From the IMG/VR virus record IMGVR_UViG_3300017963_000424, positions 1 through 41,834 of that record: 41,834 nucleotides of DNA, one strand, 5' to 3'. The first letter of the stretch is position 1. The number at the start of each line of letters is the position of its first letter. The stretch is from a virus. Shown in pieces: positions 1 through 41,834 of this stretch. A model generated the notes under the pieces. The model saw nothing but the letters and a program-made list of their open reading frames with translations, was not told the origin of the DNA and did no database searches. Made by a program: the position numbers and the translations under genes.

Positions 1-3000
1 AAATCTTTAATGAACTTATCACCATTTTTAGCGATATCTAAATTACGATATTTATATACTACTGCTTCTTGTATTTGATCTACTGCATTATATAAAGCAT
101 TATCATTTGCTATATAATCATAAGATGTAGGTCCTTTATTAGTCAGGCTATCTAGAAAACCTACTAAACCACCATCTGCATATGAATTTTTTTCTTTATC
201 TTTCGAGATAAAATATTCATTAAATTTATCTAATAGTTTAGGGTTATTATTCATTCCAGAGATTTCATTTATAAAACCTCCTTCTTTATAAGAAAACTTC
301 TCTATACCGAGGTCAGATTTAATTTTATTAAGATCAACCCCTAAAGTTCTTTCATAAAACTTCTGTACACGTTCTGTATCTGCTTCTTTTAACTCTTGAT
401 TTAATTTCCAATAATAATATTCTTGATTAGTTAATTCTTTATTAAAATATTTTTCTTTAATACTAGAAGAATCTAATTTAAGAATAGATTCTGTAACTTT
501 ATTATTGGTTATAGCCTCTTGTAATTCTTTACGACCTTCTATTACACGCGCTAAACTTTCTTTACCTGCACTTTGCACTAATGTATTAGTGAAATTAACC
601 ATTCCTCCAGTAGCAAATTTAGGAACAACTCCACTATAATTAATTGCGTCTAATAATGGTTTGTTTTTTGCAGTAGCTTTAGCATTTATTACATATTCAC
701 CATTAGATAAAAGAGCGGGTATAGAGTCAGAAGTACCTGTACCTGGGCCTTTTAGTAATCCTCCTGTAGCATATAATTTGAAATTTTTTGCAGAAGAATC
801 TCCAGGAAGTCTAACTACTGAATCTTCAAATTTCGAATCTCTACCGCCACCAAAAATATTAATTCCAAATGGACTAAAATTCTTAATTGAATCTGTTAAT
901 GCTTCTAATTTACCACCTAAATCTAAACCTTCTATAAAGGTTTTTATGGTATCCCACCAACTAGCGGCTCTATCCCAGAATGCTTCAAGACCAATTAATA
1001 CTGGACCTATTACTGGTTGTTGTAATAGATACTCTCGGATCTTAGCTCCAAAAGATTGAAGATTTTCACTGAATTTAACTAATAATGTAGTTATTCCAAT
1101 TAGTAGTAAAATATTTTTAAATGCAGCTATAAAACGTTTAACGGCATCTGCTTGTAGAATAGCAGCTAATCTCCGCCAAGCATTAGTAAATACTAATTTA
1201 AGTTCTAATAAAAAACTTCTACCATATGCAAATAATTTCGCTAAAAAAGTATTATTCAAAAATGCAAATAATGCTGTTTTAGCTGCTCTATAAATTGCAG
1301 GAATACCTATAAGAATCTTAGCTACTAAATTACCAATTCCTCCTCCAATTACTGCGGTAACTGATTGTACAACTGCTGAAGAAGCTAAAATTGCTGCAAG
1401 TGCTCTTCCACCTTCTAATTCAAATTCATCAACAAAACGTTGACCTAATACAACACCACCATAAGTACCGACGGCAGTGCCTAATACAATACCAGCACGC
1501 GTAGCACCATCTACTATAGTAGTTCGAATTTTAGCTAATGCTTCATTAGTAGCAGTTAATTCTGCTTGTGGTACTTTAATATCCCGCCTTAAAATAAGCC
1601 CTTCTTCTCTGATGCCTCTCCTACTAGAGATGGCTCCACCACGCAATCTGCGTTCTCTACTTAATTCTTGTTGTAATGTTGCTCTTTCTTGTTTAGCCGC
1701 TGCTATTTTTGCATCTAAAACTTTTTTCTCTTTACCTACATTCTTTCTTACATTGCTTATTAAGGCTAATCTTTCTGCTTCTAATCCTTGTTGTCTCTCT
1801 ATGATTTTTCTTTGAGCTTGTACATTTCTTCTAGCATTTGCTGTAAAACGAGAAATTCGATCCCTAGAGGTTTCTAAATCTGCATCTATCTCTGCAATTC
1901 TTGCTTCAGCGGGTGCTACTTTTCTATTTAATGCTCTTTGACGTCCGCCAAGTGTAGTTCCTTCACCAACAGCTAATCCAGGAAAAACTATTAGCTTTCC
2001 AAGACCTACAAGTAATTCCTTTATACTCTCTCCACCAGCCACTCCTATAGCGAGAGATGTAGCAGAAAGACCTGCTGCTACTGGATTTTCAGCAATAGCA
2101 ACAGCTATTATTTTTAGTAAAGTTACTATTCCTGCAAAATCAAGAAGACGTAATGTATCTGAAGCTAGAGTAATAGGGTTAATATCTAAAGCGAGAGAAG
2201 CTAATGCACCAATCACTCCTACTTTAATCACTTTACCAATAATTTGTCCTACTATTGATAAATAATTACTACCTATAAAAAATTTGGCTAGAGCATTAAA
2301 TATTACTGCTCCAATTACTGCGGCATTTAATGCCAATTGTGGGCTAGCTACTACTGAAGCTAAAAGTGTTATTCCAGAAATCCCTTTTACTAAAGTCTCA
2401 ACAAAATCACTTGCTATATTACTAAATAAAGGTGCAAGTTCTTCTCTGACTACATTTGTAGTTTCTTTTGCAAATTTTAAAAATAATCCTGAAGTACCTG
2501 CTATCAATGTACCAGTCAATGCAGTAACTAATGCTAAAGAAAATTTCTTTGCAACTAAAGCAAAAATTGCAGTTAAACTTGAAACTCCTAAAACACCAAT
2601 TTCAAAACTAGCTTTAAAATTCTTATCTAATTCTTCTAATGGATTTTTAATTTCTTTATTTAATTCATCAAAACTTTCTTTTGTATCCTCTGTAAAACCA
2701 GAAATTACATTTAATGCATCTTTAGTTGAATCAGCAGTTACTTTTACAATTCGCTTCCACATATCTGGTACAATAGATCGCCCTACCAGATAGATAAATA
2801 ATCCAAAGAAAAGGGATGCAACAGCTTTAGTAAAAGAAATAATTCGAAATAGAGCTAGAGATAAAATTCCTGTACTCGCTAGAATTCCTCCAAAAATTTC
2901 TCTAAAGGAAAAATCTAAACCAATACCAGCTTTAAGTAAAGCTGTTTGGAATTTAATAATTAGTGTTTCTATTTTAGAAGTAATGATAATTATTCTTAAT

Positions 3001-3815
3001 GCTAATTTATCTCCAAATTCTGTTAAAGTTTTGGCAAAATTATCAAGAACTCTACCTAAACTCCCTCCGAAACCAAAAGCACCTATTAAATTCTTTACTA
3101 GATTTTTACCGGCTCTTTCTATTGCTTGAAACCCTTCACTTATTGTGGGTTCAATAAGTTCAAATTCTTTTCTTATTTCCTCAGCACTATTTTTTAAGGC
3201 ATTCTTAATTACTCTAGAAGTAATTTGTCCTTGTTCAGCTAAGGAACGTAATGCTGCAATATCTACATCTAACTCATCAGCTAATGCTTGTGCTACTCTT
3301 GGCAATCCTTCTAATACTGAATTTAATTCTTCACCTCTAAGAGCACCAGCAGCAATACCTTGATTTAACTGGATTAGAGAAGAAGAAATAGTTTCAACAG
3401 AACCGCCACCAATCTTCCCTGCTTGTACTAAAGTCTCTGTTAACGCTAATGCTTCAGGAACAGATGCTCTTGCACTTATTGCTAATCTATTAAATGTTTG
3501 TGCAATATCATCTATAGGCGCTCTTGTACGTGAGGATATATCTCGTACTTGGTTAAGTACAATAGAGAGTTGTTTAGTTCTACCTGTTACTAGTGCAACT
3601 CTATTCTCTAATCTTGTAAATGAATCTAAAGAGGAAGAAATAGTTCGAAAGGTGGCATAGGTAGCCACTAATGTACCAAGACTCTTCGTAATAAAACTGA
3701 AAGACTTAGAAAGTTTTTCAGTGGATTTATCAATACTTTTAACAGCTTGATCTAATTGTTTTAAATCAGCTTGTGCTTTTTTAGAATCAGATACAAACTC
3801 TAAACGAATAGCCAT
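1..3815 (-). CDS. Tape measure protein (partial, cut by left edge)
   Basis: The frame is open from an ATG at 3815 to the window edge, at least 1,271 codons. The N-terminus (MAIRLEFVSDSKKAQADLKQ) starts a coiled coil with Lys/Ser-rich heptads. The middle holds several long hydrophobic stretches. Around positions 690-760 the frame encodes GPGTGTSDSIPALLSNGEYV, a glycine-rich motif typical of the C-terminal part of siphovirus tape measure proteins. Tape measures set tail length, fill the tail tube and are ejected with the DNA. The gene follows the HK97-gp10-like gene with one base between stop and start and has an AGAGG SD. The C-terminus lies outside the window. Identification is firm; total length is unknown. 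Confidence 0.93.
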   Translation of the reverse strand, partial: MAIRLEFVSDSKKAQADLKQLDQAVKSIDKSTEKLSKSFSFITKSLGTLVATYATFRTISSSLDSFTRLENRVALVTGRTKQLSIVLNQVRDISSRTRAPIDDIAQTFNRLAISARASVPEALALTETLVQAGKIGGGSVETISSSLIQLNQGIAAGALRGEELNSVLEGLPRVAQALADELDVDIAALRSLAEQGQITSRVIKNALKNSAEEIRKEFELIEPTISEGFQAIERAGKNLVKNLIGAFGFGGSLGRVLDNFAKTLTEFGDKLALRIIIITSKIETLIIKFQTALLKAGIGLDFSFREIFGGILASTGILSLALFRIISFTKAVASLFFGLFIYLVGRSIVPDMWKRIVKVTADSTKDALNVISGFTEDTKESFDELNKEIKNPLEELDKNFKASFEIGVLGVSSLTAIFALVAKKFSLALVTALTGTLIAGTSGLFLKFAKETTNVVREELAPLFSNIASDFVETLVKGISGITLLASVVASPQLALNAAVIGAVIFNALAKFFIGSNYLSIVGQIIGKVIKVGVIGALASLALDINPITLASDTLRLLDFAGIVTLLKIIAVAIAENPVAAGLSATSLAIGVAGGESIKELLVGLGKLIVFPGLAVGEGTTLGGRQRALNRKVAPAEARIAEIDADLETSRDRISRFTANARRNVQAQRKIIERQQGLEAERLALISNVRKNVGKEKKVLDAKIAAAKQERATLQQELSRERRLRGGAISSRRGIREEGLILRRDIKVPQAELTATNEALAKIRTTIVDGATRAGIVLGTAVGTYGGVVLGQRFVDEFELEGGRALAAILASSAVVQSVTAVIGGGIGNLVAKILIGIPAIYRAAKTALFAFLNNTFLAKLFAYGRSFLLELKLVFTNAWRRLAAILQADAVKRFIAAFKNILLLIGITTLLVKFSENLQSFGAKIREYLLQQPVIGPVLIGLEAFWDRAASWWDTIKTFIEGLDLGGKLEALTDSIKNFSPFGINIFGGGRDSKFEDSVVRLPGDSSAKNFKLYATGGLLKGPGTGTSDSIPALLSNGEYVINAKATAKNKPLLDAINYSGVVPKFATGGMVNFTNTLVQSAGKESLARVIEGRKELQEAITNNKVTESILKLDSSSIKEKYFNKELTNQEYYYWKLNQELKEADTERVQKFYERTLGVDLNKIKSDLGIEKFSYKEGGFINEISGMNNNPKLLDKFNEYFISKDKEKNSYADGGLVGFLDSLTNKGPTSYDYIANDNALYNAVDQIQEAVVYKYRNLDIAKNGDKFIKD

Positions 3816-3816
3816 A

Positions 3817-4218
3817 TTAAACCTCTAAGTAAACTAACCCTTCAATCTCAAAATACTTTTGTATAGTATTTTCTATAAAACGAGAAGGGGCTTGTTTAGA
3901 GCTTCCTGCATTTAATTTATCGATATAACTTACACCATTAGTAATGTATAATTTTTCGATAGTATCTTTAGAAGGTGGACTCAGTAAAGTAGTAGATAAT
4001 GCATTTGTCGCTACTAATGTGCTTCTAAATTCAGTTGGGGAAGTAGTAAGTGTCCAAGAATTTCTTGCTCTACCTGTATCAACTGGAGTAACTGATTTTA
4101 AATCTCCAAGAGCTTGAAATGCTCTTGCGCGCATAGCACTATTTACAAACTGATTTAAATCAGAATTAGCTTTGGCAAATTCTTGTTCTGCACCTTTTAT
4201 CTTTACAGTAACTGGCAC
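3817..4218 (-). CDS. HK97 gp10-like tail/neck protein
   Basis: 133 aa, GTG start with the SD AAGGAG overlapping the stop of the upstream chaperone frame. The segment LKSVTPVDTGRARNSWTL and a later LYITNGVSYIDKLNAG resemble the HK97-gp10/minor tail family, in which a T-P-V-D-T-G-x-x-R/A-x-S motif is characteristic. Members are tail-completion or head-tail joining components. Its place directly before the tape measure gene is slightly unusual, since gp10 homologues more often precede the tail tube, but fits tail assembly. The family call comes from recognised motifs only. Confidence 0.7.
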   Translation of the reverse strand: MPVTVKIKGAEQEFAKANSDLNQFVNSAMRARAFQALGDLKSVTPVDTGRARNSWTLTTSPTEFRSTLVATNALSTTLLSPPSKDTIEKLYITNGVSYIDKLNAGSSKQAPSRFIENTIQKYFEIEGLVYLEV

Positions 4219-4222
4219 AATA

Positions 4223-4498
4223 TTACTCCTTTACATTCACATCCCATCCAGTATCCTTAATCATCTTATGAAGGAAACCAGATCCAACAAGTTTACTAGC
4301 ATCACTGCTGTGATCTCTTTCTTCACGCAGTTGACGCTCTCTTTCAATAGTATGGAGGGATGCAAATAGCTTATGGGGCTTCTCTTTAACACCCCAAGCT
4401 GCTAACAGATAAGAGAAACGGTGGTCATCTCTCCAACCGATCGGACGCCGTTTGAAGTATTCAAACCACCCTTTTACTTCTGAGATAGGCCATTCCAT
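4223..4498 (-). CDS. Tail assembly chaperone, T part (translated by -1 frameshift from the upstream gene)
   Basis: From the internal ATG at 4498 this is 91 aa, with WFEYFKRRPIGWRDDHRFSY resembling the GT/DUF4035-type tail chaperone C-terminus. The same frame stays open upstream to 4573 (reading RLSDEELEFYELAFHLGYPV just before the ATG) and contains no good start or SD there. It overlaps the end of the G gene, whose sequence carries a slippery GGGAAAC. The real product is therefore most likely a G-T fusion of about 220 aa (106 residues of G, then 114 of T). In lambda, gpG and gpGT load the tape measure protein and recruit tail tube subunits. Separate translation from 4498 is the alternative. 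Confidence 0.8.
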   Translation of the reverse strand: MEWPISEVKGWFEYFKRRPIGWRDDHRFSYLLAAWGVKEKPHKLFASLHTIERERQLREERDHSSDASKLVGSGFLHKMIKDTGWDVNVKE

Positions 4499-4560
4499 AA
4501 CTTCATGTACAGGATAGCCTAAGTGAAAAGCTAATTCATAAAATTCTAGCTCTTCATCAC

Positions 4561-4884
4561 TTAGCCGTTTCCCTCAACTTCCTCATCACTGACCTTAAGG
4601 CCATTGAATTCGAGCACTGCTTCTGCAAGTGCTTTGAGAGAGGCAATAGATGCTTCACCGAGATCTTCATCGGTGATATCCTCAAGACCTATTACACCCT
4701 TTCGAATGATAGATCCCAAAGACTGACGATTGTTTTCAAACGATTCAACGTCTTCCAATTCCTTAGCCAGCTCTGAGAATTCTTTAACTTGATTAAAGGT
4801 GAGCTCTCTGACCTCAACCTTATCACCGTTAAAATCAATCTCTTTTGTATTCACCTTCTTCAATAATGAAAGTGCATCAGCCAT
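4561..4884 (-). CDS. Tail assembly chaperone, G protein
   Basis: 107 aa, acidic, with SD AAGGAG before ATG. It begins MADALSLLKKVNTKEIDFNG and has a beta-hairpin-like N-terminus (KVEVRELTFNQV) followed by helices, the usual architecture of siphovirus G-type chaperones (a tube-protein-like start followed by an acidic helical part). It lies between tail tube and tape measure, the conserved position for G/GT. Its last codons contain the frameshift heptamer (4567-4573), so most ribosomes should stop at 4561 and a minority make the longer fusion. The family is judged from context, slippery site and shape. Confidence 0.82.
   Translation of the reverse strand: MADALSLLKKVNTKEIDFNGDKVEVRELTFNQVKEFSELAKELEDVESFENNRQSLGSIIRKGVIGLEDITDEDLGEASIASLKALAEAVLEFNGLKVSDEEVEGNG
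4567..4573 (-). promoter_or_regulatory. Programmed -1 frameshift slippery site GGGAAAC
   Basis: On the minus strand the G gene ends GAG GGA AAC GGC TAA. The heptamer G-GGA-AAC is in the zero frame and fits the X-XXY-YYZ rule. Slippage by -1 gives GGG AAA CGG CTA and enters the T frame, which opens right after a TGA at 4574-4576. Lambda uses the near-identical GGGAAAG at the same gene junction. No strong downstream pseudoknot was evident by eye. Confidence 0.85.
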
Positions 4885-4890
4885 TGAATA

Positions 4891-5121
4891 TTACTCCTTC
4901 AAAAATAATCCAGGATTATGGACCTGGAAGTCATCGATTAGTTTACGAAATTGATGCAATGCGTGCAACGTATCTAATACTTCTTGCCACTTTACCGATT
5001 TAGGTGGAAATTCCTCCAAGCGTTGAGAAGTCTTATTGATTGAGATATCAACTGACTTCTTTGCATTATTAGCCGTTACCCGCATAACGTAGGATTTATC
5101 AAAAGGCTTTTCATCATCCAT
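4891..5121 (-). CDS. Small tail-region protein of unknown function
   Basis: 76 aa, mixed charge (MDDEKPFDKSYVMRVTANNA at the start, a helical C-terminal half with LDTLHALHQFRKLIDDFQ). It lies between the tail tube gene and the G chaperone gene. An AGGA SD lies about six bases before the ATG. No family was recognised. Position suggests a tail-assembly accessory role, which is inference only. Confidence 0.7.
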   Translation of the reverse strand: MDDEKPFDKSYVMRVTANNAKKSVDISINKTSQRLEEFPPKSVKWQEVLDTLHALHQFRKLIDDFQVHNPGLFLKE

Positions 5122-5144
5122 AGCAAATCCTTAGTCAGGGATTA

Positions 5145-5162
5145 GGGGGCCATGAGGCCCCC
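5145..5162 (-). terminator. GC-rich hairpin after tail tube gene (attenuator-like)
   Basis: A perfect 7-bp stem, GGGGGCC/GGCCCCC, with a 4-base loop lies 15 bases after the tail tube stop codon. No T-run follows on the minus strand, so it is not a standard intrinsic terminator. It could act as a partial attenuator or as a 3'-end stabiliser of the abundant tail tube transcript. Confidence 0.45.
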
Positions 5163-5176
5163 ATTAGTTAAGCTAA

Positions 5177-5914
5177 TTAAGCAGTAGGCGGCTTGCCATA
5201 AACCAGACTGGTAGTAACATCAGTCGGGTTTGCGTAACTCCAAGGACCACTCAGCTGACCTTGAATAGTCAGTGAGACGTTTACTTGGTTAGCATCGGTA
5301 AGGGCCGGTACAATTTCGAAAGAAGCTACTGATCCGAACAGATAGAAATCAGAGAACTCACGAATAGTTGAACCATCATCACCTGCGCCATTTTGCCACT
5401 CGTAAGGCAGCTGGACGTCTGCCGAACCTGCACCATCAGTACCGCCAGATTCATTAGCAGCAGTACCACCCTGTGACTTAACCAATTCACCATTCGAAAG
5501 ACGAATGCGGAACAGCTTAGTTTCACCAGAAGCTCGCAGATCATCAATAAAATAGTGAATAGATGGTACATAGTTGAAAGTAAAATCAAGGTTCGGCGGG
5601 TCAGATTGGCCTACCACCTGGCTAGAAGACGGCTGACCGTACTGAGGTACGTTTACGATATTAGCAGGAATACCAATATTCGGAAACTCTCTAATACGAC
5701 CAAAAGCTCTTGCATTTGCAGTAGCTGCCCATGCTACAGGGATATTATCGCCTGCAGCACCTGGCGTAGTACGAGTCTCAAATTCAACTCGCCATTCATC
5801 ACCTGTTTCATCGCGGCTAACTTCACCAGCAGTGGGAGTACCTTCGACAACAGTATTTGTAACGTACGCAAGGGAAGTGTAAATCCCTGCACCAATTGAA
5901 GTAATATTAGGCAT
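5177..5914 (-). CDS. Major tail (tube) protein
   Basis: 245 aa, SD AGGAG before ATG. It is beta-rich, with Gly/Thr/Val-rich strands (for example PALTDANQVNVSLTIQGQLS near the C-terminus), the composition expected of a siphovirus tail tube subunit. It follows the tail terminator candidate and precedes the G/GT chaperones and tape measure, the standard order. Its DNA is visibly less AT-rich than the flanking small genes, as often seen for highly expressed structural genes. Assignment rests on synteny and composition; no sequence motif is diagnostic. Confidence 0.8.
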   Translation of the reverse strand: MPNITSIGAGIYTSLAYVTNTVVEGTPTAGEVSRDETGDEWRVEFETRTTPGAAGDNIPVAWAATANARAFGRIREFPNIGIPANIVNVPQYGQPSSSQVVGQSDPPNLDFTFNYVPSIHYFIDDLRASGETKLFRIRLSNGELVKSQGGTAANESGGTDGAGSADVQLPYEWQNGAGDDGSTIREFSDFYLFGSVASFEIVPALTDANQVNVSLTIQGQLSGPWSYANPTDVTTSLVYGKPPTA

Positions 5915-5928
5915 TGTCTTTTCTCCTA

Positions 5929-6330
5929 TTAGTAAGACGAAAACCGTAAAACATAATCCGCTCTGAAGAGCGATGGATCATCTAAATCATTTCCTTTAAC
6001 ATCTAAACTTGAAGCTGATGTTTGAATTGAATCACCTATCACCTTCTTGTTTAAGACATCGTCTAACAAGTCAGAAATTTCATAGATCCTTCTCGTTCCA
6101 GTATTAACGGGAGTATAAATTTGAAGAATAATCAATCCGGCTACTTGTTTCTCATCTCCATATTGGATATTGAGCTCCTGAGCAGGAAGTACTTCAATAA
6201 TTACATACTCATTGGGCCGATTACTAGTAGGAGCAATATTGGAAGGATATGCTTGGATATCGTTGCTCACCCACTCGGAGCTAGCAAAGATGTTTTCCAA
6301 ATCTCCAATTATTTGTGAATAACTAGCCAT
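5929..6330 (-). CDS. Tail terminator / tail completion protein (probable)
   Basis: About 133 aa from the ATG at 6330 (MASYSQIIGDLENIFASSEW), with a GGTGG sequence just upstream inside the end of the previous gene; a GTG at 6339 is an alternative. The protein has PNEYVIIEVLPAQELNIQYG, then VAGLIILQIYTPVNTGTRRI and a late YVLRFSSY strand. That alpha/beta pattern matches the DUF4128/gpU-like tail terminator family, which caps the tail tube and joins it to the head. Its place between connector and tail tube agrees. Confidence 0.65.
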   Translation of the reverse strand: MASYSQIIGDLENIFASSEWVSNDIQAYPSNIAPTSNRPNEYVIIEVLPAQELNIQYGDEKQVAGLIILQIYTPVNTGTRRIYEISDLLDDVLNKKVIGDSIQTSASSLDVKGNDLDDPSLFRADYVLRFSSY

Positions 6331-6331
6331 G

Positions 6332-6694
6332 CTATCCACCTACTCCAATGCCTTCAACAGAATAACCATTATCAGTAAATTCCAGAATCTTATAAGTTCT
6401 ACCATCAGCGGTAAAGCTATCAAATTGGTTATAAGAATCACCCAAGTCAGCTTTATTTACAATAAATTTGACACTGAGTTCTTCTATGATATTAGAGGAC
6501 GATCTGTCTTCATTAATAGTAATACTTTCTATGACTCCTTCCAGAGTGATATCAGTACTCGATTCAGAAACTTCACCAGTAGCGAAATTGTAATCTCTAT
6601 TGGTGGTAGTAGAAAACACAATAGTTTGCTTCAAATCTCCTAAGAGATCAAAGGCAGCACTGACTTGTGTTTCAACTAAATTTCTTAACGACAC
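6332..6694 (-). CDS. Head closure / head-tail connector protein (probable)
   Basis: 120 aa, GTG start one base after the upstream stop, weak SD. It starts with a short helix, then beta-rich sequence (DITLEGVIESITINEDRSSS, later ADGRTYKILEFTDNGYSVEG). This shape fits the small beta-barrel head-closure (stopper) proteins of siphoviruses. It lies between the DnaT-like adaptor and the tail terminator, the expected slot. No motif was firmly recognised, so the role is inferred from position and fold pattern. Confidence 0.58.
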   Translation of the reverse strand: MSLRNLVETQVSAAFDLLGDLKQTIVFSTTTNRDYNFATGEVSESSTDITLEGVIESITINEDRSSSNIIEELSVKFIVNKADLGDSYNQFDSFTADGRTYKILEFTDNGYSVEGIGVGG

Positions 6695-6695
6695 T

Positions 6696-7232
6696 TTACC
6701 ATGCTCTAAAAGTTGGCTTGAAAAGTCCTGAACCCGTAGGAGTTACGCCGAATAAATGATCTATCAAGCTTTTTACCATAAACGGAATTTCAACACCTTC
6801 CAAAGTCATATTAGGGATATTATCCCTCGTTTTAAGGCCGTCTATCTCAATAGAACCAACCTTAATTCGATCAGGCCCATCACCAGAACTACTTGTAGTA
6901 GTGCCTGTGAAACTTCCATTAGCAACGAAATAAATTGCTAATTCTACCTGTGCCTCTTTAATCTCCTCTGGAGTTTCATTACTAATAGTAACTTCTGCTC
7001 CAATTTTAGGATCATAGTATGTAGCATTTCGAGGCCATGCTAATGCTTGAGTAGTGGCAGCTGCTTCTCCGACCCAAGTAATTGTGTCAAGAAAATCAGT
7101 AGCACTGACTAATAGCTTTTCTTTATCTTCCTCAAAGAGATTGATAAAGTCATCTGTACCCTCTCGATCTAATGCATAAGCATCAGCGAAGGCTACATCT
7201 GTATAACTATTTGTACCAATTACTAAAGCCAC
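6696..7232 (-). CDS. Head-tail connector (adaptor) with DnaT-like/gp6-type fold
   Basis: 178 aa, GTG start, GGA-type SD nine bases upstream. The sequence SYTDVAFADAYALDREGTDD near the N-terminus, QALAWPR in the middle and a helix beginning PEEIKEAQVELA match the phage adaptor family annotated as DnaT-like single-stranded DNA-binding domain. Those genes lie immediately after the capsid gene and encode the ring that extends the portal. It follows the major capsid gene here, supporting the call. Confidence 0.75.
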   Translation of the reverse strand: MALVIGTNSYTDVAFADAYALDREGTDDFINLFEEDKEKLLVSATDFLDTITWVGEAAATTQALAWPRNATYYDPKIGAEVTISNETPEEIKEAQVELAIYFVANGSFTGTTTSSSGDGPDRIKVGSIEIDGLKTRDNIPNMTLEGVEIPFMVKSLIDHLFGVTPTGSGLFKPTFRAW

Positions 7233-7246
7233 TAATCAAATTCCAA

Positions 7247-8377
7247 TTAAGCATGAAGAACGGGCAGAATACCAAGATTCAGATAACCCATGTCAGCACG
7301 CGCCCAAGAACCTGCTTGGTCATAACCACCAGCACCGCTGGTAGCAACAAACGCAGTCTCAGCGCCAGCCCAATCGTAGCCCATCGGATGCAGGACATAG
7401 CCCCAGCGATACCAGATGTCAGTAGTACCACCACCTTGGTAGGCAGCAGCAGCACGATCAACCTCTACAGGAACAGGCACAGTAAGTGCTTGCATCGCCA
7501 GAGAGTTGGGCTTGACAATGAAAGTAGTCTTAACAGACCGAGCATTGACATTGCCGCCTGCTGATAAATCAACAGTAGCTGCACGGGATTGCAGAATACG
7601 GAATTTGCCATTAAAGATAGTTTGGAAAACCAGATTACCTTCAGTAACAACCGTTTGGTCTACAAGGTTGGCAGTACGAAGATCAGCCATAAGAGCAGGA
7701 TCAGTGATAAGATAGTAGTAATCGGCTTCGTAATCTTTCCAAGCCATACCCATTGCACGGAAAAGACGCTCGCCTTTAGCAGCTCCAGGCTGTGAAGCAT
7801 CGATAAGCTTACGCTCATCGGGAGCACCAGTAGCAGCAGCACCAAATTCGCCGAGGGCGTTGATATCTACGAAGAAACCCGTAGTACCATTATCAGCATC
7901 AGTAGTGAAAGATACTAAACCACCACCACGACCAACTTCATAAGCAGCAATACCATTCAGAGTTTCCAGAACAGAGTTGTGCTCATCCTGTGCTTTGGTT
8001 TCACCGAAATCGCGACCAATCTTCGCAAGGCCATCTTGTTGAGAGATGACACGCTGAACATTAACCTGGCGAGCACCGTGGGTACGAACCGTTTTAATGT
8101 ACTTTGCGAAAGCTGAAGTGACTTCGGTAGGAGTTCCGGCAGTAGAATCAGTAGCAGAAGCTACATTGATAACCGGGTTTAAAGTTTTATACCAACGCAG
8201 CTGACCAATATAATCTTCGATATCAGTATTGATGGAAGCTTCAGCGCCTACAATGGCTGTACCTGAGAGCTTTCGTGCATTAGTATACGCCTCGTCAGAA
8301 TACGCACCAACTGCACGCTGGACGTAAAACTGCATTTCATACGGGGAGTTACCCGCAGTAAAAGATGTAACAGCCAT
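7247..8377 (-). CDS. Major capsid protein
   Basis: 376 aa, SD GGAG before ATG. Ala/Gly/Val-rich with a long N-terminal arm (MAVTSFTAGNSPYEMQFYVQ) and a C-terminal segment TDIWYRWGYVLHPMGYDWAG, then NLGILPVL, a signature of the Gp13-like group of HK97-fold major capsid proteins. It sits directly after the coiled-coil scaffold gene and before the adaptor. No protease gene is seen nearby, so the capsid probably matures without a prohead protease of the usual type. Base composition is richer in G+C than in the accessory genes. Confidence 0.88.
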   Translation of the reverse strand: MAVTSFTAGNSPYEMQFYVQRAVGAYSDEAYTNARKLSGTAIVGAEASINTDIEDYIGQLRWYKTLNPVINVASATDSTAGTPTEVTSAFAKYIKTVRTHGARQVNVQRVISQQDGLAKIGRDFGETKAQDEHNSVLETLNGIAAYEVGRGGGLVSFTTDADNGTTGFFVDINALGEFGAAATGAPDERKLIDASQPGAAKGERLFRAMGMAWKDYEADYYYLITDPALMADLRTANLVDQTVVTEGNLVFQTIFNGKFRILQSRAATVDLSAGGNVNARSVKTTFIVKPNSLAMQALTVPVPVEVDRAAAAYQGGGTTDIWYRWGYVLHPMGYDWAGAETAFVATSGAGGYDQAGSWARADMGYLNLGILPVLHA

Positions 8378-8393
8378 TGCTTATTACTCCGTT

Positions 8394-9122
8394 TTAATAA
8401 AATGAGTTCGCCATTTGCTCCTCTAGCGGCCCACCACCCAGATGTCCATCTCTAATAGCAATCATCATTTCATCAGTAGTCCACTGAGAGCGTGGCTTCT
8501 TCAGAAAATCAGGTTTGTTTGTACTAGAGGGAGGAGTACCGGATTGCATGGTGCTCGAACCAGAAGAATTTTTTGGCTTAAATAAGAAAGCCTTCTCTTC
8601 ATCTTTTGAATAGTGCTCTACAAATTCTTTAATAGGAATGCCAGATTTGTGCTTCCAAGTTCCATCTTCGTTTTGAACAAGCTGTTCAATGATTTCCTTG
8701 GTTGCCATTTTCTTAGCACTTTCGTTTCGGAATTCGAGCGCCACCGTAGCATCGCTGACAATGCGATCTCTAGTTAATGACGTATTTTCAGTACGAAGAG
8801 CATCGAGTTCACCCTGGAGGGCAGAAATCCGAAGCTTTGCAGCTTCAAGCTCTTGACCGTCTTCTTCCAAACGTTTAATCTCAGCAGCTTTAGCTTCCTT
8901 CTCTGCGCGAGCGGCCTTTGCTGCTAATTCATCTCTTTCTTTGTAGGCTTTATCCAATTTCTCCTTAATAGGAGCCAACTGCTCTTCGACCATCTTGGTC
9001 GCCATATCCTGAATGAGTTTTTGAGTATCCTCGTCAGAAGATTTTGAGTCCACAGAACTTTTTTCTTCCACAGAAGTACTAGAATCCTCATCAGTGAGTT
9101 GGGTGGTATCTTGATCAGACAT
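8394..9122 (-). CDS. Capsid scaffold protein
   Basis: 242 aa from the ATG at 9122, chosen because GGAG lies just upstream; an in-frame TTG at 9134 is less likely. The N-terminus is Ser/Asp/Glu-rich and disordered, followed by a long charged coiled coil (about residues 45-115, for example LAAKAARAEKEAKAAEIKRL). A C-terminal tail contains KPDFLKKPRSQW and a final amphipathic segment. Scaffold proteins guide procapsid assembly and have this architecture. It directly precedes the major capsid gene. Confidence 0.85.
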   Translation of the reverse strand: MSDQDTTQLTDEDSSTSVEEKSSVDSKSSDEDTQKLIQDMATKMVEEQLAPIKEKLDKAYKERDELAAKAARAEKEAKAAEIKRLEEDGQELEAAKLRISALQGELDALRTENTSLTRDRIVSDATVALEFRNESAKKMATKEIIEQLVQNEDGTWKHKSGIPIKEFVEHYSKDEEKAFLFKPKNSSGSSTMQSGTPPSSTNKPDFLKKPRSQWTTDEMMIAIRDGHLGGGPLEEQMANSFY

Positions 9123-9188
9123 TTCTTTCTCCAAATATAGTTAACTTGACCACAGGAACAAGCAGCGAGCACAGCTCAACTGGAATTG

Positions 9189-9194
9189 ATTATA
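9189..9194 (-). promoter_or_regulatory. Candidate -10 element for the scaffold/capsid operon
   Basis: A perfect TATAAT on the minus strand lies 67 bases upstream of the scaffold start. The -35 region is poor (TGCTTT at 17 bp). A local promoter would make sense because the plus-strand cassette separates this operon from the MuF/polymerase gene. Confidence 0.35.
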
Positions 9195-9238
9195 ATCATT
9201 TTTTCCTTTAAAAGCACATTTTGAATCTTTTCTTGAGC

Positions 9239-9244
9239 TATAAT
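9239..9244 (+). promoter_or_regulatory. Candidate -10 element for the plus-strand cassette
   Basis: A perfect TATAAT lies 37 bases before the ATG of the first plus-strand gene. No convincing -35 is present at 16-18 bp (ACATTT at 17 bp). It is the only promoter-like element seen ahead of the two genes that face against the head operon. Confidence 0.45.
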
Positions 9245-9281
9245 TCCTAAAAATTTCAAACTTTTACCGTAGGTTTTTAGA

Positions 9282-9662
9282 ATGGATTTAGAAAATATTA
9301 AAAACCACTTGAGAGGTAATACAATTATGTATGGTACTGCGATTGCACTTGCAACACTTTTAGGTGGCTCTTTTGTTATAGAAATGCCAGCAGATCGTAA
9401 GGTACGAGAGCTAAGAAGTGAAATTGCCCAAAATTGGCAACAACGACAGATATGGGAACAACAACAACAACTCTATCATCGAAATAAAGAATTAGAACAA
9501 ATTCGATGGAGAATGGATTATATTACAAAAGAAATTAATCGGATCAATGCTATACCAGCATATTTAAATAGGCCGCTAACTCCTCAAGAAGCTTGGCAAA
9601 TAGAACAGTTAAAACAAGAATGGAACCTATTAAGGCAGCGGGAACAGCAATTGACCAGATAG
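9282..9662 (+). CDS. Membrane-anchored coiled-coil protein, unknown function
   Basis: 126 aa. A hydrophobic stretch at about residues 14-33 (IMYGTAIALATLLGGSFVIE) predicts one transmembrane segment or uncleaved signal anchor. The rest is a Gln/Arg-rich coiled coil (residues 38-126, repeated QQ and RQR runs). It is the first gene of a two-gene cassette on the strand opposite to the flanking head genes. With its own -10 element this looks like a moron gene. The function was not recognised; a membrane-linked role in the host is plausible. Confidence 0.75.
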   Translation: MDLENIKNHLRGNTIMYGTAIALATLLGGSFVIEMPADRKVRELRSEIAQNWQQRQIWEQQQQLYHRNKELEQIRWRMDYITKEINRINAIPAYLNRPLTPQEAWQIEQLKQEWNLLRQREQQLTR

Positions 9663-9688
9663 TTATTTTATTATTTAGGATTTTGTCA

Positions 9689-10228
9689 ATGAAATTATTT
9701 CTCATTACTGGGTTACCTCGTTCTAGAACTTTTTGGTTCTCTCAATATTTCAATCAATTATCGCATGTTTTTTGTGGACATCAATTATTAAATGGTTGTT
9801 ACTCTGAGAAGAGTTTCTTATCAAAACTTAAGAAAGAAGGGAAGAAAAATAATTTTATTGGCGACAGTGATAGTATGCTACCCTTCTTAGATTTTAAAAA
9901 GATTCCTGATGAGATCCCAGTATTGGTAATAGAAAGAGATTTTGAAGAAGTTATTTTTTCAATGTTAGAAGCCGGGTTAACAATTGATAACCTTAACTAT
10001 AAAGTCTTAAAAGAATTAAATGAGAGAATAAAGAAAATAAAGGGACTAAGAATTATCTTCGATGTAATCAATGATGAACTAGAAGAAATACATAGCCATC
10101 TACTTCCTCAAGTACCTTTTGATCAAGAAATTGCAAATGAATTTATAGATACAAATTTGAGTAGAAATAAAGCCACTCAAATTTCAACTATCACTTATCA
10201 TAGAATAGTTGCGCCTAAATTAAATTAG
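9689..10228 (+). CDS. Sulfotransferase-like P-loop protein
   Basis: 179 aa from the ATG at 9689, preferred over an upstream start at 9593 because an AGGA SD lies eight bases ahead and it removes overlap with the previous gene. The N-terminus MKLFLITGLPRSRTFWFS places a G-x-P-R-S-x-T-x-x-x-S loop after a beta strand, the 5'-phosphosulfate (PAPS) binding loop of sulfotransferases. VLVIERDFEEVIFSMLEAGL resembles the strand with an Arg contacting the 3'-phosphate (R-D-x-x-x-x-x-x-S). Shorter than typical enzymes. The substrate is unknown; in a moron-like cassette it could modify a host surface glycan or a metabolite. Confidence 0.7.
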   Translation: MKLFLITGLPRSRTFWFSQYFNQLSHVFCGHQLLNGCYSEKSFLSKLKKEGKKNNFIGDSDSMLPFLDFKKIPDEIPVLVIERDFEEVIFSMLEAGLTIDNLNYKVLKELNERIKKIKGLRIIFDVINDELEEIHSHLLPQVPFDQEIANEFIDTNLSRNKATQISTITYHRIVAPKLN

Positions 10229-10243
10229 ATTTATAATTTAGTT

Positions 10244-10330
10244 GTGTGGCTAGAGGATTCCTTCTCCCTCGAATTCTTGAAAGGCTGTCTCCCCACCCGT
10301 CCAGCAGACCACAGCTTGCCACACTCTTTT
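10244..10330 (+). terminator. Structured 3' element of the cassette (terminator or small RNA)
   Basis: Seven-base arms GTGTGGC (10244-10250) and GCCACAC (10318-10324) pair perfectly around a 67-base interior that is much richer in G+C than its surroundings. Inside, GCTGT (10284-10288) pairs with ACAGC (10311-10315). On the plus strand it is followed by CTCTTTT. It lies between two convergent genes, so it probably ends the plus-strand transcript and perhaps also the incoming minus-strand one. Its size resembles a tRNA but no T- or D-arm consensus is present. Confidence 0.45.
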
Positions 10331-13300
10331 ATGGACCGATCCCATACCATTCTTCGCCCTCTGCTAGGGGTCTCAGTACTTCTTCATAAGTTAACCGATC
10401 TTCTTTTGGAAGAATAATACCCTCTCTCTCAGCACGTCTAATCAATTCATTATAAGTCTTTTGCGACATACCTTCTTTGCGCATTTCTTTTAATGTTTCA
10501 ATAACACTTTCTGATCTAACAGCATCAGCATAAATTTTTCTCAATGCAGTTTTTGCTTTACCTGCATCAGCCATGTTGACAAAGAACGCATCATGAATTG
10601 TAGCCGTTGGTATATTATTGCGACGACCCCATAAATGAAACTGGCGAACAATAGCAGCGTCATTACTATGATTCCCGTTAACCCCCAAACCAGTGCGAGC
10701 ATCGATAATAGAAGCTTTTCCCTTAAGTTTTGCGTCTTCTGCCACACCTCTGTAAACATTTCTAACTCTCCTTCCTGTATTAGGATCTATCCAGTTGATA
10801 TGCTCTTCTAAAACAGGGCGGTATCTTTGACGCATTATCTTACCATCAAAAGTAACCCAAGGAATATCAGTTTTCTTAGATTCTGTCATATAAGCTCTAG
10901 CAACATCCTTCCAGAATGTAATGAATGTTTGTGTAACTGGAACTCTCCTCGCAAGATTTTCAGACATAATTCTAGAGACTTCTTTGAATTCATTAGGCCC
11001 TACTAATCCTGCATGTGTTCTGGACATCTTATCTACAAAATCTTCAACATCTGGATGGATATCTCTTGCTGCAGATCTTAATTTACTTCCAATGGGAGCA
11101 TCTTTATCGATTACATCATTTAATTCTTTTTTAGCAACCATTAAATCTTGTACTAAGGTTTCTGCACCAATTGCTTTAGCATCTTTAATTTCATTATCTA
11201 TAATTTTATTTAATTCTAATTGTGAGAAAGCTTCTTTGGGTGTAGCAGCAATTCTTCTTCTGACTACAACCACATAATCTCTCTTGATTAAGTCTTTAGC
11301 AAACCATCCTGCAAATGTTGCTGCCTGAGTAGCAGGTCCAGCGCCATAAAATGCAACCATGTTTCCGTATTTAGCACCTTTAGAAAGATCTTCCCAAGTC
11401 AAATCCGAAGGTAATCTACCCAATGCTTTGAATCTAGGATCTGCCATAGCATCTTGTGCCATGATGTCATATAAGCGATTTTTCTGTGGAGTAGCTACTA
11501 CATTGCTTTCAAAGGCTAATGGTCTATCTTTAGTTGCTAATGCAATAACCTGTGCTCCACTTGCTGAGGCATCTATCTCGATCGGTAATTCAGAGCGATA
11601 AGTTGCTATCTTTGCTAAATCATTAAGATTACCATCAACATGATCATAGATTCTAGTATATTCTAAAGCAAGTCTTAATAACTTAGGATGCTCTTCTGCA
11701 TCTAATTGTGCTAGTAAAGGATGCTCTAAAACATCTCTAATTCTGCGATCTCTTTGAGTAGTAGATTGTATAGCCCTGCCTAGCTCTAATAATTGTGGAG
11801 ATACTTCTCTAAATACTTTAAAACGACCAGCATTAGTTAAAGTTTCAGTTCCAGGACCTACTAACGCCCCGACCTGTTCTTGAAAAGCTAGCCAACCATC
11901 TACACCAATAGGTTTGGATTTTGCTGTATTTAAGAAAGGTCTTACGAATTCACCACCAGTAGGTGTCAGATACCCTCTAGCGTAAATTCTGCCTCTACTA
12001 TCAATTTGGTGTGCTATTTTGAATATATCTCCTCGATCTCGATGCCATTTAACTGTTTGCATCATACCGAGACCCATATCTTCCCGCTGCATTACAATTT
12101 TACGAACACCATTCAAATCATCATATTTCTTAACATTTCCTCTAGGGTCTCTAAACCTGACTAGATCTAGCATAAAACTAGAATACTCATTATCTACTTT
12201 CCACTCTACGGAATTCGCCCAATTAATTTCATTGGCAATATCCTTATCAATTTGGATCGTATCATAGTAAACATTTGCTCTTCTAGTTACTATAGAATCT
12301 CCAGTATCAACACCTCCTCTCGTTTTATATTTTTTAGTATCAATATCAATCTTGAGTTCGTCTCTTTTATTAACAATACCTACTCGTTTTCCTACATAGA
12401 GTTTTCTATTGATAATTTGTAATTCACGGAGATCTTTATCCCTTATCAAAACTTCTCGGCTAACAGTATCTCTCCAAGAACCATCTGGCCTTCCTGTTTC
12501 TATATCAGTCACTGCTCTTCTAGTCACTCCCCTTGGAGTAACACGAATCATTTTCTTTTCTTCCAACATTCGCAACAAACGACTACCATGATAATGATAT
12601 GTTTGTAAATTAGGAGCACCTAACAAAGGTGTCTTATCTGCTAAGTTTAAAGGATATTTTTGATAAAGAGTCTTCCCCATATTGATCGCTAAGGTATCGT
12701 AATCAGTTGTTGTACCTGTGGCGAGCATTTCAAATGCTTCAGAGATCGCATCTATTGCTTTATCATTTTGTTTACCGGCAAAAAAATCTTCTCTTGCTTT
12801 AATTAAATTTCCTTTTAAAGTTAAATCCTGTTCAAGAATCCTTTTAAAAGGTTGTTTAATAGGTTTTAAAAAATTAGCCCAAGCTTCTTCTAGAATTGTA
12901 GGTTGAGGTCGCCCTTCAAGAGTTTTCCACAATCTTTTTCCACCAGGTTGTTTTTTAATCCACTCTTCTAATGCCTTAGAAGGTTTTTTAAGACCTGTTA
13001 AATTTTTAATTGGATCTGTAAAATAAAATCTAAGTGGAGACCTACCAGAATAATAAGCTTTTCTAGCTAAAGGATTTCCTACTGATTTTCTCCAATTGTT
13101 TACGAATTTTTGATTAGCTTCTAAATTATCAGCCAATTCTGAGAAAGTAACCCATTGGCCATCTATTTGAATAGATGCTTCACCGCCTTCAGGACCCCAA
13201 AGTCTAAATTGTGAAGCACGGTCTCTAGATCTTCTATCTAAAATTCTAGAAACATTCACGACAGAATTCTTCATCTCAGCTCTGATAATCGCCTCAAAAT

Positions 13301-14819
13301 TATCCCACTCCTGTCGATAAGAAGGTCTTTGAGGATCATAAAATCGTTCAAAATTAATTCTTAAATTTTCTAGAACAGCAGTCTGTTGGTTGACAGACAT
13401 CTTCTCATCTAAAGAATTAACAAAGTCTGTTATATAATCTTTTTGTCTTTGTTTTAGTATTTTAGAAGCATTTAAAAAATCTAGTCTCTCTTGGAAGACC
13501 TGGAAGTCAGGGTCATACAGATAACTGTTTTTAGTTTCTCCAGTGACAGGATCAATAAAGTGAGTTCTTTCATCAAATACATTACTAGCATTTCTGTGAC
13601 TTTGCCTCTTACCTGCTAAAGAAGTTCCCTTGTAATCAACCAAAGAGAGATTAGTTTTCTGATTAGAAGCTTCTGTAATATAGAAATCTCTGAGATCATC
13701 TGTCAGAGTTTTATCTCTCATTAAATCTAACGGCTTGGCTACTTTTACTGGAACATCATCTGCTCCAGCAATTAAACGCCGCTGAGAAAAAACAGTAGTA
13801 GCGAAATTATCTAACCGCCTTAAAGCTTCTATTGAAATTTGTTTACCCTTTGAAGTAAAGAATTCTTTTATATCGACAAGACCATTATCAAATAAACTTA
13901 CTTTATTCTCATCACCACCAAGATGTCTCAATTTTGTTTCATAAGACTGTCTTCGAAGCCAGTTGCCATAACCTTCTTTTTTAATTGTCCGGCCATCTAG
14001 TTTCTTACGTTGTTGTGGAGAAATATTCTTTACAACTGTTTTTCGAATTCTAGGATCTTGTGTCTCTAAAATCTCATTAAAAGATTTAGCCAGAGGAATA
14101 ATTGTAGAACGACACCTCCAATGTAGTGGAGGTATGTTTCTAGTATCATCAAGAGCATAGATGCGTCCATCGTGGTACCTGCAAATCTCAGAAGTACGAC
14201 TATCTAGAATAGCTGTAAATTGATAACCCTTCATAATGCCTGCATTGGCATTTAAGACTTCTAATTGAGCAGTATTGGTTACTTTTGTAATAGCTGTTCT
14301 AACCAATGCTGTAGCTTGGTTCTCAGAAATCTTTACAGTACTAGCAACTTGATTAGCGATTTCAGGAGTGGTGAGCCCTTTGGCTAATCCCCTATTTATT
14401 ATATTTTGAGCACGTTTAAACTCATTGTCGCCTATTCTCGCAAACTGTCGATCCAGACTAGCATCGTTAGGAACGTTGTTCCCGACAATATCAGCAAGTA
14501 TAGGATTACGGCGGGGAGGTTGGACTTTATAAATATCCCCCACTGCTCTATGTAGTGAATTAGTGTGGAAAGAAAATTGTTCAGCGCCATACTCCGTCAG
14601 ATATCCATCAGTCATATTAAAAACTTCTTTAATATAACGATTGATCTCTCTTCTTACTTCAGGAGATTTTGGAGAAACCTTAACAATTTGTTTTAGGCGA
14701 TCTCTATGGCGCCGAGTAGCTCTCCTTACGTCAGTCTGTACCTTGTTCTCAAATAGACGAGACATTGCCTGATTATCGACAAGTCTGTCATAGAGTTCTT
14801 CATTGACTGAATCTGCCAC
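10329..14819 (-). CDS. MuF head-morphogenesis domain fused to T7-type single-subunit RNA polymerase
   Basis: 1,496 codons, GTG start without a clear SD; an ATG at residue 20 is an alternative. Residues about 120-245 are a MuF domain: helix QATALVRTAITKVTNTAQLE, then ILDSRTSEICRYHDGRIY and PPLHWRCRSTIIPL. Residues about 870-1440 match T7-like RNA polymerases: DSRGRIYA at 940-947 (DxRGR motif), AKSKPIG at 966-972, motif A DASASGAQ with Asp1083, motif B K1150-x7-Y1158-G1159, and motif C TIHDAF with Asp1410, preceded by NHSNDAAI. All catalytic residues visible by eye are present. The region 300-870 probably holds an N-terminal promoter-binding or linker domain of unknown fold. It lies between portal and scaffold genes, the MuF position, so packaging in the head is likely. 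The polymerase would be injected to transcribe phage genes. Confidence 0.92.
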   Translation of the reverse strand: MADSVNEELYDRLVDNQAMSRLFENKVQTDVRRATRRHRDRLKQIVKVSPKSPEVRREINRYIKEVFNMTDGYLTEYGAEQFSFHTNSLHRAVGDIYKVQPPRRNPILADIVGNNVPNDASLDRQFARIGDNEFKRAQNIINRGLAKGLTTPEIANQVASTVKISENQATALVRTAITKVTNTAQLEVLNANAGIMKGYQFTAILDSRTSEICRYHDGRIYALDDTRNIPPLHWRCRSTIIPLAKSFNEILETQDPRIRKTVVKNISPQQRKKLDGRTIKKEGYGNWLRRQSYETKLRHLGGDENKVSLFDNGLVDIKEFFTSKGKQISIEALRRLDNFATTVFSQRRLIAGADDVPVKVAKPLDLMRDKTLTDDLRDFYITEASNQKTNLSLVDYKGTSLAGKRQSHRNASNVFDERTHFIDPVTGETKNSYLYDPDFQVFQERLDFLNASKILKQRQKDYITDFVNSLDEKMSVNQQTAVLENLRINFERFYDPQRPSYRQEWDNFEAIIRAEMKNSVVNVSRILDRRSRDRASQFRLWGPEGGEASIQIDGQWVTFSELADNLEANQKFVNNWRKSVGNPLARKAYYSGRSPLRFYFTDPIKNLTGLKKPSKALEEWIKKQPGGKRLWKTLEGRPQPTILEEAWANFLKPIKQPFKRILEQDLTLKGNLIKAREDFFAGKQNDKAIDAISEAFEMLATGTTTDYDTLAINMGKTLYQKYPLNLADKTPLLGAPNLQTYHYHGSRLLRMLEEKKMIRVTPRGVTRRAVTDIETGRPDGSWRDTVSREVLIRDKDLRELQIINRKLYVGKRVGIVNKRDELKIDIDTKKYKTRGGVDTGDSIVTRRANVYYDTIQIDKDIANEINWANSVEWKVDNEYSSFMLDLVRFRDPRGNVKKYDDLNGVRKIVMQREDMGLGMMQTVKWHRDRGDIFKIAHQIDSRGRIYARGYLTPTGGEFVRPFLNTAKSKPIGVDGWLAFQEQVGALVGPGTETLTNAGRFKVFREVSPQLLELGRAIQSTTQRDRRIRDVLEHPLLAQLDAEEHPKLLRLALEYTRIYDHVDGNLNDLAKIATYRSELPIEIDASASGAQVIALATKDRPLAFESNVVATPQKNRLYDIMAQDAMADPRFKALGRLPSDLTWEDLSKGAKYGNMVAFYGAGPATQAATFAGWFAKDLIKRDYVVVVRRRIAATPKEAFSQLELNKIIDNEIKDAKAIGAETLVQDLMVAKKELNDVIDKDAPIGSKLRSAARDIHPDVEDFVDKMSRTHAGLVGPNEFKEVSRIMSENLARRVPVTQTFITFWKDVARAYMTESKKTDIPWVTFDGKIMRQRYRPVLEEHINWIDPNTGRRVRNVYRGVAEDAKLKGKASIIDARTGLGVNGNHSNDAAIVRQFHLWGRRNNIPTATIHDAFFVNMADAGKAKTALRKIYADAVRSESVIETLKEMRKEGMSQKTYNELIRRAEREGIILPKEDRLTYEEVLRPLAEGEEWYGIGP

Positions 14820-14838
14820 ATTAGTAAACTATTTCAAA

Positions 14839-15021
14839 TTAAGCTGCATTTCTAGATTTATTATATAATTTGATTTTTAAATTTGGATTAGAAGATAGCT
14901 TTAAAGCTATTAAGTCCTCCTTAGAAACAAATTCAGAGACACCATTAGTATATTGAACGATAGCAGAACCATCATCATATACTTCTACAATCCGCTTTAA
15001 GACTAAAGTCTCAGTAATCAT
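14839..15021 (-). CDS. Small protein, paralogue of the adjacent gene
   Basis: 60 aa from the ATG at 15021 (MITETLVLKRIVEVYDDGSA), chosen because it follows the upstream stop by one base; ATGs up to 15054 are alternatives. It shares the pattern DGS-x-I-x-Q-x-x-x-G-x-x-x-x-V-x-K-E-x-L with the product of the gene at 15023-15259, so the two probably arose by duplication. It lies between portal and MuF/polymerase genes. Function is unknown. Confidence 0.7.
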   Translation of the reverse strand: MITETLVLKRIVEVYDDGSAIVQYTNGVSEFVSKEDLIALKLSSNPNLKIKLYNKSRNAA

Positions 15022-15022
15022 A

Positions 15023-15259
15023 TTAGGCGACATCTCCATCATATTTGAAATCATCTTCGAAATGTTCCTCTTCTATTTTAGGCTCTTCTAACTTAGGTTC
15101 TTCTAGTTTAGGTTCGTCTAAAGGAAGATCTAGTGTAGCGGTTGAACCTTCTAATTCTGCTAATTCTTCCTTGGTAACTCTCTTAGTAGTACCATCAGAG
15201 AACTGTATGATAGAACCACCAGCTTTAGCATTTTCTACAAGTACAGTAAAATCACTCAT
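15023..15259 (-). CDS. Small acidic protein next to the portal gene
   Basis: 78 aa from the ATG at 15259, overlapping the portal stop by eight bases, with a GGAGAT SD upstream. The N-terminal half (TVLVENAKAGGSIIQFSDGT, then VTKEELAEL) forms the same short domain as the next gene. The tail contains repeats of EEPKLEEPK followed by an acidic end. It may be a small head protein or a portal partner; only position supports this. Confidence 0.7.
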   Translation of the reverse strand: MSDFTVLVENAKAGGSIIQFSDGTTKRVTKEELAELEGSTATLDLPLDEPKLEEPKLEEPKIEEEHFEDDFKYDGDVA

Positions 15260-16892
15260 CTGTCGTATCTCCATTATCTGGGTTTTGGTCAGGTACTTCA
15301 TTAGCCATTCTTCTAGCTAATTCTACAGTCTTATCTATTTCCATTTCATCCTGTCTGTCAGGGGGTCCTGGAATTAGATCGTCTTGTTCAATTTCTTGCC
15401 TAGCAAGCTCATCATTGTAGTCATTGGGGATAATATCATTAGATTTGAGAATCTGTAGGAAAGTAGTTCTCGGAATCTTTCCAGTATCATACCATTCAGT
15501 AACGAGTCTGAGCCATTCTGCACCCAGCGGAGCGGGATTAAAATCTGGAGATAAATTAAATGCAATCTCTTCTTCTTGAAAAGAAGTTCCATATCTCCAA
15601 TTAAGCATTGTAGTGATAATCGATCTCATACTTTGGGAGATCTTGACATTCAGAGTAGATAGCTGGGCAGTTTGAGCCGCATTCCTAATTTCCAAAGCTA
15701 CTCCCGACTGATCTCTAACATCAGGAGCCATCATCCTAATACCCATCCTAGCAATCTCTAAGAGAGACTGATCGATAGCTCTATCCATGTCTTTTAGAGC
15801 ATCTGTAGGAGTATCTAAGATTTTGATATCTTCATCGACTTGAACTCGCAACCAAGAGCCTAAACCGGCATTTGCTAACTTATCTAACTCTTCTTCACCC
15901 ATATTAGATTTGATAACGGGTGTATAAGTAGCTGCCCCGTACATCAGATGATTTCTTCTACTGACCTTGTTGTATAAACCAACTTCACGATCAATTAAAG
16001 GCATTAGTATAGGTTCTTCTCCCTGGATAGAACCATTCAACGGGAATATGGGAATTCTTGTCAATGGCTGTGCATTGATCATGATATTGGTTTCAGTACC
16101 CTTATAGACAAACATCTCTTTGGTTGCCACATGATCGTATTTAAACTCCCCTGCTTCAACTTTAGCATCCAGCGGAGTTTCTTTTTCAAAGATTCTAATT
16201 TGATAGTTACCAGCGCTATTAATTTCATGTACCCAGACTGTATCTACAATCTCAGGGTGAAATTCATTCTCAGCAGTGTATTTCTCTACCATTTGGCGAA
16301 CAATTACTTGTTGTAAGCCAGTTTCATTGGTAACAGGGTTTTTACCCTCTCTCCAGTTGATGACAGATTCCGCCTTAAGCAGAATAGGATAAGGCTTTAA
16401 ATTCTTCTTTTGATCAGGGGTTAAATCTGCATCAGGAGCTACGTAAGGGAAGTTGACCATGACCCAAGCCCTAGAAGTTGTAATTTCTTCTTCTAAAGCT
16501 TCATCTAAAAATCCGATTAGAGATCCGTGTTGAGAAGTGAAGTCATTCATTAACCATTCATAGGCACCTTTTGGAGCACTAGAAGGTAAAACTAAATCGG
16601 GACGTTTTCTAAGTAATCCAGCTACAAGAATTCTCATATATTGAGAACATAGTCCAGGCAATTCTGCTTCCATTCTAAAGAAAGCATATTGTTGTTCAGT
16701 CATTGTAGGACTGAAAGGAATTAGAAGATTATCGTTATAGACTCTGTCTATTCGCTTATCGTATTCCTTTGCTGCATATTGCCCGCCAATGATAGCTCTA
16801 GCTTTTCGGTAGAAAGGCTTTAGAGAGTCGTAACGATAAGAGGGGTCTGCTACCCCCCTGATCTCAGTAGTTGTTGCCTGAATAACTGGCAT
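15252..16892 (-). CDS. Portal protein (DUF4055 family)
   Basis: 546 aa. The N-terminal half has the DUF4055 pattern: DSLKPFYRKARAIIGGQYAA, then YAFFRMEAELPGLCSQYM and a hydrophobic segment ending RAWVMVNFP, then LLKAESVINWREGKNP. The C-terminus is acidic and disordered. Length (about 500-550) fits portals of this family. Portals form the dodecameric ring for DNA entry and exit. It lies between large terminase and the MuF fusion. The last codons contain the SD for the following small gene. Confidence 0.88.
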   Translation of the reverse strand: MPVIQATTTEIRGVADPSYRYDSLKPFYRKARAIIGGQYAAKEYDKRIDRVYNDNLLIPFSPTMTEQQYAFFRMEAELPGLCSQYMRILVAGLLRKRPDLVLPSSAPKGAYEWLMNDFTSQHGSLIGFLDEALEEEITTSRAWVMVNFPYVAPDADLTPDQKKNLKPYPILLKAESVINWREGKNPVTNETGLQQVIVRQMVEKYTAENEFHPEIVDTVWVHEINSAGNYQIRIFEKETPLDAKVEAGEFKYDHVATKEMFVYKGTETNIMINAQPLTRIPIFPLNGSIQGEEPILMPLIDREVGLYNKVSRRNHLMYGAATYTPVIKSNMGEEELDKLANAGLGSWLRVQVDEDIKILDTPTDALKDMDRAIDQSLLEIARMGIRMMAPDVRDQSGVALEIRNAAQTAQLSTLNVKISQSMRSIITTMLNWRYGTSFQEEEIAFNLSPDFNPAPLGAEWLRLVTEWYDTGKIPRTTFLQILKSNDIIPNDYNDELARQEIEQDDLIPGPPDRQDEMEIDKTVELARRMANEVPDQNPDNGDTTDE

Positions 16893-16912
16893 TTAGGTAA
16901 TTACCGTTTCAG

Positions 16913-17362
16913 TTATGCATCAGTTTTAGGAGGATCAACTGGTTTCTCTTCTTTAGGCGCCTCTTCTGCTTTAGGGGCTGACTTAGGTGCAGCCTTAACA
17001 GTAGGTTTCGCACCATCCAGATAATCTTTAACCTGATCCTTCGGTACAAAGAATTGGGTATTTTTATCCATTCTAGTCAGATAGACAGATTCTCCATCGG
17101 GACCATCACAAAAGAATTTAAACCCTTCTTTCCAAGACCAAGATTGCTTATCCATAATCTGTTCCTTTTCAGCTTCTTCACGGTGTTTAGCCGCAGTACG
17201 TCGATAATTGGTTGCAGCTTTTAAAGCTTTTTCCCAACCAAACCGTTTATCAATCGGCTTGCCATAGGCTTCAGCCGAAAAATCAGATAAGGCGCTTACA
17301 TCCTTATCTTTAATAATCTGTTCAGGGATATGGAGATCTGTATAGGGTATTTTATAGACCAT
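16913..17362 (-). CDS. Unknown late protein between terminase and portal
   Basis: 149 aa, weak SD. The N-terminal two thirds is globular and aromatic-rich (FGWEKALKAATNYRRTAAKH, later SVYLTRMDKNTQFFVPKDQV). The C-terminal third is a Lys/Pro/Ala/Glu low-complexity tail. No family was recognised. Position within the packaging/portal block suggests a virion or DNA-packaging accessory. Confidence 0.7.
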   Translation of the reverse strand: MVYKIPYTDLHIPEQIIKDKDVSALSDFSAEAYGKPIDKRFGWEKALKAATNYRRTAAKHREEAEKEQIMDKQSWSWKEGFKFFCDGPDGESVYLTRMDKNTQFFVPKDQVKDYLDGAKPTVKAAPKSAPKAEEAPKEEKPVDPPKTDA

Positions 17363-17383
17363 TGGGGTATCATATGTGAAAAA

Positions 17384-18718
17384 TTAAATGAGTCTACGAG
17401 GATTATAACTCACTCTGGTCCCGCCCGCACCTACTGGGAATAAATATTCCACAGCATAGCGCAAAGCATCAGTAAAATGTTCATCTCCCGCTGATTTATC
17501 TATCTGAGCTGTCTCTGGATTTCTCTCCATCCAGACAGTTCTCTCCAGAGAACGAATCGTATTGATACAGTCAGATTTGATGTAAATCTCTGTCTGTTCT
17601 CTAGCATTTAACAACTTCCTGTTAACTGCACTGACAGAATCTATGATTGGGGGAGATTTCTTCCTAGCAAGAACTGTGATACCATGACTCTGAAGAATAG
17701 AAAAGTCAGTTTGCCCAACAGCAGCAGACGACTTCCTACTACGACCAGTAGGATCAGGGTAGGCAATAATTTTGTGTTTTGCATAGCGATCTTTCAACCA
17801 TTTAGCTAATTCGTGAGTATCCCTATCCCCTCTCTTCTCATCTAGGATATGGATCTGGTTTCCTCTCAAGGCAAATAGAACAGTAGCCATCACCCCTACG
17901 TTAAAGTCTATAGCAGCATGGACTACTTCCCCTTCTTCAAATTCTGGGATTACATCGTCTATGTGTTTCTTCCGATCAAAAGTATAGAATACTCTAGCAC
18001 CAGAATCTTCAAAAGAAGCCTCATACTCTCTGGCAAACTTAAGAGGATCTAAGATCAGTTTATTCTGTTCAATTGCTTTAGGATTGAGATAAGGAGAACA
18101 GGTATAATCATAGTGATAAGATTTCCAATCTGGATCTCTCAACTCATTCTGAAACATATCATATAAATAATCCATACCCTTGGGGGTAGAGATTGTGAGA
18201 GATCTTCCAATACCCGGCCAACGAGTATCTAAGCAGGGCTGAATAGTAGATTCCCATGCCTCCTGCTGATTAGAGCCGGGTAGCTCCCAAGAGGCAAATT
18301 CATCATTTACTACAAAGTATTGTCCAGTACCCCGCATCCGTTCACTAGCTTCTGCTGACCAAATCTTCAGTAATACCTCTGGACCAAACCAGAAGGTACC
18401 CTCCCTCCTAGAAGATTTAGTGCAATAGCCTAGAACACCAAACTGATAAGCTATCAGAGGATAATAAATATCGGTGGCCTGAGAGTGAGTAGGTGCTATA
18501 AGTGCTACATTCCGATTAGGAGTACTAGCAGGCATTTTAGACAATTCTTCTATCGCCTTGATAGCGCAAGCAGCAGCTAAAACAGATTTACCAAAACCCC
18601 GAGAAGCAATACAAACAGCATGCCTACAAACCTTATCTATAAACAAGGCTCTAAAGATCTCCGATTGAGCTGGATGTAGCTCAATACTAGGGGCTTCTTT
18701 AGGGATTGCTGCAGTCAT
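17384..18718 (-). CDS. terL: Terminase large subunit
   Basis: 444 aa. ATPase: Walker A-like ASRGFGKS at residues 38-45, Walker B YFVVNDEF at 134-141 with the catalytic Glu140, coupling motif TISTPKG at 175-181. Nuclease (RNase H-like): AAIDFNVG with Asp271, IAYPDPTGR with Asp322, and EHFTDALRYA with Asp417. This is the packaging motor that cuts and pumps phage DNA. SD is weak. It precedes the portal gene and follows a run of small genes downstream of the small terminase candidate. Confidence 0.95.
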   Translation of the reverse strand: MTAAIPKEAPSIELHPAQSEIFRALFIDKVCRHAVCIASRGFGKSVLAAACAIKAIEELSKMPASTPNRNVALIAPTHSQATDIYYPLIAYQFGVLGYCTKSSRREGTFWFGPEVLLKIWSAEASERMRGTGQYFVVNDEFASWELPGSNQQEAWESTIQPCLDTRWPGIGRSLTISTPKGMDYLYDMFQNELRDPDWKSYHYDYTCSPYLNPKAIEQNKLILDPLKFAREYEASFEDSGARVFYTFDRKKHIDDVIPEFEEGEVVHAAIDFNVGVMATVLFALRGNQIHILDEKRGDRDTHELAKWLKDRYAKHKIIAYPDPTGRSRKSSAAVGQTDFSILQSHGITVLARKKSPPIIDSVSAVNRKLLNAREQTEIYIKSDCINTIRSLERTVWMERNPETAQIDKSAGDEHFTDALRYAVEYLFPVGAGGTRVSYNPRRLI

Positions 18719-18741
18719 TTTATAAAGTAATCATTAAAGAA

Positions 18742-18936
18742 TTAATCTCTAAGTTTAATACCAGTATTACTAGTTTTATCAGTATTTACATAAAATTGTA
18801 TAGTAGCTACTAAAGGATTATCAGGACTATTCTCTAAAGAAACTTTTAATTGACCTGGAAGAGGTTTTCCATCACAACACAATAATAATGCATCATATTT
18901 TGTTTCTAAGGTAAATCTATGGTTTGAAGGCTTCAT
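18742..18936 (-). CDS. Small late-operon protein, unknown function
   Basis: 64 aa, beta-rich (DALLLCCDGKPLPGQLKVSL, then VATIQFYVNTDKT). Start overlaps the previous stop as ATGA, implying coupled translation. No family recognised. One of six small genes between the two terminase genes. Confidence 0.68.
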   Translation of the reverse strand: MKPSNHRFTLETKYDALLLCCDGKPLPGQLKVSLENSPDNPLVATIQFYVNTDKTSNTGIKLRD

Positions 18937-19154
18937 TTGTAAGATCTCTTTCTCTTGCTACTATGATGTTTCAGTAACTTATCCCGAGTTATAAAATTGA
19001 TTACCTGATTAGACAGAATAATCGTCTTAACTATATGTGCTTCTACTACATGTCCTTTAATCTGTTCTAAAGCTAACTCCCTAAGCTCTTCTTTGTCCTT
19101 GTTAGAACCTACTAGGACTTCTGTAATGTAATTACTGTTGACCTGAATAATCAT
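18933..19154 (-). CDS. Small late-operon protein, unknown function
   Basis: 73 aa. Begins MIIQVNSNYITEVLVGSNKD and ends with a strongly basic tail (HHSSKRKRSYK), which could bind nucleic acid. It overlaps the next gene by four bases. No family recognised. Confidence 0.66.
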   Translation of the reverse strand: MIIQVNSNYITEVLVGSNKDKEELRELALEQIKGHVVEAHIVKTIILSNQVINFITRDKLLKHHSSKRKRSYK

Positions 19155-19162
19155 TGATCTAC

Positions 19163-19375
19163 TTAAATAGGTTGTGGTAGGACTATATCAATAATTCTAT
19201 TCTTACTCTTTCTAAAGGAAAGTTGATGTAGAAATTTTTCAGGCAGAGTAATATCAGGAAAATCATTTTGAATAGACTTATAAGCCATGAATTCTACATG
19301 TCTTTTACAAGCATTTTGAGGTATTTGTATAGTCTTCTTATAAGCACCATTGAGACGAATATCGAGAGGGATCAT
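19163..19375 (-). CDS. Small late-operon protein, unknown function
   Basis: 70 aa, net basic, with MIPLDIRLNGAYKKTIQIPQ at the start and an IIDIVLPQPI end. A short beta-alpha-beta pattern is likely. No family recognised; placed between two terminase genes. Confidence 0.64.
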   Translation of the reverse strand: MIPLDIRLNGAYKKTIQIPQNACKRHVEFMAYKSIQNDFPDITLPEKFLHQLSFRKSKNRIIDIVLPQPI

Positions 19376-19394
19376 ATCTTAACCAGTTCTCTTG

Positions 19395-19655
19395 TCAATG
19401 GTTAGTAACAAATACAGGGAGAGTAAATAAATCTATGGAATGAATGAGAATGTCTGGATTGTTCACTCCAACCCCATATACACCCTCCCCTACCCCTAAT
19501 AAATTTCCTACTAAAAATTCTTTTTCGAGATTAACACAAGCTAATCTATTTGATGAAATTATAGCTTTATAATTACATCCTGGGCTATGTCCTGCTAATA
19601 ATCCTTTAGTAATTCCTTCTTCATCTTTAACATCGAAACCGATAATAATATCCAT
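19395..19655 (-). CDS. Small late-operon protein, paralogue of the two upstream genes
   Basis: 86 aa. Contains KGLLAGHSPGCNYKAIISSN followed by a conserved-looking small residue turn; the GLL-x-x-x-x-x-G core also occurs in the two preceding genes (GGLLKDIEVGTYIVSI and AGLLSGLPVGANHVVF). These three tandem genes look like a duplicated small beta protein. Function unknown. Confidence 0.64.
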   Translation of the reverse strand: MDIIIGFDVKDEEGITKGLLAGHSPGCNYKAIISSNRLACVNLEKEFLVGNLLGVGEGVYGVGVNNPDILIHSIDLFTLPVFVTNH

Positions 19656-19658
19656 TTA

Positions 19659-19904
19659 TTATCTTCTAGGTATTCTAATCTGGGAGATAGTAATTCCATC
19701 AATCTCATCTCCATCTTGAATTAATTGAGGAGTATCTTGTGTCAATGCTGCTTTAATCAATGTGTTCCTAGGACCTCCTAGAGAACTACAAGACATCTCT
19801 AATTTTGATTCAGGGATCGATACAATATAAGTACCTACTTCAATATCCTTTAATAGACCACCAGTAGCCATAGTTGTGATCTCTGCTTTAAAAAAGATAC
19901 TCAT
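19659..19904 (-). CDS. Small late-operon protein, member of a tandem paralogue set
   Basis: 81 aa, AGGAG SD. MSIFFKAEITTMATGGLLKD, then VGTYIVSIPESKLEMSCSSL and an end ISQIRIPRR. It aligns by eye with the next upstream gene (same length, same GLL..VG core and a late VN/IDGITIS strand). Probably a small beta-sandwich; function unknown. Confidence 0.68.
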   Translation of the reverse strand: MSIFFKAEITTMATGGLLKDIEVGTYIVSIPESKLEMSCSSLGGPRNTLIKAALTQDTPQLIQDGDEIDGITISQIRIPRR

Positions 19905-19913
19905 CAGCTACTC

Positions 19914-20159
19914 CTAATAACCAAATAGATCATCATTAGTCAAAGTGATACTATTAACTGTGACATTACCTACAGTAGTGCCAGGAGTGAAGTATTCATC
20001 AGAGGTGCTAGTCAACTTTCCACTGATAGAAAGAGGTCCAGCATGATTTAACTGATTCAGATCAATAAATACCACATGATTAGCTCCTACAGGTAATCCA
20101 CTGAGTAAACCCGCTGAAGGAGCTGCAGTAACTACAGTAACATCTAACTTAACAATCAT
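19914..20159 (-). CDS. Small late-operon protein, member of a tandem paralogue set
   Basis: 81 aa, AAGGA SD. MIVKLDVTVVTAAPSAGLLS, then VGANHVVFIDLNQLNHAGPL and VGNVTVNSITLTNDDLFGY. Same length and pattern as the following gene. Beta-rich. No known family recognised; could be a minor virion component. Confidence 0.68.
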   Translation of the reverse strand: MIVKLDVTVVTAAPSAGLLSGLPVGANHVVFIDLNQLNHAGPLSISGKLTSTSDEYFTPGTTVGNVTVNSITLTNDDLFGY

Positions 20160-20191
20160 TGAAGAGATCCTTAGTAAAAATTAGTAAATAT

Positions 20192-20707
20192 TCAGTGAGT
20201 AACCTTATCAGAATCATCATCCTCTCGGGAAGAGACTCTCTCCAGGCCTAAATCAGACATTGGTTTATCTGTTAAAGTAATACCAATGGGAATCTCATGG
20301 TTCTCATTGATAATCTTCTCTGGTACAGGACGATAGCCAAATCTTAATAAATCATTGATCAATGCTCTCTTAACATTCATCAATTGTGCTATAGCTGGCA
20401 TACTAGGTTTAGATTGCCGTTTCATCCATTTTACTTTGAGATCAACTTCTTTAAGGGCTTCTACTGCTGCTACAATAGGATCACAATTAAGTTTCTTTAG
20501 TGTAGCTGCTGAATCATAGGGATCAGAGGTAGCTACTATCTCTTCCATTTTAGTTCTTTTAGGTCTACCTGCTCCCTTTCTAAAGCCACCTCTTTTGGAT
20601 TTTCTTTCAGAAGGTTTTGCGTCTAATTCTGCCGAAGAATCTTTCGCGGCAGATGCTACGCCTTTAGACTCTGAAAGAGACTCAAAATCATCTTCGTTGT
20701 GAGACAT
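20192..20707 (-). CDS. Terminase small subunit (probable)
   Basis: 171 aa. A disordered acidic N-terminus is followed by KRGGFRKGAGRPKRTKMEE (about residues 38-56), a Gly-Ala-Gly-Arg-Pro-Lys motif common at the start of phage small terminases and other DNA-binding phage proteins. A helical region (AAVEALKEVDLKVKWMKRQ) and another with AQLMNVKRALINDLLRFGYR follow. It lies upstream of the large terminase in the same operon. Assignment is from the motif and position; it would recognise packaging sites on the DNA. Confidence 0.68.
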   Translation of the reverse strand: MSHNEDDFESLSESKGVASAAKDSSAELDAKPSERKSKRGGFRKGAGRPKRTKMEEIVATSDPYDSAATLKKLNCDPIVAAVEALKEVDLKVKWMKRQSKPSMPAIAQLMNVKRALINDLLRFGYRPVPEKIINENHEIPIGITLTDKPMSDLGLERVSSREDDDSDKVTH

Positions 20708-20836
20708 AGTAATTACATTTAGACTAGAAAAAATTTAAGTTGTTAAATTATAGATTGACTTGAAATAAACTACAAGTTTCTTTTCGTTAAATATAGGAGC
20801 TGGGAAATGTGAGTAATTACTAACTTTTAGAAGCAT

Positions 20837-20867
20837 AAAAAAAACCCCTTCAGGAGCACCAAAGGGG
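20837..20867 (-). terminator. Intrinsic terminator, minus strand
   Basis: CCCCTT (20845-20850) pairs with AAGGGG (20862-20867) with a further GG/CC inside, followed on the minus strand by a run of eight T (20837-20844). It lies between the zinc-ribbon gene and the small terminase candidate and would end or reduce the transcript started at the 21.3 kb promoter. Confidence 0.8.
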
Positions 20868-20934
20868 TAACAGCATTTTTCAGCTGTCAAGGGACCTAAA
20901 CTAAGAGTAGGGACCACTCCAAGGAGTTTAGGTC
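20837..20934 (-). ncRNA. Candidate structured small RNA or leader ending in a terminator
   Basis: Three consecutive hairpins on the minus strand: a 10-bp perfect stem with arms GACCTAAACT/AGTTTAGGTC (20893-20902 and 20925-20934), a 5-bp stem ACAGC/GCTGT (20870-20874 and 20883-20887), and the T-tailed terminator. About 100 bases with no sensible coding. It could be a processed 3'-UTR RNA, an antitermination/attenuation leader, or simply a strong terminator array. No known RNA family was recognised. Confidence 0.5.
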
Positions 20935-20945
20935 AGGGTAGACAA

Positions 20946-21197
20946 TTAAAACGCATTTGCTTGAAGAGGTAATTCCCCAGAGGCTTCACTGACATTTTGA
21001 GTTTCGTGGTTTGTTGTAGTTTCTACTTCTTGTCCAGATAATTTTCTGGATTCATACCGATGACGAGCTAAAGCGTTAGAACATTCCTTACAAATAGAAT
21101 TAATTCCAATTTTCTTAGTTGCATTACGATGAAATTGATCTGTAGTCAAGGATTGATTGCATTTTGTACAAACATGATAACCATTACTATCTGACAT
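20946..21197 (-). CDS. Zinc-ribbon protein
   Basis: 83 aa from the ATG at 21197, chosen for its GGAGGT SD; an in-frame start at 21248 is unlikely. Residues about 8-50 have C-x2-C ... F-x-R-N ... G-x3-I-C-K-x-C (HVCTKCNQSLTTDQFHRN, later INSICKECSNALARHRYE), the zinc-finger seen in many phage HNH-associated or stand-alone proteins. No HNH catalytic part follows; the tail is disordered. First gene of the late operon, so it may be a regulator; that is inference. Confidence 0.75.
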   Translation of the reverse strand: MSDSNGYHVCTKCNQSLTTDQFHRNATKKIGINSICKECSNALARHRYESRKLSGQEVETTTNHETQNVSEASGELPLQANAF

Positions 21198-21284
21198 TAT
21201 AACCTCCAGGGATTTTCGAGCGGGATAACATTTTATCTGAACAGACAATCAATATTCACTTAAATCTAATGCATCCCCATTTAC

Positions 21285-21312
21285 ATTATAAACCAAATAA
21301 AACAAAATGCAA
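21285..21312 (-). promoter_or_regulatory. sigma70-like promoter for the late operon
   Basis: On the minus strand TTGCAT (21307-21312) and a perfect TATAAT (21285-21290) are separated by 16 bp. Transcription would start near 21278, about 80 bases before the zinc-ribbon gene that opens the late region. Host polymerase could use it. Confidence 0.6.
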
Positions 21313-21373
21313 TACTACCAGAAAAAATTTTTAAATTCATTCCATTTTCAATAAGTCTTTGAAAAATAACAAA

Positions 21374-21428
21374 TTTGGTTTCATTTAGAAAAGATTTCAT
21401 TCAAATTGAATTTGAAACCAACTATAAA
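21374..21428. repeat. 55-bp direct repeat, copy A
   Basis: Pairs with copy B at 22020-22074 over 55 positions with no gaps; 41 of 55 bases are identical by eye. Conservation is in two blocks (TTTGGTTTCA..TAGAAAAGATTT and TGAA.TTGAAA.CA.CTATAAA) separated by a variable centre of fixed length. Arms GGTTTCA and TGAAACC make the copy an internal inverted repeat. The pattern resembles a protein-binding iteron or operator pair. Confidence 0.7.
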
Positions 21429-21950
21429 CTAAAGATTTATAACAAATAAAACAAATAAATAAAACTTAAATAAATTTAAAATCACTAAAAATAATTCTTG
21501 AAAAAATCTTTGTTAAAATCTTTGAAAATTCTTTCAAGAATGGGCTTTATAAGGGTTATAAAAAATTTTTTCAGAATTGGTTTAGGGGAATTGGAAAAAA
21601 TTCTTTTTTGGAAAGGGTAAGTGAATTTTTTCGGGGAGGCCTATAAGAGAGTTGAAAAAATTGTATGCGTGAGTAAAGACGCGAAAACAAACTCAAAGGG
21701 GAATATACCCCCTATTCAAAATACTCTCCCCAGGAGATTCACACAATCTTTTATCTTATGTTAATAACAAATTTATATAATAAACCAACTACTAATAACA
21801 AAAAGTTATAATAACGTTTATTGACCACTTAAAACAACAACTAAAATTCCAAATTTTCACAACTATCTCCATGATCTTATTGAAGTTTCTGGTTTCAAAT
21901 ACTTTTAGTATAATTTTATATAAGAAGATTGTGTGGGTTTGAGAGCTGGC

Positions 21951-21969
21951 TTATATCAAAATGATATAA
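21951..21969. promoter_or_regulatory. 8-bp hairpin with 3-base loop (candidate hairpin promoter)
   Basis: TTATATCA (21951-21958) and TGATATAA (21962-21969) pair perfectly around AAA. A second hairpin, ATATCT/AGATAT with loop ACGGG, follows at 21984-22000. Phage N4 virion RNA polymerase uses promoters with a short stem and a 3-base loop; whether this phage's virion polymerase does so is unknown, so this is a suggestion only. Confidence 0.3.
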
Positions 21970-22019
21970 CAAATCTCTTGGTAATATCTACGGGAGATAT
22001 GCTGAGAGTTTACTCAAAG

Positions 22020-22074
22020 TTTGGTTTCAAATAGAAAAGATTTTTGAAGTGATGAACTTGAAAGCAGCTATAAA
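22020..22074. repeat. 55-bp direct repeat, copy B
   Basis: Second copy of the repeat at 21374-21428, same orientation and length, about 650 bp away. It keeps both conserved blocks; the inverted-repeat right arm has one change (TGAAAGC). The constant spacing with a free centre suggests two half-sites recognised by a protein. Confidence 0.7.
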
Positions 22075-22347
22075 TGGTGGTAATTGTGAGTGCGATTCAT
22101 ATACCCACACAATTTTCTTGAAAACAACTTTCCTCAAATTTTACCAAAAATACTTCACATATCTCAGTGTAATTCTCACAACCTATCTTCATTCTCATTC
22201 TCCTGGTTTCATTTAGTTTTAATAGCTTTTCTTTATTAAAAGCCTCTTCTTAATAGCTTTTAACTATAATAAAACTCAATAGATTCATTCTATAAAACTC
22301 CCCATATTTTTCACCCATTCTAAGACTACCTTATTGAAGAAATAAGA

Positions 22348-22390
22348 CAAGAATATCATTCATTCTTTGATTAATTAAATGATATTCTTG
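22348..22390 (-). terminator. 13-bp inverted repeat at the end of the accessory operon
   Basis: CAAGAATATCATT (22348-22360) and AATGATATTCTTG (22378-22390) pair perfectly with a 17-base loop. It begins 36 bases after the stop of the last accessory gene. The minus-strand sequence after it, TCTTATTTCTTC, is only moderately T-rich, so it may be a weak terminator, a stabilising 3' hairpin, or a binding site at the edge of the gene-free region. Confidence 0.5.
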
Positions 22391-22426
22391 CCAGATGTTT
22401 TGGAAAAAGTTTGATATTTTCAATTA

Positions 22427-22612
22427 TTATTTATTTATCTTATTAATATAATTTATACTTCTAGATATTTGTAATGCCTCCTTCAATTGTTTAATTTCAC
22501 GATTTAATTCACGAGCATTTTTACAGCCTTCCCATTTACCATATTGATAAGCTACTATAACAAGTACTCCTGAAATAAAGCCTATAACCATATCTATACT
22601 AACTATATCCAT
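22427..22612 (-). CDS. Small single-span membrane protein
   Basis: 61 aa from the ATG at 22612, whose A is shared with the upstream TGA (TGATG); a GTG three bases earlier is an alternative. Hydrophobic residues about 8-23 (MVIGFISGVLVIVAYQYG) form one membrane segment, followed by a charged coiled coil (ARELNREIKQLKEALQI). Last gene of the accessory operon. Function unknown. Confidence 0.65.
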   Translation of the reverse strand: MDIVSIDMVIGFISGVLVIVAYQYGKWEGCKNARELNREIKQLKEALQISRSINYINKINK

Positions 22613-23613
22613 CACTGATTCTTTATATCAAGTGTATTGATCATCTGATTAAAATGATCCATAGCATGTTCTAGAGGAGAGCCTGGAAGAGAATGTCTAG
22701 AGATAGCTTCTACTAACGCTTTCTCCTGTTCAGATTGGTTTCTATATGAAGTAAATTTATATAGTTCCCAACCATTTATTTCACAATTTTCTATCTTTCT
22801 ATTAGATTCAAGCTCTTTAACATCAATAGGATCTTGTTTATCTAAAGGCCGCCACAGATATGGCTTATTCAGGTGATGATAAGAGAGCTCAGTAGGCATA
22901 CCTATATCATTAGTTATTGTCAGATAAGACTCATCGTCATGAGAACCTCTATCATACTCTACATAATAGATTTCTCCAAGAGTATATAGCTCATTAGGAG
23001 CTGAGATTCTCTGATAATAACCTTCATAAGCCTTAAGCTTTTCACTATGATCTGCTCTCTGCCAAAGAGAGTTATTATCTAACTCATTCATATGAATTGA
23101 AAGTGGAGAACCACAAATACGAGTCTCTACTCTCAATATCCTATCATCTAATAGATTAACTTTATACACACTACCATGAAACCATCTAGTACATTCTCGA
23201 CCTATATATCTCCAATATCCTGTGTATTCTTTTAGACGATTACAATACTCTTTCTCAACTTGAGGAAAAGCAGGCTTTGATACTTTCTTCCAGCATGTTT
23301 CATTTTCTAAAGTAGAAGGCCAAATTGTTGTTATCATATTATTGGTATTAGAAGTACTTATGCTTAATTGTGATGATGACAACTTATCTTTAGATACCTT
23401 ATAAATAGCACCTGGATGCCAATCATCAAAACAAAAGCCTGTATATTTCCAATATCCTACGTATTTATCTAAATTAACTTGAACTTCATCATGATAAGTC
23501 TTTAACTCCATACCTGGATAAGTAGTTATTAATTCCTTAATCTTATGTTCTAAAGCTATATCTAAACTCCTTTCACAACTACCTGATATCTTTATCTTCT
23601 GTGTTCTATTCAT
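22612..23613 (-). CDS. Protein with three copies of a Y-x-G-Y-W repeat domain
   Basis: 333 aa from the ATG at 23613, chosen for its AGGAG SD; an in-frame ATG at 23667 overlaps the upstream gene. It contains three similar units: YVGYWKYTG...WHPGAIYKV (from residue 51), YTGYWRYIG...WFHGSVYKV (from 130) and YEGYYQRIS...YTLGEIYYV (from 196). Each unit ends with L-x-I-x-T strands and a W, spaced 65-80 residues. The same unit occurs once in the gene at 24667-25239. The likely fold is a small beta domain. No known family recognised. Confidence 0.72.
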   Translation of the reverse strand: MNRTQKIKISGSCERSLDIALEHKIKELITTYPGMELKTYHDEVQVNLDKYVGYWKYTGFCFDDWHPGAIYKVSKDKLSSSQLSISTSNTNNMITTIWPSTLENETCWKKVSKPAFPQVEKEYCNRLKEYTGYWRYIGRECTRWFHGSVYKVNLLDDRILRVETRICGSPLSIHMNELDNNSLWQRADHSEKLKAYEGYYQRISAPNELYTLGEIYYVEYDRGSHDDESYLTITNDIGMPTELSYHHLNKPYLWRPLDKQDPIDVKELESNRKIENCEINGWELYKFTSYRNQSEQEKALVEAISRHSLPGSPLEHAMDHFNQMINTLDIKNQ

Positions 23614-23656
23614 AATATGATCTCCTATAGTTTTAAAATTACTCATAAATAAATAT

Positions 23657-24136
23657 TCAATTGACATTAACTAAACCGCTTTCTTTATTCGCTAACATAT
23701 CCACTGCTGCCTCCATCAATGATTCACATCGAAGATCCTCTAAATATTTCTCATGATTCTCTAGATATTCCTCAAAGTTATCATATAGCATCTTAGCATA
23801 AGTAGCAGGAGAGTCTTTTATACCCTCTGGATAACCTCTATCAGAAGAACCTCCATCTCCTATTAATGCCTTTACCCTTTCTATATAGATCTTTGGTACT
23901 TTTACTTCATACTCCATACAGATCCAAGGTAAAGTGAAGTTGTTAGTTCTCTCTGCCTGTTCCAATAAAGAAAGAAAATTATCAGTTATCCATTCTAACA
24001 TTTTCTTATCCATCTCTTCACTAGCCCATTCTATTCCATATTCCTCCTCAAAATAGTCTTCTCTATCATTTAAGAGATCTGCCTTTAAGTCCCAAGGTGT
24101 ATCTCCACCCATCGGATGTGTTGACCAATAACCCAT
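23657..24136 (-). CDS. MGYW...GGD-type small phage protein
   Basis: 159 aa. The start MGYWSTHPMGGDTPWDLKAD has the M-G-x-W ... G-G-D-x-P-x-D signature seen in a group of small phage and bacterial proteins of unknown function. The rest is acidic and helical, with YAKMLYDNFEEYLENHEKY near the end. Followed closely by the repeat-domain gene. Confidence 0.7.
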   Translation of the reverse strand: MGYWSTHPMGGDTPWDLKADLLNDREDYFEEEYGIEWASEEMDKKMLEWITDNFLSLLEQAERTNNFTLPWICMEYEVKVPKIYIERVKALIGDGGSSDRGYPEGIKDSPATYAKMLYDNFEEYLENHEKYLEDLRCESLMEAAVDMLANKESGLVNVN

Positions 24137-24137
24137 A

Positions 24138-24404
24138 TTACTTCTCCTTACTAATTAGAGTCTCCAAAAATTTTCCTAAAATTAATTCAATAGTATTTTT
24201 CAATACAGGCCAATCCTCAGCGTCTATACAAATAGAAGAACCAGTTTCATCAGTCACTGATAAATATTCTCTACCTTCATGATCATCTTCTATACTTAAA
24301 ATATATTTTTCTAAGCTGCATATTTGCATAGATGACTCATACCTGCTATGTATACTATATTTTGTGGGCCTTATCAAGAATTTATCCTCTTCTTTCTTAG
24401 TCAT
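24138..24404 (-). CDS. Small acidic protein, unknown function
   Basis: 88 aa. MTKKEEDKFLIRPTKYSIHS, then a beta-rich middle (KYILSIEDDHEGREYLSVTD) and a helical end (NTIELILGKFLETLISK). Stop and next start are one base apart. No family recognised. Confidence 0.65.
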   Translation of the reverse strand: MTKKEEDKFLIRPTKYSIHSRYESSMQICSLEKYILSIEDDHEGREYLSVTDETGSSICIDAEDWPVLKNTIELILGKFLETLISKEK

Positions 24405-24415
24405 AATATTTGTTC

Positions 24416-24646
24416 CTATTTAGAATAATCTTCATCAGAGTCTCCAAAAATTTTTTTTATCAATTTTTGAGTTTCCTCTTCACCCTTAGTATAAGCTCTT
24501 AACTTCTTCTCTAATTCATCTATAGTTTCTTCTAAAAGAAGTATATGTGATATAGCAGGTCCATATAAATGTCTTTCTCCTCTTTCTTCTAATTCAGTAG
24601 CATGTAGATTCATAGCTTGAATTAAGCTGTTACTTCCTCTTCCCAT
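24416..24646 (-). CDS. Small helical protein, unknown function
   Basis: 76 aa from the ATG at 24646, preferred because AGAGG lies nine bases upstream; a TTG at 24655 is the alternative. The protein is charged and helical (ISHILLLEETIDELEKKLRA), with an acidic C-terminus. Probably a coiled-coil accessory protein. Confidence 0.66.
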   Translation of the reverse strand: MGRGSNSLIQAMNLHATELEERGERHLYGPAISHILLLEETIDELEKKLRAYTKGEEETQKLIKKIFGDSDEDYSK

Positions 24647-24666
24647 AATATTCAACCTCTGGTTAT

Positions 24667-25239
24667 CTAATCTTTATTACGTTCATCCAATAACTCACTT
24701 AGCTTATTGATAGTCTTATTAGTCTCTTTAAGTGCTTTGTTCAGATAATCAGTAGGTAATTCCCTGATTAACTTCTCTATCTTCTTTCTCTGTTTATTAA
24801 ACTTCAATAATAGATTAAGAAGCTCATCATCCATCATATCGTCTATTATTTGACCATTGATGAGAGTAGTCTTTTTAATCTCCAGTGTTTGTATATCCAT
24901 TCCTTTCTCCTTTGATTTAAGTATGCCACTCCATATCAATTTATCTCTTGACCAGGAATAATTTTCTACTAAACGATCATTGAGAATCTTTTTCCAATCT
25001 TTCTCTTCCTCTTTTATCTTTTCTTTTGATTGGAATTCCCAGTAACGTTTATCATCTAATTGATCTTTAGAACGAGATATTCTATTTCCTTCCTCTTCAG
25101 TAGTAATTAAAAGTTTCTTAGAGTGCTGATAAGGAAGAGAAGCTGCATAGATATTTCCATTTTTCCACGCAGGACAATCATATCCTATATATTTCCACAA
25201 TCCTTGATAACTTCTAAGAGAATCTTCTTTATCATCCAT
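24667..25239 (-). CDS. Y-x-G-x-W repeat-domain protein with coiled-coil tail
   Basis: 190 aa, GGAG SD. The N-terminus YQGLWKYIGYDCPAWKNG, then NIYAASL and LLITT, is one copy of the domain found three times in the gene at 22612-23613. The C-terminal half is a Lys/Leu-rich helix (about residues 125-190). The shared domain shows that the two genes are related through duplication or shuffling. Function unknown. Confidence 0.7.
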   Translation of the reverse strand: MDDKEDSLRSYQGLWKYIGYDCPAWKNGNIYAASLPYQHSKKLLITTEEEGNRISRSKDQLDDKRYWEFQSKEKIKEEEKDWKKILNDRLVENYSWSRDKLIWSGILKSKEKGMDIQTLEIKKTTLINGQIIDDMMDDELLNLLLKFNKQRKKIEKLIRELPTDYLNKALKETNKTINKLSELLDERNKD

Positions 25240-25266
25240 ATTGTGATCTCCAATTAATTTTTCAAT

Positions 25267-25306
25267 GACCCTTTATCTCCATTCTTGACCCTTTATCTCC
25301 ATTCTT
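25267..25306. repeat. 20-bp perfect tandem duplication across a gene end
   Basis: The unit GACCCTTTATCTCCATTCTT occurs twice back to back (25267-25286 and 25287-25306). Because 20 is not a multiple of three, the second copy puts the frame into a TAA, changing the C-terminus of the gene ending at 25273. It looks like recent replication slippage. Confidence 0.9.
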
Positions 25307-25830
25307 TTAGGTTTAACTTCAGTCATATAAGACTTATGCAACTTCTTCCACAACTTAACCATTTTTTCTCTAGGTATTAACTCATAAAATGGAGTATCAT
25401 AAACTGTGTTACCCTCTTCTATTCCTGCTTCTTCTTCTACATCTTTATACTCCATATATTTAGAAAAATCATGGAATGCTTGAAATCTCTCTAATAGGTC
25501 TCCATAATGATCAATTGCTGTTGATGTTTTAACAGCTAGGTCTGAAACTTTAGTCTTATTGTATTCTTCTCCAAAAGAAATATCATCGAAAAAACTCGGC
25601 AGTTCTGAAACACCATAACTCATACCTACTAAAGAAGAAACTATAGAATTAGGAATAACTAATCCTACCGCACATTTAACAACATTTTCTTTATTATCTT
25701 TACCAATATATTCGCAAGCTCCTGTCATCTTATTTATAGCTATTTTTCCCTGTCTATTTAGAAGCCGATAAATCTCCTCTGCTACTTGCTTCTCTGTATA
25801 ATTTGCTTCATACATTTTTACAATATCCAT
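25273..25830 (-). CDS. Unknown accessory protein with slippage-altered C-terminus
   Basis: 185 aa from the ATG at 25830, chosen for a GGAGAG SD; an in-frame ATG at 25914 overlaps the upstream gene. The N-terminus MDIVKMYEANYTEKQVAEEI, then LLNRQGKIAINKMTGACEYI and VGLVIPNSIV suggest an alpha/beta domain. The C-terminal ten residues (KRMEIKGQEWR) come from a 20-bp tandem duplication; without it the protein would end KRMEIKGH. No family was recognised with confidence. Confidence 0.7.
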   Translation of the reverse strand: MDIVKMYEANYTEKQVAEEIYRLLNRQGKIAINKMTGACEYIGKDNKENVVKCAVGLVIPNSIVSSLVGMSYGVSELPSFFDDISFGEEYNKTKVSDLAVKTSTAIDHYGDLLERFQAFHDFSKYMEYKDVEEEAGIEEGNTVYDTPFYELIPREKMVKLWKKLHKSYMTEVKPKRMEIKGQEWR

Positions 25831-25844
25831 TAGATATCTCTCCT

Positions 25845-26045
25845 TTAACCCATATCTACTAATATTTGAGTACATTGATCTACAGCAAACATTGTTATTT
25901 CTCTCAACTCCCAAGGTTCACATTCTCTTAAAAATATTTTTATATAATCTAATTGAACACTGTTATCTCCTAATTTATAAGAGAGTGCTCCAATGAAATC
26001 TATTAGTTGTTTAACTTCATCTGATAATACTATTTCATCATCCAT
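25845..26045 (-). CDS. Small acidic helical protein
   Basis: 66 aa (MDDEIVLSDEVKQLIDFIGA...). The start overlaps the upstream gene by eight bases. Fifteen bases lie between its stop and the next ATG. No family recognised. Confidence 0.62.
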   Translation of the reverse strand: MDDEIVLSDEVKQLIDFIGALSYKLGDNSVQLDYIKIFLRECEPWELREITMFAVDQCTQILVDMG

Positions 26046-26388
26046 TACTAGAGTCCTTTAATATTTCAAAAGAAATACCCTGCTCTTCAAGTTCTTTTTG
26101 AACTAATTGTACAGCATTAGCATGTCCTAAATATGCTTCCTCCCAAGTAGAATATCTTTCTTGATATTGATCATGATCACCACCAAATATCATTGTTTCA
26201 AAAACAATTGGAGGATCTCCAGAACCAAGATCAAGCCCTAAGAAAACAGTACTGACTCTAATTTTTAACTCAGGAGAAGAATAAGTTGTATGTCCAACTC
26301 TTATAGGGTGGTTTACTTCTGAGAACTTAAGATATTCATCAAAATTTTTACAAGGTACAGGTTCTTTATCTACTAGTTTATACCACAT
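26038..26388 (-). CDS. Conserved phage protein (STVFLGLD / FETMIFGG family)
   Basis: 116 aa from the ATG at 26388, which has a GAGGT SD; an in-frame ATG at 26436 lies in the upstream gene. It begins MWYKLVDKEPVPCKNFDEYL and has VSTVFLGLDLGSGDPPIVFE, TMIFGG and YSTWEEAYLGHANAV. This pattern (W-Y-K-L, V-S-T-V-F-L-G-x-D, P-x-x-F-E-T-M-x-F-G-G, R-Y-x-T-W-x-E-A-x-x-G-H) is common in phages of many hosts, but its function is unknown to me. Confidence 0.8.
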   Translation of the reverse strand: MWYKLVDKEPVPCKNFDEYLKFSEVNHPIRVGHTTYSSPELKIRVSTVFLGLDLGSGDPPIVFETMIFGGDHDQYQERYSTWEEAYLGHANAVQLVQKELEEQGISFEILKDSSNG

Positions 26389-26395
26389 ATTTACC

Positions 26396-26623
26396 TCAGA
26401 TGCTCTCAACAAAAGGAGGTTCAAAAACAAATTCATTAGTTCTTACATAACTTTTTAACCAATTATTAAATCGGTCTAAGTCATTAAAAACAAGTCTCCT
26501 AGATATCTCATCCATAACTTCACCTTCATAACTTGCTAACTCAACTAGTATTCCGTTATTAGCACAACTTACTCTGAATGGTGAAAAATACATTTCTCCT
26601 TGCATACCTCTTACATTAGACAT
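26396..26623 (-). CDS. Small accessory protein, unknown function
   Basis: 75 aa. MYFSPFRVSCANNGILVELA and a C-terminal LVFNDLDRFNNWLKSYV suggest a beta-hairpin followed by a helix. ATG overlaps the previous stop (TAATG). Similar small proteins of this shape occur next to the STVFLGLD gene in other phages in my recollection, without known function. Confidence 0.66.
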   Translation of the reverse strand: MSNVRGMQGEMYFSPFRVSCANNGILVELASYEGEVMDEISRRLVFNDLDRFNNWLKSYVRTNEFVFEPPFVESI

Positions 26624-27102
26624 TAGAAAGCTCCTTTAGCGCATTGTAAGACAAATACTCCTCTACTTCTCCACATGTCTACTACTCTTTGCCTATCCTC
26701 ATAGACACATAGAATTCGATATCCTCTGACATTAACTATCTCTTCACACATATCTTTCTTTACAATAGCATCAGATTCATATCTTCTTTCATTAGGCCTC
26801 ATTAGTAATCTATCACTATCTACTCCTCCTACTCCTTTATTTACTAACCACTCATAAGTTATTTCTCTATACTCTTCTGGTCTGCCTGTGCAAAAGAAAA
26901 GAGTGTATTTAGCTGTATTCCAAAGATTAGCTGCTCTAAATACTGGTTCAATTACAGTATCTTTATGCATTTCTGAGTAAAACTTATCGAAATCTTTTTT
27001 ACCAAGAGATCCATCTACATATTTAACTCGATGGCTCATATCAGCTAAAGTGCCATCTATATCAAATACAATACATTCTTTAGCTTTAGAGTAATCTCCC
27101 AT
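26623..27102 (-). CDS. HAD phosphatase of the polynucleotide kinase 3'-phosphatase type
   Basis: 159 aa, start coupled to the previous stop (TAATG). HAD motif I FDIDGT at residues 13-18 with nucleophile Asp14; motif II CTGRPEEYR at 71-79 (T-G-R); then LLMRP and DAIVKKDM with Lys115; motif IV VYEDRQRVVDMWR at 133-145. This order matches the C-terminal phosphatase domain of T4 Pnk, which removes 3' phosphates from nucleic acid ends. The kinase domain is absent, and the usual DDR is EDR here. It could serve tRNA or DNA repair, or nucleotide metabolism. Confidence 0.85.
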   Translation of the reverse strand: MGDYSKAKECIVFDIDGTLADMSHRVKYVDGSLGKKDFDKFYSEMHKDTVIEPVFRAANLWNTAKYTLFFCTGRPEEYREITYEWLVNKGVGGVDSDRLLMRPNERRYESDAIVKKDMCEEIVNVRGYRILCVYEDRQRVVDMWRSRGVFVLQCAKGAF

Positions 27103-27284
27103 TATTTCCTCCTATCTATAAGTTCTATATATCTATTCATCTTATTTCCAATGCTATCTAATCTGGAAAAGATTAGGAAAAGACAGGCCATAGTCATAAA
27201 ATATCTGCCTCCTTCTACATCTCCTTTATGATAATAAATAAATGAGAAAACTATTAAGATTAATGCAGTAATTAAATTAAACAC
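27102..27284 (-). CDS. Small membrane protein
   Basis: 60 aa, GTG at 27284 placed after an AGGAGG SD (TTG at 27287 is an alternative). Two hydrophobic stretches (NLITALILIVFSFIYYHKGD and YFMTMACLFLIFSRL) suggest two membrane segments. Its stop overlaps the phosphatase start. Function unknown. Confidence 0.65.
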   Translation of the reverse strand: MFNLITALILIVFSFIYYHKGDVEGGRYFMTMACLFLIFSRLDSIGNKMNRYIELIDRRK

Positions 27285-27292
27285 CAATCCTC

Positions 27293-27382
27293 CTAAAGTA
27301 ATGAGAAAAATAAAGAAACGAAACCTGCAATCAATACTGCATACATGACAGCCAAGATAATGACTGTACCCTTTCTAGACAT
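27293..27382 (-). CDS. 29-aa membrane microprotein
   Basis: Encodes MSRKGTVIILAVMYAVLIAG followed by FVSLFFSLL, a basic start then one hydrophobic span. SD AAGGGA lies six bases before the ATG. It fills the otherwise empty gap between two genes, and its stop is just before the next SD. Such small spans are common in phage accessory operons and may alter the host membrane. Confidence 0.55.
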   Translation of the reverse strand: MSRKGTVIILAVMYAVLIAGFVSLFFSLL

Positions 27383-27396
27383 GTAAAATCCCTTAG

Positions 27397-27588
27397 CTAA
27401 TGGAGATGATCTAACTTATCTATTCGTAAATAGAGCGCATCTAGAAGTGCTTCTAAACGAGAGATATAGGCATCTTTAGAAAGATTGCTATTTAAGAGTT
27501 TTATTATTGTGTCAGAGTGTTTGTATTGTTGTTTACTATCGAGATAAACGATTAGCTGAACAGCTTCTTCTACTAATTCATCTTCCAT
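27397..27588 (-). CDS. Small helical protein, unknown function
   Basis: 63 aa, acidic, helical throughout (VEEAVQLIVYLDSKQQYKHS, later LEALLDALYLRIDKLDHL). Its start overlaps the end of the upstream zinc-finger gene by 11 bases. No family recognised. Confidence 0.62.
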   Translation of the reverse strand: MEDELVEEAVQLIVYLDSKQQYKHSDTIIKLLNSNLSKDAYISRLEALLDALYLRIDKLDHLH

Positions 27589-27910
27589 CTTCTTCTTGGT
27601 TATCTACTAGATTATTTATTCTATCATTAATTTGATCTATAGATTTACCAAGAAAGATAATAGATTCAATTATTTTTTCAATCTGAGTATTGAATTCTAA
27701 CATTATGGTCTCATTCTTTTGATTTGTATCTTGAACATTCTTCAAATATTCTACTAATAAATCTATCTTTTGAATGATTACCTTATTAGGATCTTTTTTG
27801 ACTTTATTAGGACCACAATTTTTGATATGCCTTCTCCTTGAGATATCTGTTAAGAATTCTGGAAATTCTTCTAAACAATGAGGACAATATTCATAATAAT
27901 CTCTTTTCAC
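27578..27910 (-). CDS. Zinc-finger plus coiled-coil protein
   Basis: 110 aa. The N-terminus YCPHCLEEFPEF ... RRRHIKNCGP gives C-x2-C-x15-H-x3-C, a single zinc finger. The rest (residues 40-105) is a coiled coil. It may bind DNA, RNA or a protein partner. It lies in the accessory operon among other small zinc proteins. Confidence 0.7.
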   Translation of the reverse strand: MKRDYYEYCPHCLEEFPEFLTDISRRRHIKNCGPNKVKKDPNKVIIQKIDLLVEYLKNVQDTNQKNETIMLEFNTQIEKIIESIIFLGKSIDQINDRINNLVDNQEEDGR

Positions 27911-27920
27911 CTTGGCCCCT

Positions 27921-28178
27921 TTATTTGCCCTTCTTAGCTACTTCCATCGCTTTTTCTAGGGCTTGTTCTGCAGTATTGCCAAATGTCATCTGTAATCCTT
28001 TGTTATTATCATCTTCATTAAAAACAACAAATGTGTTATCGGATTCTAATTGAATTACTTGTGTACCTCTCCTCAATAGAAATTTTAATTTCTTTTTAAG
28101 ATCCTTCACCTCTTGGTAGCAGTATCCACAACAATCTAAATGATTACATTCTTTCTCATCCATATTAAAAATTTCCAT
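27921..28178 (-). CDS. Small protein with Cys-rich N-terminus
   Basis: 85 aa. N-terminal CNHLDCCGYCYQEV holds five Cys/His residues (possible metal site), followed by a basic helix (KDLKKKLKFLLRRG) and an alpha/beta end (TAEQALEKAMEVAKKGK). ATG at 28178 is two bases after the previous stop; an ATG at 28163 is possible. Function unknown. Confidence 0.65.
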   Translation of the reverse strand: MEIFNMDEKECNHLDCCGYCYQEVKDLKKKLKFLLRRGTQVIQLESDNTFVVFNEDDNNKGLQMTFGNTAEQALEKAMEVAKKGK

Positions 28179-28180
28179 AC

Positions 28181-28771
28181 CTAATTTACCAACTCTATTC
28201 TACCAGCACAATTGGCACCTTTACAAACATTAGTGTAGCCATAAAGCAAGTAATAAGTCTTCCCATTCTCTATCTTACAAGTAGATCTGCCATTATAAGA
28301 GAGACTAATGGAGCTTCTACCATATTTATAGCATCCAGGAACTACATAATCATTGCTAGCGATAGGACAAGTCGTTATTGCAAGTGCTTTGCTGGTAGTA
28401 GAAGTTTCTGAGATCATTCTAATAGTTTTAGCACCAGGAGCAGTACCTGACCATATCTTCTTTACTGTCCAGGGATTAGGATTTGCAGAAAAAGGACTAA
28501 AGCCTTTAGAAAGATTAAGTAAAGGAGCTGAAACTACAAGTTGACCATTAGCAGGGCAATTATTTGTAACAGGAGGAGGTACTGGTTCAGGATTAGTAGG
28601 AGTTGTTGGAGTAGAATTATCTAATGTGATTTTTGGGTCAGTAGTGATGTATACATCATTGTTCTTCTTTTCTACCACTACTTTATTTACCTCTTTACCA
28701 TTGATATAAATAGAGGTTGCAGTAGCTGCTATAGGCAGAAAGAGAGCAATAGCAATAATAAAAATACGCAT
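28181..28771 (-). CDS. Secreted or periplasmic protein with signal peptide
   Basis: 196 aa. MRIFIIAIALFLPIAATATS is a typical Sec signal peptide with an A-x-A type site near residue 17-19. A short domain is followed by a Pro/Thr-rich linker (about residues 53-70) and a C-terminal domain with six Cys residues that could form disulfides (NNCPANG, TTCPIAS, PGCYKY, STCKIE, NVCKGANCAG). Export outside the cytoplasm is implied. It might act in the envelope or on competing phages; no family recognised. Confidence 0.78.
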   Translation of the reverse strand: MRIFIIAIALFLPIAATATSIYINGKEVNKVVVEKKNNDVYITTDPKITLDNSTPTTPTNPEPVPPPVTNNCPANGQLVVSAPLLNLSKGFSPFSANPNPWTVKKIWSGTAPGAKTIRMISETSTTSKALAITTCPIASNDYVVPGCYKYGRSSISLSYNGRSTCKIENGKTYYLLYGYTNVCKGANCAGRIELVN

Positions 28772-28781
28772 TAGAATTCTC

Positions 28782-28979
28782 CTAAACTCTTTCTAGGGTT
28801 TTACTTTGAGCTTCCAGAATACAACTAGGGCAAACTGCCAGATAGTGTTCTGGCTTAGTAGGATGAGGTATCAATGAAATCATACTTCTTATGACTGATT
28901 TCTCACATTTAAAACAAATACTAGTTAAAGGAATCTCTGTTCTTTTAGCGATAGTGTGTTGACCGAAATAGTATGACAT
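28782..28979 (-). CDS. Zinc-ribbon small protein
   Basis: 65 aa with C-x2-C (ICFKCEKS) and C-x2-C (AVCPSCIL) 27 residues apart, a zinc ribbon. Followed ten bases later by the secreted-protein gene. Possibly nucleic-acid binding. Not assigned to a named family. Confidence 0.68.
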   Translation of the reverse strand: MSYYFGQHTIAKRTEIPLTSICFKCEKSVIRSMISLIPHPTKPEHYLAVCPSCILEAQSKTLERV

Positions 28980-29013
28980 GATTAGAATCCTTTACATCTG
29001 ATTACTATTATAA

Positions 29014-29304
29014 CTAAACTTTCTTTTTAGGGAGAAATCTTTCTCTAGTCTCAGGTAATTCATAAGTTTCCCCTTGGTAAGTATATTCTTTATTTGCTAA
29101 ATAAAATAGCTCTCTGGCTAATTTATCTACTTCAATTAAATCTACCTGCCAACCAACTACCTTCATTGACTCTATCAGCGTAGATAGGAAATCTTCAGTC
29201 AAATATTTTTTAAGATTCTCTTCTACTTCTTCCATAGTTCTAGGACGTTCTAAGTTAATTCTTTTTGTTATTTTCTTAGCAGGTTGTAAGTCTTCAACAT
29301 TCAC
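29014..29304 (-). CDS. Small helical protein, unknown function
   Basis: 96 aa. ATGA overlap with the upstream gene. KKITKRINLERPRTMEEVEE then YLTEDFLSTLIESMKVVGWQ; mostly helical with a C-terminal basic KKK. No family recognised. Confidence 0.66.
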   Translation of the reverse strand: MNVEDLQPAKKITKRINLERPRTMEEVEENLKKYLTEDFLSTLIESMKVVGWQVDLIEVDKLARELFYLANKEYTYQGETYELPETRERFLPKKKV

Positions 29305-29504
29305 TCTTCATTCCTCCATACCTGATAAAAATCTTTCCAGGTACTATCATCACTGTTCATATTACATTGCCCCTCTTCCCAACCCATTTTATAGGCTTCT
29401 TCTATCAAGTCTTCTTGATATTCCCACAATCGTCTTAATTGTTGTTTGACTAGCATTGTTGGACTGTTTGTTATATTTTTCTCACACCATTCATCAAATG
29501 TCAT
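29301..29504 (-). CDS. Small W-x-Y family protein (tandem paralogue)
   Basis: 67 aa from the ATG at 29504, whose SD GGAGA is inside the last codons of the upstream gene. The start MTFDEWCEKN and a later LWEYQEDLIEEAYKMG match the M-x-F/L-E/D-x-W ... W-E/D-Y-Q pattern of the genes at 29506-29847 and 30263-30517. The three appear to be tandem paralogues of an accessory phage family. Function unknown. Confidence 0.68.
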   Translation of the reverse strand: MTFDEWCEKNITNSPTMLVKQQLRRLWEYQEDLIEEAYKMGWEEGQCNMNSDDSTWKDFYQVWRNEE

Positions 29505-29505
29505 T

Positions 29506-29847
29506 TTAGTCTCCACTTATCAATTCAAAAAAGATCCATTCATCAGTATAATGCTCTTGTAATTTTGGAACCATTCTTTTTATAATTGCTTTAGCTCTGT
29601 CAATTTCTTCCTTTAACTCCTCATTTTCTCTTTGTAATTGGTCTTCATTACATACTTGATCTACTAAATCTTTAATTATTGGTTTATTTAATTTTTTAGA
29701 TATCTCTAATTCTTTAATTAGAAGTTTATTTTCTTCTTTTAGTTTATTATACCGTTGCTCATGGTAATCCCATACTTCCTGTGGTACAGTATCGGGGTAA
29801 CATGGTACATTTGGATGATTTTCTTGCATCCATTCTTCTAAAGTCAT
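29506..29847 (-). CDS. Coiled-coil W-x-Y family protein (tandem paralogue)
   Basis: 113 aa. Start MTLEEWMQENHPNVPCYPDT, VWDYHEQRYNKLKEENKLLI, then a long coiled coil ending RAKAIIKRMVPKL. TAATG overlap with the upstream stop; the SD GGAGG comes from the upstream C-terminal codons. Belongs to the same family as the two neighbours. Function unknown. Confidence 0.7.
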   Translation of the reverse strand: MTLEEWMQENHPNVPCYPDTVPQEVWDYHEQRYNKLKEENKLLIKELEISKKLNKPIIKDLVDQVCNEDQLQRENEELKEEIDRAKAIIKRMVPKLQEHYTDEWIFFELISGD

Positions 29848-30263
29848 TATTTATCCTCCAGCAGTGCTTTTTGTAAATCTTCAAGTCGGTGTCTAGGAAC
29901 AAGTGCCCAGCCATCATCTGCATCCATTTCTGCCAGTATGTTCTGAATTTTTAAAGCTGTTACCGCCTCCCGCAGCCTCTCGTTCTCTGCCTTTAACGCA
30001 TCGCGCTCTAAGCTTAGTGCGGTGATAACTTTGTTTTCTCCTTCACGAATCAGTTTTATTTGAGCCTTCAGCTCCGCGATGCGCGTACAGGATTTGCACT
30101 GCACATGACCCCCGCAATCTACAGGTTCGCTAGTGAGGCAGTGGCAACAATCGCAGATGCTGTACTCTTCATGGTTGTCAACTAACTCCTCCAGCTCCGC
30201 GATGCGGCAGTATGGGCAGTCTTCTCCCCGTAACAATATGGCGTGGTTTTCACAAATGACCAT
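29847..30263 (-). CDS. Zinc-ribbon and coiled-coil protein of the LEDK cassette family
   Basis: 138 aa from ATG 30263 (TGATG overlap; a GTG three bases earlier is the alternative). N-terminal C/H-rich region (CENHAILLRGEDCPYCRIAE, then CDCCHCLT and HVQCKSCTRIAEL) suggests two zinc ribbons, then a coiled coil (LERDALKAENERLREAVTAL) and C-terminal KALLEDK. The DNA is clearly richer in G+C than its neighbours and shares a 15-bp repeat with related genes. Its last codons supply the SD for the next gene. Confidence 0.72.
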   Translation of the reverse strand: MVICENHAILLRGEDCPYCRIAELEELVDNHEEYSICDCCHCLTSEPVDCGGHVQCKSCTRIAELKAQIKLIREGENKVITALSLERDALKAENERLREAVTALKIQNILAEMDADDGWALVPRHRLEDLQKALLEDK

Positions 30264-30517
30264 CACTTATCCTCTAATAGTACATCCAACTCCTGTTTCA
30301 ACTTATCACCATCAGCATGGGGAGTACCATAAATATTAAATTCCAATGCACTCCAATACCAGTCACCAGAATCTCGTAGCTTTTTTAAAAAAGTTTCAAG
30401 CTCTACAATACGTTTTTGCTGATATTCCCATGCTTGTTCAGCAGTATCAAGGTGATCATTCCATCCTTCATTTGGTGTCCAACCTGTTTGCATATGGAGC
30501 CAATCTTCAAACTTCAT
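30263..30517 (-). CDS. W-x-Y family protein ending LEDK
   Basis: 84 aa. MKFEDWLHMQTGWTPNEGWN, then TAEQAWEYQQKRIVELETFL and C-terminal ELDVLLEDK. ATGA overlap with the upstream membrane microprotein. Same family as 29301-29504 and 29506-29847. It is AT-rich, unlike the GC-rich genes on either side of the cassette. Function unknown. Confidence 0.7.
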   Translation of the reverse strand: MKFEDWLHMQTGWTPNEGWNDHLDTAEQAWEYQQKRIVELETFLKKLRDSGDWYWSALEFNIYGTPHADGDKLKQELDVLLEDK

Positions 30518-30669
30518 AATTTATCCCTTTCAGCTAAGGCTTTATGATATTGTTTAGAAGTTTTAAGAGCACCTATTGACCATCCTATTTGATAGCCAAT
30601 AAATACGCCTATTCCAAAGGCTATTACACATACGATTAAAATTAGCTTAATTATTTCATCTTCAGTCAT
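30514..30669 (-). CDS. 51-aa single-span membrane protein
   Basis: Encodes MTEDEIIKLILIVCVIAFGI, then GVFIGYQIGWSIGALKTS and a charged end YHKALAERDKL. One hydrophobic span. Its ATG overlaps the upstream TGA (ATGA) and its TGA overlaps the next ATG, so it is fully coupled to its neighbours, strong evidence that it is real. Function unknown. Confidence 0.68.
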   Translation of the reverse strand: MTEDEIIKLILIVCVIAFGIGVFIGYQIGWSIGALKTSKQYHKALAERDKL

Positions 30670-30980
30670 CACTTATCCTCCGCCAGCGCCGCCTGCAATT
30701 CGCTAAGCGCAGCATTGTGTCCGTCTGCGACATATTCAATATTCGGCATCCTTGCCACTTCAATCAGTTTTGGAATGGTGCGTTTCAGTAAGTCCCGCAG
30801 CCGCTGGTTCTCTGCTTTCAGCCTGATGACTTCCTGCTCAAGGTGCTGCGTATATTTCACATGGTTTGATACTTGGCGCCCCTCAAGCGGTGCAAGCTCT
30901 GCCTCCAGCTCCGCGATGCGCCGATCTTTTTCCGCCAGCGCCATTGCAGCTTGCGCTAATGCAGGTCCGTTAATGTCCAT
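30669..30980 (-). CDS. GC-rich coiled-coil protein of the LEDK cassette family
   Basis: 103 aa from ATG 30980 (TGATG). It is a coiled coil throughout (LAEKDRRIAELEAELAPLEG, later EQEVIRLKAENQRLRDLLKR) and ends LQAALAEDK. The G+C content is clearly higher than surrounding genes, and a 20-bp stretch is identical to one in the upstream gene, so recent transfer plus recombination is likely. Resembles accessory coiled-coil proteins of enteric phages in style. Function unknown. Confidence 0.7.
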   Translation of the reverse strand: MDINGPALAQAAMALAEKDRRIAELEAELAPLEGRQVSNHVKYTQHLEQEVIRLKAENQRLRDLLKRTIPKLIEVARMPNIEYVADGHNAALSELQAALAEDK

Positions 30981-31342
30981 CACTTATCCTCCAGCAATGC
31001 TTCACGATAATCGTTAGTGGATACTTTGTAATATTTTATATACCCACCCATTTCATAGCCTTTTCTAACAGAAGTTGTATTACTAGCGTTTGCATATACT
31101 GGTTTCATTGCCGTCCGCAGCCGCTGGTTCTCTGCCTTATATTCAAGATTCTTTGCGTCCACTTCATGCGCCCATTGTTTCCAGCGATTCAGACTTAACT
31201 TTAGTTCCTCATATTCTCTGCGTAATCGTTCAATCTCCACCTCTAACTCTACAATATGACTACCAGCATGGCGATCACAATATCCAGCAGCATAGGCATC
31301 GCCCCAACAAGATTTTATCTTACATGTCGTCAATGACATCAT
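30980..31342 (-). CDS. Zinc-finger coiled-coil protein of the LEDK cassette family
   Basis: 120 aa, GAGGAGG SD. N-terminus CKIKSCWGDAYAAGYCDRH is a C-x4-C-x9-C-x2-H zinc finger of the type common in phage HNH-related and accessory proteins. A coiled coil follows (VELEVEIERLRREYEELKLS, AENQRLRTAM) and the end is REALLEDK. The TGA overlaps the next ATG. Function unknown. Confidence 0.72.
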   Translation of the reverse strand: MMSLTTCKIKSCWGDAYAAGYCDRHAGSHIVELEVEIERLRREYEELKLSLNRWKQWAHEVDAKNLEYKAENQRLRTAMKPVYANASNTTSVRKGYEMGGYIKYYKVSTNDYREALLEDK

Positions 31343-31374
31343 TCCCTCCTCTTTTCTAATGCCATTCTACTACG

Positions 31375-31599
31375 TTACTCCATCAATACTTTTCTATCTA
31401 CACGCCACCAAAATGGTGCAATTTCCATAAAAGACTGCCATTCTAATAATTTACGCAACCGCTGGTTTTCATCTCGAGCCTTTGCAAGTAACGTAATCAT
31501 AGTATTTATTTCATTTTTTAGTTCTGCGATATGCTGTTCGTATTCACCTAATGGGCACAAAGGTGGTCCACTTTCAGGACATTCTGATAATTTCATCAT
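31375..31599 (-). CDS. Small coiled-coil protein
   Basis: 74 aa from the ATG at 31599, which overlaps the upstream TGA and has a GGAGGAG SD; the ATG three bases later is equally possible. KLSECPESGPPLCPLGEYEQ, then a helix ending DENQRLRKLLEWQ. It shares the E/D-N-Q-R-L-R pattern with the LEDK genes. Function unknown. Confidence 0.66.
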   Translation of the reverse strand: MMKLSECPESGPPLCPLGEYEQHIAELKNEINTMITLLAKARDENQRLRKLLEWQSFMEIAPFWWRVDRKVLME

Positions 31600-31952
31600 C
31601 TCTCCTCCAACGCCTCCAAACACTCTTCAAATTTTCCAGTCAGAAGTAATCTAGCATATCCTTTACCTTCTTCATAATCATCTAAGCCTAATGCTAATAT
31701 CTCACCTGTTTTGAAGAAATTAGTTCGTATAGCTAATCTTGGATATTTCTCTACTTTTGAAAGATAATTTCTTATCATACTTGCTAATTTATCTTTAATT
31801 GATCTTAATTGTTTTTCCAATAATTCTTTACAATTCCAATAGGCCTCCTGTTGACTATTGCCTTCCGCTAATACTAAACGCTCAGGTCCAATTGATTGCG
31901 CTATCCAATAATTTTCTACTGCTGAATATGTATAGTGATATTTACTATCCAT
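31596..31952 (-). CDS. Unknown accessory protein
   Basis: 118 aa. MDSKYHYTYSAVENYWIAQS, then a long helix (KDKLASMIRNYLSKVEKYPR) and LALGLDDYEEGKGYARLLLT. The last codons GAG GAG supply the SD for the next gene. No family recognised. Confidence 0.66.
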   Translation of the reverse strand: MDSKYHYTYSAVENYWIAQSIGPERLVLAEGNSQQEAYWNCKELLEKQLRSIKDKLASMIRNYLSKVEKYPRLAIRTNFFKTGEILALGLDDYEEGKGYARLLLTGKFEECLEALEER

Positions 31953-31954
31953 TA

Positions 31955-32332
31955 CTAGTCCTCAACACTTATCGCTGTATTTAAATCATCTTCCCTAAAA
32001 TCATCTATATCTTTTTTATAGAATACTCCTAATGGACTAGCATCTTGTATCGTTACTACTGGTTTTCCATTAAATAACCCGTACTCTAAAATCCCATAGC
32101 CGCAATAAGGAGAACTTACATCACTCATTGTCAAAAGTAATTCCCATTCCCCCACATCTTTTAAGCAATATATTTCATCATAGTTTTTACCTGTTAAGCC
32201 GGTATAGCTAGTACCTAGTTGAAATGGGTTTGTAATCTCTAGAAGTCCAGTAATAATTGGGTATAAATTAGTGTCAATTAGATCCCTAATATCTGCCATT
32301 AACTCTATGTAATAAGTTTCAAGATCATCCAT
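31955..32332 (-). CDS. Unknown accessory protein
   Basis: 125 aa, acidic. DDLETYYIELMADIRDLIDT at the start, later GYGILEYGLFNGKPVVTIQD. An alpha-then-beta layout is likely. The start overlaps the upstream gene by eight bases. No family recognised. Confidence 0.66.
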   Translation of the reverse strand: MDDLETYYIELMADIRDLIDTNLYPIITGLLEITNPFQLGTSYTGLTGKNYDEIYCLKDVGEWELLLTMSDVSSPYCGYGILEYGLFNGKPVVTIQDASPLGVFYKKDIDDFREDDLNTAISVED

Positions 32333-32732
32333 TAGCCCATCGCTCCGCCATTGGTATTTCAGCTAGTTTATAATTAGAATCAATCTTCCAAAAATACTCA
32401 CAATCATTCCCTATCTTAGATGGTTCAAAGATTGTTTGATATTTTTGAGGTACTGCTCTATATCGATAACACTCCATTTTCTTATCACAATCTATTCTTA
32501 CACACATTGCTATATCTGGCATAGTTACTCCTACAATTGTTTGTATGAATTTTGATTCATTAGGGATAGAAAAATAATACCGAAATCTGTTTTGACAGGA
32601 AGGGCATTCTACTTCTTTAACAAAACCATTTCCAACAAGATTAAGCGCTTTTAGAATTTGTTTTAATTCGTTAAGTTCAAATTGTAAATCTTTATATTTA
32701 ACAATTGCTTCTCCCCATGTCGGTTCATCCAT
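32325..32732 (-). CDS. Zinc-binding accessory protein (probable)
   Basis: 135 aa. Contains VECPSCQNRFRYYFS (C-x2-C) and later MCVRIDCDKKMECYRYRA (C-x5-C-x5-C), a possible zinc site. Start overlaps the upstream stop by eight bases. Function unknown. Confidence 0.66.
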   Translation of the reverse strand: MDEPTWGEAIVKYKDLQFELNELKQILKALNLVGNGFVKEVECPSCQNRFRYYFSIPNESKFIQTIVGVTMPDIAMCVRIDCDKKMECYRYRAVPQKYQTIFEPSKIGNDCEYFWKIDSNYKLAEIPMAERWANG

Positions 32733-33045
32733 GTGTATCTAGCTCCCTTCGAATAATCTCCTTAATACCACTTAGAACATACCTCATATTAGAGGCAGCG
32801 ACTCTATCTAGGCTTATTCCAGAAGGTTCTAATAGTTTTCTAACTGTTTCCCAGTCTTCTTTTTCTACCTCTCTAAAGATACCTACAGGGTATGCATCAC
32901 ACCAGGACTCTATTTTTGTTATTACATCAGATAAATTAAATATCTGTTCATCTCGTTGATCAAGAGTATCCGCTAGGAGGATATAAACCCATTCTTCTTG
33001 TGTAGGCCCTAACAGCTCTTTAACCCATTCAAGATTCTTCTGCAT
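32725..33045 (-). CDS. Unknown accessory protein
   Basis: 106 aa, helical and acidic (MQKNLEWVKELLGPTQEEWV, later LSDVITKIESWCDAYPVGIF). An AAGGAG SD lies inside the upstream gene. No family recognised. Confidence 0.65.
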   Translation of the reverse strand: MQKNLEWVKELLGPTQEEWVYILLADTLDQRDEQIFNLSDVITKIESWCDAYPVGIFREVEKEDWETVRKLLEPSGISLDRVAASNMRYVLSGIKEIIRRELDTHG

Positions 33046-33310
33046 ACTCTTTCAACTCCTTTATCAGATTGTTAATTTTTTCTACTTTGTTAGGATCGCC
33101 TTTGAAACGATAACCTTGGAGATTTTTCTCCCAAGACTCCCATTCTCCTAATCTTGATTGTAATACTATATTGTCCATTCTGTAATCATCTACAGCTGTC
33201 TTATATGCATCTATACTTCTAATAAGAAGAAAGATAACGAATATTGAAATGAGAGTATAGACAATTAGAATTAGTAGTAGTATATCTAAGGTATCTATTT
33301 CCATAATCAA
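33029..33310 (-). CDS. Single-span membrane protein with coiled coil
   Basis: 93 aa. A hydrophobic segment at about residues 7-29 (LDILLLILIVYTLISIFVIF) is followed by a soluble helical tail (SRLGEWESWEKNLQGYRFKG). One membrane span with a cytoplasmic or periplasmic tail. ATGA-type overlap with the upstream gene. Function unknown. Confidence 0.68.
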   Translation of the reverse strand: MIMEIDTLDILLLILIVYTLISIFVIFLLIRSIDAYKTAVDDYRMDNIVLQSRLGEWESWEKNLQGYRFKGDPNKVEKINNLIKELKEYAEES

Positions 33311-33498
33311 TACCCTAGGAGTTGTTTAACAATTCTTTCTGCTTCTTCTTCAATCTCTTTCTGTTCTTTAAGATATTTCTCTTGTTCTTCTTTAGACATA
33401 TTCTCAAATTCTTTTCGTCTCTCTTCAGCTAGTCTCTCAGCTTCAATCATCATATCATCAAATCCAAAACCACTAAAAGCTGTTCTTCCAGTTTTCAT
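33307..33498 (-). CDS. Charged helical protein
   Basis: 63 aa, almost entirely Glu/Lys/Arg-rich helix (MIEAERLAEERRKEFENMSK, EEQEKYLKEQ). TAATG overlap with the upstream gene. Function unknown; perhaps a small assembly or inhibitory peptide. Confidence 0.65.
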   Translation of the reverse strand: MKTGRTAFSGFGFDDMMIEAERLAEERRKEFENMSKEEQEKYLKEQKEIEEEAERIVKQLLGY

Positions 33499-33803
33499 TA
33501 CAAATCACTCCCTATAAACTCATAGTAATCGAAAGAGATATTTCCTTTTCTTATTAGTTTTCGCATACAATGTGGACAAATTGCTTCCTTTTTAGTATAA
33601 GCCATTGGTATTTTTAATGTTACCTCCCGTCCTTTAATATCCCCTTGAAAAGATATTTCACGATAATCAGTGTAATCTACAAAACACAAGCAACAAGTAT
33701 TTTGTTGGAGTTCTTTTACTTTACAGGTTTGTAGTTCTACTACTGACTTCTTTAGATCTTTTATACTTCTTATAAGTGCATTGAAACTGTCTTCTATATT
33801 CAT
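33498..33803 (-). CDS. Zinc-ribbon accessory protein
   Basis: 101 aa. NTCCLCFVDYTDYREISF, then a beta-rich middle and ICPHCMRKLI, giving C-x2-C ... C-x2-C. A coiled-coil-like N-terminus precedes it. Possibly interacts with nucleic acid or a host protein. No named family. Confidence 0.68.
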   Translation of the reverse strand: MNIEDSFNALIRSIKDLKKSVVELQTCKVKELQQNTCCLCFVDYTDYREISFQGDIKGREVTLKIPMAYTKKEAICPHCMRKLIRKGNISFDYYEFIGSDL

Positions 33804-33833
33804 AGAAAAATCCTTTCAGTTATAAAAATTGCA

Positions 33834-34199
33834 TTACATATTTAAATACCTATCTGGATTATTTTTAAAATATTTCCAGCTAACTCCATACCACCTTTTC
33901 AATGCTCTAGAAAAGGCAGGACCATCTGAGAAACCAGCCTCATAACAATAATACTGGCAACTCTTGTTTGGGTTTTCATGCCATAACTTCTCAAAAGTAA
34001 CTTTTTTAGCCTGATCTACTTCAGTGCTCCAAGTAGTGCCTAAATATCTCATTCTATTGTAGACTGCTCTACTACTACCATAGTTAAAATATTCAGCCGC
34101 TACTTTTGCTTTTGCACTAACCAATTTAACAGAGTAAATCCACTCTATTGCTTCATCTAGTGTAAAAGATTTTCTTTTCTGAAGTTTAGATTCAGGCAT
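33834..34199 (-). CDS. AraC-type helix-turn-helix DNA-binding protein
   Basis: 121 aa. The C-terminal part CQYYCYEAGFSDGPAFSRAL, then KRWYGVSWKYFK (about residues 80-112) matches the second HTH of AraC/XylS regulators (x-A-x-x-x-G-F-x-D-x-x-x-F-S-R-x-F-K-R-x-Y-G-x-S/T-P-x-x-Y/F-R). An N-terminal helical region (DEAIEWIYSVKLVSAKAKVA, later YGSSRAVYNRMRYLG) could be the first HTH. No ligand domain. It is likely a small transcription factor for phage or host genes. Confidence 0.75.
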   Translation of the reverse strand: MPESKLQKRKSFTLDEAIEWIYSVKLVSAKAKVAAEYFNYGSSRAVYNRMRYLGTTWSTEVDQAKKVTFEKLWHENPNKSCQYYCYEAGFSDGPAFSRALKRWYGVSWKYFKNNPDRYLNM

Positions 34200-34200
34200 A

Positions 34201-34281
34201 TTATCGAATCATCCATAAAAAGAATGCCATAGAGAGTACCCATCCAGTGACTACTCCCGCTAGAAAAATTAGTATCTCCAT
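34201..34281 (-). CDS. 26-aa membrane microprotein
   Basis: Encodes MEILIFLAGVVTGWVLSMAF followed by FLWMIR, a single hydrophobic span. It exactly fills the gap between two genes: its ATG follows the upstream stop by one base, and its stop is one base before the AraC-like ATG. No strong SD, so translation is probably coupled. Confidence 0.5.
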   Translation of the reverse strand: MEILIFLAGVVTGWVLSMAFFLWMIR

Positions 34282-34282
34282 C

Positions 34283-34525
34283 TTAAAGAATTATTAGTAA
34301 TATTGACAGGGGAAAGTAAATAGCCCAGAAGTGCCCCATAAGATAATTAGGATGCTTCTTAGACACCCTACCACTCTCTACAAAAAGATCTACATAATGA
34401 TGCATATTCCAAGGAGCTTTAAGCCATTCTTTAAAATATGGTTTCATTACTAGTCTAAAAACTAACCATTCTTCTTTTAATTTAGCGACATTTCTTTCAT
34501 GGCCATTTAAATCTTGGTAACTCAT
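34283..34525 (-). CDS. Small protein, possible membrane tail
   Basis: 80 aa. WLVFRLVMKPYFKEWLKAPW, then a hydrophobic C-terminus (FWAIYFPLSILLIIL), which may insert in the membrane. ATGA overlap with the upstream gene. No family recognised. Confidence 0.64.
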   Translation of the reverse strand: MSYQDLNGHERNVAKLKEEWLVFRLVMKPYFKEWLKAPWNMHHYVDLFVESGRVSKKHPNYLMGHFWAIYFPLSILLIIL

Positions 34526-34674
34526 TTAATCCTCTCCTTGTAAAGTTTATATTCATCAATTGGTGCTCTATGTTTATTAGAATAGGTCCTTGAAGACCTA
34601 CAATAATCACAAGAGCCGTGATTTTTACATCCATTAGAAATTTGTTTAGCTCTATTAATTTTTCGTTTCTTCAT
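34522..34674 (-). CDS. Small basic Cys-containing phage protein
   Basis: 50 aa from the ATG at 34674, which overlaps the upstream gene. Contains CKNHGSCDYCRSSRTYSNKH, similar to small phage proteins with N-H-G-S-C-x-x-C-x-x-x-R-T. Basic, probably binds nucleic acid or zinc. Function unknown. Confidence 0.68.
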   Translation of the reverse strand: MKKRKINRAKQISNGCKNHGSCDYCRSSRTYSNKHRAPIDEYKLYKERIK

Positions 34675-34867
34675 CACTGACCTCATACTTCTTAAAAAGT
34701 AGTGATTTGACTTCTTCACTTAGTGTATGTAACTGATCTATTAGAGCTTCAGCAGTAGCATGTATAACCTCATCCCTAGGATCTCTAGTTAGATGTTCTA
34801 TTCTAATAGCTAACTGATCTATTTTCTTTAAAACTAGTAGTGCTTTTGCTTCTACTTGACTATTCAT
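34655..34867 (-). CDS. Small helical protein
   Basis: 70 aa, helical (MNSQVEAKALLVLKKIDQLA, later ALIDQLHTLSEEVKSLLFKK). Follows the terminator after the 301-aa gene. No family recognised. Confidence 0.64.
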   Translation of the reverse strand: MNSQVEAKALLVLKKIDQLAIRIEHLTRDPRDEVIHATAEALIDQLHTLSEEVKSLLFKKYEVSDEETKN

Positions 34868-34881
34868 ATTATGACTCCTAT

Positions 34882-34907
34882 AAAAGAAAAAGGGGCCTTT
34901 CGACCCC
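34882..34907 (-). terminator. Intrinsic terminator with GAAA tetraloop
   Basis: On the minus strand GGGGTC-GAAA-GGCCCC forms a 6-bp stem (one wobble pair), followed by TTTTTCTTTT. Located nine bases after the stop of the 301-aa gene. Confidence 0.85.
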
Positions 34908-34915
34908 GGATTTAG

Positions 34916-35821
34916 TTAGATAGATTGTTGTTTTTTCCAGGACTCTGTCACTTCCTTGACAACGTCGATAGGGGCGAGAGAAATTAATTGTCTTCCATCA
35001 CATTGACCAAGACCAGTAATTGAACAGAATATATCAAATAAATCATTACCTAATCTCTCTTGGAATTGTTTAGTTGTTTTAATTGGATAAACATTCAACC
35101 ACAATTGTTCAAAGAAAGTAAAAAACTTTTCCACCTCTTTATCCCAAGGTTCCTCCATTTCTAAATATTTTTTACGTAATTTAATAGCTCTGTCTTTTAT
35201 AGGGACAGAAGCAAATTTATTAAAAGAAGTCCTGATTGCAGGGCTTCCATCTTTTTTACTTTTAGTTGTAATATTAAAATCTTTGTAATAAGCGTCTCCA
35301 GATGCCAAGTAATAGGGTCCTAATTTTTCGAAAAATTTTTTATTTTTTTCTATTACATCAGTACTAACCCATTTATCATTTAATTGTAAGTAATATTTAT
35401 TTGCAGGTCTAATTGTATTATTAAGCCGATGGACAATTGTACTTACTGTATTGCGCATCTGTTTGTTTATATCTTGATGAGTAATCATGAACACTTTTTC
35501 TAAATTACCAGATATTCCAGAAATATTATATTTACATAGTCTAGAATAAGAACCTTGTAACGTATACATTACGTCTATTGCCTCTCTTTCATATCCAAAT
35601 ACAGTTCTAAAAGCTTCATTTTTATATAAAGTATCTTTGTATAGCTCTTTATGGATAGCAATAAGTTCTTCGAAATAATCAAAGGGAAGCATCCTTGATT
35701 CATGGGCCTTTTTCAAGCGATCTGCAAAGACCATTCTCGTATATTCAGCCATAAAGTCTAATTTATGCTCCATACGAATAGGCTGTGAGCGCAATGGTAC
35801 TTCAGGGATTTGATCAATCAT
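34916..35821 (-). CDS. Unknown 301-aa protein
   Basis: 301 aa, the second-largest product of the accessory region. Helical, with aromatic and basic surfaces (MLPFDYFEELIAIHKELYKD, LRKKYLEMEEPWDKEVEKFF, FDIFCSITGLGQCDGRQLIS). No catalytic motif or known fold was recognised. It overlaps the upstream zinc microprotein by eight bases and is followed by a strong terminator, so it may be a main product of its transcript. Confidence 0.75.
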   Translation of the reverse strand: MIDQIPEVPLRSQPIRMEHKLDFMAEYTRMVFADRLKKAHESRMLPFDYFEELIAIHKELYKDTLYKNEAFRTVFGYEREAIDVMYTLQGSYSRLCKYNISGISGNLEKVFMITHQDINKQMRNTVSTIVHRLNNTIRPANKYYLQLNDKWVSTDVIEKNKKFFEKLGPYYLASGDAYYKDFNITTKSKKDGSPAIRTSFNKFASVPIKDRAIKLRKKYLEMEEPWDKEVEKFFTFFEQLWLNVYPIKTTKQFQERLGNDLFDIFCSITGLGQCDGRQLISLAPIDVVKEVTESWKKQQSI

Positions 35822-35972
35822 TCTTTAATTCCTTTAAATATATACAATGTGGGCAGAGCTTATCTACAGGAGGGTAGACTTCTTTATAAAAGAATCTTCT
35901 ACACCCCCTGCACATATACTCTGTTAATTTCTGTTTGGTAGGTTTCTCTTTTGAAGAGGGGTCTTCAGACAT
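35814..35972 (-). CDS. 52-aa zinc-ribbon protein
   Basis: Encodes MSEDPSSKEKPTKQKLTEYM, then CRGCRRFFYKEVYPPVDKLC and PHCIYLKELKND: C-x2-C-x17-C-x2-C, a rubredoxin-like knuckle pair. The ATG shares its first base with the upstream TAA (TAATG) and the stop overlaps the next start by eight bases, as in other genes here. Too short to stand out but well supported. Confidence 0.7.
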   Translation of the reverse strand: MSEDPSSKEKPTKQKLTEYMCRGCRRFFYKEVYPPVDKLCPHCIYLKELKND

Positions 35973-36304
35973 TACTTAACCCAAAGTCTCTGCATTTCCT
36001 GATAAAGTTCTCTGTAAGTTTCTCCGATTCCTTCTCTGCGATTTAATGCATTATAAAAGGCCGGTTGTGCCTCATATAAAATACCTTTGTCACTCAAACC
36101 TCCTATAAAATAATTTAAATTATCATTAAGATCCCCTTCAAGTTTTTGACAGAATTCTCCCACAGCACAAGTTGACCAGGAAGAATGATCGATCCTATCT
36201 TGTGGATTTAGAATATTCATCATTGAAATAAAATAGTAGAATCGATCTACCAGGTTATCTTGTTCTTGAATAGAATCTACTTTAATCTCTTCATGTACAC
36301 TCAT
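35972..36304 (-). CDS. Unknown accessory protein
   Basis: 110 aa, acidic and helical (LVDRFYYFISMMNILNPQDR, later RREGIGETYRELYQEMQRLW). No family recognised. Overlaps the start of the zinc microprotein. Confidence 0.66.
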   Translation of the reverse strand: MSVHEEIKVDSIQEQDNLVDRFYYFISMMNILNPQDRIDHSSWSTCAVGEFCQKLEGDLNDNLNYFIGGLSDKGILYEAQPAFYNALNRREGIGETYRELYQEMQRLWVK

Positions 36305-36307
36305 TGT

Positions 36308-36598
36308 TTAATCCTCTATAAAAAAATGAAATATTAAATTACCATTTTGTATTGATATAGTATTTATATATGTTAACCGATAAGCCTCTATATCTAGGGG
36401 TTGTCCTGTTGCATACATCCGTATCTTCATTTTCTTTTTTGGTACAGTGCTATTTACAAGTGCCCATAAATATGGAGAGTTATGCTGCATTTGGACTGTA
36501 AGAGAAAGAGCTACTTCTGGGATATCTATCTCTTGATAATTCGCTACAGCCAGCTCATACTTATGAATAACACAATCAGACTCAAGAGTTGCTACCAT
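36308..36598 (-). CDS. Unknown beta-rich accessory protein
   Basis: 96 aa (CVIHKYELAVANYQEIDIPE, later NTISIQNGNLIFHFFIED). The beta-strand pattern suggests a small sandwich. No family recognised. Confidence 0.65.
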   Translation of the reverse strand: MVATLESDCVIHKYELAVANYQEIDIPEVALSLTVQMQHNSPYLWALVNSTVPKKKMKIRMYATGQPLDIEAYRLTYINTISIQNGNLIFHFFIED

Positions 36599-36608
36599 TA
36601 GCTATCTC

Positions 36609-36845
36609 CTAACAATATTCAGCATTTTCAAAAGACCACCCACGATCATCTGGCTCATACCTCTCAATTTCTTCTAAGATATACTCTACACCTTTATACT
36701 CTACAATCTTAGGCCAATCGGATATGAGATGTGAATCCATTACTAAATTACCTGTAGTAGTACGCCATCCAGCTAAAGTAAAACCTCCAATAAAAGATTT
36801 AGGCACTTGATCTAATTTCACCAGTCCTTTATTGTCAGGTGTCAT
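36609..36845 (-). CDS. Unknown accessory protein
   Basis: 78 aa with SFIGGFTLAGWRTTTGNLVM and YKGVEYILEEIERYEPDDRG. Overlaps the upstream coiled-coil gene by 11 bases. No family recognised. Confidence 0.64.
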   Translation of the reverse strand: MTPDNKGLVKLDQVPKSFIGGFTLAGWRTTTGNLVMDSHLISDWPKIVEYKGVEYILEEIERYEPDDRGWSFENAEYC

Positions 36846-37170
36846 TAGCTATCTCCTCTTTTTCTTCATCAGTTAAAGGCATTCCAAGGATTTGCTGAAT
36901 ATCTTTTACAGTGATTGGTGAGATATATCTCTCAAGTTTAAGAGACAATTGCATTACAGCATTTTGTAATCCTTTTATTTGCAGGTTGTTTACTTCAGGG
37001 ATAGCGATATTGCTTAAGGTTAAATTTGACTCACTAAGCTTCTTATTAGCAGCTACTAATTCTTGAAGAGTCTTCTCCTGGCGGTAAGTTTCTCTATTAG
37101 CAGCCATGAGTCGATCAATCAACTCATCTTTTTTCATGCATTCTAAATCTCTTCTACACAGTCTTGCCAT
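36835..37170 (-). CDS. Coiled-coil protein
   Basis: 111 aa, AAGGAG SD. N-terminal basic helix (ECMKKDELIDRLMAANRETY), long coiled coil (QELVAANKKLSESNLTLSN) and acidic end. No family recognised. Confidence 0.68.
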   Translation of the reverse strand: MARLCRRDLECMKKDELIDRLMAANRETYRQEKTLQELVAANKKLSESNLTLSNIAIPEVNNLQIKGLQNAVMQLSLKLERYISPITVKDIQQILGMPLTDEEKEEIANDT

Positions 37171-37181
37171 GGTAATGCTCC

Positions 37182-37394
37182 TTACTTCATCCTAATAATC
37201 AGACCTTCACTCATAAATCTAGAAATTTCAATTTCACTCAATTGAACAGGTGCCTCGTTACAGAGTATTGTTTTAGTAGCACAAGTAGGACATCTAAACA
37301 AATCTCCTGGATATGCATGCCCATGATCATAGAGTGCATAGACACCATTCTTCTCACATCTCAATTCTTTCCTACAAGTTGCACATATTTTCAT
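37182..37394 (-). CDS. Zinc-ribbon protein
   Basis: 70 aa. ICATCRKELRCEKNG, then YPGDLFRCPTCATKTILC: two C-x2-C knuckles. Four-base overlap (ATGA) with the upstream gene. Probably binds zinc; partner unknown. Confidence 0.7.
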   Translation of the reverse strand: MKICATCRKELRCEKNGVYALYDHGHAYPGDLFRCPTCATKTILCNEAPVQLSEIEISRFMSEGLIIRMK

Positions 37395-37669
37395 TTCAGT
37401 TCTTCATACCTCTTGATTGCTTCTTGTAAATTACTTACACTACCTAGTAAAAGAAAATCTTTAAATTTACCGTTTGAATCGTAGATAACAGCATCGAATA
37501 CCCCATCACTGTCTCTATAAATAATTCCATCGATATCATTGATAGATACTTGCTCAAAGACTTTATCTACTACATTTTCAATATCATTTGTTACAGACAT
37601 CCTCCCCATATTTAAATCTTCTACATAAACTATCCTACCACGCATAGTTATCAGACTATCTGAACGCAT
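37391..37669 (-). CDS. Unknown accessory protein
   Basis: 92 aa, GGAGG SD directly after the terminator. An acidic alpha/beta pattern (DDGIIYRDSDGVFDAVIYDS type region, then FLLLGSVSNLQEAIKRYEEL). First gene after a terminator, so it may need read-through or its own promoter; none was seen. Confidence 0.66.
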   Translation of the reverse strand: MRSDSLITMRGRIVYVEDLNMGRMSVTNDIENVVDKVFEQVSINDIDGIIYRDSDGVFDAVIYDSNGKFKDFLLLGSVSNLQEAIKRYEELK

Positions 37670-37680
37670 TTAATCCTCCA

Positions 37681-37709
37681 AATAAAAAAGCTCCCGAAGG
37701 AGCTTTTAT
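37681..37709 (-). terminator. Intrinsic terminator with TTCG tetraloop
   Basis: AGCTCC-TTCG-GGAGCT on the minus strand, followed by TTTTTTATTT. It also has TTTTATTT on the plus strand and may work in both directions. Lies 17 bases after the stop of the gene at 37727. Confidence 0.88.
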
Positions 37710-37726
37710 TTCATAACTGATTAGTT

Positions 37727-38317
37727 TTATTCTTTAGATACTTTTAGCAAGTTATCTCGAACATGATTAGAAATTGCACAAGGAATACGGTTGTGAGTTA
37801 ACAAATTAGAATATTCTTCATGTGTTTTTGCATGATCTACAAGTATTTCTGTTAAATCTTTTCTAACCATAGAAGTTCCAAAATAAGGCAAGTACATACC
37901 TATAATTTCATTTGCTAATGCATTTGGAGACCCTTTTTCATAAGGATGATTAGAAAATCCTTTATCACGAATGAGTCTAGCTGTTGCAGGAGCTTTTTGT
38001 GTATGTCCAGTTCTTGATCCTTTTCTTCTCTTCTTTTTTGGTTTTTCTTTATTATAATTTGCTAATGTTTCTTCTGCAGCCTTAGCATTTTTTATAAAAT
38101 CTAAAGCTTCTACTTCTGAAAGAGTATCAAGTTCCTCTTTTAATTTTTCTTTGGCTTCATAAGTTCTGATTAACTCTTCCAAAAAAGCTTTTTGCAATGG
38201 ATCCTCTAACATTGAATCATCTATTGTGTAATAACACACTTGATCCAACATATCTTTCATTCCAAAATCTGCTTTCAGTTTAGTGTAAAGAGCCAATGAA
38301 ATTTTGTGTATAGTCAT
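37727..38317 (-). CDS. Basic protein of unknown function
   Basis: 196 aa from the ATG at 38317, which overlaps the upstream TGA as ATGA; an in-frame start at 38356 is unlikely. A helical N-terminal half (LYTKLKADFGMKDMLDQVCY) is followed by a Lys/Arg-rich linker (KEKPKKKRRKGSRTGHTQKA) and a C-terminal helical domain. The basic linker suggests nucleic-acid binding. No family recognised. Confidence 0.72.
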   Translation of the reverse strand: MTIHKISLALYTKLKADFGMKDMLDQVCYYTIDDSMLEDPLQKAFLEELIRTYEAKEKLKEELDTLSEVEALDFIKNAKAAEETLANYNKEKPKKKRRKGSRTGHTQKAPATARLIRDKGFSNHPYEKGSPNALANEIIGMYLPYFGTSMVRKDLTEILVDHAKTHEEYSNLLTHNRIPCAISNHVRDNLLKVSKE

Positions 38318-38460
38318 GACAATTTCTCCATCAATTCCTCTTTGTAAGTTTCCCACTCCTCTTTTGTTTTTGTACCCTTTCTTTTAGCCTTAGAATTCTC
38401 CCATAAGGATCTTCTTAAGCGTTCTAGGGCTTCTTGTCTTTTTACCACTTTAGGTTTCAT
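38314..38460 (-). CDS. 48-aa basic helical protein
   Basis: Encodes MKPKVVKRQEALERLRRSLW, then ENSKAKRKGTKTKEEW and ETYKEELMEKLS. GGAGAT lies about ten bases upstream. Its TGA overlaps the next ATG (ATGA), giving firm support. Highly basic with an acidic end; may bind nucleic acid. Confidence 0.7.
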   Translation of the reverse strand: MKPKVVKRQEALERLRRSLWENSKAKRKGTKTKEEWETYKEELMEKLS

Positions 38461-38484
38461 AGATATAAATATCTCCGGCTAAGT

Positions 38485-38515
38485 AAATAAAACCCCTCAG
38501 AATTGCTCTAAGGGG
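38485..38515 (-). terminator. Intrinsic terminator
   Basis: CCCCTTAGA/TCTGAGGGG forms a 9-bp stem (one G-T pair) with a 5-base loop, followed by TTTTATTT on the minus strand. It lies about 55 bases after the stop of the gene at 38570. Confidence 0.85.
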
Positions 38516-38569
38516 CTGTATTAGTTTTTCACTCTAATGGGTTTTCTTTTCAGGCTTGATTATTATTAG

Positions 38570-38830
38570 CTAATGTAAGCCTTTACCGATTGTTGTACAC
38601 CTTTCAAATAAGGCATTTAATCTATCGTGTTGTAAAGTAAATTTCTTCCAGTCTTGATAATCAATATGTACTTCAGACTGATCTTCTCCTATGATCTCTT
38701 TTGCACAAGCTCTTAGTTCTCTTTCTGCAACGACCATATCTATTAAAATGTCTTGAAGTTCCTGGTCAAATTGTTCAGGATCTTCGACTCCAAGTGATTC
38801 AAGGATCTCACGATCGATATCCTTAATCAT
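38570..38830 (-). CDS. Acidic helical protein
   Basis: 86 aa (MIKDIDREILESLGVEDPEQ, later CAKEIIGEDQSEVHIDYQDW). Two or three helices. No family recognised. Confidence 0.66.
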   Translation of the reverse strand: MIKDIDREILESLGVEDPEQFDQELQDILIDMVVAERELRACAKEIIGEDQSEVHIDYQDWKKFTLQHDRLNALFERCTTIGKGLH

Positions 38831-38855
38831 AATACACTCCCTATTTAATTGAAAA

Positions 38856-39416
38856 TTAGATTGGTTTAGTTTCTACTCGATTTGTATCTTTGTCATAGAT
38901 TAGACTCACCTCCGTTTGTTTATCAATATCCCAAGCCCGATAATCAGGCTCACTTTTAATCACTCCCCTTGCTGCCATGTTAGAGAAGTAATCATCTCTG
39001 TAAAAAAGAACTACTAAACCTTTTAACTGACGAATCCATTTAAACATTCCTATATATGTACCTGCTACTACCATTTTATATTGTGGCTTTCTGTCTATTA
39101 ATTTTGAAGAAGCAAATGACATATTTCTTAGATAGATACCGTGATACTTTGCAATTCTAACTACACTAGAATGTGGGAAATGTGGCATATCATAGGTCCA
39201 GATTTGCATATCTTCATATTTTACTGATGAGTACTCACGAAAACTTATTTCTTCTAGACCAGTAAAATTTTCTTCTGAATAACCACGCTCTTTTAATTCC
39301 TGAACAATTATAGGTTTTAACCATGCTTCTTCCTTTTGATTTAATGTATGATATTCTCTAGGTATATATAGAAAAAGTATTCTTGGCTGATAAAGGGGAT
39401 TTGAACGAAATGCCAT
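38856..39416 (-). CDS. Unknown accessory protein
   Basis: 186 aa from the ATG at 39416, whose A is the last base of the upstream TAA; an in-frame start at 39449 lies inside that gene. Alpha/beta with PRILFLYIPREYHTLNQKEE near the start and KGLVVLFYRDDYFSNMAARG near the end. No motif recognised. Confidence 0.7.
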   Translation of the reverse strand: MAFRSNPLYQPRILFLYIPREYHTLNQKEEAWLKPIIVQELKERGYSEENFTGLEEISFREYSSVKYEDMQIWTYDMPHFPHSSVVRIAKYHGIYLRNMSFASSKLIDRKPQYKMVVAGTYIGMFKWIRQLKGLVVLFYRDDYFSNMAARGVIKSEPDYRAWDIDKQTEVSLIYDKDTNRVETKPI

Positions 39417-39664
39417 TAATTCACTCGCATCTTTGCAGCTTCTAGCCAATCACTCCTGGCTGAATCTATTAGTTTATCGAATTCTTTAATATCAATCGTA
39501 GTCCTAAAAACTTGACTTCCAGTAGTAAAAATTTTTATGAAACGAATATCAGAGTAAGTACCAGAAGAGAATTCATGGTAAGCTACTATTTCTTTTAAAT
39601 TTATTCGAAACTTTCCTTTTTTATCTCCTTGCTCACCAACTAAGGGTAATGTTACAAAAAGCAT
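39416..39664 (-). CDS. Unknown beta-rich protein downstream of tRNA-Arg
   Basis: 82 aa from the ATG at 39664, which has an AAGGAG SD six bases upstream; an ATG at 39679 is six bases from the tRNA end and has no SD. MLFVTLPLVGEQGDKKGKFR, then IRFIKIFTTGSQVFRTTIDI. No family recognised. Confidence 0.68.
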   Translation of the reverse strand: MLFVTLPLVGEQGDKKGKFRINLKEIVAYHEFSSGTYSDIRFIKIFTTGSQVFRTTIDIKEFDKLIDSARSDWLEAAKMRVN

Positions 39665-39684
39665 ATATAACTCCTTCATTGAAT

Positions 39685-39761
39685 TGGCCTCCCAAGTAGG
39701 ACTTGAACCTACAACCTACAGCTTAGAAGGCTGTTGCTCTATCCGGTTGAGCTATTGGGAG
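39685..39761 (-). tRNA. tRNA-Arg (anticodon TCT)
   Basis: 77 bases including encoded CCA. Acceptor CTCCCAA/TTGGGAG, D-stem GCTC/GAGC, anticodon stem ACAGC/GCTGT with loop CTTCTAA (anticodon TCT, reads AGA), T-stem GTAGG/CCTAC with loop TTCAAGT, discriminator G. All arms pair perfectly. It would serve AGA codons, which are frequent in this AT-rich genome. It lies between two protein genes and is probably processed from their transcript. Confidence 0.97.
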
Positions 39762-39767
39762 TTTGTA

Positions 39768-39968
39768 TTATTGAGTATTTAACAACTCAAAAATCTCATT
39801 AGCATACTTCTCACTAGTATTCGGAATACTCATTAGAAGAGAAGCATCTGCATTAAAAGCCAGACAGAGATTTCTGAGTCGTTTAGTTTCTTGCTCGTAT
39901 GATTCTAGTACAAAATTTATTATTACAAATAATTCTCTATCCACTTCTACTTTATCCCATGCAGACAT
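39768..39968 (-). CDS. Small helical protein upstream of tRNA-Arg
   Basis: 66 aa (MSAWDKVEVDRELFVIINFV, later YEQETKRLRNLCLAFNADAS). The stop is six bases before the tRNA. No family recognised. Confidence 0.65.
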   Translation of the reverse strand: MSAWDKVEVDRELFVIINFVLESYEQETKRLRNLCLAFNADASLLMSIPNTSEKYANEIFELLNTQ

Positions 39969-40004
39969 TAGAGTATATCTCCTATATTAGTTACATTCAA
40001 TTCC

Positions 40005-40223
40005 TCAATTTTTTAAGAAATTTTGTATATTTTGATAATAGCCTTTATAGACTTCTTTAGTCTCTAATTGAGATATTTTTATAAGTTCAATTTGAGATAT
40101 AGGGTTAGAATTGGAATTATTCTTTAAATTATTTATAAACCAGCAAGTCGAAAATGTCACGAAGTAGTGCATAGCTCCAACGAATAGAGCTAGTAAACAC
40201 CACTCCGTGAGCAGTTTTTTCAA
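40005..40223 (-). CDS. Small membrane-anchored protein
   Basis: 72 aa. N-terminal hydrophobic segment (CLLALFVGAMHYFVTFSTCW) predicts a signal anchor, then a soluble Asn/Lys-rich tail. Starts just after the previous stop. Function unknown. Confidence 0.66.
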   Translation of the reverse strand: MKKLLTEWCLLALFVGAMHYFVTFSTCWFINNLKNNSNSNPISQIELIKISQLETKEVYKGYYQNIQNFLKN

Positions 40224-40226
40224 ATG

Positions 40227-40526
40227 TTACTTTTTTCCGGTAGGTTTTGGAGCTTCTTTGTTATCAGCTTCCAAAGCATCTGCCATTTGTTTCATGCCTT
40301 CTTCTTGAAGAGGTAAACTCATTTCATCAAAAGATGAAAGAATACTGGGAATTACATCTTTAGACATTTTCATTTGTTTTGCAGTTAGTTCTGATGGAGT
40401 AAATGCATACTCTCTAACTACTACTTCTTGATTAAGATAGATTTTTCCATCTACATCACTAGTACTGTTCATTACTATTTCAAAATAATGGGGTTTCTTG
40501 ATGATTTCAACTTCTTTATCTGCCAC
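40227..40526 (-). CDS. Unknown accessory protein
   Basis: 99 aa. A beta-rich first half (VEIIKKPHYFEIVMNSTSDV, KIYLNQEVVVREYAF) and a helical, acidic tail ending KPTGKK. No family recognised. Confidence 0.67.
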   Translation of the reverse strand: MADKEVEIIKKPHYFEIVMNSTSDVDGKIYLNQEVVVREYAFTPSELTAKQMKMSKDVIPSILSSFDEMSLPLQEEGMKQMADALEADNKEAPKPTGKK

Positions 40527-40542
40527 GGTATATCTCCTGAAA

Positions 40543-40920
40543 TTAACGACGCTTCTTAGGTGTAAGCTTCTCCAATTCTTTAGCTACCTCTTCTAATTTA
40601 GAGAAGATAGCTAAGAACATTATAGCAGCTTGTTTATTAAGTACCATCATTTTTTCACCATCTGGAGCATTTATCCATGCAGCAGCAGGAATCTCTTCTG
40701 TTGCTGGAGAAGGAATTGTAGCCGTGGGTGCTGAATCAGGTTGATTCTGAGTTTCTACCTTAAGAGCTTCAGACTCTGCTAAGATAGACTTGAAATCTGA
40801 GGTAGCTTGTGCTATTGATCGCTCGTATTGTTTTTGAGCTGCAGCAAGGGTTGCTTCATGTTGTCTGACGGCTTCTTCATGGCGGGCCTGAAATTCAGCC
40901 ATCATTTGTTGCACGTCCAT
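40543..40920 (-). CDS. Coiled-coil protein with Pro/Ala linker
   Basis: 125 aa, AGGAG SD directly after the hairpin at 40.94 kb. N-terminal coiled coil (QARHEEAVRQHEATLAAAQK), a disordered Pro/Thr/Ala linker, then a hydrophobic helix (KQAAIMFLAIFSKLEEVAKE) and a basic end. No family recognised. Confidence 0.68.
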   Translation of the reverse strand: MDVQQMMAEFQARHEEAVRQHEATLAAAQKQYERSIAQATSDFKSILAESEALKVETQNQPDSAPTATIPSPATEEIPAAAWINAPDGEKMMVLNKQAAIMFLAIFSKLEEVAKELEKLTPKKRR

Positions 40921-40935
40921 TAAATAATCTCCTAA

Positions 40936-40964
40936 ACAATGGGAGCCGAAGCTCCCACTATTTT
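40936..40964 (-). terminator. TTCG-loop hairpin, probable bidirectional terminator
   Basis: TGGGAGC (40940-40946) and GCTCCCA (40951-40957) form a 7-bp stem with loop CGAA (TTCG on the minus strand). The minus strand continues TTGTTT; the plus strand CTATTTTT. Lies about 50 bases after the stop of the gene at 41012. Confidence 0.75.
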
Positions 40965-41011
40965 TAAGAGTAATAGATTAGGCAAATAGATCCTAATATT
41001 TGATTCAGCTA

Positions 41012-41311
41012 TTAACCTTGGCCAGTTTCAGGCAGAGTGGTTTGAGCACCCTTCATCAACTGTTGCGCAGACGCAACCGCGCCGCTGAGCTCACCAATTT
41101 TCTCGGCAAGATCTGAAGAGACTACCCCGCTAATTGCGGCTGCTTCTTCGGGATCAAGAGAATTCATCCGATTCAGCTGCTGGGCCAAAGAGGCTTCAGC
41201 CAGGAGCTGCAGACGTTGTTGGTGTGCATCCATGTTCTGGGTTGCACGCTCGGCATTGGATTTGAAGTTGTAGTTCGCTACCGCATCGAGAATAGTAGGA
41301 TCAAGAGCCAT
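41012..41311 (-). CDS. Ala/Gln-rich helical protein, possibly RebB-like
   Basis: 99 aa from the ATG at 41311, chosen for a GAGGA SD; an in-frame start at 41344 lies in the structured leader. MALDPTILDAVANYNFKSNA, then QQRLQLLAEASLAQQLNRMN. The x-x-x-D-A-V-x-x-x-N start and Ala/Gln-rich helices vaguely recall RebB/R-body subunit proteins, but I cannot confirm this. G+C is higher than in neighbouring genes. It has its own promoter, structured leader and terminator, so it is a self-contained unit. Confidence 0.65.
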   Translation of the reverse strand: MALDPTILDAVANYNFKSNAERATQNMDAHQQRLQLLAEASLAQQLNRMNSLDPEEAAAISGVVSSDLAEKIGELSGAVASAQQLMKGAQTTLPETGQG

Positions 41312-41359
41312 GAAAAATTCCTCATTACGCTTAGCGCCCCGCAACGCCTATCATATTAA

Positions 41360-41403
41360 TTCAGACCATTCTGGTGCGGGCCAGAATACCCCAAGGGGTC
41401 TAA
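41360..41403 (-). promoter_or_regulatory. Structured 5' leader hairpin
   Basis: ATTCTGG (41381-41387) and CCAGAAT (41368-41374 read on the minus strand) form a 7-bp perfect hairpin with loop CCCGCA, extended across a nine-base bulge by a second 7-bp helix (41360-41367 with 41397-41403, one wobble pair). It lies between the promoter at 41.43 kb and the gene at 41311, so it is in the 5' leader. It may stabilise the mRNA or bind a regulator. Confidence 0.45.
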
Positions 41404-41423
41404 GGTCTATTCATACAGAAAAT

Positions 41424-41452
41424 ATTATACTACCATTTTCTGCAAAGCGCAA
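41424..41452 (-). promoter_or_regulatory. sigma70-like promoter
   Basis: TTGCGC (41447-41452) and perfect TATAAT (41424-41429) with a 17-bp spacer on the minus strand, about 115 bases before the gene at 41311. The -35 is weak (three of six). Confidence 0.5.
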
Positions 41453-41577
41453 GCAATGAGGTACCCAAAAGGGTAAATTTTTCCAAAATGAAGCCCGTTT
41501 CGAAGCACTGGTGGGCTAACCCAGTTTAAGGAGGCTGTTATGAGGCCTTGCTTCTATCTCCCTAACCAAGGAGAATA

Positions 41578-41629
41578 TGGTGCGACTGGAGGGACTTGAA
41601 CCCTCATAGCTGTTAAGCCGAGAGATTTT
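41578..41629 (-). tRNA. tRNA-Leu (UAA), 3' exon of an intron-interrupted gene
   Basis: The minus strand ends with the acceptor strand CAGTCGC, discriminator A and encoded CCA. Before it come T-stem GAGGG/CCCTC with loop TTCAAGT and a long variable arm (GGCT/AGCT stem), which marks a class II tRNA. The exon starts AAAATCTCT: A35 A36 A37 A38 of the anticodon loop and the 3' side of the anticodon stem. This equals the U34|A35 splice position of cyanobacterial tRNA-Leu(UAA). The 5' exon lies beyond the right edge. The identity Leu(UAA) is inferred; the intron supports it. Confidence 0.85.
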
Positions 41630-41834
41630 CTTACTACTATAACTTTCATTACCGAATAGATATTCGTTTGTAGTCTGGACTTTCTCTTCATCATATCAAT
41701 CATCTGATTAACTTAGATGGATGCCGTCAAGTCTCTACACCTTCCTTGAATTAAGGCTTGGCTCGGGATTGCCATCATCATTACATGTTAAGGTTTCCCC
41801 GAATTTGACATCTTCTACTTCAGAAATTTCTTTC
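41630..41834 (-). other. Group I intron (IC3-like) in tRNA-Leu, 5' part outside window
   Basis: The minus strand carries the conserved group I core in order: GGGGAAACC region (41792-41809), GGCAATCCCGAGCCAAGCC (41755-41773), GTGTAGAGACTTGACGGC (about 41723-41740) and AAAGTCCAGACTAC (41670-41683). P4 pairs TCGGG with CCCGA, and P7 pairs GACTT with AAGTC. Both keep pairing with changed bases relative to the Azoarcus tRNA-Ile intron as I remember it, which is covariation support. The last base before the 3' exon is G, as required. No homing endonuclease frame is visible. Such introns self-splice. Confidence 0.9.

What the first reader, a model, noticed from the sequence alone, without database searches (positions are those of the whole stretch)
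10329..14819. RNA polymerase fused to a MuF capsid protein: a candidate injected virion transcription machine
Seen: one frame joins a MuF domain (residues about 120-245, CRYHDGRIY...HWRCRS) to a complete set of T7-type polymerase motifs (DxRGR at 940-944, motif A Asp1083, motif B K1150/Y1158, motif C Asp1410). Known: MuF proteins sit on the inner face of the capsid near the portal, and MuF fusions to toxins and enzymes are known; phage N4 packages a giant RNA polymerase. Inference: this phage uses MuF as the address tag that puts a polymerase into the head and then the host, so transcription can start without host polymerase. Residues 300-870 match nothing I recognise and may hold promoter recognition or a cleavage site that frees the polymerase.
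Basis: partly seen in the sequence, partly recalled or inferred. Interest (0 to 1): 0.93.

Follow-up and report, generated by a model that had tools for sequence, protein, structure and literature searches.

The report
Phage head protein fused to polymerase
This phage, like a large and overlooked group of related phages, joins a protein that normally sits inside the virus head to a complete RNA-making enzyme, so the particle probably carries its own transcription enzyme into the bacterium; the joined gene is certain, its delivery is inferred and untested.

Summary
Observation confirmed. ORF 14819→10329 (minus strand) is one 1496-aa frame joining a MuF head domain (Pfam E 4e-16) to a T7-type single-subunit RNA polymerase (Pfam E 9e-10; predicted fold matches T7 RNAP, Foldseek E 2.6e-19). 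It is no reading error: 123 other contigs carry the fusion in one closed frame, as do the cultured roseophages DSS3_VP1 and DSS3_PM1. Catalytic residues never vary in 138 aligned copies; dN/dS is 0.11-0.14 along the protein. The gene lies between portal and scaffold/capsid genes and is the only MuF gene in 33/33 records. Of 19 related records over 45 kb, 18 also encode a separate T7-like polymerase, the two-polymerase layout of N4 and P23-45. In one clade, group I introns repeatedly interrupt the gene at polymerase motif B.

Best reading: MuF docks the polymerase at the portal; it is ejected with the DNA and transcribes early genes. Packaging, ejection, activity and promoters are inferred; no virion data were at hand. 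I found no report of a MuF-polymerase fusion in the open-access library, but the primary roseophage paper could not be read. New variant of the virion-RNA-polymerase kind; confidence in the mechanism 0.75.

The parts
10329..14819 (-). MuF-RNA polymerase fusion gene, 1496 aa
   Evidence: single open frame; Pfam and PHROGs; 123 single-frame relatives
14097..14408 (-). MuF domain, residues 138-241
   Evidence: PF04233 E 4e-16; the only MuF match in the record; model of 1-640 matches viral minor capsid / head morphogenesis models
10437..11747 (-). RNA polymerase core matched by PF00940, residues 1025-1461
   Evidence: fold match to T7 RNAP 1cez E 2.6e-19 for the model of 400-1496
11988..12005 (-). 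DxxGR motif IDSRGR, residues 939-944
   Evidence: D940, R942, R944 invariant in 138/138
11556..11576 (-). motif A IDASASG, residues 1082-1088, catalytic D1083
   Evidence: D1083 in 138/138
11343..11372 (-). motif B K1150 to YG 1158-1159; the site where group I introns sit in some relatives
   Evidence: K1150 138/138, Y1158 137 plus one gap; introns in relatives
10581..10598 (-). motif C IHDAFF, residues 1408-1413, catalytic D1410
   Evidence: HD 137 plus one gap
15252..16892 (-). portal protein, upstream neighbour
   Evidence: phrog_145 E 7e-46; portal upstream in 56/57 relatives with enough flank
17384..18718 (-). large terminase
   Evidence: phrog_2 E 5e-37
8394..9134 (-). scaffold protein, downstream
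   Evidence: phrog_206 E 1e-8; downstream in 61/61 relatives
7247..8377 (-). major capsid protein
   Evidence: phrog_247 E 2e-20; downstream in 48/48 relatives
5177..7232 (-). connector (6696-7232), tail terminator (5929-6339) and major tail protein (5177-5914): a tail with tube, so ejection would run through it
   Evidence: PHROGs

Best explanation
The protein is a virion RNA polymerase addressed to the head by a MuF module. It is made late with the head genes (inferred). The MuF half docks a few copies at the portal inside the procapsid, as SPP1 gp7 does (inferred from the family). On infection the polymerase is ejected with the DNA and transcribes the first phage genes, among them, where present, the gene of the separate T7-like polymerase that then takes over (inferred by analogy with N4 and P23-45). 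Shown here: the domain make-up, an intact active site, purifying selection over the whole length, the place in the head cluster, the absence of any other MuF gene, the second polymerase in larger genomes of the family, and the breadth of the family. Not shown: packaging, ejection, enzyme activity and promoter specificity.
For: MuF plus complete polymerase in one frame, repeated in 123 other contigs and in cultured DSS3_VP1/PM1. Catalytic residues invariant in 138 copies; median dN/dS 0.11 (MuF), 0.14 (middle), 0.14 (polymerase). Folds: MuF-like N part, T7 RNAP-like C part. Portal upstream 56/57, scaffold downstream 61/61, MCP 48/48. Sole MuF gene in 33/33 records. Separate T7-like polymerase in 18 of 19 records over 45 kb, as in N4 and P23-45 which pair a virion with a non-virion polymerase (PMC12633501, PMC10770324). 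In DSS3_VP1 three SP6-like sites stand in tandem just before the portal-fusion genes, none right before the stand-alone polymerase gene: the fusion looks late, the polymerase gene looks dependent on another enzyme. [quoted passage not shown]
Against: No virion proteomics, no activity and no infection data were available. No separate early-promoter class was found. Host polymerase could serve early genes. The window itself is a fragment in which only the fusion polymerase is seen. Passage of a folded ~165 kDa protein through a long tail would need unfolding, as is also supposed for N4 and P23-45.
Confidence: 0.75

Rival explanations
1. The polymerase half is cut off during or before head assembly and works in the cell that made it, for example on late genes; fusion to MuF serves co-expression, not delivery.
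For: The gene lies in the late cluster; phage P1 DdrB is an example of a head-associated protein processed before packaging (PMC5512222).
Against: No protease identified in the head cluster and no HExxH motif in 138 copies; late promoters resemble SP6 sites expected for the stand-alone polymerase; a permanent fusion in two clades ~32% identical is hard to explain if the parts always separate.
Confidence: 0.12
2. The polymerase is delivered, but mainly to pull the genome into the cell by transcribing while DNA enters, with host polymerase doing most early gene expression.
For: The P23-45 authors propose coupling of DNA entry and transcription (PMC10770324); compatible with all sequence facts here.
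Against: Nothing here separates it from the best explanation; it is a variant of it.
Confidence: 0.1
3. The polymerase fold is a structural or DNA-holding part of the head without catalytic use.
For: It is attached to a structural protein.
Against: All catalytic residues are kept in 138 copies, and the active-site motif B attracts group I introns repeatedly, as conserved enzyme codons do.
Confidence: 0.02
4. Assembly or reading artefact joining two genes.
For: None found.
Against: 123 other closed frames and cultured phage genomes.
Confidence: 0.01

Closest known systems
Roseophages DSS3_VP1 and DSS3_PM1 (MN602266, MN602267; Naomviridae), gene annotated 'minor head protein-like protein'
   Same: Full-length fusion, 43% identical, same place between portal and scaffold/MCP; a separate T7-like polymerase in DSS3_VP1.
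   Different: Their annotation does not name the polymerase half. They have dU-DNA (PMC12697855); the window fragment holds no dCTP deaminase homologue but lacks the replication region.
EBPR siphovirus 1 gp47 + gp49 (JF412302)
   Same: The same fusion at 29% identity, same neighbours.
   Different: Interrupted at motif B by a group I intron with an HNH ORF, so annotated as a head protein and a hypothetical protein.
Phage N4 virion RNA polymerase gp50 (Schitoviridae)
   Same: Single-subunit polymerase inside a larger late protein, with a second phage polymerase; injected in N4 (PMC12633501).
   Different: N4 gp50 is ~3500 residues with its own N- and C-terminal parts and a metallopeptidase domain (PMC5512222) and no MuF; here 1496 residues with MuF and no HExxH motif.
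Thermus phage P23-45 gp96, tape-measure-fused virion RNA polymerase
   Same: A polymerase fused to a virion structural protein of a long-tailed phage, plus a non-virion polymerase; shown in virions and active (PMC10770324).
   Different: A two-barrel polymerase on the tail tape measure; here a T7-type polymerase on a head protein.
MuF proteins with C-terminal cargo (SPP1 gp7 without cargo; MuF polymorphic toxins; Kolga MuF-metallopeptidase)
   Same: MuF carrier in the head cluster with exchangeable C-terminal part (PMC5576092, PMC5512222).
   Different: Known cargo are toxins or effectors; in the passages of both papers that I read no polymerase cargo is mentioned.

Membership tests
MuF / minor head protein family (PF04233) | PF04233 domain over the curated cut-off | tested here: met
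   60.2 bits against 29.6
MuF / minor head protein family (PF04233) | gene beside the portal in the head cluster | tested here: met
   portal at 15252-16892; 56/57 relatives
MuF / minor head protein family (PF04233) | bound to the portal inside the capsid | not testable with these tools
   known for SPP1 gp7 (PMC5576092)
T7-type single-subunit RNA polymerase (PF00940) | PF00940 over the cut-off with DxxGR, motifs A, B and C | tested here: met
   38.4 bits against 22; residues invariant in 138 copies
T7-type single-subunit RNA polymerase (PF00940) | T7 polymerase fold | tested here: met
   Foldseek 1cez E 2.6e-19, probability 1.0, TM by target 0.48
T7-type single-subunit RNA polymerase (PF00940) | template-directed RNA synthesis | not testable with these tools
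   needs in vitro assay
Virion RNA polymerase (functional class) | present in the mature virion | not testable with these tools
   no proteomics at hand
Virion RNA polymerase (functional class) | ejected and transcribes early genes independently of host polymerase | not testable with these tools
   needs infection with rifampicin
Virion RNA polymerase (functional class) | a second, non-virion polymerase in the same genome | tested here: inconclusive
   18 of 19 related records over 45 kb; not seen in the window fragment
N4-like virion polymerase (Schitoviridae gp50) | ~3500-residue protein with metallopeptidase domain | tested here: not met
   1496 aa; no HExxH in 138 copies
Naomviridae (DSS3_VP1-like phages) | shared head cluster with DSS3_VP1 | tested here: met
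   TerL 58%, portal 44%, fusion 43%, MCP 51% to DSS3_VP1; formal family membership not tested
Naomviridae (DSS3_VP1-like phages) | dU-DNA genome (dCTP deaminase gene) | tested here: inconclusive
   absent from the fragment, which lacks the replication region; deaminase family in 5/15 fusion-bearing records

The most novel reading that the evidence does not exclude
A further way to put a polymerase into a virion: MuF as portal-side carrier for a T7-type polymerase, used by a widespread lineage of long-tailed phages that includes dU-DNA roseophages. These phages would begin transcription with an injected enzyme and then switch to a second, self-encoded SP6-like polymerase, being largely or wholly independent of host RNA polymerase.
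Probability: 0.55. Interest if true: 0.88.

Novelty: new variant of a known kind. Interest (0 to 1): 0.82.

Why it matters
Virion RNA polymerases are described from few lineages (N4-like, phiKZ/AR9-like, crAss-like, P23-45). Its polymerase half had gone unnamed in the records of cultured phages. It makes a question directly testable with a cultured phage and host: how phages with dU-substituted DNA such as DSS3_VP1 start transcription. It also gives MuF proteins, whose function is poorly known, a delivery hypothesis with a measurable enzyme as cargo.

Tried and rejected
Two-gene or assembly artefact: rejected. dU-DNA as the general reason for the fusion: not supported, since most ESV-clade genomes have no deaminase-family gene. 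Recent duplication of the stand-alone polymerase: not supported, stand-alone enzymes group with T7 and fusion copies cluster apart; but the branches are deep, motif B was misaligned in that alignment and N4 sits on a very long branch, so no sister group is claimed. A separate early-promoter class: sought by repeat counting; one class per genome at most, nothing clear in the window. PDB fold match for residues 1-640: none. hhalign comparison of polymerase groups failed on a format error and was not repeated. Bacterial and archaeal genomes: one relative only, on a short metagenome-assembled contig, so prophage carriage looks rare. The roseophage discovery paper (Curr Biol 2021, 31:3199) is not held. 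Paper searches for a MuF-polymerase fusion found none.

Full report
Observation. The finding lies on the minus strand: 14819 to 10329 is one open frame of 1496 codons with a GTG start. Pfam finds MuF at 138-241 (E 4e-16) and RNA_pol at 1025-1461 (E 9e-10), each over its curated cut-off. PHROGs extend the head-morphogenesis match over 1-339 and place polymerase matches from 863 onward. Sequence searches of the PDB give T7 RNA polymerase as the only credible relative.

Surroundings. On the minus strand stand, in order, large terminase (17384-18718), portal (15252-16892), the fusion, scaffold (8394-9134), major capsid (7247-8377), connector, tail terminator, major tail protein and a tape-measure-like frame cut by the left end. 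The window is a whole IMG/VR record of 41834 bases, most likely a fragment, since it holds no replication genes that I could identify and ends inside a group I intron and inside a long gene. The other half is a dense row of small minus-strand genes.

Relatives. tblastn against phage records finds the full-length fusion in DSS3_VP1 and DSS3_PM1 (43%) and, in pieces, in EBPR siphovirus 1 (29%). Of the best 80 of each, 69 and 54 carry the fusion as one closed frame over 1400 aa. The two clades are about 32% identical.

Is it a working enzyme? In 138 aligned copies (94 non-redundant at 95%) D940, R942, R944, D1083 and K1150 never vary, and Y1158, H1409 and D1410 vary only by a gap in one row. Median dN/dS among moderately diverged pairs is 0.11 in the MuF part, 0.14 in the middle and 0.14 in the polymerase; the pairs are not independent. 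AlphaFold2 models (pLDDT 83 for 1-640, 79.5 for 400-1496) match viral minor capsid models and T7 RNA polymerase (1cez, E 2.6e-19). In EBPR siphovirus 1 a group I intron with an HNH ORF interrupts the gene after NMV and before FYGAG, which is motif B. Rfam finds group I introns at the break in L107, L108, L114, L125, L143, L159 and L176 above the gathering score and in L166 below it (E 6e-7). Homing introns favour codons of conserved active sites (general knowledge), which fits a polymerase in use.

Why a virion role is likely. Portal directly precedes the fusion in 56/57 relatives with enough flank; scaffold follows in 61/61 and major capsid in 48/48. Each of 33 records has exactly one MuF domain, and it is this protein. 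[quoted passage not shown] If the phage uses its MuF protein, the polymerase goes with it unless cut off; no protease was identified in the head cluster and no HExxH motif occurs, but some neighbours have no assignment.

Two polymerases. DSS3_VP1 and five further contigs and 14/14 ESV-clade contigs also encode a stand-alone polymerase with strong PF00940 matches, three of them split or carrying inserts. Counted by length, 18 of 19 records over 45 kb have both; the exception is EBPR siphovirus 1, deposited as a partial sequence. The window shows only the fusion. In a tree of polymerase cores the stand-alone enzymes group with T7 and the fusion copies cluster apart, with the caveats listed under what was rejected.

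Promoter-like motifs. DSS3_VP1 has 16 sense-strand sites of AATAGGgtaCGTTAAAGA and none at that score on the other strand. It resembles the SP6 promoter (recalled, not tested), which would suit the stand-alone enzyme. Three sites stand in tandem just before the portal gene. Related contigs have ACCAGGGGACGCTAAAG or CCCCGTTAAATTAACCCT motifs; in G018, G024 and G027 sites lie just after the fusion gene and before the next head gene. In DSS3_VP1 and G001 no strong site stands right before the stand-alone polymerase gene. My reading, an inference: late genes, the fusion included, belong to the stand-alone enzyme, and the region with its own gene needs another enzyme, host or injected. No early-promoter class was found.

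dU-DNA. DSS3_VP1 and DSS3_PM1 have deoxyuridine DNA (PMC12697855). A deaminase-family gene is found in 5 of 15 fusion-bearing records, so the fusion is not bound to dU-DNA.

Cargo exchange. The MuF protein of Pelagibacter phage Kolga, related over residues 4-341, ends in a metallopeptidase-like domain (a match below Pfam's cut-off), and that phage has a separate RNA polymerase. L004 has a GNAT-like insert before motif A; L147, L153 and L157 were seen to have a 230-aa insert after motif B, and L146, L148 and L149 have the same length.

Known or new. A survey of polyvalent proteins lists N4-like virion polymerases only from N4-like phages and MuF fusions with other enzymes (PMC5512222). P23-45 has a two-barrel polymerase fused to the tape measure, shown in virions and active (PMC10770324). 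Searches of the open-access library found no MuF-polymerase fusion. The paper describing DSS3_VP1 could not be read, and subscription papers and preprints are mostly missing, so priority is not settled. Verdict: a new variant of the virion RNA polymerase kind; confidence in the mechanism 0.75, interest 0.82.

Noticed in passing
window 41651-41834 (-): Group I intron (RF00028, E 5e-12) cut off by the right end of the record; the gene it interrupts was not identified.
   Followed up: no
window 9282-10228 (+): Two plus-strand ORFs (126 aa, and 211 aa with a PHROG 'hydrolase' match, E 2e-8) sit between the fusion gene and the scaffold gene, against the direction of the head genes; L003 has only ~220 bp there.
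   Followed up: partly
L004:10001-14902: The fusion of this relative carries an in-frame insert of ~137 aa with a GNAT acetyltransferase match (PF00583, E 3e-4) just before motif A.
   Followed up: partly
L146-L149, L153, L157: Fusion copies of ~1778 aa; in the three aligned ones a 230-aa in-frame insert without a Pfam match follows motif B.
   Followed up: partly
L006:23176-24040 and L107, L108, L114, L125, L143, L159, L166, L176: Group I introns at one and the same place, motif B, of the fusion polymerase.
   Followed up: yes
L194 (G030), L195 (G028), L196 (G017): The stand-alone polymerase is split or carries inserts (frames of 994, 523 plus 239, and 926 aa), so inteins or introns are likely there too.
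   Followed up: no
DSS3_VP1 (MN602266) and contigs G001, G002, G018, G024, G027: Strand-specific, mostly intergenic promoter-like motifs, a different one in each subgroup.
   Followed up: partly
L197:19998-21899 (Pelagibacter phage Kolga): A 633-aa MuF protein with a C-terminal metallopeptidase-like domain in place of the polymerase; a separate RNA polymerase gene lies elsewhere.
   Followed up: partly
window 21249-22426: An AT-rich stretch of ~1.2 kb without a long ORF between minus-strand genes, with an inverted repeat AAGAATATCATT...AATGATATTCTT.
   Followed up: no
L007:3143-5163 (DSS3_VP1): The large terminase is annotated as two pieces with a small gene between them; an intron is possible.
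   Followed up: no
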